Below, in pieces: positions 1-64,000 of a stretch of 64,000 nt of DNA; positions within the stretch are counted from its first letter, which is position 1, and each line of letters starts with the position of its first letter. The stretch is from Antedon mediterranea. Its lineage: Eukaryota; Echinodermata; Crinoidea; Comatulida; Antedonidae. The stretch covers positions 5,001 to 69,000 of the forward strand of contig NC_092677.1 in the NCBI RefSeq assembly GCF_964355755.1, given 5' to 3'. The notes beneath the pieces are model-generated. The model saw nothing but the letters and a program-made list of their open reading frames with translations. It searched no databases and was not told the origin of the DNA. The position numbers were made by a program, and so were the translations under genes.

Positions 1-251
1 TGATTAATAAATGAAGTTTAGCATTGTGCGCTACTATACCATTTGGTTATACTTGCGCTTAATGATATTGAATAGGTTAAACTTTGATTAATAAACGAAG
101 TTTAACATTGTGCGCTACTGTAGTAGGAATATGTTATACTCCTATTCGTTCAATGCAAATAAAACTGAGACAACATCATGGAGCTAAATGTATTACTAGC
201 CTTAAATGTGTCCGTCGTCCATTTCGCGTCCAATCTTAGGCCCAAAATGCC

Positions 252-1301
252 GGGTGTCACGAAACCTAAGACCACGAAAGCTAAGACCCCCTAAGACCTA
301 AGATCACGAAAGCTAAGACCCAAGACCTAAGATTACAAATTCTAAGATATACTACAGCTTAAAAACAATACTTGTTTATCCATACATAATTTTAAACACA
401 GTAGGTTTCATTTATTACCATAAATATAATTTAATACTACCGAAAAACATAGATAAACTCACATTATTTTCGCCCGTTGAGTAAATGTATATTTTTTCTT
501 TACAACAAACAAACTTGACGGGTTGTTTGTTGGTATATATTTACTCCAATGTGTTGGTTCAGAGGATGTTTTTCTTACGCACCTGCCTTTCTTGTATTTT
601 GACTCCAAATTTGTTGACTAACTTTATCCTGAATACCACACTTTAAAATTAGGACTTATAAGTACTTTCAGAAGGAGAAACACATAATAAAAAATAAATA
701 AATCCTTTAAATTGATGATTTTACAGGCGTGTTTCTTTGTATACTGTAATGTAACTCCTCGCTCAATGTTTTTGTTTCTATGGAGCGCCAAAAGAGCAAC
801 AATAATAGTACAAGTATAAAAACAGAAAGAAAACGAAACAAAAAAAAATTGATTTTTAAGTTAAAATTTATTTGCCAGTATTTATTTCTTCGTACTTGCA
901 TTATCATTACAATTTTAATTTTACATTGTTTATGTAGATGGACTCCACAGAGTTTTCAGCCCTCTATATAATTTTTGCTCTTTTGACGTTCCATAGAAAC
1001 AAAAACATTGAACATGGGGTAGGCCTACTAGTGTACTATACTGTCTGTAGGCTAGTCATTTTGTGTGCGAGAAAAACGTCTGTAAAATCATCAATTTAAA
1101 AATGTATTTGTTACTTTTTATGTGATTCTTTTTCATGAAAGTGCCAATTCTAAGGTGTGGTATCAGAATAAATGTTGGGAGTTAAAATACAAGGCAGGTG
1201 CGAAAGATAAATATTTGTAATCTTAGGTCTTGGGTCTTAGCTTTCGTGATCTTAGGTCTTAGGGGGTCTTAGCTTTCGTGGTCTTAGGTTTCGTGACACC
1301 C
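252..1301. mobile_element. Nested Mutator-like non-autonomous element with 10-bp target duplication
   Basis: The termini are inverted repeats starting GGGTGTCACGAAACCTAAG and ending in the complement, with arms of about 100 bp and further inverted blocks inside (near 560-800 and 960-1200). It is flanked by the direct repeat CCAAAATGCC (242-251 and 1302-1311). The 9-10 bp duplication and long arms are typical of Mutator-like elements. No transposase ORF is present. The opposite arm of the enclosing palindrome (about 2017-2060) carries the uninterrupted site. Confidence 0.75.
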
Positions 1302-1321
1302 CCAAAATGCCAAAATATATA

Positions 1322-2016
1322 CCCTGCGTCCAGACTGTCAGTCTGTCTGAACTGTATGTCTGAACTGTCTAGACTGTCTGTCTGTCTAGACTGTCTGTCT
1401 GTCTGAACTGTCTAGACTGTCTGCCAGTCTAGACTGTCTGTCTGTATGAACTGTCTAGACTGTCTGTCTAGACTGTCTGTCTCTCTGAACTGTCTGTCTG
1501 TCTAGACTGTCTGTCTTTCTGTCTGAACTGTCTAGACTGTCTGTCTTTGTACACTGTCTGTCTGAACTGTCTAGACTGTCTGTCTTTCTAGACTGTCTGT
1601 CTGAACTGTCTTGACTGTCTGTCTGTCTGAACTGTCTAGACTGTCTGTCTGTCTAGACTGTCTGTCTAGACTGTCTGTCTGTCTGTCTGAACTGTCTAGA
1701 CTGTCTGTCTGTCTGAACTGTCTAGACTGTCTGTCTGTCTGTCTGTCTGAACTGTCTAGACTGTCTGTCTGTCTAGACTGTCTGTCTATCTGTCTGAACT
1801 GTCTAGACTGTTGGTCTGTCTAGACTGTCTGAACTGTCTAGACTGTCTGTCTGTCTGTTGGTCTGTCTGAACTGTCTAGACTGTCAGTCTAGACGGTTCA
1901 GACAGACAGTCTAGACAGAAAAACAGTCTAGACAGTTCAAACAGACAGTCTAGACAGACAGACAGTCTAGACAGTTCAGACATGCAGACAGTCTAGACAG
2001 TTCAGACAGACTGACA
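1322..2016. repeat. Palindromic CTGT/AGAC minisatellite
   Basis: Bases 1330-1890 are built from the words CTGTCTGTCTAGACTGTC and CTGAACTGTCTAGA. From about 1890 to 2016 the same words run on the opposite strand. The array therefore forms the loop-proximal stem of the enclosing foldback element. The short ORFs through it are repeat artefacts. Confidence 0.85.
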
Positions 2017-2292
2017 GTCTGAACGCAGGGTATATGTTTTGGCATTTTGGGCTTAAGATGGGACGCGAAATGGACGACGGACCCATTTAAGGCTAGTAAT
2101 AAATTTAGCTCCATGATGTTGTCTCAGTTTTATTTACATTGAACGAATAGGAGTATAACATCTTCCTACTACAGTAGCGCACAATGTTAAACTTCGTTTA
2201 TTAATCAAGGTTTAACCTATTCAATATCATTAAGCGCAAGTATAACCAAAATGGTATAGTAGCGCACAATGCTAAACTTCATTTATTAATCA

Positions 2293-2541
2293 AAGTTTAA
2301 CCTATTCAATATCATTATGCGCAAGTATAACCAAATGTTATAGTAGCGCACAATGCTAAACTTCGTTTATTAATCAAAGTTTAACATATTCAATATCATT
2401 GTGCGCTAGTATAACCAAAATGGTACAGTAGCGCACAATGTTAAACTTCGTTTAACCTATTCAATATCATTATGCGCAAGTATAACCAAAATGGTATAGT
2501 TGCGCACAATGCTAAACTTCGTTTATTAATCAAAGTTTAAC
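2293..2541. repeat. 84-bp subterminal tandem repeat, first block
   Basis: Diverged head-to-tail copies of a unit of about 84 bp contain GTATAACCAAAATGGTATAG and TAGCGCACAATGCTAAAC. They continue the terminal sequence of the foldback element outward. More copies lie at 4049-4200 and 4415-4730, interrupted by a transposon. Confidence 0.8.
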
Positions 2542-2546
2542 CTATT

Positions 2547-4043
2547 CAGGCCCGTAGCCAGGAGGGTTTTTTGGGGTTCGGGCGAACCCCCCTTATGCGC
2601 GAACCCCCCTTTTACCAGCGAACCCCCTTGAAAAACAAAGGCCCCACTTCCAAAATCGTGCTTCCCCTAATCTCATAGTGTATATGGCCAACAGTGCTGG
2701 CCACCAGGCAAGGAGCACATGGTTAGTGCTCTCCTCTCCTCATATTGCTGTAATGCATGCATGGAAATAGGAAAGATTTTCATATAGGCCTACCCAACAT
2801 GATATTCCTGGTTCATTATCAGCCCAAAAAAACTGAACATCATTTGGATTGATTTTATAATGGTCATACACACAATAAGAAGGTATATATTTAAATAATA
2901 TGAAATTAAAGTTACTTAAATAGACATAGGCTAGCCCTACCCACACAGTGCATCGTACCTGAAACAATATGGGGATTTCCCTTTTCATTGAACGTTCAGT
3001 TGCAGTAGAGACTGATTACGATGTAATAAAGGCAATCAAACAAAATTATATCATTTGATTCTAATAAATATGTCTCAAATATCGTTGTTTTATTATTAAA
3101 ATACCATTGTTTTGATTGTAAAATGTTTAAATTTCGGCCTAGAAATAAGTGCGTCTTATGCATCGACTACATAAAAAATACTAATATTTCAGTCTCCGTT
3201 ATGGGTGCGTCTTATACACAGGTGCGATTTGTACACCGAAATATACGGTACTATTTGTTTTTTATGTTTATAGGATAAGAAATTATTTAAGGGCCTAATA
3301 TAATATACTTTTTTGCAACAATAAAGCTGTATTTCATGATCAGTACTACTAACTTCCATAATACTGTACTATATAATTTCTCTGCATAACTCAGATTTTA
3401 GTAGGTAAACAATGTCTCTGTAAGCTTATTAAAACAACCGAAATTGCTCTGAGAGCCAAAGCTTCCAGGGGCCTTCGCCCCCTGGACCCCGACCGGGGGC
3501 CCTTGCCGGCCCCCTGGCCCCCAGCCTACAGTTGCTCGCTGCGCTCGCAAAATACTTGGTGTCAAGAAAACCCCCCTCTGATGCATTCTGGCTACGGGCC
3601 TGGTATAAATACTCCATGGCCCTGATCGGTCTCATCAATAAAATCGAACATGAATTTAAAAATAGACAGTTTGCAATCGGCTTGTTTATAGCCTCTCTAA
3701 GGCCTTTTACACCATTGACCATAACATTCTCCTTTACAAAAATTATCACATTGCGGCACTATACTTAAAGACAACTACCGAGAACCATATTTTAACAACG
3801 TCATTAGAGATGTGTACATATGATTTCAGAAAAAAATTGCGATATTTTTGAGATCTAATTCTAAGGTGTGGTACTCACGATAAAGTTACTTAACAAATTT
3901 TAAGTCGAAATAAGTGACAGGTGCGAAACGGAACTACCGCCCTTGCCGGCCCCCCTGGCCCCCAGCCTACAGTTGCTCGCTGCGCTCGCAAAATACTTGG
4001 TGTCAAGAAAACCCCCCTCTGATGCATTCTGGCTACGGGCCTG
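2547..4043. mobile_element. TIR element CAGGCCCGTAGCC...GGCTACGGGCCTG with internal duplication
   Basis: The left end CAGGCCCGTAGCCAGG at 2547 and the right end CTGGCTACGGGCCTG at 4029-4043 are inverted. The flanks carry the direct repeat CTATT (2542-2546 and 4044-4048). The insertion splits the 84-bp array. A second copy of the right end closes at 3602, and roughly the last 100 bases (about 3500-3602) are repeated at about 3945-4043 around a 340-bp insert. No transposase is visible, so the superfamily is undetermined. Confidence 0.65.
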
Positions 4044-4048
4044 CTATT

Positions 4049-4730
4049 CAATATCATTATGCGCTAGTATAACCAAAATGGTATAGTAGCGCACAATGCT
4101 AAACTTTGTTTATTACTCAAAGTTTAACCTATTCAATATCATTATGCGCAAGTATAACCAAAATGGTATAGTAGCGCACAGTAGTACTAAATTTAGCGCC
4201 ATGATGTTGTCTCAGTTTTATTTGCATTGAACGAATAGGAGTATAACATCTTCCTACTACAGTACACTATCTTTGTGAAGTACTAATAATAGCACCACAG
4301 TGTCAATATGACCACACCCCGACGCCTCGGCCCGGAAACTAAAGATACCAGGCCTACTAAACCTGGCCTAATGTTTGTTCGGAACTATTTTACGACTATG
4401 GCTAGGCTAGCCTAGAGTAGCGCACAATGCTAGACTTCGTTTATTAATCAAAGTTTAACATATTCAATATCATTGTGCGCTAGTATAACCAAAATGGTAC
4501 CGTAGCGCACAATGTTAAACTTCGTTTATTAATCAAAGTTTAACCTATTCAAGTACAGGTATAACCAAAATGGTATAGTAGCGCACAATGCTAAACTTCG
4601 TTTATTAATCAAAGTTTAACATATTCAATATCATTATGCGCTAGTATAACCAAAATGGTACAGTACGGTAGCGCACAATGTTAAGCTTCGTTTATTAATC
4701 AAAGTTTAACCTATTCAATATCATTATTTT
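4049..4730. repeat. 84-bp tandem repeat, later blocks
   Basis: Copies of the same 84-bp unit as at 2293-2541 lie at 4049-4200 and 4415-4730. About 4200-4415 is another sequence, including a partial copy of the foldback arm (GTTGTCTCAGTTTTATTTGC). Nothing coding is seen. Confidence 0.7.
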
Positions 4731-4802
4731 TGTCCATTTTGAGTCCAACCCTAGGCCCATGTGTCCATAAATTGTACCTTTTGTACACAAATCGGACTTC
4801 TA

Positions 4803-5178
4803 GTATGTTCCGGCTATGGTCCAAGTATGTTCCGAGTATGTTCCAGCTATGATCCGGCTATGTTCCAAATATGATCCGAGTATGTTCCGAGTATGTTCCG
4901 AATATGTTCCGGGTATGTTCCGGGTATTTTCCAAGTATGTTTCGAGTATGTTTTGAGTATGTTCCTAGTATGTTCCGAGTATGTTCCGAGTATGTTCCAA
5001 ATATGTTCCGAGTACGTTCCGAGTATGTTCCAAGTATGTTCTGAGTTTGTTCCACTATGTTCCAAGTATGTTCCGAGTATGTTCCAAGTATGTTCCGAGT
5101 ATGTTCCGAGTACGTTCCATGTACCTTCCGAATATCTTCCGGGTACGTTTCTGGTATGTTCCGGGTATGTTCCGCGTA
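4803..5178. repeat. 12-bp minisatellite (GAGTATGTTCCG)
   Basis: About 30 imperfect copies of GAGTATGTTCCG. It is open in several frames on both strands, giving ORFs of 72-116 codons that are repeat artefacts. Confidence 0.85.
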
Positions 5179-5759
5179 TGGGCGGTAGTTCCGTTTCGCA
5201 CCTGTCACTTATTTCGACTTAAAATTGGTTAAGTAACTTTATCGTGAGTACCACACCTTAGAATTAGATCTAAAAAATATCGCAATTTTTTTATGAAATC
5301 ATATGTACACATCTCTAATGACGTTGTTAAAATATGGTTCTCGGTAGTTGTCTTTAAGTATAGTGCCGCAATGTGATAATTTTTGTAAAGGAGAATGTTA
5401 TGGTCAATGGTGTAAAAGGCCTTAGAGAGGCTATAAACAAGCCGATTGCAAACTGTCTATTTTTAAATTCATGTACGATTTTATTGATGAGACCGATCAG
5501 GGCCATGGAGTATTTATACTCTTTCCTTAAACTGAATTTTGTATTATGATAATATTTTTATATTTAGAAATAAAGTAAATTGTTCTGTTATAAATAATTT
5601 TGTCCAAGGCTTCTGAGAAAATTGAAAGAATTTAAATAGGTCAGTAATTTGAATTATCGGATTTGCAAATGGGGTAACACTAACATATGCTAGCTACATT
5701 TGAAGACACACAGAGGGGGCGTGAAACGACTAGGCATCTATTACTGAGTATCAGGTGGG

Positions 5760-6003
5760 TGACATTTCCGCATACATCAGATTGAAAAATGGGGTCCACA
5801 TGAGCACAGTGTATTAACATACGAAAAAATATTAAAATTAGTTACTTATCTCTATTTATATCACTGTGCTCCACCGGTGGTAAATTTGGTCCACTGGACC
5901 AGTTACCGTAGTACTATTTCTATTTCGGAAGTAAATAAAGGCATAAATGGCGCTCCGTAGAGAATGCTCCAGTCGTCAGAATGACCTCTAAATATACCTC
6001 TCA
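5760..6003 (-). mobile_element. Fragment related to the 31.4-35.0 kb foldback element
   Basis: It shares GCACAGTGTATTAACATACG, the stretch around GGTAAATTTGGTCCACTGG, and GGCGCTCCGTAGAGAATGCT with the inverse of 31.44-31.62 kb. It ends in TATACCTC, like the right terminus of the larger copy. No complete copy is seen here. The preceding stretch 5516-5760 holds nothing I can identify. Confidence 0.6.
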
Positions 6004-6075
6004 GGCCTCGCCTAATATAGTAGCTTCAGAAGGCGGAAGAAGCTTCTGCTAGCCTAGCACCTTTATATTATTATA

Positions 6076-7829
6076 ATGTCCAATATTGAAGCGGATAACC
6101 CTTCATATAGCCTGTTTATAAATAGTAAAGAATTGACATTTAATGATGATGGAGAACTCCCAATTTCGGTCAGCAGCAGATGCCGGCAGTTTTCAATCAG
6201 ACGAGCTATCCTTCGTCGGCGGCGGACGTCGACTACCACCACCACCACCAGCAGTAGTACTAGGCCTAGGCTTAGTATGAGTAATCAAGGTGAAACCGTA
6301 GAAGTAGCTGTGAAAAATGTACACGATTTTACCGGCGAAGAAATTAAAAAACTCGTCTCTCTTGAACACAGAAATATTGTCCGATTTATTGGAGCCATAA
6401 AAGAGGACGTTGTTAATGCGATCGTGATGGAATTTGTAACTGGGGGTAATTTATATGAATACATTGCCAGAAATAGGGAACAAAAAAAGTGTATTGGCCT
6501 ACGATTGTGTTTTAATCTGACTTTACAATGTGCAAGAGGTCTTGAATACTTACATGGTAAAAACATTATTCATAAAAATGTTCAATCGTATAACTGTCTA
6601 CTCAGTTCAACAACGAATATATTGAATTGTATTCTGAAATTGAGTAATTTTGGTTTTAAAAAACAACACCCTTATGCAATTGACCTGACTACCTTTCATG
6701 AATCGCGCAAGGCGTGGCAAGCACCTGAAGTTATTGACAATACAGAATTTTTCCGAAAAGCTTCCGATGTTTATTCCATAGGAATCATTGTCTGGGAGAT
6801 GCTGACATGCCAAAGGCCATGGAATGGTAAAACTGATCATGAAATTTATGAAAATGTAGTAAAACGTAGTGAACACTTAAAAATTGAAGATGAATGGCCT
6901 TGTCAATTGCAAAAACTGCTAAAAGATTGTTGGAAGACTGAGCGGGCACAAAGACCAATCATTTCTGATATATGTTGCAGAGTAGAAGTGGAAAATGAGT
7001 GTATGTCATCTTTATTAACCTCCTAAAAACAAATTGTGTACATCAGTACTTATGCACAATACAGTATAAGGTTATGCAATTTGACGCTGGTAGACAAAAA
7101 GAAGTTTAACCAACTGTGAATCCTTTATCATTTTTAGTTTACTGTCCCCATGCAAAAGCTCCACTAAATAATGTTTTATTGCACATTCATTACTCTTTAA
7201 TTAACCAACTACTAGAATACAGTATGTTCATTCATACCACTTTTCCAACAAAGGCACATTAAATGAATAGTTTCTTTTTTTTACTTTATTCAATCACATG
7301 AAAGTACTGTATAACCAATTCTCACTCCACTCCTTATACATATTTATCATTAAGTTCACTCCACTCCTTATACATATTTATCATTAAGTTCACTCCTTAT
7401 ACATATTTATCATTAAGTTCACTTAAGTTCACTCCACTCCTTATACATATTTATCATTAAGTTCACTTAACGCTTATTCTTTTTAAACAAGACTGCATTC
7501 TGTTTTTATTGCCAGATCAAAATACTCCTATAGATCTGGATAGGCCATTACGAATGATAGAGATACCAAAAATAGCATCACATCTTAAACCAAAATCACA
7601 TTGGAAAGAGTTTGCAGTTAACAATCTGGGAATTTGTGAAAGTGAATGCGATGCTCTTAAAAAAGAAGGAACCGACGACCAAGATCAATTGATATGTGAT
7701 GTACTTCGCAAATGGCTAATGCGAGAAGGCAAAAATGGAACAGTTGGCACACTAGCAGAACATCTTAAACATTCACGTCTATTTGACGTTTCCGGATACA
7801 AGTTTTTGTGTGGACTAAAACAACCTTAA
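6076..7829 (+). CDS. TKL-type pseudokinase with C-terminal Death domain (RIPK-like architecture)
   Basis: CDS join(6076..7000,7516..7829), 412 residues. The donor is GAGT|GTATGT and the acceptor TTGCCAG|ATC; phase is continuous. Residues about 60-305 form a protein-kinase fold: VAVK lysine, helix C EEIKKL, hinge MEFVTGGNLYEYI, WQAPEV, SDVYSIGIIVWEML and the late Arg in RAQRPII. Two catalytic positions are lost: HRD reads HKN and DFG reads NFG. The glycine-rich loop is replaced by an Arg/Thr/Ser-rich insertion (about residues 40-60) encoded partly by a CCA-type microsatellite. Residues about 330-410 (exon 2) resemble a Death domain (WKEFAVNNLGI, LRKWLMREGKNGTVGTLAEH). Kinase plus Death domain occurs in RIPK1-type and IRAK-type signalling proteins; here a scaffold or decoy role is an inference. 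The start is the first ATG of the open frame; an upstream exon cannot be excluded. It is convergent with REXO4. Confidence 0.75.
7313..7468. repeat. 34-bp tandem repeat in the pseudokinase intron
   Basis: About four copies, some truncated, of TTCACTCCACTCC followed by TTATACATATTTATCATTAAG. The array ends about 50 bp before the Death-domain exon acceptor. Confidence 0.8.
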
Positions 7830-7897
7830 CTTTATTGGAAGAGGAAATAATACCAATGTTTGGATTTCAATATATTGATCATAAAGACCATGGACTA

Positions 7898-8530
7898 CAG
7901 ATGATCATGATGTACATATTATTGTACAAAATCCAACTTTATGTACAGTTTACATGGGTTTTTATCTGTAGGTAGATTTTCTAATCATGATGTACATATT
8001 ATTGTACAAATCCAACTTTATGTACAGTTTACATGGGTTTTTCTGTAGGTAGATTTTCTAATCATGATGTACATATTATTGTACAAATCCAACTTTATGT
8101 ACAGTTTACATGGGTTTTTCTGTAGGTAGATTTTCTAATCATGATGTACATATTATTGTACAAATCCAACTTTATGTACAGTTTACATGGGTTTTTCTGT
8201 AGGTAGATTTTCTAATCATGATGTACATATTATTGTACAAATCGAACTTTATGTACAGTTTACATGGGTTTTTTTCTGTAGGTAGATTTTCTAATCATGA
8301 TGTACATATTATTGTACAAATCCAACTTTATGTACAGTTTACATGGGTTTTTCTGTAGGTAGATTTTCTAATCATGATGTACATATTATTGTACAAATCC
8401 AACTTTATGTACAGTTTACATGGGTTTTTATCTGTAGGTAGATTTTCTAATCATGATGTACATATTATTGTACAAATCCAACTTTATGTACAGTTTACAT
8501 GGGTTTTCCTGTAGGTAGATTTTCTAATCT
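7898..8530. repeat. 77-bp tandem repeat between convergent genes
   Basis: Eight near-identical copies containing TAATCATGATGTACATATTA, TTATGTACAGTTTACATGGG and TCTGTAGGTAGATTTT. It fills the space between the pseudokinase stop codon (7829) and the REXO4 stop (8602), so it probably lies in one or both 3' UTRs. Copies differ mainly in the T-run length. Confidence 0.85.
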
Positions 8531-8601
8531 TTATAGTTTCTCATGAAATACATGCACATTTTGTATCAAGTTTGCATTTCAACTTTTTTTCTAACAATAA
8601 T

Positions 8602-8793
8602 TTACCTACGTTTCTTCTGTAAATTTCTAATTTTAAATATTTTGATCTTTCTTCTTTTCTCATCTTTGATAGATTTTGAGTCATTTGTACAAAAATATTT
8701 TGTCTGTTTTAATACTCCTTTAGATTTGTTTGACCTTTCCCACTCTTTCCTATTTAACATGTACAGCTTCATTGCCACACAAGCATCCTCAAT
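8602..8793 (-). CDS. REXO4: REXO4 last coding exon (ExoIII motif and C-terminus)
   Basis: Acceptor TTTTAAAG|ATTGAGGATGC. It encodes [20 protein letters not shown] and a Lys/Arg-rich tail ending KKRR before the stop. The ExoIII His comes from the previous exon (HDS) and the Asp is the D of IEDAC. Confidence 0.88.
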   Translation of the reverse strand: MEDACVAMKLYMLNRKEWERSNKSKGVLKQTKYFCTNDSKSIKDEKRRKIKIFKIRNLQKKRR

Positions 8794-11700
8794 CTTTAAA
8801 AAAAAAACGAAATACAAGTTCAATAAAAAAATAAATCCAATTTATTGAGACAGTGAAGCGAGGGAACTTAATGTTGCGCTGCATTTAAAAAAATAATATG
8901 TAGCAGTATAAAGTTGACAACACTAAATTGCTGAAAATGTTGTAGACTGGTGGCAACAAATTCTTATATTGTTTACTTACAGAATCATGTTGACCAGCTT
9001 ATATTGTTTACTTACAGAATCATGTTGACCAGCTTGTATGGTTTTATTCAATATCACTTGGGCCAGCTTTTTCAGGCTTGGTTTAGATCCCTTCAAATTA
9101 AATAAGTCATAATGTAAATAATTTTCACTAATATTGGTAACTTTGGTTTATGTTTCAAACAATTAAATAAAATATGTTTAATTTATTTTATAACATGGGT
9201 TCAAGGATGTACCCAATCGGACGCGCTGAAATGAGTCGTGTGTGCGCTTTTTATTTTTTCACTATCAAGTCATACAAAAAGTGCGCAGCAAAAAAGCATA
9301 ACAGCACTCTGTGTGTAAATCGTATTGCAAAATCTTGCTATGATCGCTTCACGATTTACAACCAGGTCGTCTGCAGCGTGGCCCCCATTAACAGCACTCT
9401 GTGTGTAAATCGTATTGCAAAATCTTGCTATGATCGCCTCACGATTTACAACCAGGTCGTCTGCAGCGTGGCCCCATTAAAAAAGAAAAACAAACACACC
9501 AATGTACTTTATATCAATTCTGCTACACGAAATTTTGCTAATGATGCATCTAGGGCAAGATGTTGAACATTGCCACAAAACGCGAGGCAATCTGATTTGA
9601 TTTATCTTATATCCTAACTTTGATTATGTGGGTTAGACAATATGCTCTTTCCACTAATGTGTTTTTGCAAATAAACTGATTATTATACTTACTTTATTCA
9701 ATCTTCTAAAGGGTTTATAGTCTGATGTATCTCTAACTTTCCTCCGTGGATGGCCAAGGAATAAAACCTTCAAAATAAATAAGACTCTGAACAAAATAGA
9801 AGTGTATGATCCACTTCAGCAAACTCACAAACTTCATTGTCTTACTTGCCAAAATAAATATACAGGGCTAACACAATTATCTACAATATTTAACTAAAAA
9901 ATACAGCAAAAAGGGCTAAATAACTAGCTCAAAAATCACCATCTAAATCTTGCCTTATCCTAAGTATTTTACTATTTGACCTACTAGTGTACCTTAAGAT
10001 CATTTGACAATGCATGGCCCACTATAATCCGATCTTTAAAAATATCAGCTACTTCTCTCTGTACATCTTGAAATTCTTCCCCTATTAAAAGTAATATATG
10101 TTAGCTTTTTTTAAAATCTATTGGTACAAAAAAGTTTCTAATGTGCTTTAATGCCACTAACATCTCCTAAAATCAGTCACTTTATCCATTAACGGCCCCA
10201 GAAGAAATATCCCCTCCACTTGTTTTTTACAGGGTTCGTACGCGTCTTTAAATTCCTTGAAGGTCATGGAAAAATAAATCTCTTTTTTCAAGTACTGGAA
10301 AGTCCTTGAAATTGGCATTTGTCCTTGAATGTCCTGAAAATTGTTAAAATACAATAAAGTTATATGAATTCTTTTTAATAAAGTTTTGAAAACACTGAAC
10401 AATAAAAGTATTAAGTATGAAAGTACATGGAAGATAACAACGTTTGTACGTGCCGACTTTTCCGCCGCCGATAAATGCTCGTACATGAAATAGGCTTTCT
10501 TATCAGGTTGGTTGTTGACTGCAGAACGCCACTGGCCAGTGATGTTCAGATGACAATCACCTTGAAAAAACTTTGCCCAACTATTCTTTTGTTCCCCCAC
10601 AGTACATTATTGCATAATAGCTATTACTATTGAAATAAATACTTGGCCCTTTTTGTGTTCCGATTTTGTTTAAACATTAATTTAACGAATGTAATATTGC
10701 AAACATGCATAGCATTTTAGCATTACACTTTAATTAGTGACTATACTCGCATTCTATTTATAGCCTCTGATAAGCTATAAATAGAATGCGAGTATAGTGA
10801 CCTCTCTCAGCGAGGCTCTCTCACACCGCAAGCGTGTATATTAGCGGTCTCTATATGGCTGCCGATGAGTTTTTTATCGTGCTTTTCTCGTCAGTGGAAA
10901 TCTATCCAACATGTCACGCGTACATGCTTTTTTCAAGAGTCCTGGCTTTTTGATAGCAAATTTTCCCCGTGGATTAACCGTGCGTCAATAAAAACGGAGG
11001 CAAAGTGTAAACTATGTAGAAAAACATTTGATATCTCCAACATGGGACGGTCGGCGTTAATATCTCATCAAAACGGAAAAAAATAAAAAGCATAAACAAC
11101 AAATGGAGTTGAGGTTTAACAATACGACGCAAGAAGTTAATCAATTTTTTAGTAAGTCCAACCCAACAACATCCACCAGTAAATCTAATAGTACCATCAC
11201 CAGTATTATTGAACAACAAGACATACCAGGCACTAGTGTTGATAATAGTATACCGAAACGTACGAACCCAAGTGGCCCGGCGACGATGCAGTATTTCAGT
11301 AGTAGTGAGGAGATTCGTAAAGCAGAAATATTGTGGGCCTTATTCATGACTAACCGGCACTATTCGAACAAGTCGATGGATGAAATAAATGAAGTATTCC
11401 AGGCGATGTTTCCAGATAGTGGAATAGCTGCAAAATTTAGTTGTGGTGAAAAAAAGTCTGCTTATGTTGTTAATTATGGGTTAGCGCCATATTTTAGGTA
11501 AGTTTTGTTTGATATCGATTGATATAGGCCTACAATTTAGATTAAATAAATAATTGTAATAGGCATTTCTGTATTGAGCCTGGTGAGTATGAAAAACAAA
11601 TGTTTTTAGTCTAAGTTTTGTTCATTTTAGGTCATTACTTCTGAAACGTGTTACGGATGAGTCAGATTACGTTCTACTATTTGATAAAAGTCTAAACAAA

Positions 11701-14700
11701 GGTACACAACTAAAGCAAATGGATATCCATGTCCGATTTTGGGCTAACAACCACGTGGAAACTAGATTCTTTGATAGTACATTCATGGGTCATGCTACTG
11801 CTGAGAAAGTCGTCACCGATTTTAAGATATGTGCAGACAAACTAAATCTCGCAAAATTACTTCAAATCGGTATGGATGGTCCAAACGTCAATTGGAAGTT
11901 TTATAAACTTCTCTCTGCCGATATAAAGACGAATTACAATACATCAGTTCTCAACATTGGGTCGTGTGGCCTTCATGTAATGCACAATGGGTTTCAAAGT
12001 GGTGTGCAGTCAATTGATTGGAAGGTCTACAACATACTGTCTAGTTTACAAATACTGTTCAAAGACACCCCTGCTCGTCGGGAAGATTTTGAGAACGCTA
12101 CTGGCACACATGTGTTTGGCCTTAAGTTTTGTAAACACAGATGGGTGGAGAATGCTGCAGTTGCGAAGCGGTTTCTCAGTGTTTTTCCGCACCTTAAAAC
12201 GTACATCAAGCAGGTGACCGAAAAGAAAATAAATGACCCAAAAACAAAGTCGTATGACACTCTGAAGGCTGCTTCAGTAGACTTATTTACGGTGCCCAGA
12301 ATGCACTTTTTTGTGATGGTGGCCACACAAATGGAAACGTTTCTTAAAAAATATCAAACAGATCAACCAATGATACCGTTTCTTGAGAAAGATCTAGTGG
12401 CATGTTTGAGAGGGCTATTGAGATTGGTCATTAAACCAGACGTCCTTTCCGGGCTCGTGAATGGCCAAAGTTTCACTAACTTTAATATAGATGAAACGAA
12501 AAACCATTTACTTGCTAACAAAGTAGACTGTGGAATATTAGCTTCAGAGCATATAAAGGAGTTGATCAAGAAAAAGAAGGTGTCCGAGTTACAAGAACTC
12601 GCGTTTAAAAATGAGTGTAAGACCATGGTTCTTACAATTGTTAAGAAAGTGCTATCTAAATGCCCACTTGGTTTCAGAATCGTTCAAAAAGCGAAATTTC
12701 TCGATCCAAGAAATTTTTGTTTAAGTGGTAATGCGCGATCTCTTAATGTTGGTAGACTAAAGGCTGTATTAAAAATATTAGCAGACAACCAAAAAATCAA
12801 CCATGACATGTGTGATGAAATTGTTAATCAGGCAAACGAATTCTATGATTTTGTTGTGTTAAATAATTTATCAGATTTCACTGAATACGATCCTAAATGT
12901 AGAATTGACGAATTTTACTATGACCGCCTTAGCAAAACCACTAAGTATCACGCATTCTGGGGGGTAGTAAAATTGATTCTAATGCTTTCCCATGGCCAGG
13001 CGACTGTTGAGAGAGGTTTTAGTGTAAACAAGGAGGTAGCGGCTGTCAATATGTCAGAGAGTACATATGTTTCGAAGCGCGTTGTATGCGGTCACATAGC
13101 TTCAGTTGGTGGTGTTTTGTCTGTAAAGATAACGCCCCAATTAATTACTTCTGTGAGTGGGGCTAGGCAACGCTATAATCTCCATCTTGATAATGAAAAA
13201 CGTAAAGCGGCAGAATCTTCAAAGGCTATTAAGAGAAAATCGACGATCGATGAGTTAGATAACTTAAAGAAAGCCAAAAAACGATGTATTGCTGATATTA
13301 TGGGTTTAGAAAAATCGTCTGCAAAGTTTTCCGATCAAGCTGAAAGTAAAGGTAGTCTTACCCTCATTGCCAAAGCTAATAGCTTGCGTAGAACCGCTTC
13401 TGAAAAAAAAGAGCAATTAGCTCAACTAGAGGAAGACATTAGACATAAATTAGAGGAAATCAAAAATAGCTAGGCTATTGTGTAGATTAAATTAGCAGAA
13501 ATTGCTAAGTTGTAAAAAATAAACAATGTAAAAATCTCATGTGTTTATGATCGTTTTGAATAAAGTTCAGAGTGAATTAGAATATGGTTTGATTTCTTTT
13601 ATTTATACCTTCTAAAAAAAACATACGATATACAGAAACGGCATTTAAACTCCGAATTCCGAACGAATTGTAGAACGTCATCCTATAGTAGTATCAAATT
13701 ACCAAATATCGTCGACAGTGCAGTGACTATGGAAACATCAGCCTTTGTTCAATACACGCCGTGACTACCCTCGATAGGCGCGGAAGTCTGGCGCGGTTCC
13801 ACAAAGGCTTTACCAGGGAGTTGTTACAACTCTTTACGCTTTACTACCGTTACGTGTCATTTTACTCGATTTCCCACGCCTATGTTTTCAGTACTGTATG
13901 TTTTTTTAGTGGCTACAGTTAGTACTTGAATTTCTGAAAAACATCGTAACTACGAATTCATTTTTTTTATTAATCTGTTGAACTTAATATTTAGGTATAA
14001 TAATGTCCTTGAAATTTTAAAATGTTGACATTGAATGTCCTTGAAATGTCCTGGAATTTTACTAGCTCACAGGTGTACGAACCCTGTTTTTAGGAAAAAC
14101 CCCAGAATGTGTTATATGTATTTGCTGTAGTGTTGAGTACGAGTGCAATTTCCAGCCATCTAGAGGTGTAATTTTCTCATTCTATTGTCACTGTTGTAAT
14201 TCCTATCTTTGCACATGATATTGTATGCGTAATAAAAAGGAGTGTATGTTGGGTTAAAATAGGCCTAATTTAGATACCACTACCTTTTTGGATGTATGTG
14301 TTTTCGCTGTTGAAGTCTAGGAATTCCCCTTTTAAAACACATGCATCATCAAACCACAAAGTTAGTTATAGTTTGCCGATTTATTTTAATAATAAACATT
14401 TTGAACGCATGTCATTTAAGGATTGAAATGTGCTTGTAAATTGATTAAAACTATTTAAAATTGCTCAGAAAGAAAGCTTCCACAAAATGCTCAATTCACT
14501 TTTATTTTTCCCCTCACCTTTCAAAAACAGATCTGCGTCGTTGTCCATGCCTGCCTGCCTGATTGGATGTGGGTATAAAAAGGTTGCTAAATGTGCTTAC
14601 CTGATTGGATATGGTGTGCTTTAATGCCACTAACATCTGTCCTATAATCAGTCACTTTCTCTCTTGGTTTAACATATTTGTCATAAACACATTTTCCAAA

Positions 14701-17700
14701 TTCATTCACAATTGAAACTCTAGCTAAAATGCTCTCCTGTCCCTTGTAGCCAACACCTACCATTTCACAATCAACAGCAACATGTTTTGTTAAGCTGTGA
14801 ATAAATGAGAAAGACCACTGTGTTGGTTTCCCATTTGGACACAACACAAGGGTGTATTTTCATTTCAAAGACCTTTATTTTCCTCCATAGCAATACAATA
14901 CAAAATAGTATACAGAAATGATAAGGTAAATTAATTAAGATTATGATGATTGTTGGATGGACAAAAGAAAATAGGCTATGGAGGAAGACATAATTCCAAG
15001 AAGATGTGGGTATCTTGTGCTGGGTATGCCTATGCAAATAAAATGGATATGCACAACACAAGTGAATTGACCAATCACAAGGGACAGTTTGGATGATGAA
15101 TTGCATGATTATTGGTCAAATTACTTGCATTGTGTCCTTGCATTCTAGTGTGAACCAAGCTTTTAGTCAACACAAAAAAATAGTTTTGTTGATAGAATTC
15201 CTACATACTGTAAACCTCATTTTCAAATAAGTTTTGTTAGATGTTAATGTTAGCTATACAGAGATATTTTATCAAACAACAAAAGATAAACTATTAATTG
15301 ACATACTTACCCATCTGTTCCTTCCTCATCAACAAGTGCAACTGACAGTTTTCTTTGCTTTAAATTATTAGAAGGTTCTAATAACATAGGATCTACATCA
15401 TCAAACCAAACATCCTCTTCCAATTCACCTGTTTGTCTACAATAGCAATAATACAAAATATAACATAGGATCTACATCATCAAACCTAACATCCTCTTCC
15501 AATTCACCTGTTTGTCTACAATAGCAATAATACAAAATATAACATAGGATCTACATCATCAAACCAAACATCCTCTTCCAATTCACCTGTTTGTCTACAA
15601 TAGCAATAATACAAAATATAACATAGGATCTACATCATCAAACCAAACATCCTCTTCCAATTCACCTGTTTGTCTACAATAGCAATAATACAAAATATAA
15701 CATAGGATCTACATCATCAAACCTAACATCCTCTTCCAATTCACCTGTTTGTCTACAATAGCAATAATACAAAATATAACATAGGATCTACATCATCAAA
15801 CCAAACATCCTCTTCCAATTCACCTGTTTGTCTACAATAGCAATAATACAAAATATAACATAGGATCTACATCATCAAACCTAACATCCTCTTCCAATTC
15901 ACCTGTTTGTCTACAATAGCAATAATACAAAATATAACATAGGATCTACATCATCAAACCAAACATCCTCTTCCAATTCACCTGTTTGTCTACAATAGCA
16001 ATAATATACAGATATTGACTGCTTAGAGGTTAAATATAAGATTTGACATCCCCGAGGGAATGATATTAAGTTCGAGGGAATATATATTTCCCGAAGCGCC
16101 AGCTGAGGGAAATATATATTCCCCGAGAACTTAATATCATTCCCGAGGGGATGTCAAATCTTATATTTAACCGATATAAAAGGCAATATCTGTTATATTA
16201 TATAGCCAAGAACAAGTCTGCTGGGTTGGGTGAAGCTAGGCTAGGCCTCCTATAGTATTTGTATTGTATTTAAAACAAGCCTGCCTAGACACCTTACCTT
16301 GCGAAGAATAATATACAGATAATTACTAATTAATGATTCCTTGGCAATAAAATATTCACTTAGGCCTAGGCCTAGGTCGTTTAAATTAACAGAAGAATTT
16401 CCATCAATAAGCCTATTAATAATAATATTATAATCAGGTAGGCCGAATAAACAATTCGTCTTCTCTCGATCTTCGAGGAGCCGAATCACCGGATGTTCAG
16501 CGCGTACTAGTTACTAGGTTACTACCGTGAATATTGACCAATCACAAACGGTGTTTCATCACATTTAGGGTGGACTTATAACAAATGAGGGCGCTATGTA
16601 TGCATAGCTTAAATAGTTTAGAAGATTAATTTCTTCAAGCAAATTCCGTGGCCCAGCGGATGAAACGTTGTCTTGCGATGGAGTGACAATTCCACCCGAG
16701 TTCAAGATCGAGTAGATGACTTTTGTTTATTTATCGGCAAACTCGAGTGTTGCACACGAAAATTACACAGTCAATATCATCGTACTCGAGAATTTATATG
16801 ATTAATGACAGGGGACACGATTATTACGCGAAAATTACACAGTCAATATCATCGTTCTCGAGGATATATACGATTTACGATCCTCGCAGCGGTAGTCATG
16901 TGATGCAGTTTCAACCAATCACGTTCGCGTATTTACATAGGCTATGTAATATTACAAAATATAACATAGGATCTACATCATCAAACCAAACATCCTCTTC
17001 CAATTCACCTGTTTGTCTACAATAGCAATAATACAAAATATAACATAGGATCTACATCATCAAACCAAACATCCTCTTCCAATTCACCTGTTTGTCTACA
17101 ATAGCAATAATACAAAATATAACATAGGATCTACATCATCAAACCTAACATCCTCTTCCAATTCACCTGTTTGTCTACAATAGCAATAATACAAAATATA
17201 ACATAGGATCTACATCATCAAACCAAACATCCTCTTCCAATTCACCTGTTTGTCTACAATAGCAATAATACAAAATATAACATAGGATCTACATCATCAA
17301 ACCAAACATCCTCTTCCAATTCACCTGTTTGTCTACAATAGCAATAATACAAAATATAACATAGGATCTACATCATCAAACCAAACATCCTCTTCCAATT
17401 CACCTGTTTGTCTACAATAGCAATAATACAAAATATAACATAGGATCTACATCATCAAACCAAACATCCTCTTCCAATTCACCTGTTTGTCTACAATAGC
17501 AATAATACAAAATATAACATAGGATCTACATCATCAAACCTAACATCCTCTTCCAATTCACCCGTTTGTCTACAATAGCAATAATACAAAATATAACATA
17601 GGATCTACATCATCAAACCTAACATCCTCTTCCAATTCACCTGTTTGTCTACAATAGCAATAATACAAAATATAACATAGGATCTACATCATCAAACCAA

Positions 17701-20700
17701 ACATCCTCTTCCAATTCACCCGTTTGTCTACAATAGCAATAATACAAAATATAACATAGGATCTACATCATCAAACCAAACATCCTCTTCCAATTCACCT
17801 GTTTGTCTACAATAGCAATAATACAAAATATAACATAGGATCTACATCATCAAACCAAACATCCTCTTCCAATTCACCTGTTTGTCTACAATAGCAATAA
17901 TACAAAATATAACATAGGATCTACATCATCAAACCAAACATCCTCTTCCAATTCACCTGTTTGTCTACAATAGCAATAATAAAAAATATAACATAGGATC
18001 TACATCATCAAACCAAACATCCTCTTCCAATTCACCCGTTTGTCTACAATAGCAATAATACAAAATATAACATAGGATCTACATCATCAAACCAAACATC
18101 CTCTTCCAATTCACCCGTTTGTCTACAATAGCAATAATACAAAATATAACATAGGATCTACATCATCAAACCAAACATCCTCTTCCAATTCACCCGTTTG
18201 TCTACAATAGCAATAATACAAAATATAACATAGGATCTACATCATCAAACCAAACATCCTCTTCCAATTCACCCGTTTGTCTACAATAGCAATAATACAA
18301 ACTAGATTTGAACTCGTCACTACGGACGAGTTAGGTTATCCGCAGTGCAAAAGCCACGTGCACGTCATACGTTAGAATAGTGCGCGCAAAAAAATAAAAC
18401 GATTATGGCATTGAAAAATGTTAGTGCGCTCTCTATGTTGCGTCGCGTCTAAGTATATACGGTATAACACTATATACTGTATACGTACTACATACAGTGC
18501 AGAATAGGTGAAAATAAGTGACCAAAGTTATTGACGCATTTGAACATGATGACGTCATCACAATTTTTTAAATGGTAGATCATGCGAAAGGTAATTGATT
18601 GATCTAGACAATATAAAAAAATTGAGTGAAATGGAATAAGGATAAGTAGAGATGCGCTCTATTAAATTGACGAGCTATGACGAAAGAGAAAAAAATCCTA
18701 TATTTTATATTCGGGTGGCCATACGATGACGTCACAATGTCTGGTTAGCCCTATCAATGCATGATTCGAGAAAAACAACTCATCTACTTCCAGAATCTGA
18801 AATTTTAAATATTTTCACCTCGGAGTTTAGAATCTATGACTTTTTAAAAAAAGGCATAATTTTCACAAATTTTTGAACTTTTTCATCAAAAACGCGCGCA
18901 AATTGTTCAATTCTACGTGCTCGTATGACGTGATTTTAAGTCGAAATTGATTGAAAATTGGTAAATGTACTAGAAAAGGCAGAAAAAACAAAAATCAAGC
19001 AAAAAAAAGATGTTTTTGCGCTACGTGCGCACGCGCGCGTAAAAAATATGCGCACGCTTGGGAATTTTTGAAATGCTCAAAATGACCTGAAACGCGTAGA
19101 AAGTTGATTAGAAATGAATTTTTCGCAATTTGAAATTTTAAACGCGCGTGCGCGCGTAACTTTATGTCAAACATGCCATTTTTAATCCATAGAAAGTTTG
19201 CCCTTGATATGACTTAAATGTTCACCAAGTGTCATTACAAAATGACTTTTGCTTTTTAGTCTATGTTAAATACGCGAAATTCATAAAATCGCGCGTAGCT
19301 TACGCTGCGCGACTCTAAAGTAAAAAAACGAGCTGTCCTGCACTTCTACACATAGAGGTAAATCTTCTGACAAAGTTATACGATGTAATGTTGATCAGAA
19401 TTTGAGATACACGTGACACAAAATTTTGGGAAAGAAAGAAGAATAACATAGAAAAAAAAAAAAAAAAACTAGACATGAAACTCGTCACTTTGACGAGTTA
19501 GTTATCCGCACGACAAACGCCACGTCCACGCCATACGTTGGAATATTGCACACGGAAAAAGATTATGGCATTATGACCTGAACTGAAGACTATGATATGG
19601 TGTTATTGCTGAATTCTATTATTTTGATTCATATATAGTATACACAGTGTAATCTGTATACATATCACATACAGTGTAGAATAGGGGAAATTACGGGACC
19701 CGCTATTTATTGCAATTTTTAACATGTTGATGGTTTTAAAATGAAACGCGAAGGTAGCAATTTTGGAAGGAAATTATCTCAGCAACAATATATTAACGTG
19801 TAGAAGAAATTTGAATGCGTGAAATATTAATGCGCGCTCTTTTAAATGTAATGAACTATGACGCAAAAGATGAAAATACGACTTTTTTTATTTAACTGGC
19901 CATATGATGACGTCACCACATCCGATTGGCAAAATTTTCACATGATTTTGTATCTAAAATCCAATAGCTTCAAGAAAACGTTTTAATCGTGATTATCACA
20001 TTTTATTCTTACGAGCTATAACAGATTAAAATTTACTGTAAAGATGAAATTAATGCCACACGTAATTTAAATTTTTAGGCATGATGACGTCATAAAAATT
20101 AAAATATTTTCAACTCATGCTAAAGATAGTTGATTGACCTAGACAATATCAAAATTGGGGTGAAAATGGAAAACGGATAAGTGGAGATGCCCTCTATTAA
20201 ATGTGAGGAGTTATGACGAAAGATACAAAAATCCAAAATTTCATATTCGCGTGGCCATACAATGACGTCAAAATGTCCTGTTAGCCATATTAATGCATGA
20301 TTTGATATCTAAAACTCATCAACTTCCAGAATATGTAATAAAAATAACTTTCACCGTGTAGTTTAGAAACTACGACTGTTTAAAAAAAGGCATAATTTTG
20401 ACGATTTTTTTAGCTTTTTGATCAAATACGCGCGCAAATTATTCAATTCGACGTGCTCGTAATGACGTAATTTTAAGTCGAAATTGTTTAAAAGTTAGTA
20501 AAATTACTAGAAAAGGCTGGAAAAACATAAATCACGCGAAAAAAGTATGTTTTTAAAGCTACGTGCGCCCCTCGCGCGTAAAAATTTGCGCCCGTGTGGG
20601 AATTTTTGACATGCTCAAAATGACAAGAAATGCATAGAAAGTTGATTAGAAATTGATTTTTCGCATTTTAAAATTTTAAATGCGCGTGCGCGCGTAACGT

Positions 20701-23700
20701 TGTGTGAAACATGCCATTTTTAATCCACAGAAAGTTGACTCTTGATATGAATTAAATTTTCACCAAGTCTCAATACAAAATGACTTTCGGTTTTTAATCT
20801 ATTATCAATCATTTTAATTCATAAAATTGCGCGCAAGTCACGTTGCGCAACTCTGACGTTTTTCAAAAATAGGAGGTGCACAACTTCACGTAAATATCTA
20901 TATGTTGACAAAGTTATGATATGTTCTGTTCACACATTTTAGAGAAACAGGGCTCACAAAAAAAGGAAGAAAGACAGAAGAATAATACAGAAAAAGAAAA
21001 AAAAGATCCCATACAATAACAAGGAGTTATCCGCACACTGCCATGTGCGGATAACTAAAAAAAAAAAAAAAAAGATCCTGACAATAACAAGAGGTTATCC
21101 GCCAAGTGCGGATAACCAAATATAACATAGGATCTACATCATCAAACCAAACATCCTCTTCCAATTCACCTGTTTGTCTACAATAGCAATAATACAAAAT
21201 ATAACATAGGATCTACACCATCAAACCTAACATCCTCTTCCAATTCACCTGTTTGTCCACAATAGCAATAATACAAAATATAACGTAGGATCTACATCAT
21301 CAAACCAAACATCCTCTTCCAATTCACCTGTTTGTCTACAATAGCAATAATACAAAATATAACATAGGATCTACATCATCAAACCAAACATCCTCTTCCA
21401 ATTCACCTGTTTGTCTACAATAGCAATAATACAAAATATAACATAGGATCTACATCATCAAACCAAACATCCTCTTCCAATTCACCTGTTTGTCTACAAT
21501 AGCAATAATACAAAATATAACATAGGATCTACACCATCAAACCTAACATCCTCTTCCAATTCACCTGTTTGTCCACAATAGCAATAATACAAAATATAAC
21601 ATAGGATCTACATCATCAAACCAAACATCCTCTTCCAATTCACCTGTTTGTCTACAATAGCAATAATACAAAATATAACATAGGATCTACATCATCAAAC
21701 CAAACATCCTCTTCCAATTCACCTGTTTGTCTACAATAGCAATAATACAAAATATAACATAGGATCTACATCATCAAACCAAACATCCTCTTCCAATTCA
21801 CCTGTTTGTCTACAATAGCAATAATACAAAATATAACATAGGATCTACATCATCAAACCAAACATCCTCTTCCAATTCACCTGTTTGTCTACAATAGCAA
21901 TAATACAAAATATAACATAGGATCTACATCATCAAACCAAACATCCTCTTCCAATTCACCTGTTTGTCTACAATAGCAATAATACAAAATATAACATAGG
22001 ATCTACATCATCAAACCAAACATCCTCTTCCAATTCACCTGTTTGTCTACAATAGCAATAATACAAAATATAACATAGGATCTACATCATCAAACCAAAC
22101 ATCCTCTTCCAATTCACCTGTTTGTCTACAATAGCAATAATACAAAATATAACATAGGATCTACATCATCAAACCTAACATCCTCTTCCAATTCACCTGT
22201 TTGTCTACAATAGCAATAATACAAAATATAACATAGGATCTACATCATCAAACCAAACATCCTCTTCCAATTCACCTGTTTGTCTACAATAGCAATAATA
22301 CAAAATATAACATAGGATCTACATCATCAAACCAAACATCCTCTTCCAATTCACCCGTTTGTCTACAATAGCAATAATACAAAATATAACATAGGATCTA
22401 CATCATCAAACCAAACATCCTCTTCCAATTCACCTGTTTGTCTACAATAGCAATAATACAAAATATAACATAGGATCTACACCATCAAACCTAACATCCT
22501 CTTCCAATTCACCTGTTTGTCTACAATAGCAATAATACAAAATATAACATAGGATCTACATCATCAAACCAAACATCCTCTTCCAATTCACCTGTTTGTC
22601 TACAATAGCAATAATACAAAATATAACGTAGGATCTACATCATCAAACCAAACATCCTCTTCCAATTCACCTGTTTGTCTACAATAGCAATAATACAAAA
22701 TATAACGTAGGATCTACATCATCAAACCAAACATCCTCTTCCAATTCACCCGTTTGTCTACAATAGCAATAATACAAAATATAACGTAGGATCTACATCA
22801 TCAAACCTAACATCCTCTTCCAATTCACCTGTTTGTCTACAATAGCAATAATACAAAATATAACATAGGATCTACATCATCAAACCAAACATCCTCTTCC
22901 AATTCACCTGTTTGTCTACAATAGCAATAATACAAAATATAACATAGGATCTACATCATCAAACCAAACATCCTCTTCCAATTCACCTGTTTGTCTACAA
23001 TAGCAATAATACAAAATATAACATAGGATCTACATCATCAAACCAAACATCCTCTTCCAATTCACCTGTTTGTCTACAATAGCAATAATACAAAATATAA
23101 CATAGGATCTACATCATCAAACCAAACATCCTCTTCCAATTCACCTGTTTGTCTACAATAGCAATAATACAAAATATAACATAGGATCTACATCATCAAA
23201 CCAAACATCCTCTTCCAATTCACCTGTTTGTCTACAATAGCAATAATACAAAATATAACATAGGATCTACATCATCAAACCAAACATCCTCTTCCAATTC
23301 ACCTGTTTGTCTACAATAGCAATAATACAAAATATAACATAGGATCTACATCATCAAACCAAACATCCTCTTCCAATTCACCCGTTTGTCTACAATAGCA
23401 ATAATACAAAATATAACATAGGATCTACATCATCAAACCTAACATCCTCTTCCAATTCACCTGTTTGTCTACAATAGCAATAATACAAAATATAACATAG
23501 GATCTACATCATCAAACCAAACATCCTCTTCCAATTCACCTGTTTGTCTACAATAGCAATAATACAAAATATAACATAGGATCTACATCATCAAACCAAA
23601 CATCCTCTTCCAATTCACCTGTTTGTCTACAATAGCAATAATACAAAATATAACGTAGGATCTACATCATCAAACCAAACATCCTCTTCCAATTCACCTG

Positions 23701-24827
23701 TTTGTCTACAATAGCAATAATACAAAATATAACGTAGGATCTACATCATCAAACCAAACATCCTCTTCCAATTCACCCGTTTGTCTACAATAGCAATAAT
23801 ACAAAATATAACGTAGGATCTACATCATCAAACCTAACATCCTCTTCCAATTCACCTGTTTGTCTACAATAGCAATAATACAAAATATAACGTAGGATCT
23901 ACATCATCAAACCTAACATCCTCTTCCAATTCACCTGTTTGTCTACAATAGCAATAATACAAAATATAACATAGGATCTACATCATCAAACCAAACATCC
24001 TCTTCCAATTCACCTGTTTGTCTACAATAGCAATAATACAAAATATAACGTAGGATCTACATCATCAAACCAAACATCCTCTTCCAATTCACCTGTTTGT
24101 CTACAATAGCAATAATACAAAATATCAAATAGAATTAACAGAAGCAACTGTGTCAATCCAAAATCTTGCACAAACACACCATTTTTCTTTTTATTAGTAG
24201 TTTTATTGTTTGCTATTTGGATTATTGTTAGCAGTACACACAAGTATTTAGTAATAACTCACTGAAATTCCATTGGACTTGCTTGGTTTTTTAACTTCCT
24301 TTTTCTTCTCTGCTGACCAACACGGTCTGTTTTCGGCAAAGTCTGTAGTGCAAAATGAAAAGTTAATTTCAATAAAAAGCTATGGTCAAATGTCAACTAA
24401 AATGAGTGATATTGGGTAGTAGACCAAAGTGGATTTTAACGGAACTGGTTAAAGTAAAGTATAGTTAGGGTTAGTAAATTCAAGTTTCTCACAGATTAAT
24501 CCTCTAATTCAGAGTAGTACTCATTCTTAGTTTCAATGAATTTTCTATGTTTTGATTGAATAATGAAATATCATACCTCATTTAAAGCTTTCCAGTTACA
24601 ATCAACATTTAGATACTGATGAGACTTTGTCACATGCTTTTGTTCAGAACAATTAATACTTGGTAATTTGATCTTATTTGGTTTAGTATCATAGTTGCAC
24701 TGTTGTGTTCTTTTCCTTGTATTACTTCCTAATTTCTTTCTGTTGTTATTTCTTAAGTTACTTTGTTATCTTTATGTTTAGGAGCATGTCTTATTTCAGA
24801 TTTCTTCATGGTTTTATGAGATTTCAT
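8602..24827 (-). CDS. REXO4: REXO4 (REX4 / XPMC2-type RNA exonuclease), eight coding exons
   Basis: A DEDDh 3'-5' exonuclease of the REXO4 family, nuclear/nucleolar and linked to pre-rRNA processing. Exons in transcript order: 24827-24577, 24342-24263, 15436-15311, 14794-14601, 10081-9993, 9767-9693, 9090-9016, 8793-8602, all with GT-AG borders and matching phases. The N-terminal part is basic and contains the family motif NWKALNE. Next come [16 protein letters not shown], Exo[12 protein letters not shown], Exo[12 protein letters not shown] and Exo[17 protein letters not shown], so all five catalytic residues are present. Length is about 360 residues against about 422 in human. Oddities: the ATG in the first exon is out of frame with NWKALNE, one intron carries a hAT transposon, and another carries about 62 tandem copies of the exon-3 acceptor region. 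Confidence 0.9.
8963..9032. repeat. Two-copy 35-bp duplication across a REXO4 splice donor
   Basis: The 35-bp sequence starting CTTATATTGTTTACTTAC occurs at 8963-8997 and 8998-9032. On the minus strand it covers the last 17 bases of the exon and the first 18 of the intron, including GTAAGT. Use of the donor at 9015 keeps frame; the copy 35 nt downstream would shift it. Confidence 0.9.
9016..9090 (-). CDS. REXO4: REXO4 coding exon ([11 protein letters not shown]...HDS)
   Basis: 75 nt, 25 codons, phase 0 on both sides, acceptor TTTGAAG|GGATCT. It matches the family segment before ExoIII (human GRPSLRLLSEKILG). It supplies the catalytic His of HDS. Confidence 0.88.
9300..9478. repeat. Two-copy 90-bp tandem duplication in a REXO4 intron
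   Basis: ACAGCACTCTGTGTGTAAAT starts at 9301 and again at 9391; the copies differ by a few bases. An ORF runs through both, but no family is recognisable and it is antisense within an intron. Confidence 0.85.
9693..9767 (-). CDS. REXO4: REXO4 coding exon ([20 protein letters not shown])
   Basis: 75 nt, phase 0. Donor AATAAA|GTAAGT and acceptor TTTTGAAG|GTTTTATT. It is equivalent to human VLFLDHPKKKIRDTQKYKPF, directly after the ExoII motif. Confidence 0.9.
9993..10081 (-). CDS. REXO4: REXO4 coding exon (ExoII)
   Basis: 89 nt. Acceptor TTTTAATAG|GGGAAG and donor CTTAAG|GTACAC. It encodes [15 protein letters not shown] and [12 protein letters not shown] with the ExoII Asp. Phase agrees with the exon ending IQS-G at 14601. 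Confidence 0.9.
10141..10190 (-). pseudogene. Fragment copied from the REXO4 ExoI exon
   Basis: About 45 bp (TGTGCTTTAATGCCACTAAC, AATCAGTCACTTT) closely match 14611-14660, the end of the exon carrying VTDYR...VSGIKAH. Small indels break the frame (VTDFRRC). It lies 40 bp from the hAT element's left end, in the same intron as its source exon. Confidence 0.75.
10737..10801. promoter_or_regulatory. Perfect 28-bp palindrome with TATAAATA, upstream of the transposase
   Basis: Arms 10737-10764 and 10774-10801 are exact complements around a 9-nt loop. The right arm contains GCTATAAATAG. It ends about 64 bp before the first transposase ATG. A TATA-type promoter or an internal transposase-binding hairpin are both possible. 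Confidence 0.55.
10865..13473 (+). CDS. hAT transposase with N-terminal BED zinc finger (one apparent frameshift)
   Basis: Exon 1 is about 10865-11497, intron 11498-11630 (TTTTAG|GTAAGT to TTCATTTTAG|GTC), exon 2 11631-13473. The N-terminus carries a BED-type finger (CKLC...[12 protein letters not shown]). An A-run near 11078-11100 shifts the frame by one just before the finger's last His, so the reading continues as [13 protein letters not shown]. The central RNase-H-like part includes [20 protein letters not shown] and [10 protein letters not shown]. The C-terminal hAT dimerisation segment is [20 protein letters not shown], followed by a charged coiled-coil-like tail. Apart from the frameshift no stop breaks about 800 codons, which suggests a young copy. 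The frameshift may be real or an assembly error in a homopolymer. Confidence 0.85.
14087..14600. other. REXO4 intron remainder, nothing recognised
   Basis: AT-rich intronic sequence between the right end of the hAT element and the ExoI exon. No coding or structured feature is seen. Confidence 0.6.
14601..14794 (-). CDS. REXO4: REXO4 coding exon (ExoI, catalytic D and E)
   Basis: 194 nt. Acceptor TTCACAG|CTTAAC and donor CCAATCAG|GTAAGC. It encodes [19 protein letters not shown] and [15 protein letters not shown], then [22 protein letters not shown] supplies the two ExoI acidic residues. It is the most conserved exon of the gene. Confidence 0.93.
15311..15436 (-). CDS. REXO4: REXO4 coding exon ([16 protein letters not shown]), source of the 79-bp satellite
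   Basis: 126 nt. Acceptor TATTGTAG|ACAAACAGG and donor GATGG|GTAAGT. It encodes [17 protein letters not shown], then [27 protein letters not shown] is a REXO4 signature (human IWFDDVDP). Its first 52 bases plus the preceding 27 bases of intron form the unit of the adjacent arrays. Confidence 0.9.
15437..16015 (-). repeat. 79-bp satellite, block 1 (about 7 copies)
   Basis: Head-to-tail copies directly abut the authentic exon acceptor at 15436. Each unit, on the minus strand, is 27 nt of intron end (TTGCTATTGTAG) plus 52 nt of exon start up to CCTATGTTA. Copies differ at a few positions, such as ACCAAAC versus ACCTAAC. Confidence 0.95.
16031..16169. repeat. 139-bp near-perfect palindrome
   Basis: TAAATATAAGATTTGACATC at 16031 has its complement ending at 16169. 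The arms meet near GCGCCAGC around 16100, and inner blocks (GAGGGAATATATATTTCCC) are themselves nearly palindromic. It resembles a small foldback MITE. Confidence 0.8.
16647..16712 (+). mobile_element. tRNA-like sequence, probable SINE head
   Basis: An A-box-like GTGGCCCAGCGGATGAAACG is followed by a B-box-like GAGTTCAAGATCGAG at tRNA spacing. The body is too degenerate for a functional tRNA. Confidence 0.45.
16951..18298 (-). repeat. 79-bp satellite, block 2 (about 17 copies)
   Basis: Same unit and orientation as at 15437-16015, with sporadic point variants (ACCTAAC, CACCCG). Every copy keeps the TAG acceptor and the VWFDDVDP coding segment. Confidence 0.95.
18299..21117. mobile_element. 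Unclassified non-coding repeat, two diverged head-to-tail units, inside the satellite
   Basis: Two related units, about 18299-19470 and 19471-21060, each begin with a short hairpin (AACTCGTCAC...GACGAGTTAG) plus GTTATCCGC. Both share GTGGCCATA...ATGACGTCA and blocks of ACGCGCGC. Each ends in an A-rich tract (A-runs at about 19450-19468 and 21050-21073). Short hairpins built on GTTATCCGC/GCGGATAAC close the right side (about 21027-21116). There is no ORF of note. The A-tails suggest retroposition, but the family is unknown. Confidence 0.6.
21118..24125 (-). repeat. 79-bp satellite, block 3 (about 38 copies)
   Basis: The largest block of the unit, ending beside unique intron sequence (GATATTTTGTATTATTGC on the minus strand), the ancestral left border. 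Variants such as ATCTACACCA at 21211 and 21527 recur 316 bp (4 units) apart. A CGTAGG cluster near 22.62-22.80 kb recurs about 1,027 bp (13 units) later. Confidence 0.95.
24263..24342 (-). CDS. REXO4: REXO4 coding exon (basic linker)
   Basis: 80 nt. Acceptor CACTACAG|ACTTTGCC and donor TTTCA|GTGAGT. It encodes [19 protein letters not shown], then QASPMEF, and joins in frame (CA+A) to [10 protein letters not shown] at 15436. The intron between them is 8.8 kb and mostly satellite. Confidence 0.8.
24577..24827 (-). CDS. REXO4: REXO4 first recognised coding exon (NWKALNE) with frame break
   Basis: The acceptor after a T-run (TTTTTTCAG|TATGAAATC) places an ATG at 24827-24825. This opens a basic 24-codon frame ([20 protein letters not shown]) ending at a TAA (24755-24753). 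The frame carrying [13 protein letters not shown] through NWKALNE, which splices correctly onward, is offset by one and has no ATG in this exon. Either one base is missing or extra, or the true N-terminus is encoded elsewhere. Confidence 0.7.
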
Positions 24828-24828
24828 A

Positions 24829-25186
24829 CTGAAAAAAAAATCAAAAGTTTTTAATTTCTATACAAAACAAACTAAATTCAAATTTTAAAAACCTTGTGTG
24901 TACAATCTTTTTTCTGCTTAAGAATAAAATAAATGAAATGATCTATTTGGGATAAGTTGAATGCTCTCCCCTTGATTTACGTTTCAACAACTAGGTTTGA
25001 AAAATGTCACCAGGATGACTTTTAGGGTGGTACAGCACTGTGACCATTCAAGATCACTGGGCATAAGACTTCACGGTCACTCACCATCACCCTATCATTT
25101 AGCAGGTGAATGGTTTCACACTGGGATACTGTCGACCTTTTTTAGACCATTAGCTAAAAGTGGCCTAGCTATGTACTAAGTCTACA
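24829..25186. other. Upstream of REXO4, nothing recognised
   Basis: AT-rich sequence; a short plus-strand ORF shows no recognisable family. A 5' non-coding exon of REXO4 may lie here or beyond the next array. Confidence 0.5.
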
Positions 25187-25725
25187 ATAACACACCCTTT
25201 CTACTGGCCAGGTCAGACTATAATTTATTATCAACCTAGGCCTGACTACAATAAATACAAATACAATAACACACCCTTTCTACTGGCCAGGTCAGACTAT
25301 AATTTATTATCAACCTAGGCCTCACTACAATAACACACCCTTTCTACTGGCCAGGTCAGACTATAATTTATTATCAACCTAGGCCTCACTACAATAACAC
25401 ACCCTTTCTACTGGCCAGGTCAGACTATAATTTATTATCAACCTAGGCCTCACTACAATAACACACCCTTTCTACTGGCCAGGTCAGACTATAATTTATT
25501 ATCAACCTAGGCCTCACTACAATAACACACCCTTTCTACTGGCCAGGTCAGACTATAATTTATTATCAACCTAGGCCTCACTACAATAACACACCCTTTC
25601 TACTGGCCAGGTCAGACTATAATTTATTATCAACCTAGGCATCACTACAATAACACACCCTTTCTACTGGCCAGGTCAGACTATAATTTATTATCAACTT
25701 AGGCCTGACTACAATAAAAACAAAT
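25187..25725. repeat. 64-bp tandem repeat
   Basis: About eight copies containing ACAATAACACACCCTTTCTA, CTGGCCAGGTCAGACTATAA and TATCAACCTAGGCCTCAC. CACTACAA starts at 25323 and again at 25387, giving the period. Confidence 0.88.
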
Positions 25726-26354
25726 ATAAGTGAAGGCCCTCCCTACCAAATACAGGGGCTTATATAGTGTATTTACGAGGAGTAATTATTATACACATAC
25801 TAGGACAAAGATACAGTTAGTGGGTGTCTGACCATTTCGGCCGCTGGTTATGGAACAGCCAAATTCATGGCACGTCACCAAAGTATGCTCTATTCATTTC
25901 GGCCATCACCGTTTCCCCCGAAATACTCATAAGTTTAGATCTGTATAAAATGTAATATAGTTATCGTAGAATTCTATATTAATTATATTACATTATACAT
26001 TTGATAAGATAACTTTTATTGATCCTTAAAAAGGAAATTCATATATAGCGGCCTCAGGATGAAACCATTATAAAAAAAATCAAAAATTATGTTCTATAAA
26101 CTTGACGGGAAAGAACTGTTTTCAGTTTACGCTTAAAGCAATCAAAGTTAGTTTCAGACCAAATTGACAACCATTGACACTGGAAGATCGTCGACCTGAG
26201 ACGCCAAAATACCGGTCAGCAAAGGTTCTCCTCCTTATAGGAATCGAGGCCTGATCAGATGCCAGATCTTCTTGGACGTCTGACAACTATGAGTTCACAA
26301 AGTTATTCAGGAGCGTGTCCACTCAACAAACACTTGTGAACATGACGCATGTAG
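25726..26354. other. Intergenic, possible REXO4 upstream region
   Basis: CATTTCGGCC occurs twice (near 25832 and 25894), and a related word, GGCCGAAATGACC, lies near 31098. No ORF or known element is identified. Confidence 0.4.
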
Positions 26355-26362
26355 CTGCAGCA

Positions 26363-27259
26363 CGGTCAGTCTAATTACCGAAAACAACCATACACAACCA
26401 AAAACAAACCGAAATAATCTAAATACCGAAAACAAATTTGTATAATATTTTTTGTAATGTCACCCTCTATTGATGGGTGTTTCTAAAGCTAAGACCATAA
26501 CAGAGAGAAAACCGCGCGCAAAAGCCAAGGAAGACTCTACGAAATGGTAGTGTGCACAAAATACAACTCAAAATCGTACAATTAATCAATGATAACATCG
26601 CATTTACTTACACAGAATCTATAAAAATATTTTAATTTTAGTCTTTCGATTTTTGATCCAGAAACCAACGCATTAATCCATAGTATAGAAAGTAAATTGA
26701 CTATGGTTAATCATGATCAATTTAATTAAAGATTTTCAAAGATAATAATACAAAAATGATATTTTTAAGAAAATTGATATTAGGGACTATAAAGTATACT
26801 TAAAACAAGCTCACGATAAAGGATTCACAATAAAATCTATTCAGTAAAATTACCGTAGTTAAGTAAATAACGTTTTCATCCTTAATCACTTCAGCCTGTA
26901 TTCACTTATGTGACGAAAACAAGGGTCGAAAACGCAAAGTTAGGTAAAATCATGCTTTGTTTTTGAAAAGACTAAAAACGAAATGTGTTTATAGATTTTG
27001 TATGTAGTATACGATGTATTTCATTGAATTTGTACAATTTTGAGTTGTATTTTGTGCACACTACCATTTCGTAGTCTTCCTTGGCTTTTGCACGCTGTTT
27101 TCTCTCTGTGTGGTCTTAGCTTTAGAAACACCCATCAATAGATGGCGACATTAAAAAAAATATTATACAAATTTGTTTTCGGTATTTAGAAGATTTTTTT
27201 ACTTTGTTTTCAGTTTGTTTTCGGTTGTTTTCTGCTGTTTTCAGTAATTACACTGACCC
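26363..27259. mobile_element. 897-bp TIR element with perfect 8-bp target duplication CTGCAGCA
   Basis: Arms of about 220 bp, starting CGGTCAGTCTAATTACCGAA at the left with the complement near 27259. Their inner part shares ACTACCATTTCGTAG and the flanking AACTCAAAATTGTAC-like words. Direct repeats CTGCAGCA flank it (26355-26362, 27260-27267). An 8-bp duplication fits hAT or P-type elements. It is non-autonomous. Confidence 0.8.
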
Positions 27260-27453
27260 CTGCAGCATGATGGGGATACAGCATTCATAAATGGTATTGG
27301 TAAAAAATAAGTTATCTTTATTTATTTTATTAATATACAGTATTACTGTATATCATCTGACATACTATTCCACCACCTTCTGCTGCCAACAAGATAGGCC
27401 TAGACGAGCCTAGAGCTAGTTATATATCTTAGTTAACTTTCCTGTCGACGCTA

Positions 27454-29277
27454 ATGCAGTTTCGTACCCACCCCTTAAAATTACTCAAAATCTTCAGCCA
27501 ACAGATATATGCAAATGAAAAACCATGGATCTCTAACCAACTAAGGAAACTGTTACAAGATAAGCGTATAGCGCATAGAGGAAAAGATACTCCTAAAGTC
27601 AAGGAAATTCAAAAGGAAATAAACAAGTGTATAAAAAATAGTAAACTGAAATACAAAAAAACACTAGAAAATAAATTTAAAGACAAAAATCCTAAAGCAG
27701 CATGGAAAGCAATTAAAACACTAACCGGCTACAAAGAAACCATATTGCGTGTACATGGAAGTGAGAACTTCGCTAATGACTTAAACAACTTTTTCTGTCG
27801 TTTTGAATCCGAGATATTAGTTACCAAAAATGAAAATGAAGACACAGATATCCGCGAAAATGAGACTTCATTAGTAAACAATGCAGTCATAAATGTAGTT
27901 GATGTGCGTAATGTATTCGCCAAAGTAAAGCCTGGTAAAAGTACTGGCCCTGATGGAATTGGAAATCGTGTTATTAAATACTGCAACCAAGAGTTGGCAC
28001 CGATATATACCAAACTTTTTAATGAGAGTTTAGCAAGTGGTACAGTGCCCAATCAATGGAAAACGGCCTGTATCTCACCTATTCCTAAGATAAAAAATCC
28101 CAAGGAACTTAATGACTATAGGCCAATAGCTATCACATCCAATGTTGGTAAGTGCCTAGAAAAGATTGTACTTAGGCAGTTGCTTGATCAGACCAAATTG
28201 TTTCTCAATCCTCTCCAATTTGCCTATCAGAGTAATAGAAGTGTTGAAGATGCTGTGCTCTTCCACTTACATAATATTTACCAACATTTAGATGTGCCTA
28301 AATCATATGTAAGATGTTTGTATATAGATTTTTCTAGTGCTTTTAATACCGTTGAACCTGGTTCATTAGTACGCAAACTTAAAGAAATGAACGTAAACGA
28401 CACATTGACTTCATGGATATATAATTTCTTAACAAAAAGGTTCCAGTATGTTAAACTAAACGGTATTTTATCTGATAAAAGAACTGTTAGCATTGGCACG
28501 CCACAAGGGTCTGTTATCTCCCCAATGTTGTTTTCACTGTTCACCAGCAGTTTCAGAGCCAATTCAAATGAATGTTGTATAGTAAAATATGCAGATGACA
28601 CAGTCATCACTGGATACATTACTGGCAATGATGAAACAAGCTATAGACAACTAGGATGTGATTTTTATCACTGGTGCTGCAATAACAACCTGAAACTAAA
28701 CATAAAGAAAACAAAAGAAATGCAAATTGATTTTAGGAAAATTAAAGAACCCTTAGAACCTCTGATTATAAATGAAAATGAGATTGAAGTAGTAAATGAG
28801 TACAAATATCTGGGTTGTATAATTGACAATAAGCTAAATTGGATAAATAATGTAAATAAAGCCACATGCAAAGCCAACCAAAGGATGTTTATTTTAAGAA
28901 AAATGAAGTACCTACAAATTGACAAAACTATACTTAAATTGTTTTATAACTCTGTAATTCTCAGTGTAATACTTTTTTGTAATGTTTGTTTTTATGGTAA
29001 TACAATGCAAAAAGATAAAATTAAACTTAATCGAATAGGAAGTAGAGCAATTAGACTAGTAGGAGAGCACTTACCTGATGTTGAATCCTTGTATAAAGAA
29101 AATGTGTTAAAAAAAGTAAAAAGTATCATTGATGATGAAACACATCCTCTTCACAAACAATTTGCTCTCATGAATTCTGGCATAAGACTACGTGCACTTA
29201 ATACCAAAACAAAACGGTTTAGGTGCTCGTTTGTACCTAATGCTATACACTTATATAACTCCAGAGTACAAAGGTAA
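27454..29277 (+). CDS. Non-LTR retrotransposon reverse transcriptase (5'-truncated)
   Basis: 607 codons. The RT domain is recognisable by KSTGPDGI, NDYRPIAITSN, LYIDFSSAFNTV, GTPQGSVISPMLF, the catalytic YADD in VKYADDTVITG, and the thumb-region YKYLGCIID. The C-terminal region follows as in jockey/CR1/Rex1-type LINEs. The usual N-terminal APE endonuclease is absent, so the copy is 5'-truncated. The first 12-14 codons (MQFRTHPLKLLK) come from the host DNA element's inverted repeat, making the start chimeric. The 3' end finishes in a TATGAC/TATGACTA microsatellite tail (about 29425-29449), as in CR1/Rex1-like LINEs. The RT frame itself has no stop. Confidence 0.88.
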   Translation: MQFRTHPLKLLKIFSQQIYANEKPWISNQLRKLLQDKRIAHRGKDTPKVKEIQKEINKCIKNSKLKYKKTLENKFKDKNPKAAWKAIKTLTGYKETILRVHGSENFANDLNNFFCRFESEILVTKNENEDTDIRENETSLVNNAVINVVDVRNVFAKVKPGKSTGPDGIGNRVIKYCNQELAPIYTKLFNESLASGTVPNQWKTACISPIPKIKNPKELNDYRPIAITSNVGKCLEKIVLRQLLDQTKLFLNPLQFAYQSNRSVEDAVLFHLHNIYQHLDVPKSYVRCLYIDFSSAFNTVEPGSLVRKLKEMNVNDTLTSWIYNFLTKRFQYVKLNGILSDKRTVSIGTPQGSVISPMLFSLFTSSFRANSNECCIVKYADDTVITGYITGNDETSYRQLGCDFYHWCCNNNLKLNIKKTKEMQIDFRKIKEPLEPLIINENEIEVVNEYKYLGCIIDNKLNWINNVNKATCKANQRMFILRKMKYLQIDKTILKLFYNSVILSVILFCNVCFYGNTMQKDKIKLNRIGSRAIRLVGEHLPDVESLYKENVLKKVKSIIDDETHPLHKQFALMNSGIRLRALNTKTKRFRCSFVPNAIHLYNSRVQR

Positions 29278-29905
29278 AATGTAACCGATAATTTTTATCT
29301 AATTTTAACAATTTTTAGCCTCTTAACTTTTTGTGTGTGTTTTTGTAAATTGTATTTTATATTTTTGTATTTTGCCAGTTTTCAAATCACATTTCTGTTT
29401 TTTAAATGGACAATAAAGTATATATGACTATATGACTATGACTATGACAACCTACTCACGAGTTGTCTACATCATCCTGCAATCATAAAATTGTAAAAAA
29501 TCGATAATTTTTTTTAATAACTATTTTTAATCAATCAATACTGAGCACCCTTCAGAAATACATCGCCAGCTTAGCTTCGCGAAAATCATCGCTAGGCCTG
29601 CCGATTAAAGTATGGAGGCCTCATAGGGCATCGATCTATAGAGGACGCTGTAATGGTCATATTATATGGTTTCCCTGTTTTAAGATTTTATAGAAGTATA
29701 TAAATTAACATTTTTTATTCACCTTTGAAGAAAGACCTCTTCAAATATATGGAAATAAGAAATGCAACAAAAACATATAAGATATAATTTATTGAAATGT
29801 AATGTACAGGTGGTCCATGATCCAGCCGAAGCATTAGTCATTAGGGACCCTCACAAAAATATAATTTGACAAAACAATAACACATAACACTCAAAATAAA
29901 AAGAA

Positions 29906-30611
29906 CGCCGTGGTTAGGATTCCGGCACTGGAACTCAACTGCCCACTGTTAAGGAATCCGACACGCTATTGCGCATGCCCAGAGCTCTGGGAAGTGAATT
30001 ATAGCTTGCACAAATAGTGCCACACACCACACCACCGAGAGTCGGAGTGTTATAGGGATTTACTGTAGCCTAGATAGTCGTTGCGCGAGCGAGAGAGCAA
30101 TGGATGAAACTTTGCCTATGCCATACATGAATTAATAATTAAAATACGACTACGGCACGCGTTAAAATAATTATAATGATATTACAGTAATAAGAATCAG
30201 TATCTATCTAAGAATCGTAATGCTGTTTTTAGTGTTGCTACCCCGACTTCCCGAACAGTTTTTTCACATCCACGCGGTGGCTGCCGTCAACAAATCAACT
30301 TGTGATTGCATGTTATGTACAGTATAATGTGTTATGAAAAATCATAAAACTAGTCATGTAATTATATAATTCATAATGATATGAAGTTTATATATGAATG
30401 AAGCAACCACTTTTTAATTACAAAATAAATAGGCCCACTGGTCACGTCTAACTGGTAGCCCTAGCCTAGATTAGTTGATCCCGTATTAGATCCATCGCTG
30501 TTGATAAAAGTATAGAGTCGCTGATTACCTCGCTCTGGGCATGCGCAATAGCGTGTCGGATTCCCTAACACTGGGCAGTTGAGTTCCGGTGCCGGAACCC
30601 TAACCACGGCG
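29906..30611. mobile_element. 706-bp Mutator-like MITE with 9-bp target duplication
   Basis: Inverted ends CGCCGTGGTTAGGATTCCGG and CTAACCACGGCG; arms of about 90 bp include ACACGCTATTGCGCATGCCC. It is flanked by TAAAAAGAA (29897-29905, 30612-30620). It is nested within the element at 27447-31003 and has no coding sequence. Confidence 0.8.
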
Positions 30612-31013
30612 TAAAAAGAATTTCTAAAAATTAACAACATAATTAAACACAAAATATTTCTTTATAAAAAAACTTAAAATTTGTTTCATGAGGAACATGC
30701 CATATATAGGCCTAGGCCTAATTTGACCATTACAGCGTCCGCTATAGATCGATGCCCTCTATGAGGCTCCGTACTTTTTTCGGCATGCCTAGCGATGATT
30801 TTCGCGAAGCTAAGCTGGCGATGGATTTCTGAAGGGTGCTCAATCAATTATTAATTGATTAACAATATTTATAGAAACAAAATTATCGATATTTTACCAT
30901 TTTATGCTTGCAGAATGTTGTAGACAACTCGTGAGTAGGTTAGATGCAGTATTGAAACAATTTTGAGTAATTTTAAGGGGTGGGTACGAAACTGCATTAG
31001 CGCCTTTCCTGTC

Positions 31014-31409
31014 TAGGCCTAGCCTATAGGTCTAGGGCCTAGCTAAGGCCTCCTCCTAGACTAAGTTTCACTCCGCGAAAAAATAAATCTCCTGTCGGCC
31101 GAAATGACCACGCTGACCGCAGCGCTAGTAAGCAACCCCTACCTAGCCCTCTATGCTTATTAGCCTAGCAGAGAGTAAGTAAAGAGAGTAGGCCTAGTAG
31201 TAGGGGCTAGGCTAGCGCCTAACTAGGCCTAGAGTCTGTTACGCGTACGTTGCACAAATGTGGCCAACATACCTCGTTCGCTAGCCGCCTCCGTTACAAT
31301 ATAAAAATAAAGTCAGGAGGTGCTCGCTCGCTCTCACTCAGATCACCTGGTGCTCGCCATTTTCTATACAAATAATAGAGGGCAGTATCATACACGTGCA
31401 CACACACGT
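31014..31409. other. Intergenic, AGGCCTAG-rich, nothing coding
   Basis: Many TAGGCCTAG words and a somewhat higher CpG content than the surroundings (TACGCGTACGTTGC). A promoter of an unseen transcript is possible, but nothing defines it. Confidence 0.35.
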
Positions 31410-32929
31410 GAGGTATATTCAGAGCGTCATTTCGACGATCGAGCATTCTCTACTTCTACGGAGCGCCATTTATGTCTTTATTTACTTCCGAATTAGAAAT
31501 AGTACTACGGTAACTGCTCCAGTGGACCAAATTTAGCACCGGTGGAGGACAGTGATATAAAATAGAAAAAGTCACTGAATTTTAATATCTTTTCGTATGT
31601 TAATACACTGTGCTCAAGTGGACACAATTTGGCGCCAGTGAGGAGCACGCAGTGATATAAAATACTATTACTAGCAATTATACCCGCCGCAGGGCAGGTT
31701 TCAAAATTAGTTTACAGCCTTCTCAGTACATAACACCCGACGCCAGTATCTGTCTATACTCACCGCCTTCTCAGTACATAACACCCGACGCCAGTATCTG
31801 TCTATACTCGCCAACCTCCACCCCTCTTCAATAACACCCCATACTCTTTCTTAAAAACAAATTCTTCCCAGTGATGGACAAATTCAATTCAACCTAAGCT
31901 TCGAATTGAGAGGAATATGCATAGCTACGATGGGTCTGATAATAGTTGAAGTACGTTGTAAATTGTGTAAATGAATAGGTGTCATATTGGCTGATAATGA
32001 AAATATGTAATTTAGATACTGCATTCCCCAGCCTTCTTTCTCCTTTCACCACCCCAGCCACCATCAACAAACCTTAACTCCTCCCCTGGACAGTTCAAAT
32101 TTAGTAACTTTTCCTAGTACAATCGCTAGTATTTTCGCTCCTCCTCCCCCTACAAACACACCCCAGATACACTGGGTGATGTGTTGAAAAGCCGGTTCCA
32201 GTACAAATTATGTTATTATCACTCCCAACCCATAATCCCTCAGTGGCAGTTTTCAAATATAGTTTAAAACATTCCAAATACAGTTTCGGTCATGGTCATA
32301 GGCCTACATCCCCACCCCAAACTCCCATCCGCTTCCCAGGGATGATTAAATACTTTAACATTTTCCAACCACAATTCTGGTGTAAGCAAAATCGCCACTA
32401 TCTCCCAACCCCACAATGGGCGTTTTTCCCTTGGAGGATTGGTGGTGCAGTTGAACACAGTAACAGTAAACAACGTTTGTATGTTCACACAGGAATGGAT
32501 GTCTGTACTGAGACAATCCAAGAGACCGATACATAGCTGGATATGGTTAAAGTACTTTGCTAAATGTGTAAATGAATAGGTGTCATATTGGTTAATGAAT
32601 AAAATATGTATATTTATATACGCCTTGCTGAGGATAATTAAAATACTGTAAAACTTTTGTAGTATAATTTTACAATTCGATAGCCTACAACCCCGAGCCC
32701 TAGCAAAAATGACATCACAAACCACTACACCACCACCCCCCTCCCCCCCCCCCCCACCCGTCCCACAAAAACCACAGGAGTCGGGGGAATTTTTTAAAAT
32801 GTAGTTTAAAACCTTCCGGGTACAATTGCCATCATTTTGATACCCCATACGTATGGTTACGTGCAGAAACAGAAATTTGTATAACGAACAAACATCGAAA
32901 GTGGGGGTTTTGACCACATTTTGGTCCCT

Positions 32930-33186
32930 AACTTGGATCCTAGGTGGCGGATGATGTTGAAATATAGCTTAGAACATTCCCGGTACAATTGCGGTCATTT
33001 TGATACCACATATGTAAGATTACGTGCAGTAACAAAAATTTGTATAACGAACAAACAAACAGACAGACAAACTCTCTCACTTATAATATAGATTTTGATA
33101 CCCCATATGTAAGATTACGTGCAGTAACAAAAATTTGTATAACGAAAAACAAACAGACAGACAAACTCTCTCACTTATAATATAGA
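32930..33186 (+). mobile_element. Duplicated 3' tail resembling RTE-type LINEs
   Basis: Two adjacent copies (about 32990-33086 and 33087-33186) of a segment with GATTACGTGCAGTAACAAAA, ACAAACAGACAGACAAACTC and TTATAATATAGAT. Such ACAGACAG...TTATAATATAG ends are common on RTE-like LINE and derived SINE copies in invertebrates; I recall this from general knowledge and did not check it. No ORF remains. Confidence 0.4.
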
Positions 33187-34745
33187 TAAATAAGTCACTG
33201 GATTTTAATATATATCTTCGTATGTTAATAACACTGTGCTCAAGTGGACCCAATTTGGAGCCAGGGGAGCACAGTGATATAAAATAGAAATAAATCACTG
33301 AATTTTAATATCTTTTCGTATGTTAATACACTGTGCTCAAGTGGACCCAATTTGGAGACAGGAGAGCACAGTGATATAAAATAGAAATAAGTCACTGATT
33401 TTTAGTATCTTTTCGTATGTTAATACACTGTGCTCAAGTGGACCCAATTTGGAGCCAGGGGAGCACAGGAAGAGTGATATAAAATAGAAATAAGTCATTG
33501 AATTTTAATATATTTTCGTATGTTAATACACTGTGCTCAAGTGGAACCAATTTGGAGCCAGGGGAGCACAGTGATATAAAATAGAAATAAATCACTGAAT
33601 TTTAATATCTTTTCGTATGTTAATACACTGTGCTCAAGTGGACCCAATTTGGAGCCAGGAGAGCACAGTGATATAAAATAGAAATAAGTCACTGATTTTT
33701 AGTATCTTTTCGTATGTTAATACACTGTGCTCAAGTGGACCCAATTTGGAGCCAGGGGAGCACAGTGATATAAAATAGAAATAAGTCACTGAATTTTAAT
33801 ATCTTTTCGTATGTTAATACACTGTGCTCAAGTGGACCCAATTTGGAGCCAGGGGAGCACAGTGATATAAAATAGAAAAAAGTCACTGAATTTTAATATC
33901 TTTTCGTATGTTAATACACTGTGCTCAAGTGGACCCAATTTGGAGCCAGTGGAGCACAGTGATATAAAATAGAAATAAATCACTGAAATTTAATATCTTT
34001 TCGTATGTTAATACACTGTGCTCAAGTGGACCCAATTTGGAGCCAGGAGAGCACAGTGATATAAAATAGAAATAAGTCACTGATTTTTAGTATCTTTTCG
34101 TATGTTAATACACTGTGCTCAAGTGGACCCAATTTGGAGCCAGGGGAGCACAGGAAGAGTGATATAAAATAGAAATAAGTCACTGAATTTTAATATATTT
34201 TCGTATGTTAATACACTGTGCTCAAGTGGAACCAATTTGGAGCCAGGGGAGCACAGTGATATAAAATAGAAAAAAGTCACTCAATTTTAATATCTTTTCG
34301 CATGTTAATACACTGTGCTCAAGTGGACCCAATTTGGAGCCAGGGGAGCACAGTGATATAAAATAGAAAAAAGTCACTGAATTTTAATATCTTTTCGTAT
34401 GTTAATACACTGTGCTCAAGTGGACCCAATTTGGAGCCAGTGGAGCACAGTGATATAAAATAGAAATAAGTCACTGAATGTTATCTTTTCGTATGTTAAT
34501 ACACTGTGCTCAAGTGGACCTAATTTGGCGCCAGTGGAGCACAGTGATATAAAATAGAAATAAGTCATTGAATTTTAATATCTTTTCGTATGTTAATACA
34601 CTGTGCTCACGTGGACCCAATTTGGCGTGCGCGCCAGTGAGCACAGTGATATAAAATAGAAAAAAGTCACTAAATTTTAATATCTTTTCGTATTTTAATA
34701 CACTGTGCTCAAGTGGACCCAATTTGGCACCAATGGGAGCACAGG
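33187..34745. repeat. 96-bp tandem repeat (about 16 copies) with higher-order structure
   Basis: The unit contains TCACTGAATTTTAATATC, TTCGTATGTTAATACACTG, CAAGTGGACCCAATTTGGAG and GAGCACAGTGATATAAAATA. Rare variants recur about 680 bp (7 units) apart, for example GGAAGAGTGATA at about 33468 and 34154 and the GGAACCAATTTGG variant at about 33542 and 34228. Confidence 0.9.
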
Positions 34746-35024
34746 GAAATAGTCACATACAAAAACATCGAGAAAAAATACTTCTGGAATTTAAAAATAT
34801 TTTAAACTTGGTATATTTGTTCAATATCGGTTACTCCATCCGTAAACCAAAAGAAAAAATAGTTTCAAGCCACATCAGAGTTTAACAGAATATGTTGTAA
34901 TTGAATGTTTTTCATAAGTATTATCTTAAGCGAACGCAAGTTATTAAAATCACTGATATGGCTTGAAACTATTTTTTATATTAGAGAATGCTCGATCGTC
35001 GAAATGACGCTCTGAATATACCTC

Positions 35025-35465
35025 CACACGTACAGCAGAGCCATTTATCACTGTATGATTAAAACAATAGAGATACTATGTTCAGAATGAACCCACGTCA
35101 GTCATGTGAAATTTGTGACCTTTCAGCCGCTGCTTTCAACATTGCATGAATTTTACTAATAACCAAAGTTTGATTAAAATCAAACCCAGGGTAAAAATGT
35201 CCTCTTTCTAATTATTTAGTAGGCCTATTTTAGTTTATTCAACTTGCTTGCGGCTTCAATTGCGTTGCGGCTTATAAGTTATGTGATCCTGCGTTGCATA
35301 TCCTAGCATATCCTAATAATTTTGAAAAGTAGAGTTGCTAGGAAATTTGACTTCCAAATATGGAAAGAATGTCTCCAGGACCAGCTCAGTGGTGGCGCCA
35401 CCACAGGACCAGCTCCTGCCTATCATAAAGAAAAACATTTTTATTTATAAACAAAAAATAAAAAT
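35025..35465. other. Intergenic, nothing recognised
   Basis: AT-rich sequence without a supported ORF or known element. Confidence 0.5.
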
Positions 35466-35550
35466 TCGTAGAGATTTGAACCCCAGCTAGTACAGCTGAG
35501 AATTCAAACGATAGTTACTAGAGCACTACCCAAGGGTACAAGGAAACTTT
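35466..35550 (-). mobile_element. tRNA-derived SINE head (minus strand)
   Basis: On the minus strand an A-box-like TTGGGTAGTGCTCTAGTAAC is followed by the B-box-like GGGGTTCAAATCTCT at tRNA spacing. The degenerate arms argue against a functional tRNA gene. Confidence 0.5.
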
Positions 35551-35940
35551 ATTTATCTCAACTTGGGAAATTGTGTTGCTGTCAATAACAAAATCACATG
35601 ACCTCGCTCCCTATGCTAAAGTACAATATTAAAAAAAATGATATTTGAAACATATTGCTAGCTACTATTGCTACTGCAAAATTGGGGTTGTAACTATTTT
35701 TCTTAATCTCACTTTGTTTTTTTTCTTTTTCTGTCTCAAAATGTCATTTTTTGTTAATGTAATGCGTCCGTATGTTTTATGTTTATGCTTAGGACTACAA
35801 AGACAAGCCACTTTGGCTTCTGTGTATCTTAACCCATAAACTATGTAAACTGTTGAATATTGAATAAATGTATGTACTACTATGGTTTAAAAAAAAAAAT
35901 GCCGTAATTAAAAGAGAAATTATAGGCATAATACATAAGT

Positions 35941-36178
35941 GTGATAAAAATAATAACAATAGTGTATCGTAATAAATTCCCCTATCTTTTGATATCTTTC
36001 ATTATAGTCTCGTATGGCCCTTGTGTGATAATAATAATAATAGTGTATCGTAATACATTCCCCTATCTTTTGATATCTTTCATTATAGTCTCGTATGGCC
36101 CTTGTGTGATAATAATAATAATAATAGTGTATCGTAATAAATTCCCCTATCTTTGATATCTTTCATTATAGTCTCCCG
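35941..36178. repeat. Three-copy tandem repeat of about 88 bp
   Basis: Three copies of AGTGTATCGTAATAAATTCC, CTATCTTTTGATATCTTTCA and TATAGTCTCGTATGGCCC, joined by a variable ATA-run. The ORF through it is a repeat artefact. Confidence 0.88.
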
Positions 36179-36417
36179 TTATGCACACGAGTAATAAAGG
36201 GTGATAGTAGTATACTGCATTGCGCCTAAAAATGCAGTTCAGAGTCTAGATAAGTTTAATCAACAAACACTCAAAAGCGCTATAAATGTCGCATAGATAG
36301 ATAGATTGTTATACGCGCTTCACATTACGTCATTCTAATTGTTACGTCATAAATTTGCATATTCATAACGTAATTATGAGGAAACGAATCTAGTTTTAAC
36401 CTCGCTCTAAACCAGAG

Positions 36418-36680
36418 GACCGAATAGCTCAGTCGGCAGAGCGCCGTGTTGATGACACGAATGCATGGGATCGAATCGATCCGTTGGTCGGTGGAAAAGA
36501 GTTAAAGCTATGCGAGCTTCTGTGTTTGGGGTTCACAGATTTAAACATCCCCCTTTCCACCACACATCATGAAGCGATAACATCAAAGCATCTGATATTG
36601 TGATTCCCCAAGGAGGCTTGAGAGATCGAGAGCATAACCGTGCTAGAGGCAAGGAGGCACACATTTCACATTTTTTTTTA
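36418..36680 (+). mobile_element. tRNA-derived SINE
   Basis: Bases 36418-36490 fold like a tRNA. GACCGAA pairs with TTGGTCG, the D-arm and A-box are TAGCTCAGTCGGCAGAGC, the anticodon-like stem is CGTG/CACG, and GGGATCGAATCGATCC is at the B-box place. A non-tRNA body follows, ending near a T-run (36670-36679). The imperfect B-box and the extended body favour a SINE over a tRNA gene. Confidence 0.6.
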
Positions 36681-37055
36681 TTCTGTGGCTTCCCGCCCCC
36701 TTCGATCTCGTAAATTTTATGTTTGGCGCCCTCAATTTTAAGACCACCTGAGTTATGTCAGAAAATTAGAAACAAATAAATAGAAATGTCACAAAGATGC
36801 CGATGCCTAGCCTGGCTAGTGTATTCTCTCTATTTGTTTAAATACATATGCATTATTGTAATAAATAATTTCAATGGAATGATAGAAGTTTTAAGTTAAT
36901 TATTCCTTATTTTTATATATAAAAAAATACGTAAACGTGGCACATTTACAAAAAAGCGTGGTGGGGGCGGTTCCTGACTAAAATGTTATATCCAACCATA
37001 ATGTTTTAGTTGGTGGTGGACTTGAACACAAATGATGTTCATACGTACCTTATCT
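36681..37055. other. Intergenic, nothing recognised
   Basis: No ORF, repeat or element is supported. Confidence 0.5.
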
Positions 37056-38436
37056 ACGGCTGCGTATCCATGACAGAGCGCAGTGACAGCAGTAGACGAC
37101 GTTGGCATACGCTCACAGAGCGCAGTTACAGCAGTAGACGACGTTGGCATCCACTCACAGAGCGTAGTGACAGAAGTAGACGACGTTGTGGCATACACCT
37201 TTGTTTTATTTAAGTTCTATATACTTGTTCTTATGTAAAAGGGTCCTACAAAAAAACGAAGCTACAGCTTTTTTATGCAGGATCCCTGTTTTCAGTTGTA
37301 CTGTAATTACGATGTACTGTAATTGATGACTAAATAAATGTGGAATAAATTAAATTAAATGAAACGCTCACAGAGCGCGCAGTGACAGCAGTAGACGACG
37401 TTGGCATCCACTCACAGAGCGCAGTGACAGCAGTAGACGGTGTTGTGGCATACGCTCACAGAGCGCAGTGACAACAATAGACGACGTTGGCATACACTCA
37501 CAGAGCGCAGTGACAGAAGTAGACGACGATGTGGCATTCACTCACAGAGCGCAGTGACAGAAGTAGACGACGATGTGGCATTCACTCACAGCGGCGCAGT
37601 GACAGCAGTAGACGACGTTGGTATACACTTACTCACAGAGCGCAGTGACAGAAGTAGACGACGTTGTGGCATACACTCACAGAGCGCAGTGACAGCAGTA
37701 GACGACGTTGTGGCATACACTCACAGAGCGCAGTGACAGCTGTAAACGACGTTGGCATTCACTCACAGAGCGCAGTGAAAGCAGTATACGACGTTGTGGC
37801 ATACACTCACAGAGCGCAGTGACAGCAGTTGACGACGTTGGCATACACTCACAGAGTGCAGTGACAGCAGTATGCGACGACGTTGTGGCATTCACTCACA
37901 GCGGCGCAGTGACAGCAGTATACGACGTTGTGGCATTCACTCACAGAGGGCAGTGACAGCAGTAGACGACGTTGGCATCCACTTACAGAGCGCAGTGACA
38001 GAAGTAGACGACGATGTAGCATTCACTCACAGCGGCGCGGTGACAGCAGTAGACGACGTTGTGGCATCCACTCACAGCAGCGCAGTGACAGCAGTAGACG
38101 ACGTTGGTATACACTCACAGAGCGCAGTGACAGCAGTAGACGACGTTGTGGCATACACTCACAGAGCGCAGTGACAGCAGTAGACGACGTTGTGGCATAC
38201 ACTCACAGAGTGCAGTGACAGCAGTAGACGACGTTGGTATACACTCACAGAGCGCAGTGACAGAAGTAGACGACGATGTGGCATTCACTCACAGCGGCGC
38301 AGTGACAGCAGTAGACGACGTTGGTATACATTCACAGAGCGCAGGCAGCAGCAGTAGACGACGTTGGCATACACTCACAGAGCGCAGTGACAGCAGTATA
38401 CGACGTTGGCATCCACTCACAGAGCGCAGTGACAGG
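37056..38436. repeat. 40-45 bp GC-richer minisatellite (two blocks)
   Basis: About 30 imperfect copies of CTCACAGAGCGCAGTGACAG and CAGTAGACGACGTTGTGGCA. A non-repeat gap of about 170 bp lies at 37205-37370. Unit lengths vary (GTGGCA versus GGCA; CAGCGGCGCAG versus CAGAGCGCAG). All long ORFs here are repeat artefacts. Confidence 0.9.
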
Positions 38437-39360
38437 CATATGGTTTATTTGGTAAAAACATGTACAATGGAAAACTGATGAATTGAGAACTGTAAAATTG
38501 CTCTTGTCAAATTTCGTTTATTTCGTTATTGCACCATTGTATCAATATCATAGTGATATGGATACACAAAAATACATGTATGTGGTACACTATGAACAAC
38601 GAAATATCGTAATTTATATTATTTATAGTATAAAAGCTATAATATTTTGTAACTATTATTCTCATGTTTAAATCTCTTTTTACATAATTTAGACTAGAAA
38701 CCTTTCAATCACAATAACACTGGTATTTTACTGTAAAATACAAGAATTGTTTTTTAAAATGTATCCAACATTAACTTTCTATGAACCATTTTTGCGTGTG
38801 TAAATGACTTGTTTAGCCCCTATATGTTATAATTATTGTGTTTTACAAATAAATGGATCAATACTTTACAAATAGTAGGTATATCAAAGTAAGTCTCACA
38901 GAAATGGTTTATAGTTGTTTTATAATAGATTAATTAACATTTTTATAAGATGAAGTGTGTATTAACAGATTAGGCCTAATTTACATCTCAACTGAAAATA
39001 TGGAAAATCTACAATATAGATTTTATCAAAATTAGCGACGTCGTCGTCCGTATTGATTCGGATGAGTGCATTACTCTCCATCTATACGTTTCTATTGTAC
39101 CCTCACAAAAAACATGCAACATGAACAATTTTCACATAAAAACCGCATTTGAAGAAACCAATTGTTGATATCAAAAGATACTTCAAGGGAATGGTCCAGC
39201 ATTCCCGCAATCATATACAAAACAGAGATTTTGAGTAGCGAAATTGACTACACATTTCTGTTACGAAACAGTTTATTTACATATGAATTATTACTATTAT
39301 TCGTAAGAATACTTATTTTTCTTTTATTCAGAACGCTCTTTAATTTACTGTAGTCAAGTA
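38437..39360. other. Region 3' of ERG, no gene seen
   Basis: AT-rich; probably includes the ERG 3' UTR or downstream flank. I saw no convincing polyadenylation context to fix the transcript end. Confidence 0.45.
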
Positions 39361-39735
39361 AATTAACAGAACTAGTAGCTATGTGCGATGACACATGGCT
39401 ATGTGGATGAGTCACATGGCTAGTAGTATGTGTGCGATGACGCATGGCTATGTGGATGAGTCACATGACTAGTAGTATGTGTGCGATGACACATGGCTAT
39501 GTGGATGAGTCACATGACTATAGTAGTATGTGTGCGATGACACATGGCTATATGGATGGGTCACATGACTAGTAGTATGTACCTATATGCGATGACACAT
39601 GGCTATGTGGATGAGTCACATGACTAGTAGTATGTACCTATGTGCGATGACACGTGGCTATGTGGATGAGTCACATGACTAGTAGTATGTACCTATGTGC
39701 GATGACACATGGCTATGTGGATGAGTCACATGACT
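39361..39735 (-). repeat. Minisatellite made from the ERG C-terminal coding end
   Basis: About seven copies of a 49-55 bp unit containing GATGACACATGGCTATGTGG and ATGAGTCACATGACTAGTAG. On the minus strand each unit encodes a version of [18 protein letters not shown] plus stop. The most upstream copy (39679-39735) is the real ERG terminus; the rest lie 3' of its TAG. Confidence 0.92.
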
Positions 39736-40196
39736 TCCTGGATAAATATTAGCAGCACTTGGTGATGACCAATATGACGTATGCGATCCAAATAAACTAG
39801 CATTGGTTGAGGGAATTGGCGCACCAACTAAGTTGAATTTTCCTGCAGGGTGATATCCTTGAAGATATGATAAATCGGACTGATATCGATACATACTTGG
39901 ATCTGTTTGAACTGGTTGCATTGCTTGAGCCAACCCAGCAAAGTCAAATTTGTAAGCGTATCGTTTACCATGCACTTTGGTCATTATATTTTTATCATAA
40001 TAATATCGTAGTGCTCTGCTAAGCTTGTCGTAATTCATATTTGGTTTACTTTTTCTTTCCCCCCATCGCCTAGCTACTTCATCTGGATCTGTCATTTTGA
40101 ATTCTCCGTTTGTACCTTCCCATGTAATGCAATTTGAATTTGAGCTGTCTGAGAGAAGTTCCAATAAAAACTGCCATAATTGAATCTGCCCACTAC
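39679..40196 (-). CDS. ERG: ERG last exon (ETS domain and C-terminus)
   Basis: 518 nt. Acceptor ATGACAG|GTAGTGGGC. It encodes [20 protein letters not shown] and the whole ETS domain ([52 protein letters not shown]). A Tyr/Ser/Pro-rich tail follows, ending GTYY. The ETS part is nearly identical to human ERG. Confidence 0.97.
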
Positions 40197-43100
40197 CTGT
40201 CATGATAAAAAAGATTGTTTCAAAAATAAATAGTAATAATAATAATAATAACGATAAATCACAATTTTAAATTTAATTTTAAATTATTCAATTGTATGGT
40301 AACATTCATTAAACTAATAAAAGTTTAAAATGTAATGTTGGTTGGTTAAAATCATAATTATTATTTTCTATAGGCCTATAAAGACTAAAGCCGATTTTCC
40401 ACTAGGCGAATTTGTTCGCGCGAATCGAACGCGCCAGCTTGTACGCATGTGTATTCATGTTTACGTCTTCCAAATCCTTCTCTACGCATGCGTATTAGCT
40501 GACGCCTTCGATTCGCGCGAACAAATTCGCCTAGTGGAAAATCGGCTTAAAGCCGATTTTCCACTAGGCGAATTTGTTCGCGCGAATCGAAAGCGTCATG
40601 TTATACGCATGCGTATTCATGTTTCCATCCATCCAGAGAAACCTCATATAAAACAAAATTCTCAGAGTGTGTCCAATCAAGGATTTTCATCTTTAAAAAG
40701 CGACTGATACTATATATGAAATCGCCGGAGCTTCCGAGCGCCACCACTGTTACGGTTAGTGGATGTTCTACGTGGTACGATTAGTTTACTTGTGCCGTCA
40801 ACTGATTGTTATTTTTTGTATTTACTTAACATAGAAATAACAGTTTAGAATAGTGTAGTCTAATCTTTTTACTGATAGAGGAACTCTAACGGTTTGGGTA
40901 GCGCTTGATTTAGGCTATACTGACCATAGATTGGAACAAATTCTAACGATTTGGGTAGCGATTGACTTAGGCTACTGACCATAGAGTGGAACAAATTCTA
41001 AGGGTTTGGGTAGCGATTGATTTAGGCTACTGACCATAGAGTGGAACAAATTCTAACGGTTTGGGTAGCGATTGATTTAGGCTACTGACCATAGAGTGGA
41101 ACAAATTCTAACGGTTTGGGTAGCGATTGATTTAGGCTACTGACCATAGAGTGGAACAAATTCTAACGGTTTGGGTAGCGCTTGATTTAGGCTAATGACC
41201 ATAAAGTGAAACAAATTCTAACGGTTTGGGTAGCGCTTGATTTAGGCTACTGACCATAGAGTGGAACAAATTCTAACGGTTTGCTATGTAATATTAAAAA
41301 TGGAGCCAAACGTATCCTTCAAAATGTGCACGAAATATTAAATATGTTGTCAAATGTACCCTTCAAAATTGTCTCAGGTATCTCAATTTATATAGATAAC
41401 TGATTACTCAGTCATTTATTTGCGCCCTCGTGAGGCGTAGGGTGTAAATATCAATTTAAATTATATGAAATTATAAACAAAATAAGAGAATAAATTACAA
41501 CGTGCTTGTGTTATGTTATAACAAATGAAATTTATTGTAAGATTTATCAAATCATTCAAACATAGGCCTGCAGCACAAGCATAACAATTCAACACATTAA
41601 TTATGTTATCAAATCCAAAAATGTAACTGTATGAGAACTGAAGAACTGATTGTATTTTTCCTTACGGTACTTTATTATTTTAATAATTTGCTAATGAACT
41701 AATTGACCTTTCTTGGAAAAAACACATCATAATATTGAGATATGTTTTTGTATAACAAGTGTGGTCTAAACAAAACCAAGCTAGACAAGTTTTACTGTTT
41801 ATTTACATTTCAAAATTATTAGATCAAGGAAGAGTAAAAAACACAAAAATCAGAAGCCTATATTTTACAAACTCTGAAAGAAAAGGACAAATATCCGTAC
41901 GTCGGAAATGCATTCATCTCGTGGTATCCGCCGAGTCAATAAAATCGAATCGTTATTCAGTGCCTTTTAGTCGTTCAAATAATAATCATAAACGTACTTC
42001 AAGTACCATTTTGCCTGAAGTGTTTAATGGGAACAACTACGCCAAGCCATACCACCGAACAATGTCGAGTACGTTAATAAGTATGCTAACAGAAACGAAG
42101 ACAACAAGTTTAATACAACAAACAAATACAACTCATCTCAACTATGTTTACATACTAAAAACTAATTGATGATAATGATCATTAATTCATTCATAAAGAT
42201 GGCACACGATAACTCCGTTTAAAACCACGTCTAAATTACAGTACGTTACACGAAAACGTAGACCATATAAGTTGCTGAAGTTGTTACGTAATGTATTGTA
42301 GGCTATACGTAAAATTAATAATCAAGTTTAGTGGTCACCCAATCGGTATGGTATATCTAGATTTCTCAAGTAATACAGCATCACAGGTGTTTCACAATGA
42401 ATCGCCTGTCATAGGTGGGAGTTCGTACAAAAGAGAGGATGCAACTAAGATGCATCCATCATAAGTCTAAGATAACAATGATTTATTTGTCACTGAGAAA
42501 CAAATTTGGTGATACAAGATGGACGGGACAAAGTATTAAAGCTTCTAACGATAAAACAAAGATCTTGATGATTTCATCAGTAATCTGAACACCCATAACC
42601 AACCTATATCAATCTTTACAATCTATTTGTTCTATATTGATGTATTTATATATATTTATGTACGTTATTTTGTTATTATGATGAGAACACACTACCTCTT
42701 GTATCCACGCGGGTATTTGTTATTGAATCGATGTATTATTACAGAAAGTAGCAATTGAATTGGCTGTTTTGACAAAATATTTAATTCTGTTATTATTTTT
42801 TTATATTCATTGCAAATGATGCACACCAATGCTATTATTATTATTGTATGCTTGCTTATTCTCAAGCATTTTGATTTAAAATTGATTTTGTTAATATTAT
42901 TTTTATTACCAAAAAAAACCCCAATGTATTTAATGGTATTTTGTAAAATACAAATTATTTTAAGTAAGACGTCAGAATAAATGAGTTAAAGATGACTAGT
43001 ATAAGATGAGTGAGGTTGATTGCTAACAATAGATCGATCCAGTAAACGTATCAAGACATTGATTGAGTAAAACGATTGGGTTAATTATCTGATACTCAGT

Positions 43101-46100
43101 TTATACTTCAGGCTACACTTAAGTCAAACGAAAGACATGTCATATATCTACACATAAATCTACACACGACGGTGATATATTATATTCCTAATTTTCATCC
43201 TTCTTTTAAAAAAAGATATTTTTATTCTTAATAGTTTAAGTAAAAAACATCAGACAAACAATCTCATTTCCTAAGAGTGACTTCAAATTATCAACAAATT
43301 ATTTAGAATTGACCCGAATTTCTAGATAATAATTATCGTATATTTAAAATAGGTTACTTACCTGGGTTACTAAGCGTCCTACTAGTAGGTCCAAACATCT
43401 TGTAAGGATCTACAAAATAAACAATTTTATACTTTCATATAATAATTTAGAACAGGGACCATGTGAATAATAAAGCCTTTCCAAACTGAGCGTAACATTA
43501 ATCGGATAGTGTCTGTGTATTCTAAAAATGTTATATTCCTTTATTATTTTACAGATATTTCTCAGGTACTATGTGTAACAAGGTATATTTCTGGCGGCAA
43601 TAACTAACGTTAAAACGCATGACAGTGCTAAAGAGTAAACTTAAACGCTGTTCTCACCAATACCTAACGTTATAACGCATGACAGCGCTAAAGAGTAAAC
43701 TTAAACGCTGTTCTCACCAATACCTAACGTTAAAACGCATGACAGTGCTAAAGAGTAAACTTAAGCGCTGTTCTCACCAATAACTAATGTTAAAACGAAT
43801 GACGGCGCTAAAGAGTAAACTTAAACGCTGTTCTCACCAATACCTAACGTTAAAACGCATGACAGTGCTAAAGAGTAAACTTAAGCGCTGTTCTCACCAA
43901 TAACTAACGTTAAAACGAATGACGGCGCTAAAGAGTAAACTTAAACGCTGTTCTCACCAATAACTAACGTTAAAACGCATGACAGCGCTAAAGAGTAAAC
44001 TTAAACGCTGTTCTCATCAATAACTAACGTTAAAACGCATGACAGTGCTAAAGAGTAAACTTAAGCGCTGTTCTCAACAATATCTAACGTTAAAACGAAT
44101 GACGGCGCTAAAGAGTAAACTTAAACGCTGTTCTCACCAATAACTAACGTTAAAACGCATGACAGTGCTAAAGAGTAAACTTAACCACTGTTCTCACCAA
44201 TAACTAACGTTAAAACGAATGACGGCGCTAAAGAGTAAACTTAAACGCTGTTCTCACCAATAACTAACGTTAAAACGCATGACAGCGCTAAAGAGTAAAC
44301 TTAAACGCTGTTCTCATCAATAACTAACGTTAAAATGCATGACAGCGCTAAAGAGTAAACTTAAACACTATTCTCACCTGGTTGAACCTGTGTCGGTTCA
44401 TGTTTAATATTTGTTGCTGTTTGTGTGTAACTTCCTGTATAAAAAATATTAAACTTAAATTAAAGATTCCGAGCTATGAATACAGAAAATATTATTTTAT
44501 TGAAATACGTGGCTCCATTTTGAGATGGTGATCAGTCGAATATGTCCCAAGAAGTTAAATACACATTATTTTATATTCGCTTACGACTTTCGAATAAGCG
44601 TTTATTATCGTTTATTGCACTATATACTTATTGTGGACAGTAGTCTAGCACGGTTAAACTTTATTTTGTCTAATTCAATTCGTCGTGAGTAAATCCACTT
44701 ACATTTATATCAGTGTAGTTCCTATATTTACTATAATGATATGGTTAGGGTTAACCCAACCTTTAGCTCACGGTATAATGTTAAATGATTTTCAAAGAGT
44801 CAAAATAATCCATTCGTTAATTTTTGCTATAACATGTTTTAATGTTGGCAACCATAGTTATTAGATATTTAAATCCAACATTAATATTAAAACCCTTAAA
44901 ATATTACCTTTTGCAATTGATGTACTACCGCTCCAGACTGGCGTCCTTCCTCTTACCACTGATTCACAAGTCGCTTCTGAGAAATAATGTTTAACATGCA
45001 TATTTTATTCATAACCATCACATATTTTACCTATTAAATTAGTACATTTACATTTTCAGCTTTTTTATTCACAATAAGCAATACAAATTCTTCTTTTGTT
45101 AATAAACTGGACTTGAATTAGAAAGTTGCATACACAGGCTTCTGGATCACGACGAAGCAAATAACAAATACATAAGTACAGTTATTTTTAGTTTATTTAA
45201 ACTCACATTTTCTACAACAAAAACAAAGACCACGTAAGTGATTGTGTGTGTCGCTAGTGAAATTAAGCCATGAATTTTATTTAGGTTACGTAAAAAAATA
45301 GTACAAATATTCACAGGTCTACTGAACATTACAACTTAAAACATGACGATGAACAAGAAAAAAGGAACGATTTAAAACATGACGATGAACAAGGAAAAAG
45401 GGACGATTTAAAACATGACGATGAACAAGGAAAAAGGGACGATTTAAAACATGACGATGAACAAAGAAAAGGGACGATTTAAAACATGACGATGAACAAA
45501 GAAAAGGAACGATTTAAAACATGACGATGAACAAGAAAAAAGGAACGATTTAAAACATGACGATGAACAAGGAAAAAGGGACGATTTAAAACATGACGAT
45601 GAACAAAGAAAAGGGACGATTTAAAACATGACGATGAACCAGGAAAAAGAGACGATTTAAAACATGACGATGAACAAGGAAAAAGGGACGATTTAAAACA
45701 TGACGATGAAAAAGAAAAAGTGACGATTTAAAACATGACGATGAACATGAAAAAAGGGACGATTTAAAAAATGACTATGAACAAGAAAAAAGGAACGATT
45801 TAAAACATGACTATGAACAAGAAAAAAGGGACGATTTAAAACATGACGATGAACAAGAAAAGGGGGGCGATTTAAAACATGACGATGAACAAGGAAAAAG
45901 GGACGATTTAAAACATGACGATGAACAGGAAAAAGGGACGATTTAAAACATGACGATGAACAAGGAAAAAGGGACGATTTAAAACATGACGATGAACAAA
46001 GAAAAAGGGACGATTTAAAACATGACTATGAACAAGAAAAAAGGGACGATTTAAAACATGACGATGAACAAGAAAAAGGGGGCGATTTAAAACATGACGA

Positions 46101-49100
46101 TGAACAAGAAAAAGGGGACGATTTAAAGCATGACGATGAACAAGGGAAAAGGGACGATTTAAAACATGACGACGAATAAGGAAAAAGGGACGATTTAAAA
46201 CATGACGATGAACAAGGGAAAAGGGACGATTTAAAACATGACGATGAATAAGGAAAAAGAGACGATTTAAAACATGACTATGAACAAGGAAAAAGGGACG
46301 ATTTAAAACATGACGATGAACAAGGAAAAAGGGACGATTTAAAACATGACTATGAACAAGAAAAAAGGGACGATTTAAAATATGACGATGAACAAGGAAA
46401 AGGGACGATTTAAAACATGACTATGAACAAGGAAAAAGGGACGATTTAAAACATGACGATGAACAAGAAAAAGGGGGCGATTTAAAACATGACGATGAAC
46501 AAGAAAAAAGGTAGAAAAGCACTAAAACAATATTACAATAGAATATAATTTAGTTAAAACGTTACAGTTTTACCATCACGGCATATATCTTATACGTTAC
46601 AGTTTTACCATCACGGCATATATCTTATACGTTACAGTTTTACCATCACGGCATATATCTTATACGTTACAGTTTTACCATCACGGCATATATCTTATAC
46701 GTTACAGTTTTACCATCACGGCATATATCTTATACGTTACAGTTTTACCATCACGGCATATATCTTATACGTTACAGTTTTACCATCACGGCATATATCT
46801 TATACGTTACAGTTTTACCATCACGGCATATACCAGGGAGGTTTTACCAGGGAGTTGTAAACTCCCTGGTTTTACCATCACGGCATATATCTTATAGCAT
46901 TCCATTATAGGATATTATCAAATCGTCTGTTTTTTGTCAATGATTAACGCCAGCATAGTACATTCATATGCATTTACTGAGATAAATTTGATAAATATCA
47001 CTAGATTTTGAATCTGAGCTTATTTAATTTAAACAAACGTTTGTTCATGATTCAGTCTATCCCTGATTTGGTAAATTCATGATAATACTGGCGGTGAATA
47101 GAGCATCCATAACAAAAAAAAGAAACGGTTTATATACAGAACAACTTTGAGCTGCGGGGGAGGTTTTCTCATTATTTCAAAACTATTGCTTCATTTAATA
47201 TTAAACCAGTCTGAATCTTTGATTTCATCACAATAAATGTAATCCAAAATTATCGTCAACGGTTTATGTTTTATATCAGTTAGTTATTATAGTAGTAGTG
47301 GTAAGTGATATGTTGTGAGTTTTGAATTTTGTTGCTAGCGTTTATATGGTTTTGTCGTGGTAGTTTTGATTACTGTTTTTAAGTACGTGATTATTATATG
47401 AATCACGCTATACAGTATACTAGAAATGAACGTTTTTTAAATAGAAGTTGACAGCATAAGCCGAATGGTTGTCCGTTAAAATGCTCTAGTGCATAACTAT
47501 TGTCAGTGATGAGCAAAGTTGACTTGTTACCGCAAGGGGAAATGTTATTAAGTAAGGAAATAGAGAATAATCTGGAAGGAAACGCAAGGCAGCCAAACAA
47601 TATTACTCGTTATCAAGTACGGTAATGTGGCGGCGGCGATCTACTCATTACACGCCTTAATAACGGATTGCACATCTAATCATTTAAATACTTGTATTTT
47701 TTAGTAATTACATTTCTGTACAATCACTGATTAGTTTATTTGGTATAGGACGATCTAAAAAACTGCACCAATAAATTATTTAGGCTTAACCATCATAATT
47801 TTCTTAAGAATTTATTTACGAATTATTTTGTATTATCTATATGTTTTATTTATCTGTATGTTTTTACAAAGTTGGGGAAAAATAATAACTACATACTTGA
47901 TAAATACTGTATATTTTATATACAAATATTATACCCTGAATTTAAATTTCAATGCAATTGTTTTACAAAGCGAGATACGTAGAATTCATGAACATTGGCT
48001 AATATTTCCTGTTTGTTGATTACCATCTGTCAACGGAAATCATAAGAAAGTTTACTATTGATCGCCATGTTAGAAGGCACCTGCAGTACGAAACGCTAAA
48101 ATTACCAACTAAATTTAAATATTTACTAATATACAATTATTAGTATAAAAAAAAGAGAATTTGTAAAATACCGTAATTGATAAGAATAATTGAATAAAAA
48201 GAGTAATCCTACCAGTTATGTACATGTTGTCCTTTCCTGTGTAGTTTCTTGGTAGAAACGGTGGATAAACTAGATACCGGCGGCGCGTCGAGCGGGCGTA
48301 CAGACAAGCCCCCGTCGCAAATTCTTGTTTGCGATCCGTATTGAAGATAATCTCAGCAAATAAAAAAAAACTATCGCATGTTTTTGTTCACGATGACAAA
48401 TAAAAGTAACTTTTGAAAAAATGTGTATATAATTTATATTATTCGAGTACTGACTATTCTAAAAATGTTGGTGAGCCGCCGTCCAACGGAAGATACCATG
48501 TCACCTCAAATCAGAAAATAAACCAAGATTCTGATTGCCTTTTATTCATTCAGTGCTATAGGCTAAGCTTGTAGAAAGAGTTTGATATCTTCTAATATGG
48601 ACCAATCAAACACAGCGTTAATGAATAATGTATGAAGTAATTTATTATACACCTAAGCGATGATGCCTGGCTATACAGAAGCAGTGGTCGATATTTTAAA
48701 AGAGGCTGTTGTTGGTCGCGTGTCGTTGAATTAAGTCATCCAAAATCTTTTGTTATAGTTAACTAGTAAATATTGGCTAAAGATTATGAAAGCAGTAAAA
48801 CAAAAAAAAATCAGCATGCGCCACTGAATATGAGCAAAATCTTCTGAAAACACTTCATGCACCAGAAAATAAGAAACACCTATTCTCAAAAGAAATAACA
48901 GAACAGGCACGTGCGTACTAAATCGCCCATGGTGTTCTTGGCTTTATGTTTGCACAATGATGAACGAAGAACGATTCTTACAAACATAATTTATTAAAAG
49001 CTCTAGGTCAAAATAATGAGATTTCTAGAGGTTTTGTTCCTTATAATATCTAAGACCATGATTATAGGTAACAAGCAGGTGCTTTTTAATAATTACTAAA

Positions 49101-52100
49101 ATATCTACTGACAACAAAAATAATACCTTTTTTTAACAAATATTTTCCGTATTTATTAAATGGTGTTAAAATGTATGTATATCATTATTACAGCACCTTT
49201 TATTTATATCATAGCTACTCTACATAGAACTGGCGATTAACATTACTTTTATAAAGCTATATGTTCATTTATAACACTGTACGATGGTTGTGTAATGTAA
49301 TTGTTGATTCACTTAAATTCAAATTGGTTTTATTTTTTACATTGAGGATGCACATTTTATTACAAATTAATTTAACTTTGAAACAATGTGGAAACGGTGG
49401 TATTTACTATTATGTGCAAAGAGACTTGAAGCTAGTGTTCAGATAATGGTTTACTTGTATGATGAAAATGTGCAAAGAGACTTGAAGCTAGTGTTCAGAT
49501 AATGGTTTACTTGTATGAGCAAAATGTGCAAAGAGACTTGAAGCTAGTGTTCAGATAATGGTTTACTTGTATGAGCAAAATGTGCAAAGAGACTTGAAGC
49601 TAGTGTTCAGATAATGGTTTACTTGTATGAGGAAAATGTGCAAAGAAACTTGAAGCTAGTGTTCAGATAATGGTTTACTTGTATGAGCAAAATGTGCAAA
49701 GAGACTTGAAGCTAGTGTTCAGATAATGGTTTACTTGTATGAGCAAAATGTGCAAAGAGACTTGAAGCTAGTGTTCAGATAATGGTTTACTTGTATGAGC
49801 AAAATGTTTGCTTGCCGTAATCTCTACAAGACTTATTTTAAGAAGCTATTTTAAGTTTATTCAAATCATAGTAAAAATTCGAAAATTAAAGATTAAGAAT
49901 TTCATATAAAATAATAATACTAATAAAGAATCAACAAGTAGCCGAGATGATAATAATAGACTGTTAGCCTCACTTTAATTAATGCTATAGAGTATGTTGA
50001 AAAGGAATCAATAATAATTGATCGCCTTAAATTTAATCAAAGGCACGTTCTTTATTAGTATGCCTACTAAGGTTAATTCAGAGTTGGTTTATGCCAAGTT
50101 AGTACGTGATGCAATTCTACTGTCGTTTATTGAGTAAATGATGATCAGTTTACAGTACATCAAGTGGCCTTTCATTTTTAAAACGACATGAAGCGGAAAG
50201 GGAAACTACAATCAACGGATGCTCAATCCTTGTCGAACTTTAGTTTAACAATCAACATAATAGCAAAATACGAAGTATGACGGAAGTTAAGGGGAAACAA
50301 TTGCAAGTCAATCGATTGAAACTCTTCCGAAAATACTTTTATACTTAAGAGCATAAAATATGAACGTGAGAATCATTAAATATTCACATTATGATATCAT
50401 CAGCCAAAATTATGGAAAGCACAGAATTACAAGATTTAATAAAGGTTGCTTACTTCCTTTAAAAAATGTATTAAAATTTGATATATCGCATTATAAATCT
50501 TAATGTGCTCTGAAAAAATAATCTGACAAGAGGCAACCAACTAAAAAGAGAACCTAGCAAGTAATATTGTAAGTGACATGATTGGTATAATGAAAACAAC
50601 ACCACAATAAGACAAAATTAAATATCGATATTACGCACGAAATTAATAGGATGAGAAATATGTCTTCTGTTCTATTAAAACCAGTAACTAATATAACTAT
50701 ACAATAGGTTAACTGGAATTCATCGCGTAATGTAGGCCTATTCAAATTAAATGACTTCATAATGCCCTCAAATGGAAGTTCGAGCTGGTTTATGAATGCA
50801 TTGTATCATTATAGACACGATGTAGGTCCTATATTCCAATACTGCAATATATTTATATATAGATAACTACATTAAAGGTCCTATTGTTACTTTTGGTTGA
50901 TTTTTTGAAGATTTTGGTTTACTTTCTTCATAATTACATTTTTTTTAATTTCACTTTCTAAATCAATAAATCACGTGACTAAATAGTGACTGGATTATAA
51001 CTTATTTCGGTAAGCAATAAAACAGGATAAATCTAAACGTTTGGTATTATTCTTCAAGTAATGTCAAGTCCTTCCCTGTGCATGTAAAGGAGCTTTAATC
51101 ACTTTTTATTAAGTAGGTTCTTCAATGCTTTCACAATAACAATGCACAACAGCACACGAACCTAGACTAAAGAACGTTAACAAAGAAAGTTAATAACATT
51201 GCAAGTGATCACGCGTAAAGTAATATCTTACAAATCGAGCGTCTTAATTGTGTAATTAAGTTCAAGACAGGAACGTATTTAGGATACAACAAGTATGAAC
51301 CAAACCATGAAACAAATCATAACAACTATAAGATATAGGCCTGCTGTAGGCGAGTAGCAACCACAATTGTCTTAAAACCCAAATTAGTATACGATACGTT
51401 ACAATAATTGAAATAATGATATAATTATTACAAACACATAAACAGGACAGATATAATTACAGATACAATTGATGAAATACAACATAGTACCAGGGATTTT
51501 TTGTCGAGATTATCACAATACATTTATCCGGCAGGTACTATGTTTAGTTATGGTTATACGGTGATACGGAAGGTATCACAATACATTTATCCGGCAGGTA
51601 CTAGGTTTAGTTATGGTTATACGGTGATACGGAAGGTTATGGTGACTACGGGGTGTTGCCGCATCGCACTGGATTTACTTTGGTCAAAACAACTAAATAA
51701 TGGTTAATGGTTTTGAAATTCATGACTGATAATGTCATCTCAGATTCAAACTATGTTACTGTTGGATATTGAAAGTACTATCTTAAGTGTAATTATATTT
51801 ATTATTTTGTTTTCCTTATTCTCACATCCTCAACTTTATCGTTTCAAAATTAGTTATTTTTCAGTATATAACTGTGTGGTTTAGAATTTCTTCTAACCTG
51901 TAGGCCTAAATGATATTTTGTGAATCAAAAAGCAAAAAACGCTGTGGGTATCAGTGACCGGATCAAAATTATAAAGTAGAACCACGTTGAGAATGCATTT
52001 AAGAGTTTTTATCTCACTGGTGGTTTAAACTAATGGTAGATATCAAGCCGATTCTGGGTTCGAATCTCAGTTGGGACGGCTTTTTATCATTCTCACATAT

Positions 52101-55100
52101 TTCCTCATCTTCGCCGTTTATAAATCAATTCATAGTATATCACTGGACGGTTTAGAATGTATCTGTCGGCTGAATGTATAATACTAATAGAGTGGCGGCG
52201 TTTGTTTCTTATACACTCATGTTTGTTATTGCATGCATATCAAAATGACGGAATTTTCACTGTTAAGTTTTTAATTGGGACACAGAAGCAAGTGTATAAA
52301 TCTTACCGTTCCTGGGCATGCGTGATGATGTATCCACTGGAGTCGTAGAATTTGGGTATGGAAAAGCTGTGCTTCCTGCAATAAAACATGTTTGTTGTTT
52401 AGTAAGATTGTGTGGTGTGACGTAGAAACTGGGGGCTTTGTACAGACGTGGACCTAACTATCGGGTGGATAAACACCAATGAATTAAAGAATTTTGGAAA
52501 ATGAATATGGGAAAATTTAATAGAGGTAATATTGCTTTGTAGGAAACGATCATGTGAATGAAGAAATGGGTGGTGTGCGGACATAAAGTATAATAGGGTG
52601 GAAGGAATAAAAGTTGTGCTTGATCAAGTTTATTGAACCGACGGAATATAGGTAGTGGATTAAAGGCATACAACAAAGATAGATCAGCTATTTTGGATGG
52701 ACGAAAAGAAATAAGGTATAGGTAGATAAACAAAATGAGTAGGTAGAAAAAATAATGAATTGAAATAACGTATGCAGCCTAACTAGGCTGAATCGTGGAC
52801 GAGCCAACATCCCGCCTCAGATTTATGGCTAATTCCCCCCCTTACCACTACGTCACTTGATGCAATTTGAAATGTTGCCAATGATAACAGTTATGATTGA
52901 CCTTGTTGGTACTAATGGTGGTGATAATTTTATGATTTTTAATGATAATTCATTGTAATTATGCACGATCGGATGCTATAAAGTTGAACATTGTTTGAAA
53001 GAGGGCGCTGTTTAGGTTTATAACACAAAGGGAATTTATACAAATGAAGCGTAAAGAAAATGCAATATATTTACATAAAAGTAGTCTGAAAATGTGGTAG
53101 GACTAGTGTCATTATAACATGAAGACTGCACAGGCTTTACAACATGCAGATGTAAAGAAACAGTATAAAAATGTTAACACCTTACATAATATTACAGAGG
53201 CCCTTATACCAGATATGGCCTAGTGGAGTTCACAATGCATTTGTTACCAAATATCATTCACAATTCATAACGCATTCAGAGTATCATCCAACATTCATAT
53301 TACAGAATAAATTAGCATTAGTTAGAAATCATTAGTTTTGGTTACCAGGAAACGAAGGAGTAACATGCTGCTTGCTAGTGGTGTTGTTGTTGTTGTTGTT
53401 GTATCGGTCAGGCTCGTGACGATTTACAGGCAGTCCATTAAAGTCCATCATTTTACCTTGTGTTGGCACGGGACCTCTTGGAGAGGGTTGCAACGCTTTA
53501 TCTACGTCTTCTGACGTCAAATTAGGCAACGGAGCTGTTATTATGAAATTAAGACTTTTAAAATGTAAGAATTACTCAATGTTTGCTATTATTTAGTTCT
53601 AAGATGTTTGTAAATTACAATATTTCCAAAGGATCAGTAGACCAATAGTTCTGTAGTAAACGGACGAAGATCTATTCGGCAAAAATGCAGCTTATAACAA
53701 ATTCAAAACAACGCCCTCAGTTGTTCATCGACAACTTTATAAGTGTGGCTATACCATTTTATTCGACGAACTGTCAAAAAATCCAAAAAAGACCTTTTGT
53801 GGGGTTTTTTTGTCCACTTACTTTGTTTCAAAAAATTCAAATGTGACATAAGGACCTCAGCATTATATGCACTTGTAATCCGGATGAAATCGTCTCTGTT
53901 CATTTTACATAATTGTTTTCCATCCATGCTGAATCTTGTTACTTGTACATCCTGTAGAGAATATTCTCGAACAGCCCACTCAACCCACTGTTGGACATGT
54001 TCAGTGCTCCACATATTGGGATCTAAAAACAAATTTATATTCACTTATTTAGTCAAAATTATTATTAATTCGCATTTAGGCCTATGTTTAGGCCTAAACT
54101 TCCAAAATAGATAAGAAAATAAAAGAAGATAACAAAATATCAAAATGCTACATAGATCTCTATATTACATATAATGTAATTTCTTTCCTCATAATGTATT
54201 ACAAGAAACATGATAATCAGACGGCCAAATGAGATCAAACGCTGTGTTACCACACCAATTGCAGCTAATAATTAATATCTGTTACCCGGAGTTCAGTTTT
54301 TGTTTCTTTTTTTATGTCAAATAAAACATTTTTCTAGTAATTACGTATATTTTTGTCTTTATTATTTCCCATGACCTTGTTAGAAGTGCTTTATATTATG
54401 TTTACTGGTTTAACTGGTTGAACTTGTGTAGTGTCAAGCATTCACCTAACACGCGATAACACGCTCTCGTTTGAGCAAATTGGATATTTCCCGCCAGTAA
54501 TTGCTTCTTCCTTGGGTACATCGTCTGTGACAAAATGTACCCCGGCCACTGACCTCCATACAAATAAAACTTGTACGTGCCAATACGTTTGTATACTTCC
54601 GATTTGTCCAATTCGACTTACTTATTTTAAAATAATTAATAACTACATTATGACACTTTTCATTATTACACCAGTAATCAACATTATGATCTAATGTTGA
54701 AGACACACAAACAAAAAACCAATCACATATCATAAATGTTGAAGACACACAAACAAAAAACCAATCACATATCATTTAATGTTGAAGACACAGAAACAAA
54801 AAACCAATCACATATCATTTTTAACCATTTATCAATAAATAATTGTATTTAATTTCAGAATGATGTAGGCCTACGTGTATGTATAGTATTTTAAAAATCG
54901 TTTGAATGAATAATCAAAGTTATTTTCAAACTGTACTTCTTCTACTTCAGAACAATATGAAAACCGTGATTTTATCAGTAATATTACAATTTATTTTAAG
55001 CTACAACAATATCTTACTCGGTGCTGTACATTTTGATAACTGTTAACTTAATGTATATCATATTGTTATACTTAATAAATTGATTGTTTTAATGCCGCTT

Positions 55101-58100
55101 GCGATTTACATTTTCTTCCTGTATTGCAAGGTTGATGTGACTCGGCATCCGGTTTGTCACTTCTTTACGCTCAGTCTACACAATTTACTGCAGTAACAGT
55201 GCTAGCAAACCACTTTGTCTTATTTACTGCAGTAACAGTGCTAGCAAACCACTTATTTTGTGCACTATACTATAAACCGCCTATTATAACAAACACACAC
55301 GAAACAGCCTGCTGATATATACTGATAATGTATCTATTTATTTGAAACGATAAAGATGAGGAAATATATGAGATTTGAACCCGGAACATTCTGCTTGATA
55401 TGCAGATGTACGAACCATTAGACCAGGGGCTTTCGTGCTATTCTTCAAATTTGATTTTATAACGACAACAAAGTGTATGGCTTAACCTGTGAAAAGGGGC
55501 CTATAATAAATTTAGTAAATCTAACTTATCATTGTTTAAGTTGTGAGGCAGGCAGGAAAGCATTTGAGTTGAGAAGCAGGTATATTCTCTTTGTAAATGA
55601 ATATCCATGTGTATAAGAGAATACACACAACAAGCGGTTATTTTAATAATATTCTCTAAATTAATATACGATAAACCATAAAAACGATTATAATGAAACT
55701 GAGTTTAGGCCCAATCCATAAACCCACAGCATTTTGTCTGTACAATAGCTATCTCCAAACGAGTCAATTATTATTAATATGCACAATACTAAATTAATAT
55801 TATTTTTTTTTGTCTTGTGTGAGTTCATCTAACGTTTCTAAATTAATATTTTATTTACTTTGCTGTTTATAGGTGAAATCACTATTTATTATTGACAATT
55901 CATATTATCGTACAAACTATTTCGTTAATGTTTATAGTCTATTATATCTATTGTAAAAGGTTTTGTGGAAAATAAACAAAAATTTTAATTATGGTTTGTT
56001 ATTGATAAATTATTTATAAAAATCCAAAATATATATTAATTATCACAAGGTGATGAACAGCTGTAACATGAGAGAAAGTAATTCCTCAATGGTCGTACAT
56101 AAAAAAGGAGGTTCTGTAGTATAGTGTCAGGAGACGCCGCCAGAATATGGGACGAAAGTTGCTGTTAAAAAACATGATGGCTATTTATTTCGCTAGACAA
56201 TGATATCCGTCTCGGGTGCAGATGACGATAAGATGACCCAACAGGTTAGATCCATTCTGCTGATTTCATAACAACGTAAATAACAAATGTTATAGGCCTC
56301 ATGCTATTAAACTTACTTAGTTATCAATTCCAATTCTAATATTTTTAATTTTTCAACACGCCAATGCATAAAACTACTATGCAACGAAACAAATGTTATC
56401 ATAAAGGTATTTCATTATATATATGCCTATATATATTATATTATATATGCCTATATATATTATAGGCATATTCAGGGTTGAACAACGATATTTTACTTCA
56501 GTAAAATATGTTCAACTTTCTTCGTTGTGTATTTTCTCTAATTTAGCTTATTGGAAATGGTTTTCATTCGAGGGCTTGGAAGTTATACAAAAGATTTGAA
56601 CACCTGTTTGTAAATGAACAAGCCTGATTGATAAGTTGGAACAATGCTCCGTAGAATATTAAAAAAGAGAACACAATATACTTGAAGAGAATATTAAAGT
56701 AGATGTGATTACTAAATCGATTTGAAAGCGAAGGAATATGCTGATAACAGCATGAGAATAAAATGCTGCTTATTTGAGTGTAAGTTGCAGGTGTTTTACT
56801 CACGATCTATATCGTTATGGAATTTTGGCAGATAAACTATTCTTCTGTGACCTTGGCATCACCTTCTAAAACAGGCATTTCTCTTTTTTTAAATAAAGAA
56901 TCCTTATTTACTTCATGTATTTGTCTACTGCTTCTTTGTATTAACTAATTTGTTTTGAATTTGTTAAATTGAATATTCTAACAAATTAAAATGATAGCAT
57001 ATATCATAGTAACACAAAAGTAAGGTTATAACACTGGTTTATACCATAACAACAATAATAACAGATTCTTGTTATGAACAATAGACAAAGATTAAGAAAG
57101 ATTACGGAGAGAAAACCGGAAAGGACTAGGTGCGCTTCGCATTGGCTCAGTTCATAACGGAAAAGGAGTGTATACAGAACGTTTTGATCCGTTAGTAGGC
57201 CTACTAGTTTTTTATTTACAAAAAAAATAATTTAGTTTATTTATCTTTAAAATATTATTCGTACAAAATCAAATCACAATCGATGATTATGGATATTAGA
57301 TAATTAATGTAATGTTGTTACTGATGTTGTATAACATACTAAACAAAATGTAGGCCTAAAGTACCTATATTGGTCAAAGTATTTATCAATATAGCCTCCC
57401 GAACCACTGTTGACTGGATTACAATATAGCCTCCCTATCATATAATGGTCAAAGTATTTATCAATATAGCCTCCCAAACCACTGTTGACTGGATTACAAT
57501 ATAGCATCCCTATCATATAATGGTCAAAGTATTTATCAATATAGCCTCCCGAACCACTGTTGACTGGATTACAAACTCGATTAGCCATTGGATTATTATA
57601 ACTGCAGTTTTATGATGTAAGGTTAAATAGCTCAATTTCCGTTTTTTTAAACTTTTATACTGATTGTTGTCTATTCCAAATGGTCAGTTTTATTTGTTGG
57701 TACCGTACCAAATGTTTCCTCTTTTCACAGTTATTGTAGAACATGAAATTTGGTAAAATATTCCTTTACAGTTGTTGTTTCCTTCATAGTGTTATGGTAG
57801 CCATTTAATATCATGTCCAGTCCAATTATAGCTGTATCGTACCATACGGTACGGTTAACCGTCTTAGGTTTATCCATTTTCCAGTCAAATTTTGACAGTT
57901 GCGGCTTCATTTCATGCATAGTATATTGTGGTACAATTTTCAAGGTATTCGCAGTACATAAATGTAATGCAAATTTAGCGTTTTCAAACATAATTTTAAA
58001 TAATTATAAATTACGTTGGCTATCGATAAATGATAATACATTAGTTTTGGTTAACCCTCTGTACACAAAATTAACTTAAGCAAGTAACAAACTGGTTTCC

Positions 58101-59346
58101 TACATACCTGCTGGCACAATGACTCTTTTTTCAGTAGTTGTTACATTTGGAGGAGGAGATCGAGGTCTTTCTTCTGTAGTTGCTGTAAAAGGTGGACATG
58201 GATATGGTGGTGCTGGTTGTGGTTCACTCATACCCTGACGCTTGCCAACACTACAATCTAATGGACTCTCTGAATCTACCCTAGCTCCTGCCACGCCATC
58301 AGTGTCAACTTCTTGTTTCATACTTGATACACAAGAATTCCAAGACTCCTGGACTGGTGTAAGGGGCGACGCTTTGGTCTTTGCTGCTTGTAATGCTTCA
58401 ATTGATGAAATAGTTGGTTTGGTTTCTTGCTGTTGATAACTTGCTTCAAACATAGACTGGTCTTCACCAACAACACAGAGTGCCTCCTGTGAGAAACAAG
58501 GCATAAAATCTGTTTCAAAATGAAATGTTAATTGAATGGAAACAATTCGTTAATATTATGTCCTGTTGTTTGTCGGTTGTTGTGTACATGGACAAACCGC
58601 TTCAGAAACCTCCTGTTTATGAAACAGTGACAAAATAGGAGGAAATTCATGAAAAACCAGGAAATTGAATAATTTGACATCGGATAATCAATAAGGGTAA
58701 CTCTACACGTGCTAAGCATAATATTACATTTATGAAACTTCATACTAAAACTTGTTTTTCAAATCATAATGACCCAAAATGTAAATGTCTGTTACTTAGG
58801 TATAGTTTCTAAAGTTGACAAAACCTTCAATGTGACTAAGTTACATTGTAATATGCATTGTTTTTGTTATATTGAAGTCCCTGTAATAAATTATAAACTT
58901 TTCTATCAAAAAAGACGTTTATTCCTACTGTAGAACATCCATCGGTTGTAATATGATATAGTATTAGATAAATAATTATTTTAGACTACGGCTGATTACT
59001 GTCCAGTGAGTCGAACAAACTCATAACAATAAAACTGCCATCAACCAAACAAACATAACAAAACTTTAAATAATTGTATGAAATAAAAGTACGGTATTAA
59101 TAAAACTGGCATGCGGAAAATGACGAAGATAATTACATCAAGTAAGATTACATTGCATACATTGGCTAATATATAAATTCGACTAACCTATACATGAGTA
59201 TAAGTAAGATAACACTAATACAAATTGAGTACGCGGTTTACGGCATTGTATATAGACATTATAACGAATCAAAATTGATACTTCGATAATAATAATAAAA
59301 CATTTCATAGTCCCAATTACGTGATTCTTACCGTTTGCCCTTCCAT
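39679..59346 (-). CDS. ERG: ERG/FLI1-class ETS transcription factor, nine coding exons
   Basis: Exons in transcript order: 59346-59332, 58486-58108, 54022-53822, 53534-53457, 52375-52307, 44976-44908, 44434-44378, 43409-43362, 40196-39679. They sum to 1,434 nt, exactly 478 codons with the stop, and all have GT-AG borders with matching phases. The protein starts [20 protein letters not shown] (human ERG: IKEALSVVSEDQSLFE) and includes [15 protein letters not shown] domain covers about residues 132-199 and an ETS domain about 309-392, with [21 protein letters not shown], the recognition-helix residues in [17 protein letters not shown], and KRYAYKFDF. It ends SHIGTYY, like vertebrate SHLGTYY. 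Length matches human ERG (479-486). It is a nuclear DNA-binding regulator of GGAA sites, with mesodermal, vascular or skeletogenic roles in deuterostomes. The introns carry several minisatellites. Confidence 0.95.
40388..40600. mobile_element. MITE with 39-bp TIRs, followed by a third TIR copy
   Basis: AAGCCGATTTTCCACTAGGC at 40388 is inverted at about 40510-40548. A third copy starts at about 40551 in the first orientation. The arms extend through GAATTTGTTCGCGCGAATCG. It is about 160 bp plus a partial second element in an ERG intron. The short ORF across it is an artefact. Confidence 0.8.
40876..41285. repeat. 55-bp tandem repeat in an ERG intron
   Basis: About seven copies of CTAACGGTTTGGGTAGCG, ATTGATTTAGGCTACTGACC and ATAGAGTGGAACAAATT. 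The period is measured from 41050 to 41105. Confidence 0.88.
41286..43361. other. ERG intron, nothing coding recognised
   Basis: AT-rich. The ORF at 41759-42169 (+, 136 codons) has no recognisable family and low-complexity composition. No tandem array or TIR pair was noticed. Confidence 0.5.
43362..43409 (-). CDS. ERG: ERG exon ([16 protein letters not shown])
   Basis: 48 nt. Acceptor TTTTGTAG|ATCCTTAC and donor AACCCAG|GTAAGT. It equals human DPYQILGPTSSRLANPG just before the ETS domain. Confidence 0.95.
43590..44370 (-). repeat. 60-bp tandem repeat carrying copies of an ERG splice donor (about 13 copies)
   Basis: The unit contains ACGCTGTTCTCACCAATA, CTAACGTTAAAACGCATGAC and GCGCTAAAGAGTAAACTTAA. 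On the minus strand each unit contains GGTGAGAACAGCGTTTAAG, matching the authentic donor context GGTGAGAATAGTGTTTAAG of the exon at 44378-44434. The array starts at that donor and runs into the intron. Confidence 0.9.
44378..44434 (-). CDS. ERG: ERG exon ([19 protein letters not shown])
   Basis: 57 nt. Acceptor TATACAG|GAAGTTAC and donor CAACCAG|GTGAGA; phase 1 on both sides. Short linker exon before DPYKMFG. IKHEP resembles a sumoylation consensus (inference). Confidence 0.85.
44908..44976 (-). CDS. ERG: ERG exon ([23 protein letters not shown])
   Basis: 69 nt. Acceptor TTTCTCAG|AAGCGACT and donor CAAAAG|GTAATA. Central linker; phase fits both the 52307 exon and the alternative exon at 48213. 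Confidence 0.85.
45340..46512. repeat. 36-bp tandem repeat in an ERG intron (about 32 copies)
   Basis: The unit is GATTTAAAACATGACGATGA plus ACAAGGAAAAAGGGAC, with many single-base variants (GACTATGAAC, GGGGGCGATT). It is purine-rich on the plus strand. Confidence 0.92.
46553..46895. repeat. 35-bp tandem repeat in an ERG intron (about 9 copies)
   Basis: Near-identical copies of TTACAGTTTTACCATCACGG plus CATATATCTTATACG. The last copies are interrupted by a short palindrome (ACCAGGGAGTTGTAAACTCC). Confidence 0.92.
46896..48212. other. ERG intron, nothing recognised
   Basis: AT-rich intron without supported features. Confidence 0.5.
48213..48362 (-). CDS. ERG: Putative alternative ERG exon, possible internal first exon
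   Basis: The donor ATAACTG|GTAGGATT lies at 48213. The open frame [17 protein letters not shown] ends in phase 1 and would continue as [10 protein letters not shown] of the 44976 exon. An ATG at 48225-48223 would start [12 protein letters not shown]. The exon is locally CpG-rich (CGGCGGCGCGTCGAGCGGGC), unlike its surroundings. The main transcript skips it, because the 52307 exon joins 44976 in the same phase. A product starting here would lack PNT but keep ETS. The 5' limit is a guess. Confidence 0.45.
48363..49434. other. ERG intron, nothing recognised
   Basis: AT-rich; no supported ORF, repeat or element. If 48213-48362 is a first exon, its promoter would begin here. Confidence 0.45.
49422..49806. 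repeat. 56-bp tandem repeat in an ERG intron (about 7 copies)
   Basis: Near-identical copies of TGTGCAAAGAGACTTGAAGC, TAGTGTTCAGATAATGGTTT and ACTTGTATGAGCAAAA. Confidence 0.92.
49807..51500. other. ERG intron, nothing recognised
   Basis: AT-rich; no supported ORF or element. Confidence 0.5.
51508..51637. repeat. Two-copy tandem duplication of about 64 bp
   Basis: TATCACAATACATTTATCCG and TTTAGTTATGGTTATACGGT occur twice in a row with one mismatch between the copies. Confidence 0.85.
51990..52170 (+). mobile_element. tRNA-derived SINE (plus strand), ERG intron
   Basis: The A-box-like GTGGTTTAAACTAATGGTAG and B-box GGGTTCGAATCTC (about 52018-52072) are followed by a body with TCTCACATATTTCCTCATCTT. 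A related body without the tRNA part lies at about 51800-51900, and a minus-strand copy at 55.3-55.45 kb. Confidence 0.6.
52307..52375 (-). CDS. ERG: ERG exon ([20 protein letters not shown])
   Basis: 69 nt. Acceptor TATTGCAG|GAAGCACAG and donor AGGAACG|GTAAGA. It resembles human GGAAFIFPNTSVYPEATQR. Confidence 0.9.
52376..53330. other. ERG intron, nothing recognised
   Basis: No supported feature. The minus-strand ORFs at 52399-52733 show no family and no splice continuity. Confidence 0.45.
53332..53456 (-). CDS. Possible read-through 3' end of ERG (alternative terminal exon)
   Basis: Past the donor CACAAG|GTAAAATG at 53457 the frame stays open for 40 codons ([19 protein letters not shown], an Asn run, then TPSFPGNQN) to a TAG at 53332. 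If the intron were retained, a protein with PNT but without ETS would result. The Asn run is encoded by a GTT microsatellite, so chance openness is likely. Confidence 0.2.
53457..53534 (-). CDS. ERG: ERG exon ([20 protein letters not shown])
   Basis: 78 nt. Acceptor AATAACAG|CTCCG and donor CACAAG|GTAAAA. It equals human TPLPHLTSDDVDKALQNSPR after the PNT domain. Confidence 0.95.
53822..54022 (-). CDS. ERG: ERG exon (PNT/pointed domain)
   Basis: 201 nt. Acceptor TTTTTAG|ATCCCAATATG and donor GAAACAAA|GTAAGT. It encodes [20 protein letters not shown], then [17 protein letters not shown] and SHLNFLKQ. It matches the SAM-like PNT domain used for protein interaction in ERG/FLI. Confidence 0.96.
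54687..54815. repeat. Three-copy 40-45 bp tandem repeat in an ERG intron
   Basis: AATGTTGAAGACACACAAAC and AAAAAACCAATCACATATCA occur three times in a row. Confidence 0.88.
54816..55310. other. ERG intron, minor duplication only
   Basis: A short direct repeat (ACTGCAGTAACAGTGCTAGC) occurs twice near 55190-55245. Otherwise unremarkable AT-rich intron. Confidence 0.5.
55325..55450 (-). mobile_element. tRNA-derived SINE (minus strand), same family as 51.99 kb
   Basis: On the minus strand: A-box-like CCTGGTCTAATGGTTCGTAC, B-box CCGGGTTCAAATCTC, then a body with ATATTTCCTCATCTTTATCG, as in the 52.0 kb copy. Confidence 0.6.
55451..57355. other. ERG intron, nothing coding recognised
   Basis: AT-rich. 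A small TATATATGCC palindromic microsatellite lies near 56420-56470. No supported ORF. Confidence 0.5.
57360..57575. repeat. Three-copy 75-bp tandem repeat in an ERG intron
   Basis: Copies of TGGTCAAAGTATTTATCAAT, ATAGCCTCCCGAACCACTGT and TGACTGGATTACAATATAGC. The period is a multiple of three, so a 94-codon minus-strand ORF repeats in frame; there is no other sign of coding. Confidence 0.88.
57590..58107. other. ERG intron, nothing recognised
   Basis: No supported feature next to the donor at 58108. Confidence 0.5.
58108..58486 (-). CDS. ERG: ERG exon (N-terminal transactivation region)
   Basis: 379 nt. Acceptor TTTCTCACAG|GAGGCACTC and donor GCCAGCAG|GTATGT. It encodes [20 protein letters not shown], a Ser/Thr/Pro-rich stretch, then [16 protein letters not shown], equal to human PPPNMTTNERRVIVPA. 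Confidence 0.93.
58487..59331. other. First coding intron of ERG, nothing recognised
   Basis: AT-rich; no repeat or element noticed. Confidence 0.5.
59332..59346 (-). CDS. ERG: ERG initiator exon (MEGQT)
   Basis: ATG at 59346-59344, then GAAGGGCAAACG and the donor GTAAGA. Phase 0 joins directly to GAG GCA CTC at 58486. The 15-nt coding start fits the short N-terminus before the conserved EALxVVxEDQS. The 5' UTR and promoter probably lie at about 59.35-59.6 kb; I see no clear TATA box. Confidence 0.8.
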
Positions 59347-60065
59347 TTTGTATCGGAAACCCTTGAACGTAGCAGCCAAAAGAAGAAGAAGCGATCGTTT
59401 GGACAGGAAAACTCAAGTCCACATGACGCTAACAATGACTCGACTATACAGGAAACACACAGGAAATCGTCATTTCTGCTTAACCAGTTAAGTTCCTCTA
59501 CACTTCCTTCTACCAAACCTCTCTATTGCAAACAATTACCTTAGTTTTCGCAAAGTTTATTTTTTCCTTCTTTTAGTATTTTTATAAAATTTGTTTTAAA
59601 GTTATTATATTTTTTACTATTGATGATTAGAACCTATAAGGTATTCAAATGAATTTAAATTTCTGGAAAAAAATTCGATTGATCTAAATATGGAAATAGC
59701 GATAAACTAAATAAAATAAAGGAGCAAAATCTACTACAAAAAATGCCCTGTCTTTAGAGTTACATTGTGTATGCCCAGTGTTTACGTTTAGTGTTCAAAA
59801 TAGGCCTATGTTTCAATTGAAGCACGGGCCAAATTATGTCACGGTGGAAACAGCAATTACTGCATGGCTTATCTATCAATTACACTCGGGAAGTATTGAG
59901 AACGACATTTAAAAGAGCGTCAGGAAAACAACGAACCATTCCGGCTCAAAAAGCACTAAACGAAAACTATGAAATGCGTATGGTTTCCTATTCAATATCA
60001 AAAGAATCCTATCTTGTACGTAGCCTAATACAAGATTGCCAAAGAAATCCATAATTTACATCGCT
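59347..60065. other. ERG 5' UTR/promoter region and flank
   Basis: No second gene is evident. A 72-codon plus-strand ORF (59836-60054) has no recognisable family. Confidence 0.45.
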
Positions 60066-60482
60066 CAATGGTAAAAGAAATCCATATTTTACGTGGCCAT
60101 GTCAAATATCCCATCTTTTACGTGACCATGTCAAATATCCCATCTTTTACGTGGCCTTTCAAATACCCCATCTTTTACGTGCCCATGTCAAATATCCTAT
60201 CTTTTACGTGGTCATGTCAAATATCCCATCTTTTACGTGGTCATGTCAAATATCCGATATTTTACGTGGCCATGTCTAATATCTCATATTTTACGTGGCC
60301 ATGTCAAATATTCCATCTTTTACGTGGTCATATAAAGTATCCCATCTTTTACGTGGCCATGTCCCATCTTTTACGTGGCCATGTCAAATATCCCATATTT
60401 TACGTGGCCATGTCAAATATCCCATCTTTTACGTGGCCATGTCAAATACCCCATCTTATACGTATCCCATCTTTCACAGCCT
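60066..60482. repeat. 29-bp minisatellite (about 14 copies)
   Basis: Copies of TATCCCATCTTTTACGTGGC plus CATGTCAAA with point variants and some truncated units. Open in two frames (138 and 68 codons), a repeat artefact. Confidence 0.9.
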
Positions 60483-60665
60483 AAAAGAAGTCAATAAATA
60501 GTTTACGTTGTTCCTTTTTTTATTGTCAATAATTGAAAATCGGCGATAGTATACAGCTAATAAATCTTTAATCAAAATAAAATATACAAGAAATATATTG
60601 ATACTAAGAAATCATTAAACAAAATAAATACTAATAATAACGTTTTACTGTAGTTCATATCAGAA
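60483..60665. other. Spacer between two minisatellites
   Basis: AT-rich; nothing recognised. Confidence 0.5.
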
Positions 60666-63120
60666 TGCCAACAAGACTATCAAATTAAGATGACAACACC
60701 AGCAGTTCTCCTCCTAACGTTCCGCTGTACTTCAGGTTAGAATGGCAACATAGACTATCAAATTAAGATGACAACACCAACAGTTCGCCTCCTACCATTC
60801 TACTGACTTAGACTTAGAATGGCAACAAGACTATCGAAATAAGATGACAACTCCAGCAGTTTGCCTCCTACCATTCTACTGACTTACGCTTAGAATGGCA
60901 ACAAGACTATCAAATTAAGATGACAACACCAACAGTTTGCCTCCTACCATTCTACTGACTTACGCTTAGAATGGCAACAAGACTATCAAATTAAGATGAC
61001 AACACCAACAGTTTGCCTCCTACCATTCTACTGACTTACGCTTAGAATGGCAACAGGACTATCGAATTAAGATGACAACACCAGCAGTTTGCCTTCTACC
61101 ATTCTACTGACTTACGCTTAGAATGGCAACAAGACTATCGAAATAAGATGACAACACCAGCAGTTTGCCTTCTACCATTCTACTGACTTACGCTTAGAAT
61201 GACAACAAGACTATCGAATTAAGATGACAACACCAGCAGTTTGCCTTCTACCATTCTACTGACTTACGCTTAGAATGGCAACAAGACTATCGAATTAAGA
61301 TGACAACACCAGCAGTTTGCCTTCTACCATTCTACTGACTTACGCTTAGAATGGCAACAAGACTATCAAATTAAGATGACAACACCAACAGTTTGCCTCC
61401 TACCATTCTACTGACTTAAGCTTAGAATGGCAACAAGACTATCAAATTAAGATGACAACACCAACAGTTTGCCTCCTACCATTCTACTGACTTAAGCTTA
61501 GAATGGCAACAAGACTATCAAATTAAGATGACAACACCAGCAGTTTGCCTTCTACCATTCTACTGACTTACGCTTAGAATGGCAACAAGACTATCGAATT
61601 AAGATGACAACACCAGCAGCTTGCCTTCTACCATTCTACTGACTTACGCTTAGAATGGCAACAAGACTATCAAATTAAGATGACAACACCAACAGTTTGC
61701 CTCCTACCATTCTACTGACTTAAGCTTAGAATGGCAACAAGACTATCAAATTAAGATGACAACACCAACAGTTTGCCTCCTACCATTCTACTGACTTACG
61801 CTTAGAATGGCAACAGGACTATCGAATTAAGATGACAACACCAGCAGTTTGCCTTCTACCATTCTACTGACTTACGCTTAGAATGGCAACAAGACTATCG
61901 AAATAAGATGACAACACCAGCAGTTTGCCTTCTACCATTCTACTGACTTACGCTTAGAATGGCAACAAGACTATCGAATTAAGATGACAACACCAGCAGT
62001 TTGCCTTCTACCATTCTACTGACTTACGCTTAGAATGGCAACAAGACTATCAAATTAAGATGACAACACCAACAGTTTGCCTCCTACCATTCTACTGACT
62101 TACGCTTAGAATGGCAACAAGACAATCAATTTAAGATGACAACACCAGCAGTTTGCCTCCTACCATTCTACTGACTTACGCTTAGAATGGCAACAAGACT
62201 ATCAAATTAAGATGACAACACCAACAGTTTGCCTCCTACCATTCTACTGACTTACGCTTAGAATGGCAACAAGACAATCAATTTAAGATGACAACACCAA
62301 CAGTTTGCCTCCTACCATTCTACTGACTTACGCTTAGAATGGCAACAAGACTATCAATTTAAGATGACAACACCAGCAGTTTGCCTCCTACCATTCTACT
62401 GACTTACGCTTAGAATGGCAACAAGACTATCGAATTAAGATGACAACACCAGCAGTTTGCCTTCTACCATTCTACTGACTTACGCTTAGAATGGCAACAA
62501 GACTATCGAATTAAGTTGACAACACCAGCAGTTCGCCTCCTACCATTCTACTGACTTAATCTTAGAATGGCAACATAGATTATCGAATTAAGATGACAAC
62601 ACCAGCAGTTTCCCTCCTACCATTCTATTGACTTAAGCTTAGAATGGCAACAAGACTATCAATTTAAGATGACAACACCAGCAGTTTGCCTCCTACCATT
62701 CTACTGACTTACGCTTAGAATGGCAACAAGACTATCGAATTAAGATGACAACACCAGCAGTTTGCCTTCTACCATTCTACTGACTTACGCTTAGAATGGC
62801 AACAAGACTATCGAATTAAGTTGACAACACCAGCAGTTCGCCTCCTACCATTCTACTGACTTAATCTTAGAATGGCAACATAGACTATCGAATTAAGATG
62901 ACAACACCAGCAGTTTCCCTCCTACCATTCTATTGACTTAAGCTTAGAATGGCAACAAGACAATCGAATTAAGATGACAACACCAGCAGTTTGTTTCCTA
63001 CCATTCTACTGTACTTACGGTCAGAATGGCAACAAGACTATTGAATTAAGATAAAAATACCAGCAGTTCGCCTCCTAACGTTCCGTTGTACTTCAGGTTA
63101 GAATGCCAACATAGACTATC
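60666..63120. repeat. 76-bp tandem repeat with higher-order structure (about 32 copies)
   Basis: Unit: GAATGGCAACAAGACTATCG, AATTAAGATGACAACACCAG, CAGTTTGCCTTCTACCATTC and TACTGACTTACGCTTA. The outermost copies are the most diverged. Two variant classes (CAACAGTTTGCCTCC, CAGCAGTTTGCCTTC) alternate in blocks that recur. Confidence 0.93.
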
Positions 63121-64000
63121 GAATTTAAATACTTCATAATACATTACAATCAACTTTATTTCTCTATACTTCAGAATAGAATTTTACAAATTTGAAGGGA
63201 TTATGAGAACTTTGTAAGCTTGACCCTGCAATTAAAGAATAATGCACATGCACATTAATCATATCCCTGATAAGTTTACCAGAGCATAATGTTAAAACTA
63301 TTTTGTTTAGAAACTATTAGTATTTGAGTAACCAATTAACGAGGTATGGGAAAAGTATCCCAAGACGTTTATTATACATACGGTGGGGATGGAGCAAAGG
63401 AATATTTTGTTTTATGTTAAATCCTATTATAGAAAGTTTGCGCTGTTTTTAAAATTTGTGGGGAGAATGCTTTTCCAAAAATTGTAGGAAAAAGGCTTTC
63501 TAATGTATTATTATATCTAACCACATTTTGTGTAGTTTGCATGACATTTCACATAATGCTAGGGAGTTAATTGATCACGTTACGTTGGTTACGTCTCTCG
63601 TCACAGGCGAACTTTCGCCATATTGTTTTTACACGCGATGAGTACCCTAACAATTGTTAGTATACAAGTTACTAAAATTTAACCAGGAGAGCTGAAAGAT
63701 GAGCCTATATGCATTCTTTATATGATATTGCGAGGCCTGTGAACGGTGTGGTACAAGGATGATGTGGTACATCTCAAATAACGGTCCTTATGAGTAGGCT
63801 CAAGTATAGTTTTAACGATTCTGAAAGTGAGCGTACACATTTTAATTGTCAATAGGTACTTCCAGCCAATTATCAAAGTACAACTCGCGAGAACCCTATG
63901 ATCAGCAAGAATGCATACGATAAACGTTAAAAAAGGCGGATATATCAACTCCTAGTAGGTCTAAGATTCGCCTAGTAAAGGTTAGGTATAGAGTTCAAAT
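63121..64000. other. Right flank, nothing coding recognised
   Basis: AT-rich intergenic sequence. The ORF at 63718-63948 (-) shows no family. Confidence 0.5.

Follow-up and report, generated by a model that had tools for sequence, protein, structure and literature searches.

The window analysed here, a stretch of 64,000 nucleotides, begins 5 kb into contig C8, whose first 5,000 bases are N. Its minus strand carries a gene whose exons, intron and repeat arrays are listed in Table 1. Upon joining exons E2-E8 at GT/AG sites, we obtained an open frame of 276 codons followed by a stop, and the product matched the RNase_T domain with an E-value of 6.5e-19 over profile positions 1-164 of 164. This result supported the first-pass annotation, which had assigned the exon at 15311-15436 to a gene of the REXO4 type. 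The product gave nine PDB hits, none of which was named REXO4; the best was ISG20L2, with 122 bits. Matches to bacterial exonuclease models in NCBIfam were weak, each below the cut-off, and further RNase_T matches in the genome were located on contigs C6 and C1. The best paralogue, on contig C2, scored 159 bits against the same ISG20L2 structure and its open frame lacked the WFDDVD segment, which makes the window gene the better REXO4 candidate. A second REXO4 on C2 was ruled out, as the domain there lies in one exon, no WFDDVD is in frame and the protein is closer to ISG20L2. The gene in the window appears to encode a REXO4-like RNase_T exonuclease. The name REXO4 is taken partly from the layout of this protein, with a WFDDVDP segment ahead of the exonuclease domain. 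Intron 4 also contains, shortly ahead of E5 (10142-10186), a partial duplicate of the E4 end, in which 43 of 47 aligned positions are identical, with two gaps.

Table 1. Coordinates of the features at the REXO4-like locus and of the third boundary array in the window.
Feature	Coordinates	Strand	Remarks
Exon E2	24263..24342	-	
Exon E3	15311..15436	-	first 54-56 nt contribute the exon portion of the unit; GT/AG sites, frame
Exon E4	14601..14794	-	start of exonuclease domain (VDCEMVGVG)
Exon E5	9993..10081	-	
Exon E6	9693..9767	-	
Exon E7	9016..9090	-	
Exon E8, through stop codon	8602..8793	-	
Intron E2-E3	15437..24262	-	8,826 nt; donor GTGAGT at 24262, acceptor TTGTAG at 15437
Array block A	15381..16006	-	8 copies, the authentic junction (15381-15459) among them
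Insertion 1	16007..16952		dispersed repeat; TA target duplication (2 bp); inside an array unit
Array block B	16953..18301	-	17 copies
Insertion 2	about 18302..21117		first 1.17 kb (18304-19470) is a dispersed family
Array block C	21118..24125	-	38 copies; acceptor AG lost in two
Unique 5' part of intron E2-E3	24126..24262	-	reaches the junction between intron and first copy
Second boundary repeat, same gene	8963..9044	-	35-bp unit over the 3' end of E7 and the GTAAGT donor; 2.3 copies
Third boundary array	39378..39735	-	55-bp unit covering the terminal codons and the stop of the Ets-domain gene (39679-40203); about 6.8 copies

The region upstream of E2 is less regular: one frame has a start but runs into a stop, and the one entering E2 opens behind another stop. 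Together with the partial copy of the E4 end, these stops would suit a decaying gene, in which the array in intron E2-E3, the duplicated E7 donor and the N-terminal region are all marks of a pseudogene. However, the 276-codon frame of E2-E8 is uninterrupted, its exons meet at GT/AG sites and the RNase_T domain is complete. In the protein search, moreover, the E3 residues were found at this locus only, and the best paralogue, that on C2, resembles ISG20L2 more closely. A pattern search gave two hits outside the locus, C2:5096739 and C7:18292609, and the reversed control pattern gave three. We consider a pseudogene unlikely.

A scan of the minus strand revealed 63 copies of a 79-bp unit at 15381-24123, namely the authentic E3 junction and 62 extra copies. 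The copies form three blocks of 8, 17 and 38 that are separated by two insertions, and TRF reported arrays of the unit at 15381-16006, 16948-18301 and 21118-24132. This arrangement agreed with the earlier description of about 62 copies in three blocks ahead of E3. On the minus strand, the unit opens with ATTTTGTATTATTGCTATTGTAG (intron) and continues with ACAAACAGGTGAATTGG... (exon), so it spans the intron-exon boundary. It consists of 23-25 nt of intron and 54-56 nt of exon, not of the 27 and 52 nt proposed in the first-pass annotation; the range of 2 nt arises from a dinucleotide, AT, that is common to the intron end and the exon end of the unit. At its 5' end the array begins with a copy that follows unique intron, and at its 3' end the last copy is E3 itself, where the authentic boundary is retained and the frame is open. 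The parent boundary therefore survives at both ends, as had been claimed. Such an array would not arise by chance.

Besides the array and the two insertions, the E2-E3 intron has a short stretch of unique sequence at its 5' end. Slightly more than half of it is an array of E3's own acceptor; the earlier statement that the satellite fills the intron holds for this portion, but most of the remainder is taken up by the two insertions. The unit was also compared with the whole genome (354 Mb in 18 contigs, 11 of them large), which yielded at least 63 matches with 96-100% identity, a lower bound as are all counts of this search, every one of them at the REXO4-like locus. The repeat is thus confined to a single gene, and a dispersed satellite or mobile unit was ruled out.

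Sequence differences among the copies were few, the mean pairwise value being 0.7% in block A, 1.1% in block B and 1.6% in block C (first six positions excluded). Among the 63 copies, TGG>AGG (W>R) was present in 14, ATG>ACG (M>T) in nine and GAT>GGT (D>G) in three, and the synonymous ACA>ACG in 10; in all, three of the five main variants change an amino acid, and authentic E3 is free of every one of them. One further copy differs at unit position 6, and copies bordering the insertions deviate at their first bases. Additionally, two of the 62 extra copies (21201-21279 and 21517-21595) have lost the acceptor AG and carry TGG in place of TAG. The first-pass annotation had described all the copies it examined as keeping both the acceptor and the coding words, and neither part of that description can be maintained. 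The M>T and D>G variants and the loss of AG are confined to block C. A triple variant that includes the lost AG recurs four units (316 bp) apart, and a four-unit variant pattern recurs 13 units (1,027 bp) apart, as multi-unit unequal exchange would give. The recurring multi-unit patterns and the small differences within blocks indicate concerted turnover in the 79-bp cluster, and the recent amplification or homogenisation suggested earlier fits both.

The unit phase continues across insertion 1, which lies inside a unit and is flanked by a TA duplication; the array at this place therefore predates the insertion. Insertion 1 belongs to a family with at least 44 near-full-length matches in the genome at 93-100% identity, its own copy counted, which is a lower bound since 40 of 878 candidates were scored. 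It contains a long fold-back near one end, and its first ~180 bases match the opposite strand at many copies. A search with 18304-19470, the initial 1.17 kb of insertion 2, gave at least 82 genome matches from 21 of 3,621 candidates scored, many of them at 99% and with neighbouring matches often in tandem. Elsewhere in the genome this family forms ~1.2-kb units, often in tandem. It was ruled out that the first gap, or the initial 1.17 kb of the second gap, is diverged array, as both are dispersed repeat families.

Near-identical units of 79 bp in tandem make assembly difficult, and the array may have been expanded or misjoined in the assembly. Each block, however, has a distinct variant pattern, and both insertions are cleanly bounded, with a target duplication at the first; an artefact is therefore very improbable.

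To place the locus in its surroundings, arrays were counted in the window and in other parts of the genome. The window contained 33 merged arrays that covered 28.6% of it. Near contig starts, eight picked 10-kb places (three on C8 at 80-210 kb and five on other contigs at 40-50 kb) contained 37 arrays, which covered 31.6% of 80 kb and from 8.7 to 71.5% per place. In the interior, seven 10-kb places, picked and not random, with a GC content of 0.295-0.334, contained 10 arrays that covered 15.0% of 70 kb. Almost all of this was due to one satellite in a single place (L011, 96.6%), the other six places having 0-4.0%; it is an 88-bp satellite of ~111 copies at L011 332-9990. The kinase loci (best 30 of 140 matches) contained 20 arrays over 112 kb, with a coverage of 4.4%. 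The abundance of arrays in the window and near contig starts, compared with the interior and the kinase loci, suggests that the REXO4-like gene lies in a minisatellite belt. No array touched a kinase match in these 30 loci, the best 30 of 140 matches, of which L012 and L013 overlap and in which a kinase match need not begin or end at a splice site. Arrays at boundaries are accordingly not evidently common elsewhere in the genome.

Three arrays in the window were located at gene boundaries, where 0.57 were expected by chance. The corresponding probabilities were 0.013 for three or more and 0.40 for one or more, from a post hoc test of 31 arrays (the three 79-bp blocks counted as one) against 17 boundaries in a subset of the window genes; the boundary list was drawn up after the arrays had been seen, and the Ets exon had its 5' end positioned by eye. 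This post hoc excess leaves room for a bias towards boundaries. The 55-bp repeat of the Ets-domain gene carries the stop codon of that gene along into the 3' region. The plus strand has, at 6076-7829, an open frame for a protein kinase and, after it, one for a Death domain.

We compared the extra acceptors, referred to here as decoys, with the real one. The 23-nt context of the real acceptor is exact in 58 of the 62, and the array acceptor has 11 pyrimidines in 17 positions, within the range of 10-14 in five further acceptors. Folding of three units was less stable than that of any of 200 shuffles (z +2.84); RNA structure therefore does not conceal the decoys, and this possibility was ruled out. 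When E2 was joined to each decoy and translated conceptually without further splicing, an in-frame stop was found in all 62 cases. The stop lay 76 nt past the acceptor in 58 copies (including both that lack AG), 88 nt in two, 103 nt in one and 148 nt in one; the 76-nt stop is supplied by the acceptor TAG of the following copy.

Stops behind every decoy when no further splicing follows, and an exact acceptor in nearly all of them, are what a regulatory array might have, in which the copy number would tune gene output through the fraction of transcripts that contain a stop and are degraded. However, the loss of AG in two copies and the common amino-acid variants give no sign of selection on the copies, and we regard such a function as quite improbable.

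The units also carry a donor-like site, CAG/GTGAAT, 8 nt past the acceptor, in which CGG replaces CAG in 10 copies. Its computed pairing with U1 was -8.4 kcal/mol (-7.7 for the CGG form), compared with -5.8, -5.7, -12.2, -11.0, -5.6, -7.5 and -7.0 kcal/mol for the donors of E1-E7, respectively; it thus pairs better than five of the seven donors, including that of the E2-E3 intron itself. Because CAG/GT provides an AG/GT juxtaposition, every unit could act as a ratchet point (TTGTAG, 8 nt, donor CAG/GTGAAT) from which the 8.8-kb intron is removed stepwise by recursive splicing. However, the donor-like site belongs to the normal start of E3, and the units therefore have it by descent; it is also weakened in the CGG copies, and its proper use requires a second AG or a skipped 8-nt exon. 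Stepwise removal is highly improbable, and the same holds for its extension, in which mis-spliced intermediates would be re-spliced until the exon-proximal acceptor is reached.

We consider it very probable that the array is a neutral mirage, that is, a minisatellite seeded at the boundary, with no function of its own, and tolerated through the choice of the exon-proximal acceptor. The 79-bp piece that straddles the E3 acceptor would have been duplicated in tandem at the 2-bp microhomology, and unequal exchange or slippage probably then raised the number of intronic copies to dozens, after which two insertions would have interrupted the array. We infer that the array is tolerated because E2 would be spliced to the final acceptor, the one adjoining E3; exon definition most likely directs this choice, the strong donor of E3 being 126 nt distant. 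Transcripts in which a decoy is used would meet a stop codon and be degraded. Two observations speak against tolerance: the decoys are not weaker in sequence than the real site, as the identical 23-mers show, and the E2 donor is weak, at -5.7 kcal/mol to U1.

Arrays of this kind have been described in lancelets, where mirages are minisatellites of single genes that extend across an intron-exon boundary, be it at the 5' or the 3' splice site (PMC3087553, PMC3902484). According to the available portions of these reports, they occur in Adh3, in the globins BflGb6 and BflGb9 and in troponin C, with similar imperfect repeats in PGBD5, and Adh3 data and RT-PCR of the globins suggested that they do not disturb splicing (PMC3087553, PMC3902484). 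The 79-bp array is an extreme mirage of this described kind. In particular, the arrangement in BflGb6, as given in those portions, is the same, with an intron end and an exon start in the unit. The two arrays also differ. BflGb6 haplotypes are described there with six and three repeat units, compared with 62 extra copies in the REXO4-like gene, and the copy number is thus far above those of the lancelet globin cases in these accounts (PMC3087553, PMC3902484). In addition, the 79-bp array is interrupted by insertions, unlike the lancelet mirages, and whereas splicing of the latter is described as checked by RT-PCR, the array is described here from the genomic sequence of one assembled haplotype. 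The genome, too, is unlikely to be that of a lancelet: its 18 contigs had pointed to B. japonicum, but 11 of them are large, the GC content at the interior places is low for a lancelet and the GFP family gave no match, in a search that was equally silent in the control genomes.

Related repeats are present in other animals. In human genes within segmental duplications, internal tandem repeats with ~30-bp units and ~4 copies were found at exon-intron boundaries, according to the available part of that study (PMC2812944). These are, like the 79-bp array, recently expanded minisatellites at exon-intron boundaries, so boundary minisatellites are not confined to lancelets. The same account reports that the human repeats can form novel introns and alternative splicing (PMC2812944); tolerance is therefore not the sole known outcome. 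In Drosophila, introns are described as gained through tandem duplication of proto-splice sites (PMC2891723). As far as that description extends, the duplications resemble the 79-bp array in being short, in tandem and with splice signals, but they create a new intron in coding sequence, whereas the 79-bp array enlarges an existing one (PMC2891723). Introns of a lancelet VCBP gene, in the available part of that report, hold partial exons with canonical splice sites (PMC2632668).

Since 58 of the 62 decoys are identical to the real acceptor, position rather than local sequence must mark the right site. The array thereby offers a natural test of splice-site choice, in which exon definition can be set against first-come kinetics. 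Zhuo et al. (2007) are said to have reported human introns that came from tandem arrays and, judging by the title, to have linked such arrays to splicing.

The REXO4-like gene duplicates not only a 3' splice site, at E3, but also a 5' splice site, at E7. The E7 duplication gives two GTAAGT donors, and the extra one lies 35 nt downstream, a distance that is not a multiple of three. In both duplications, the exon-proximal site is the one that preserves the reading frame.
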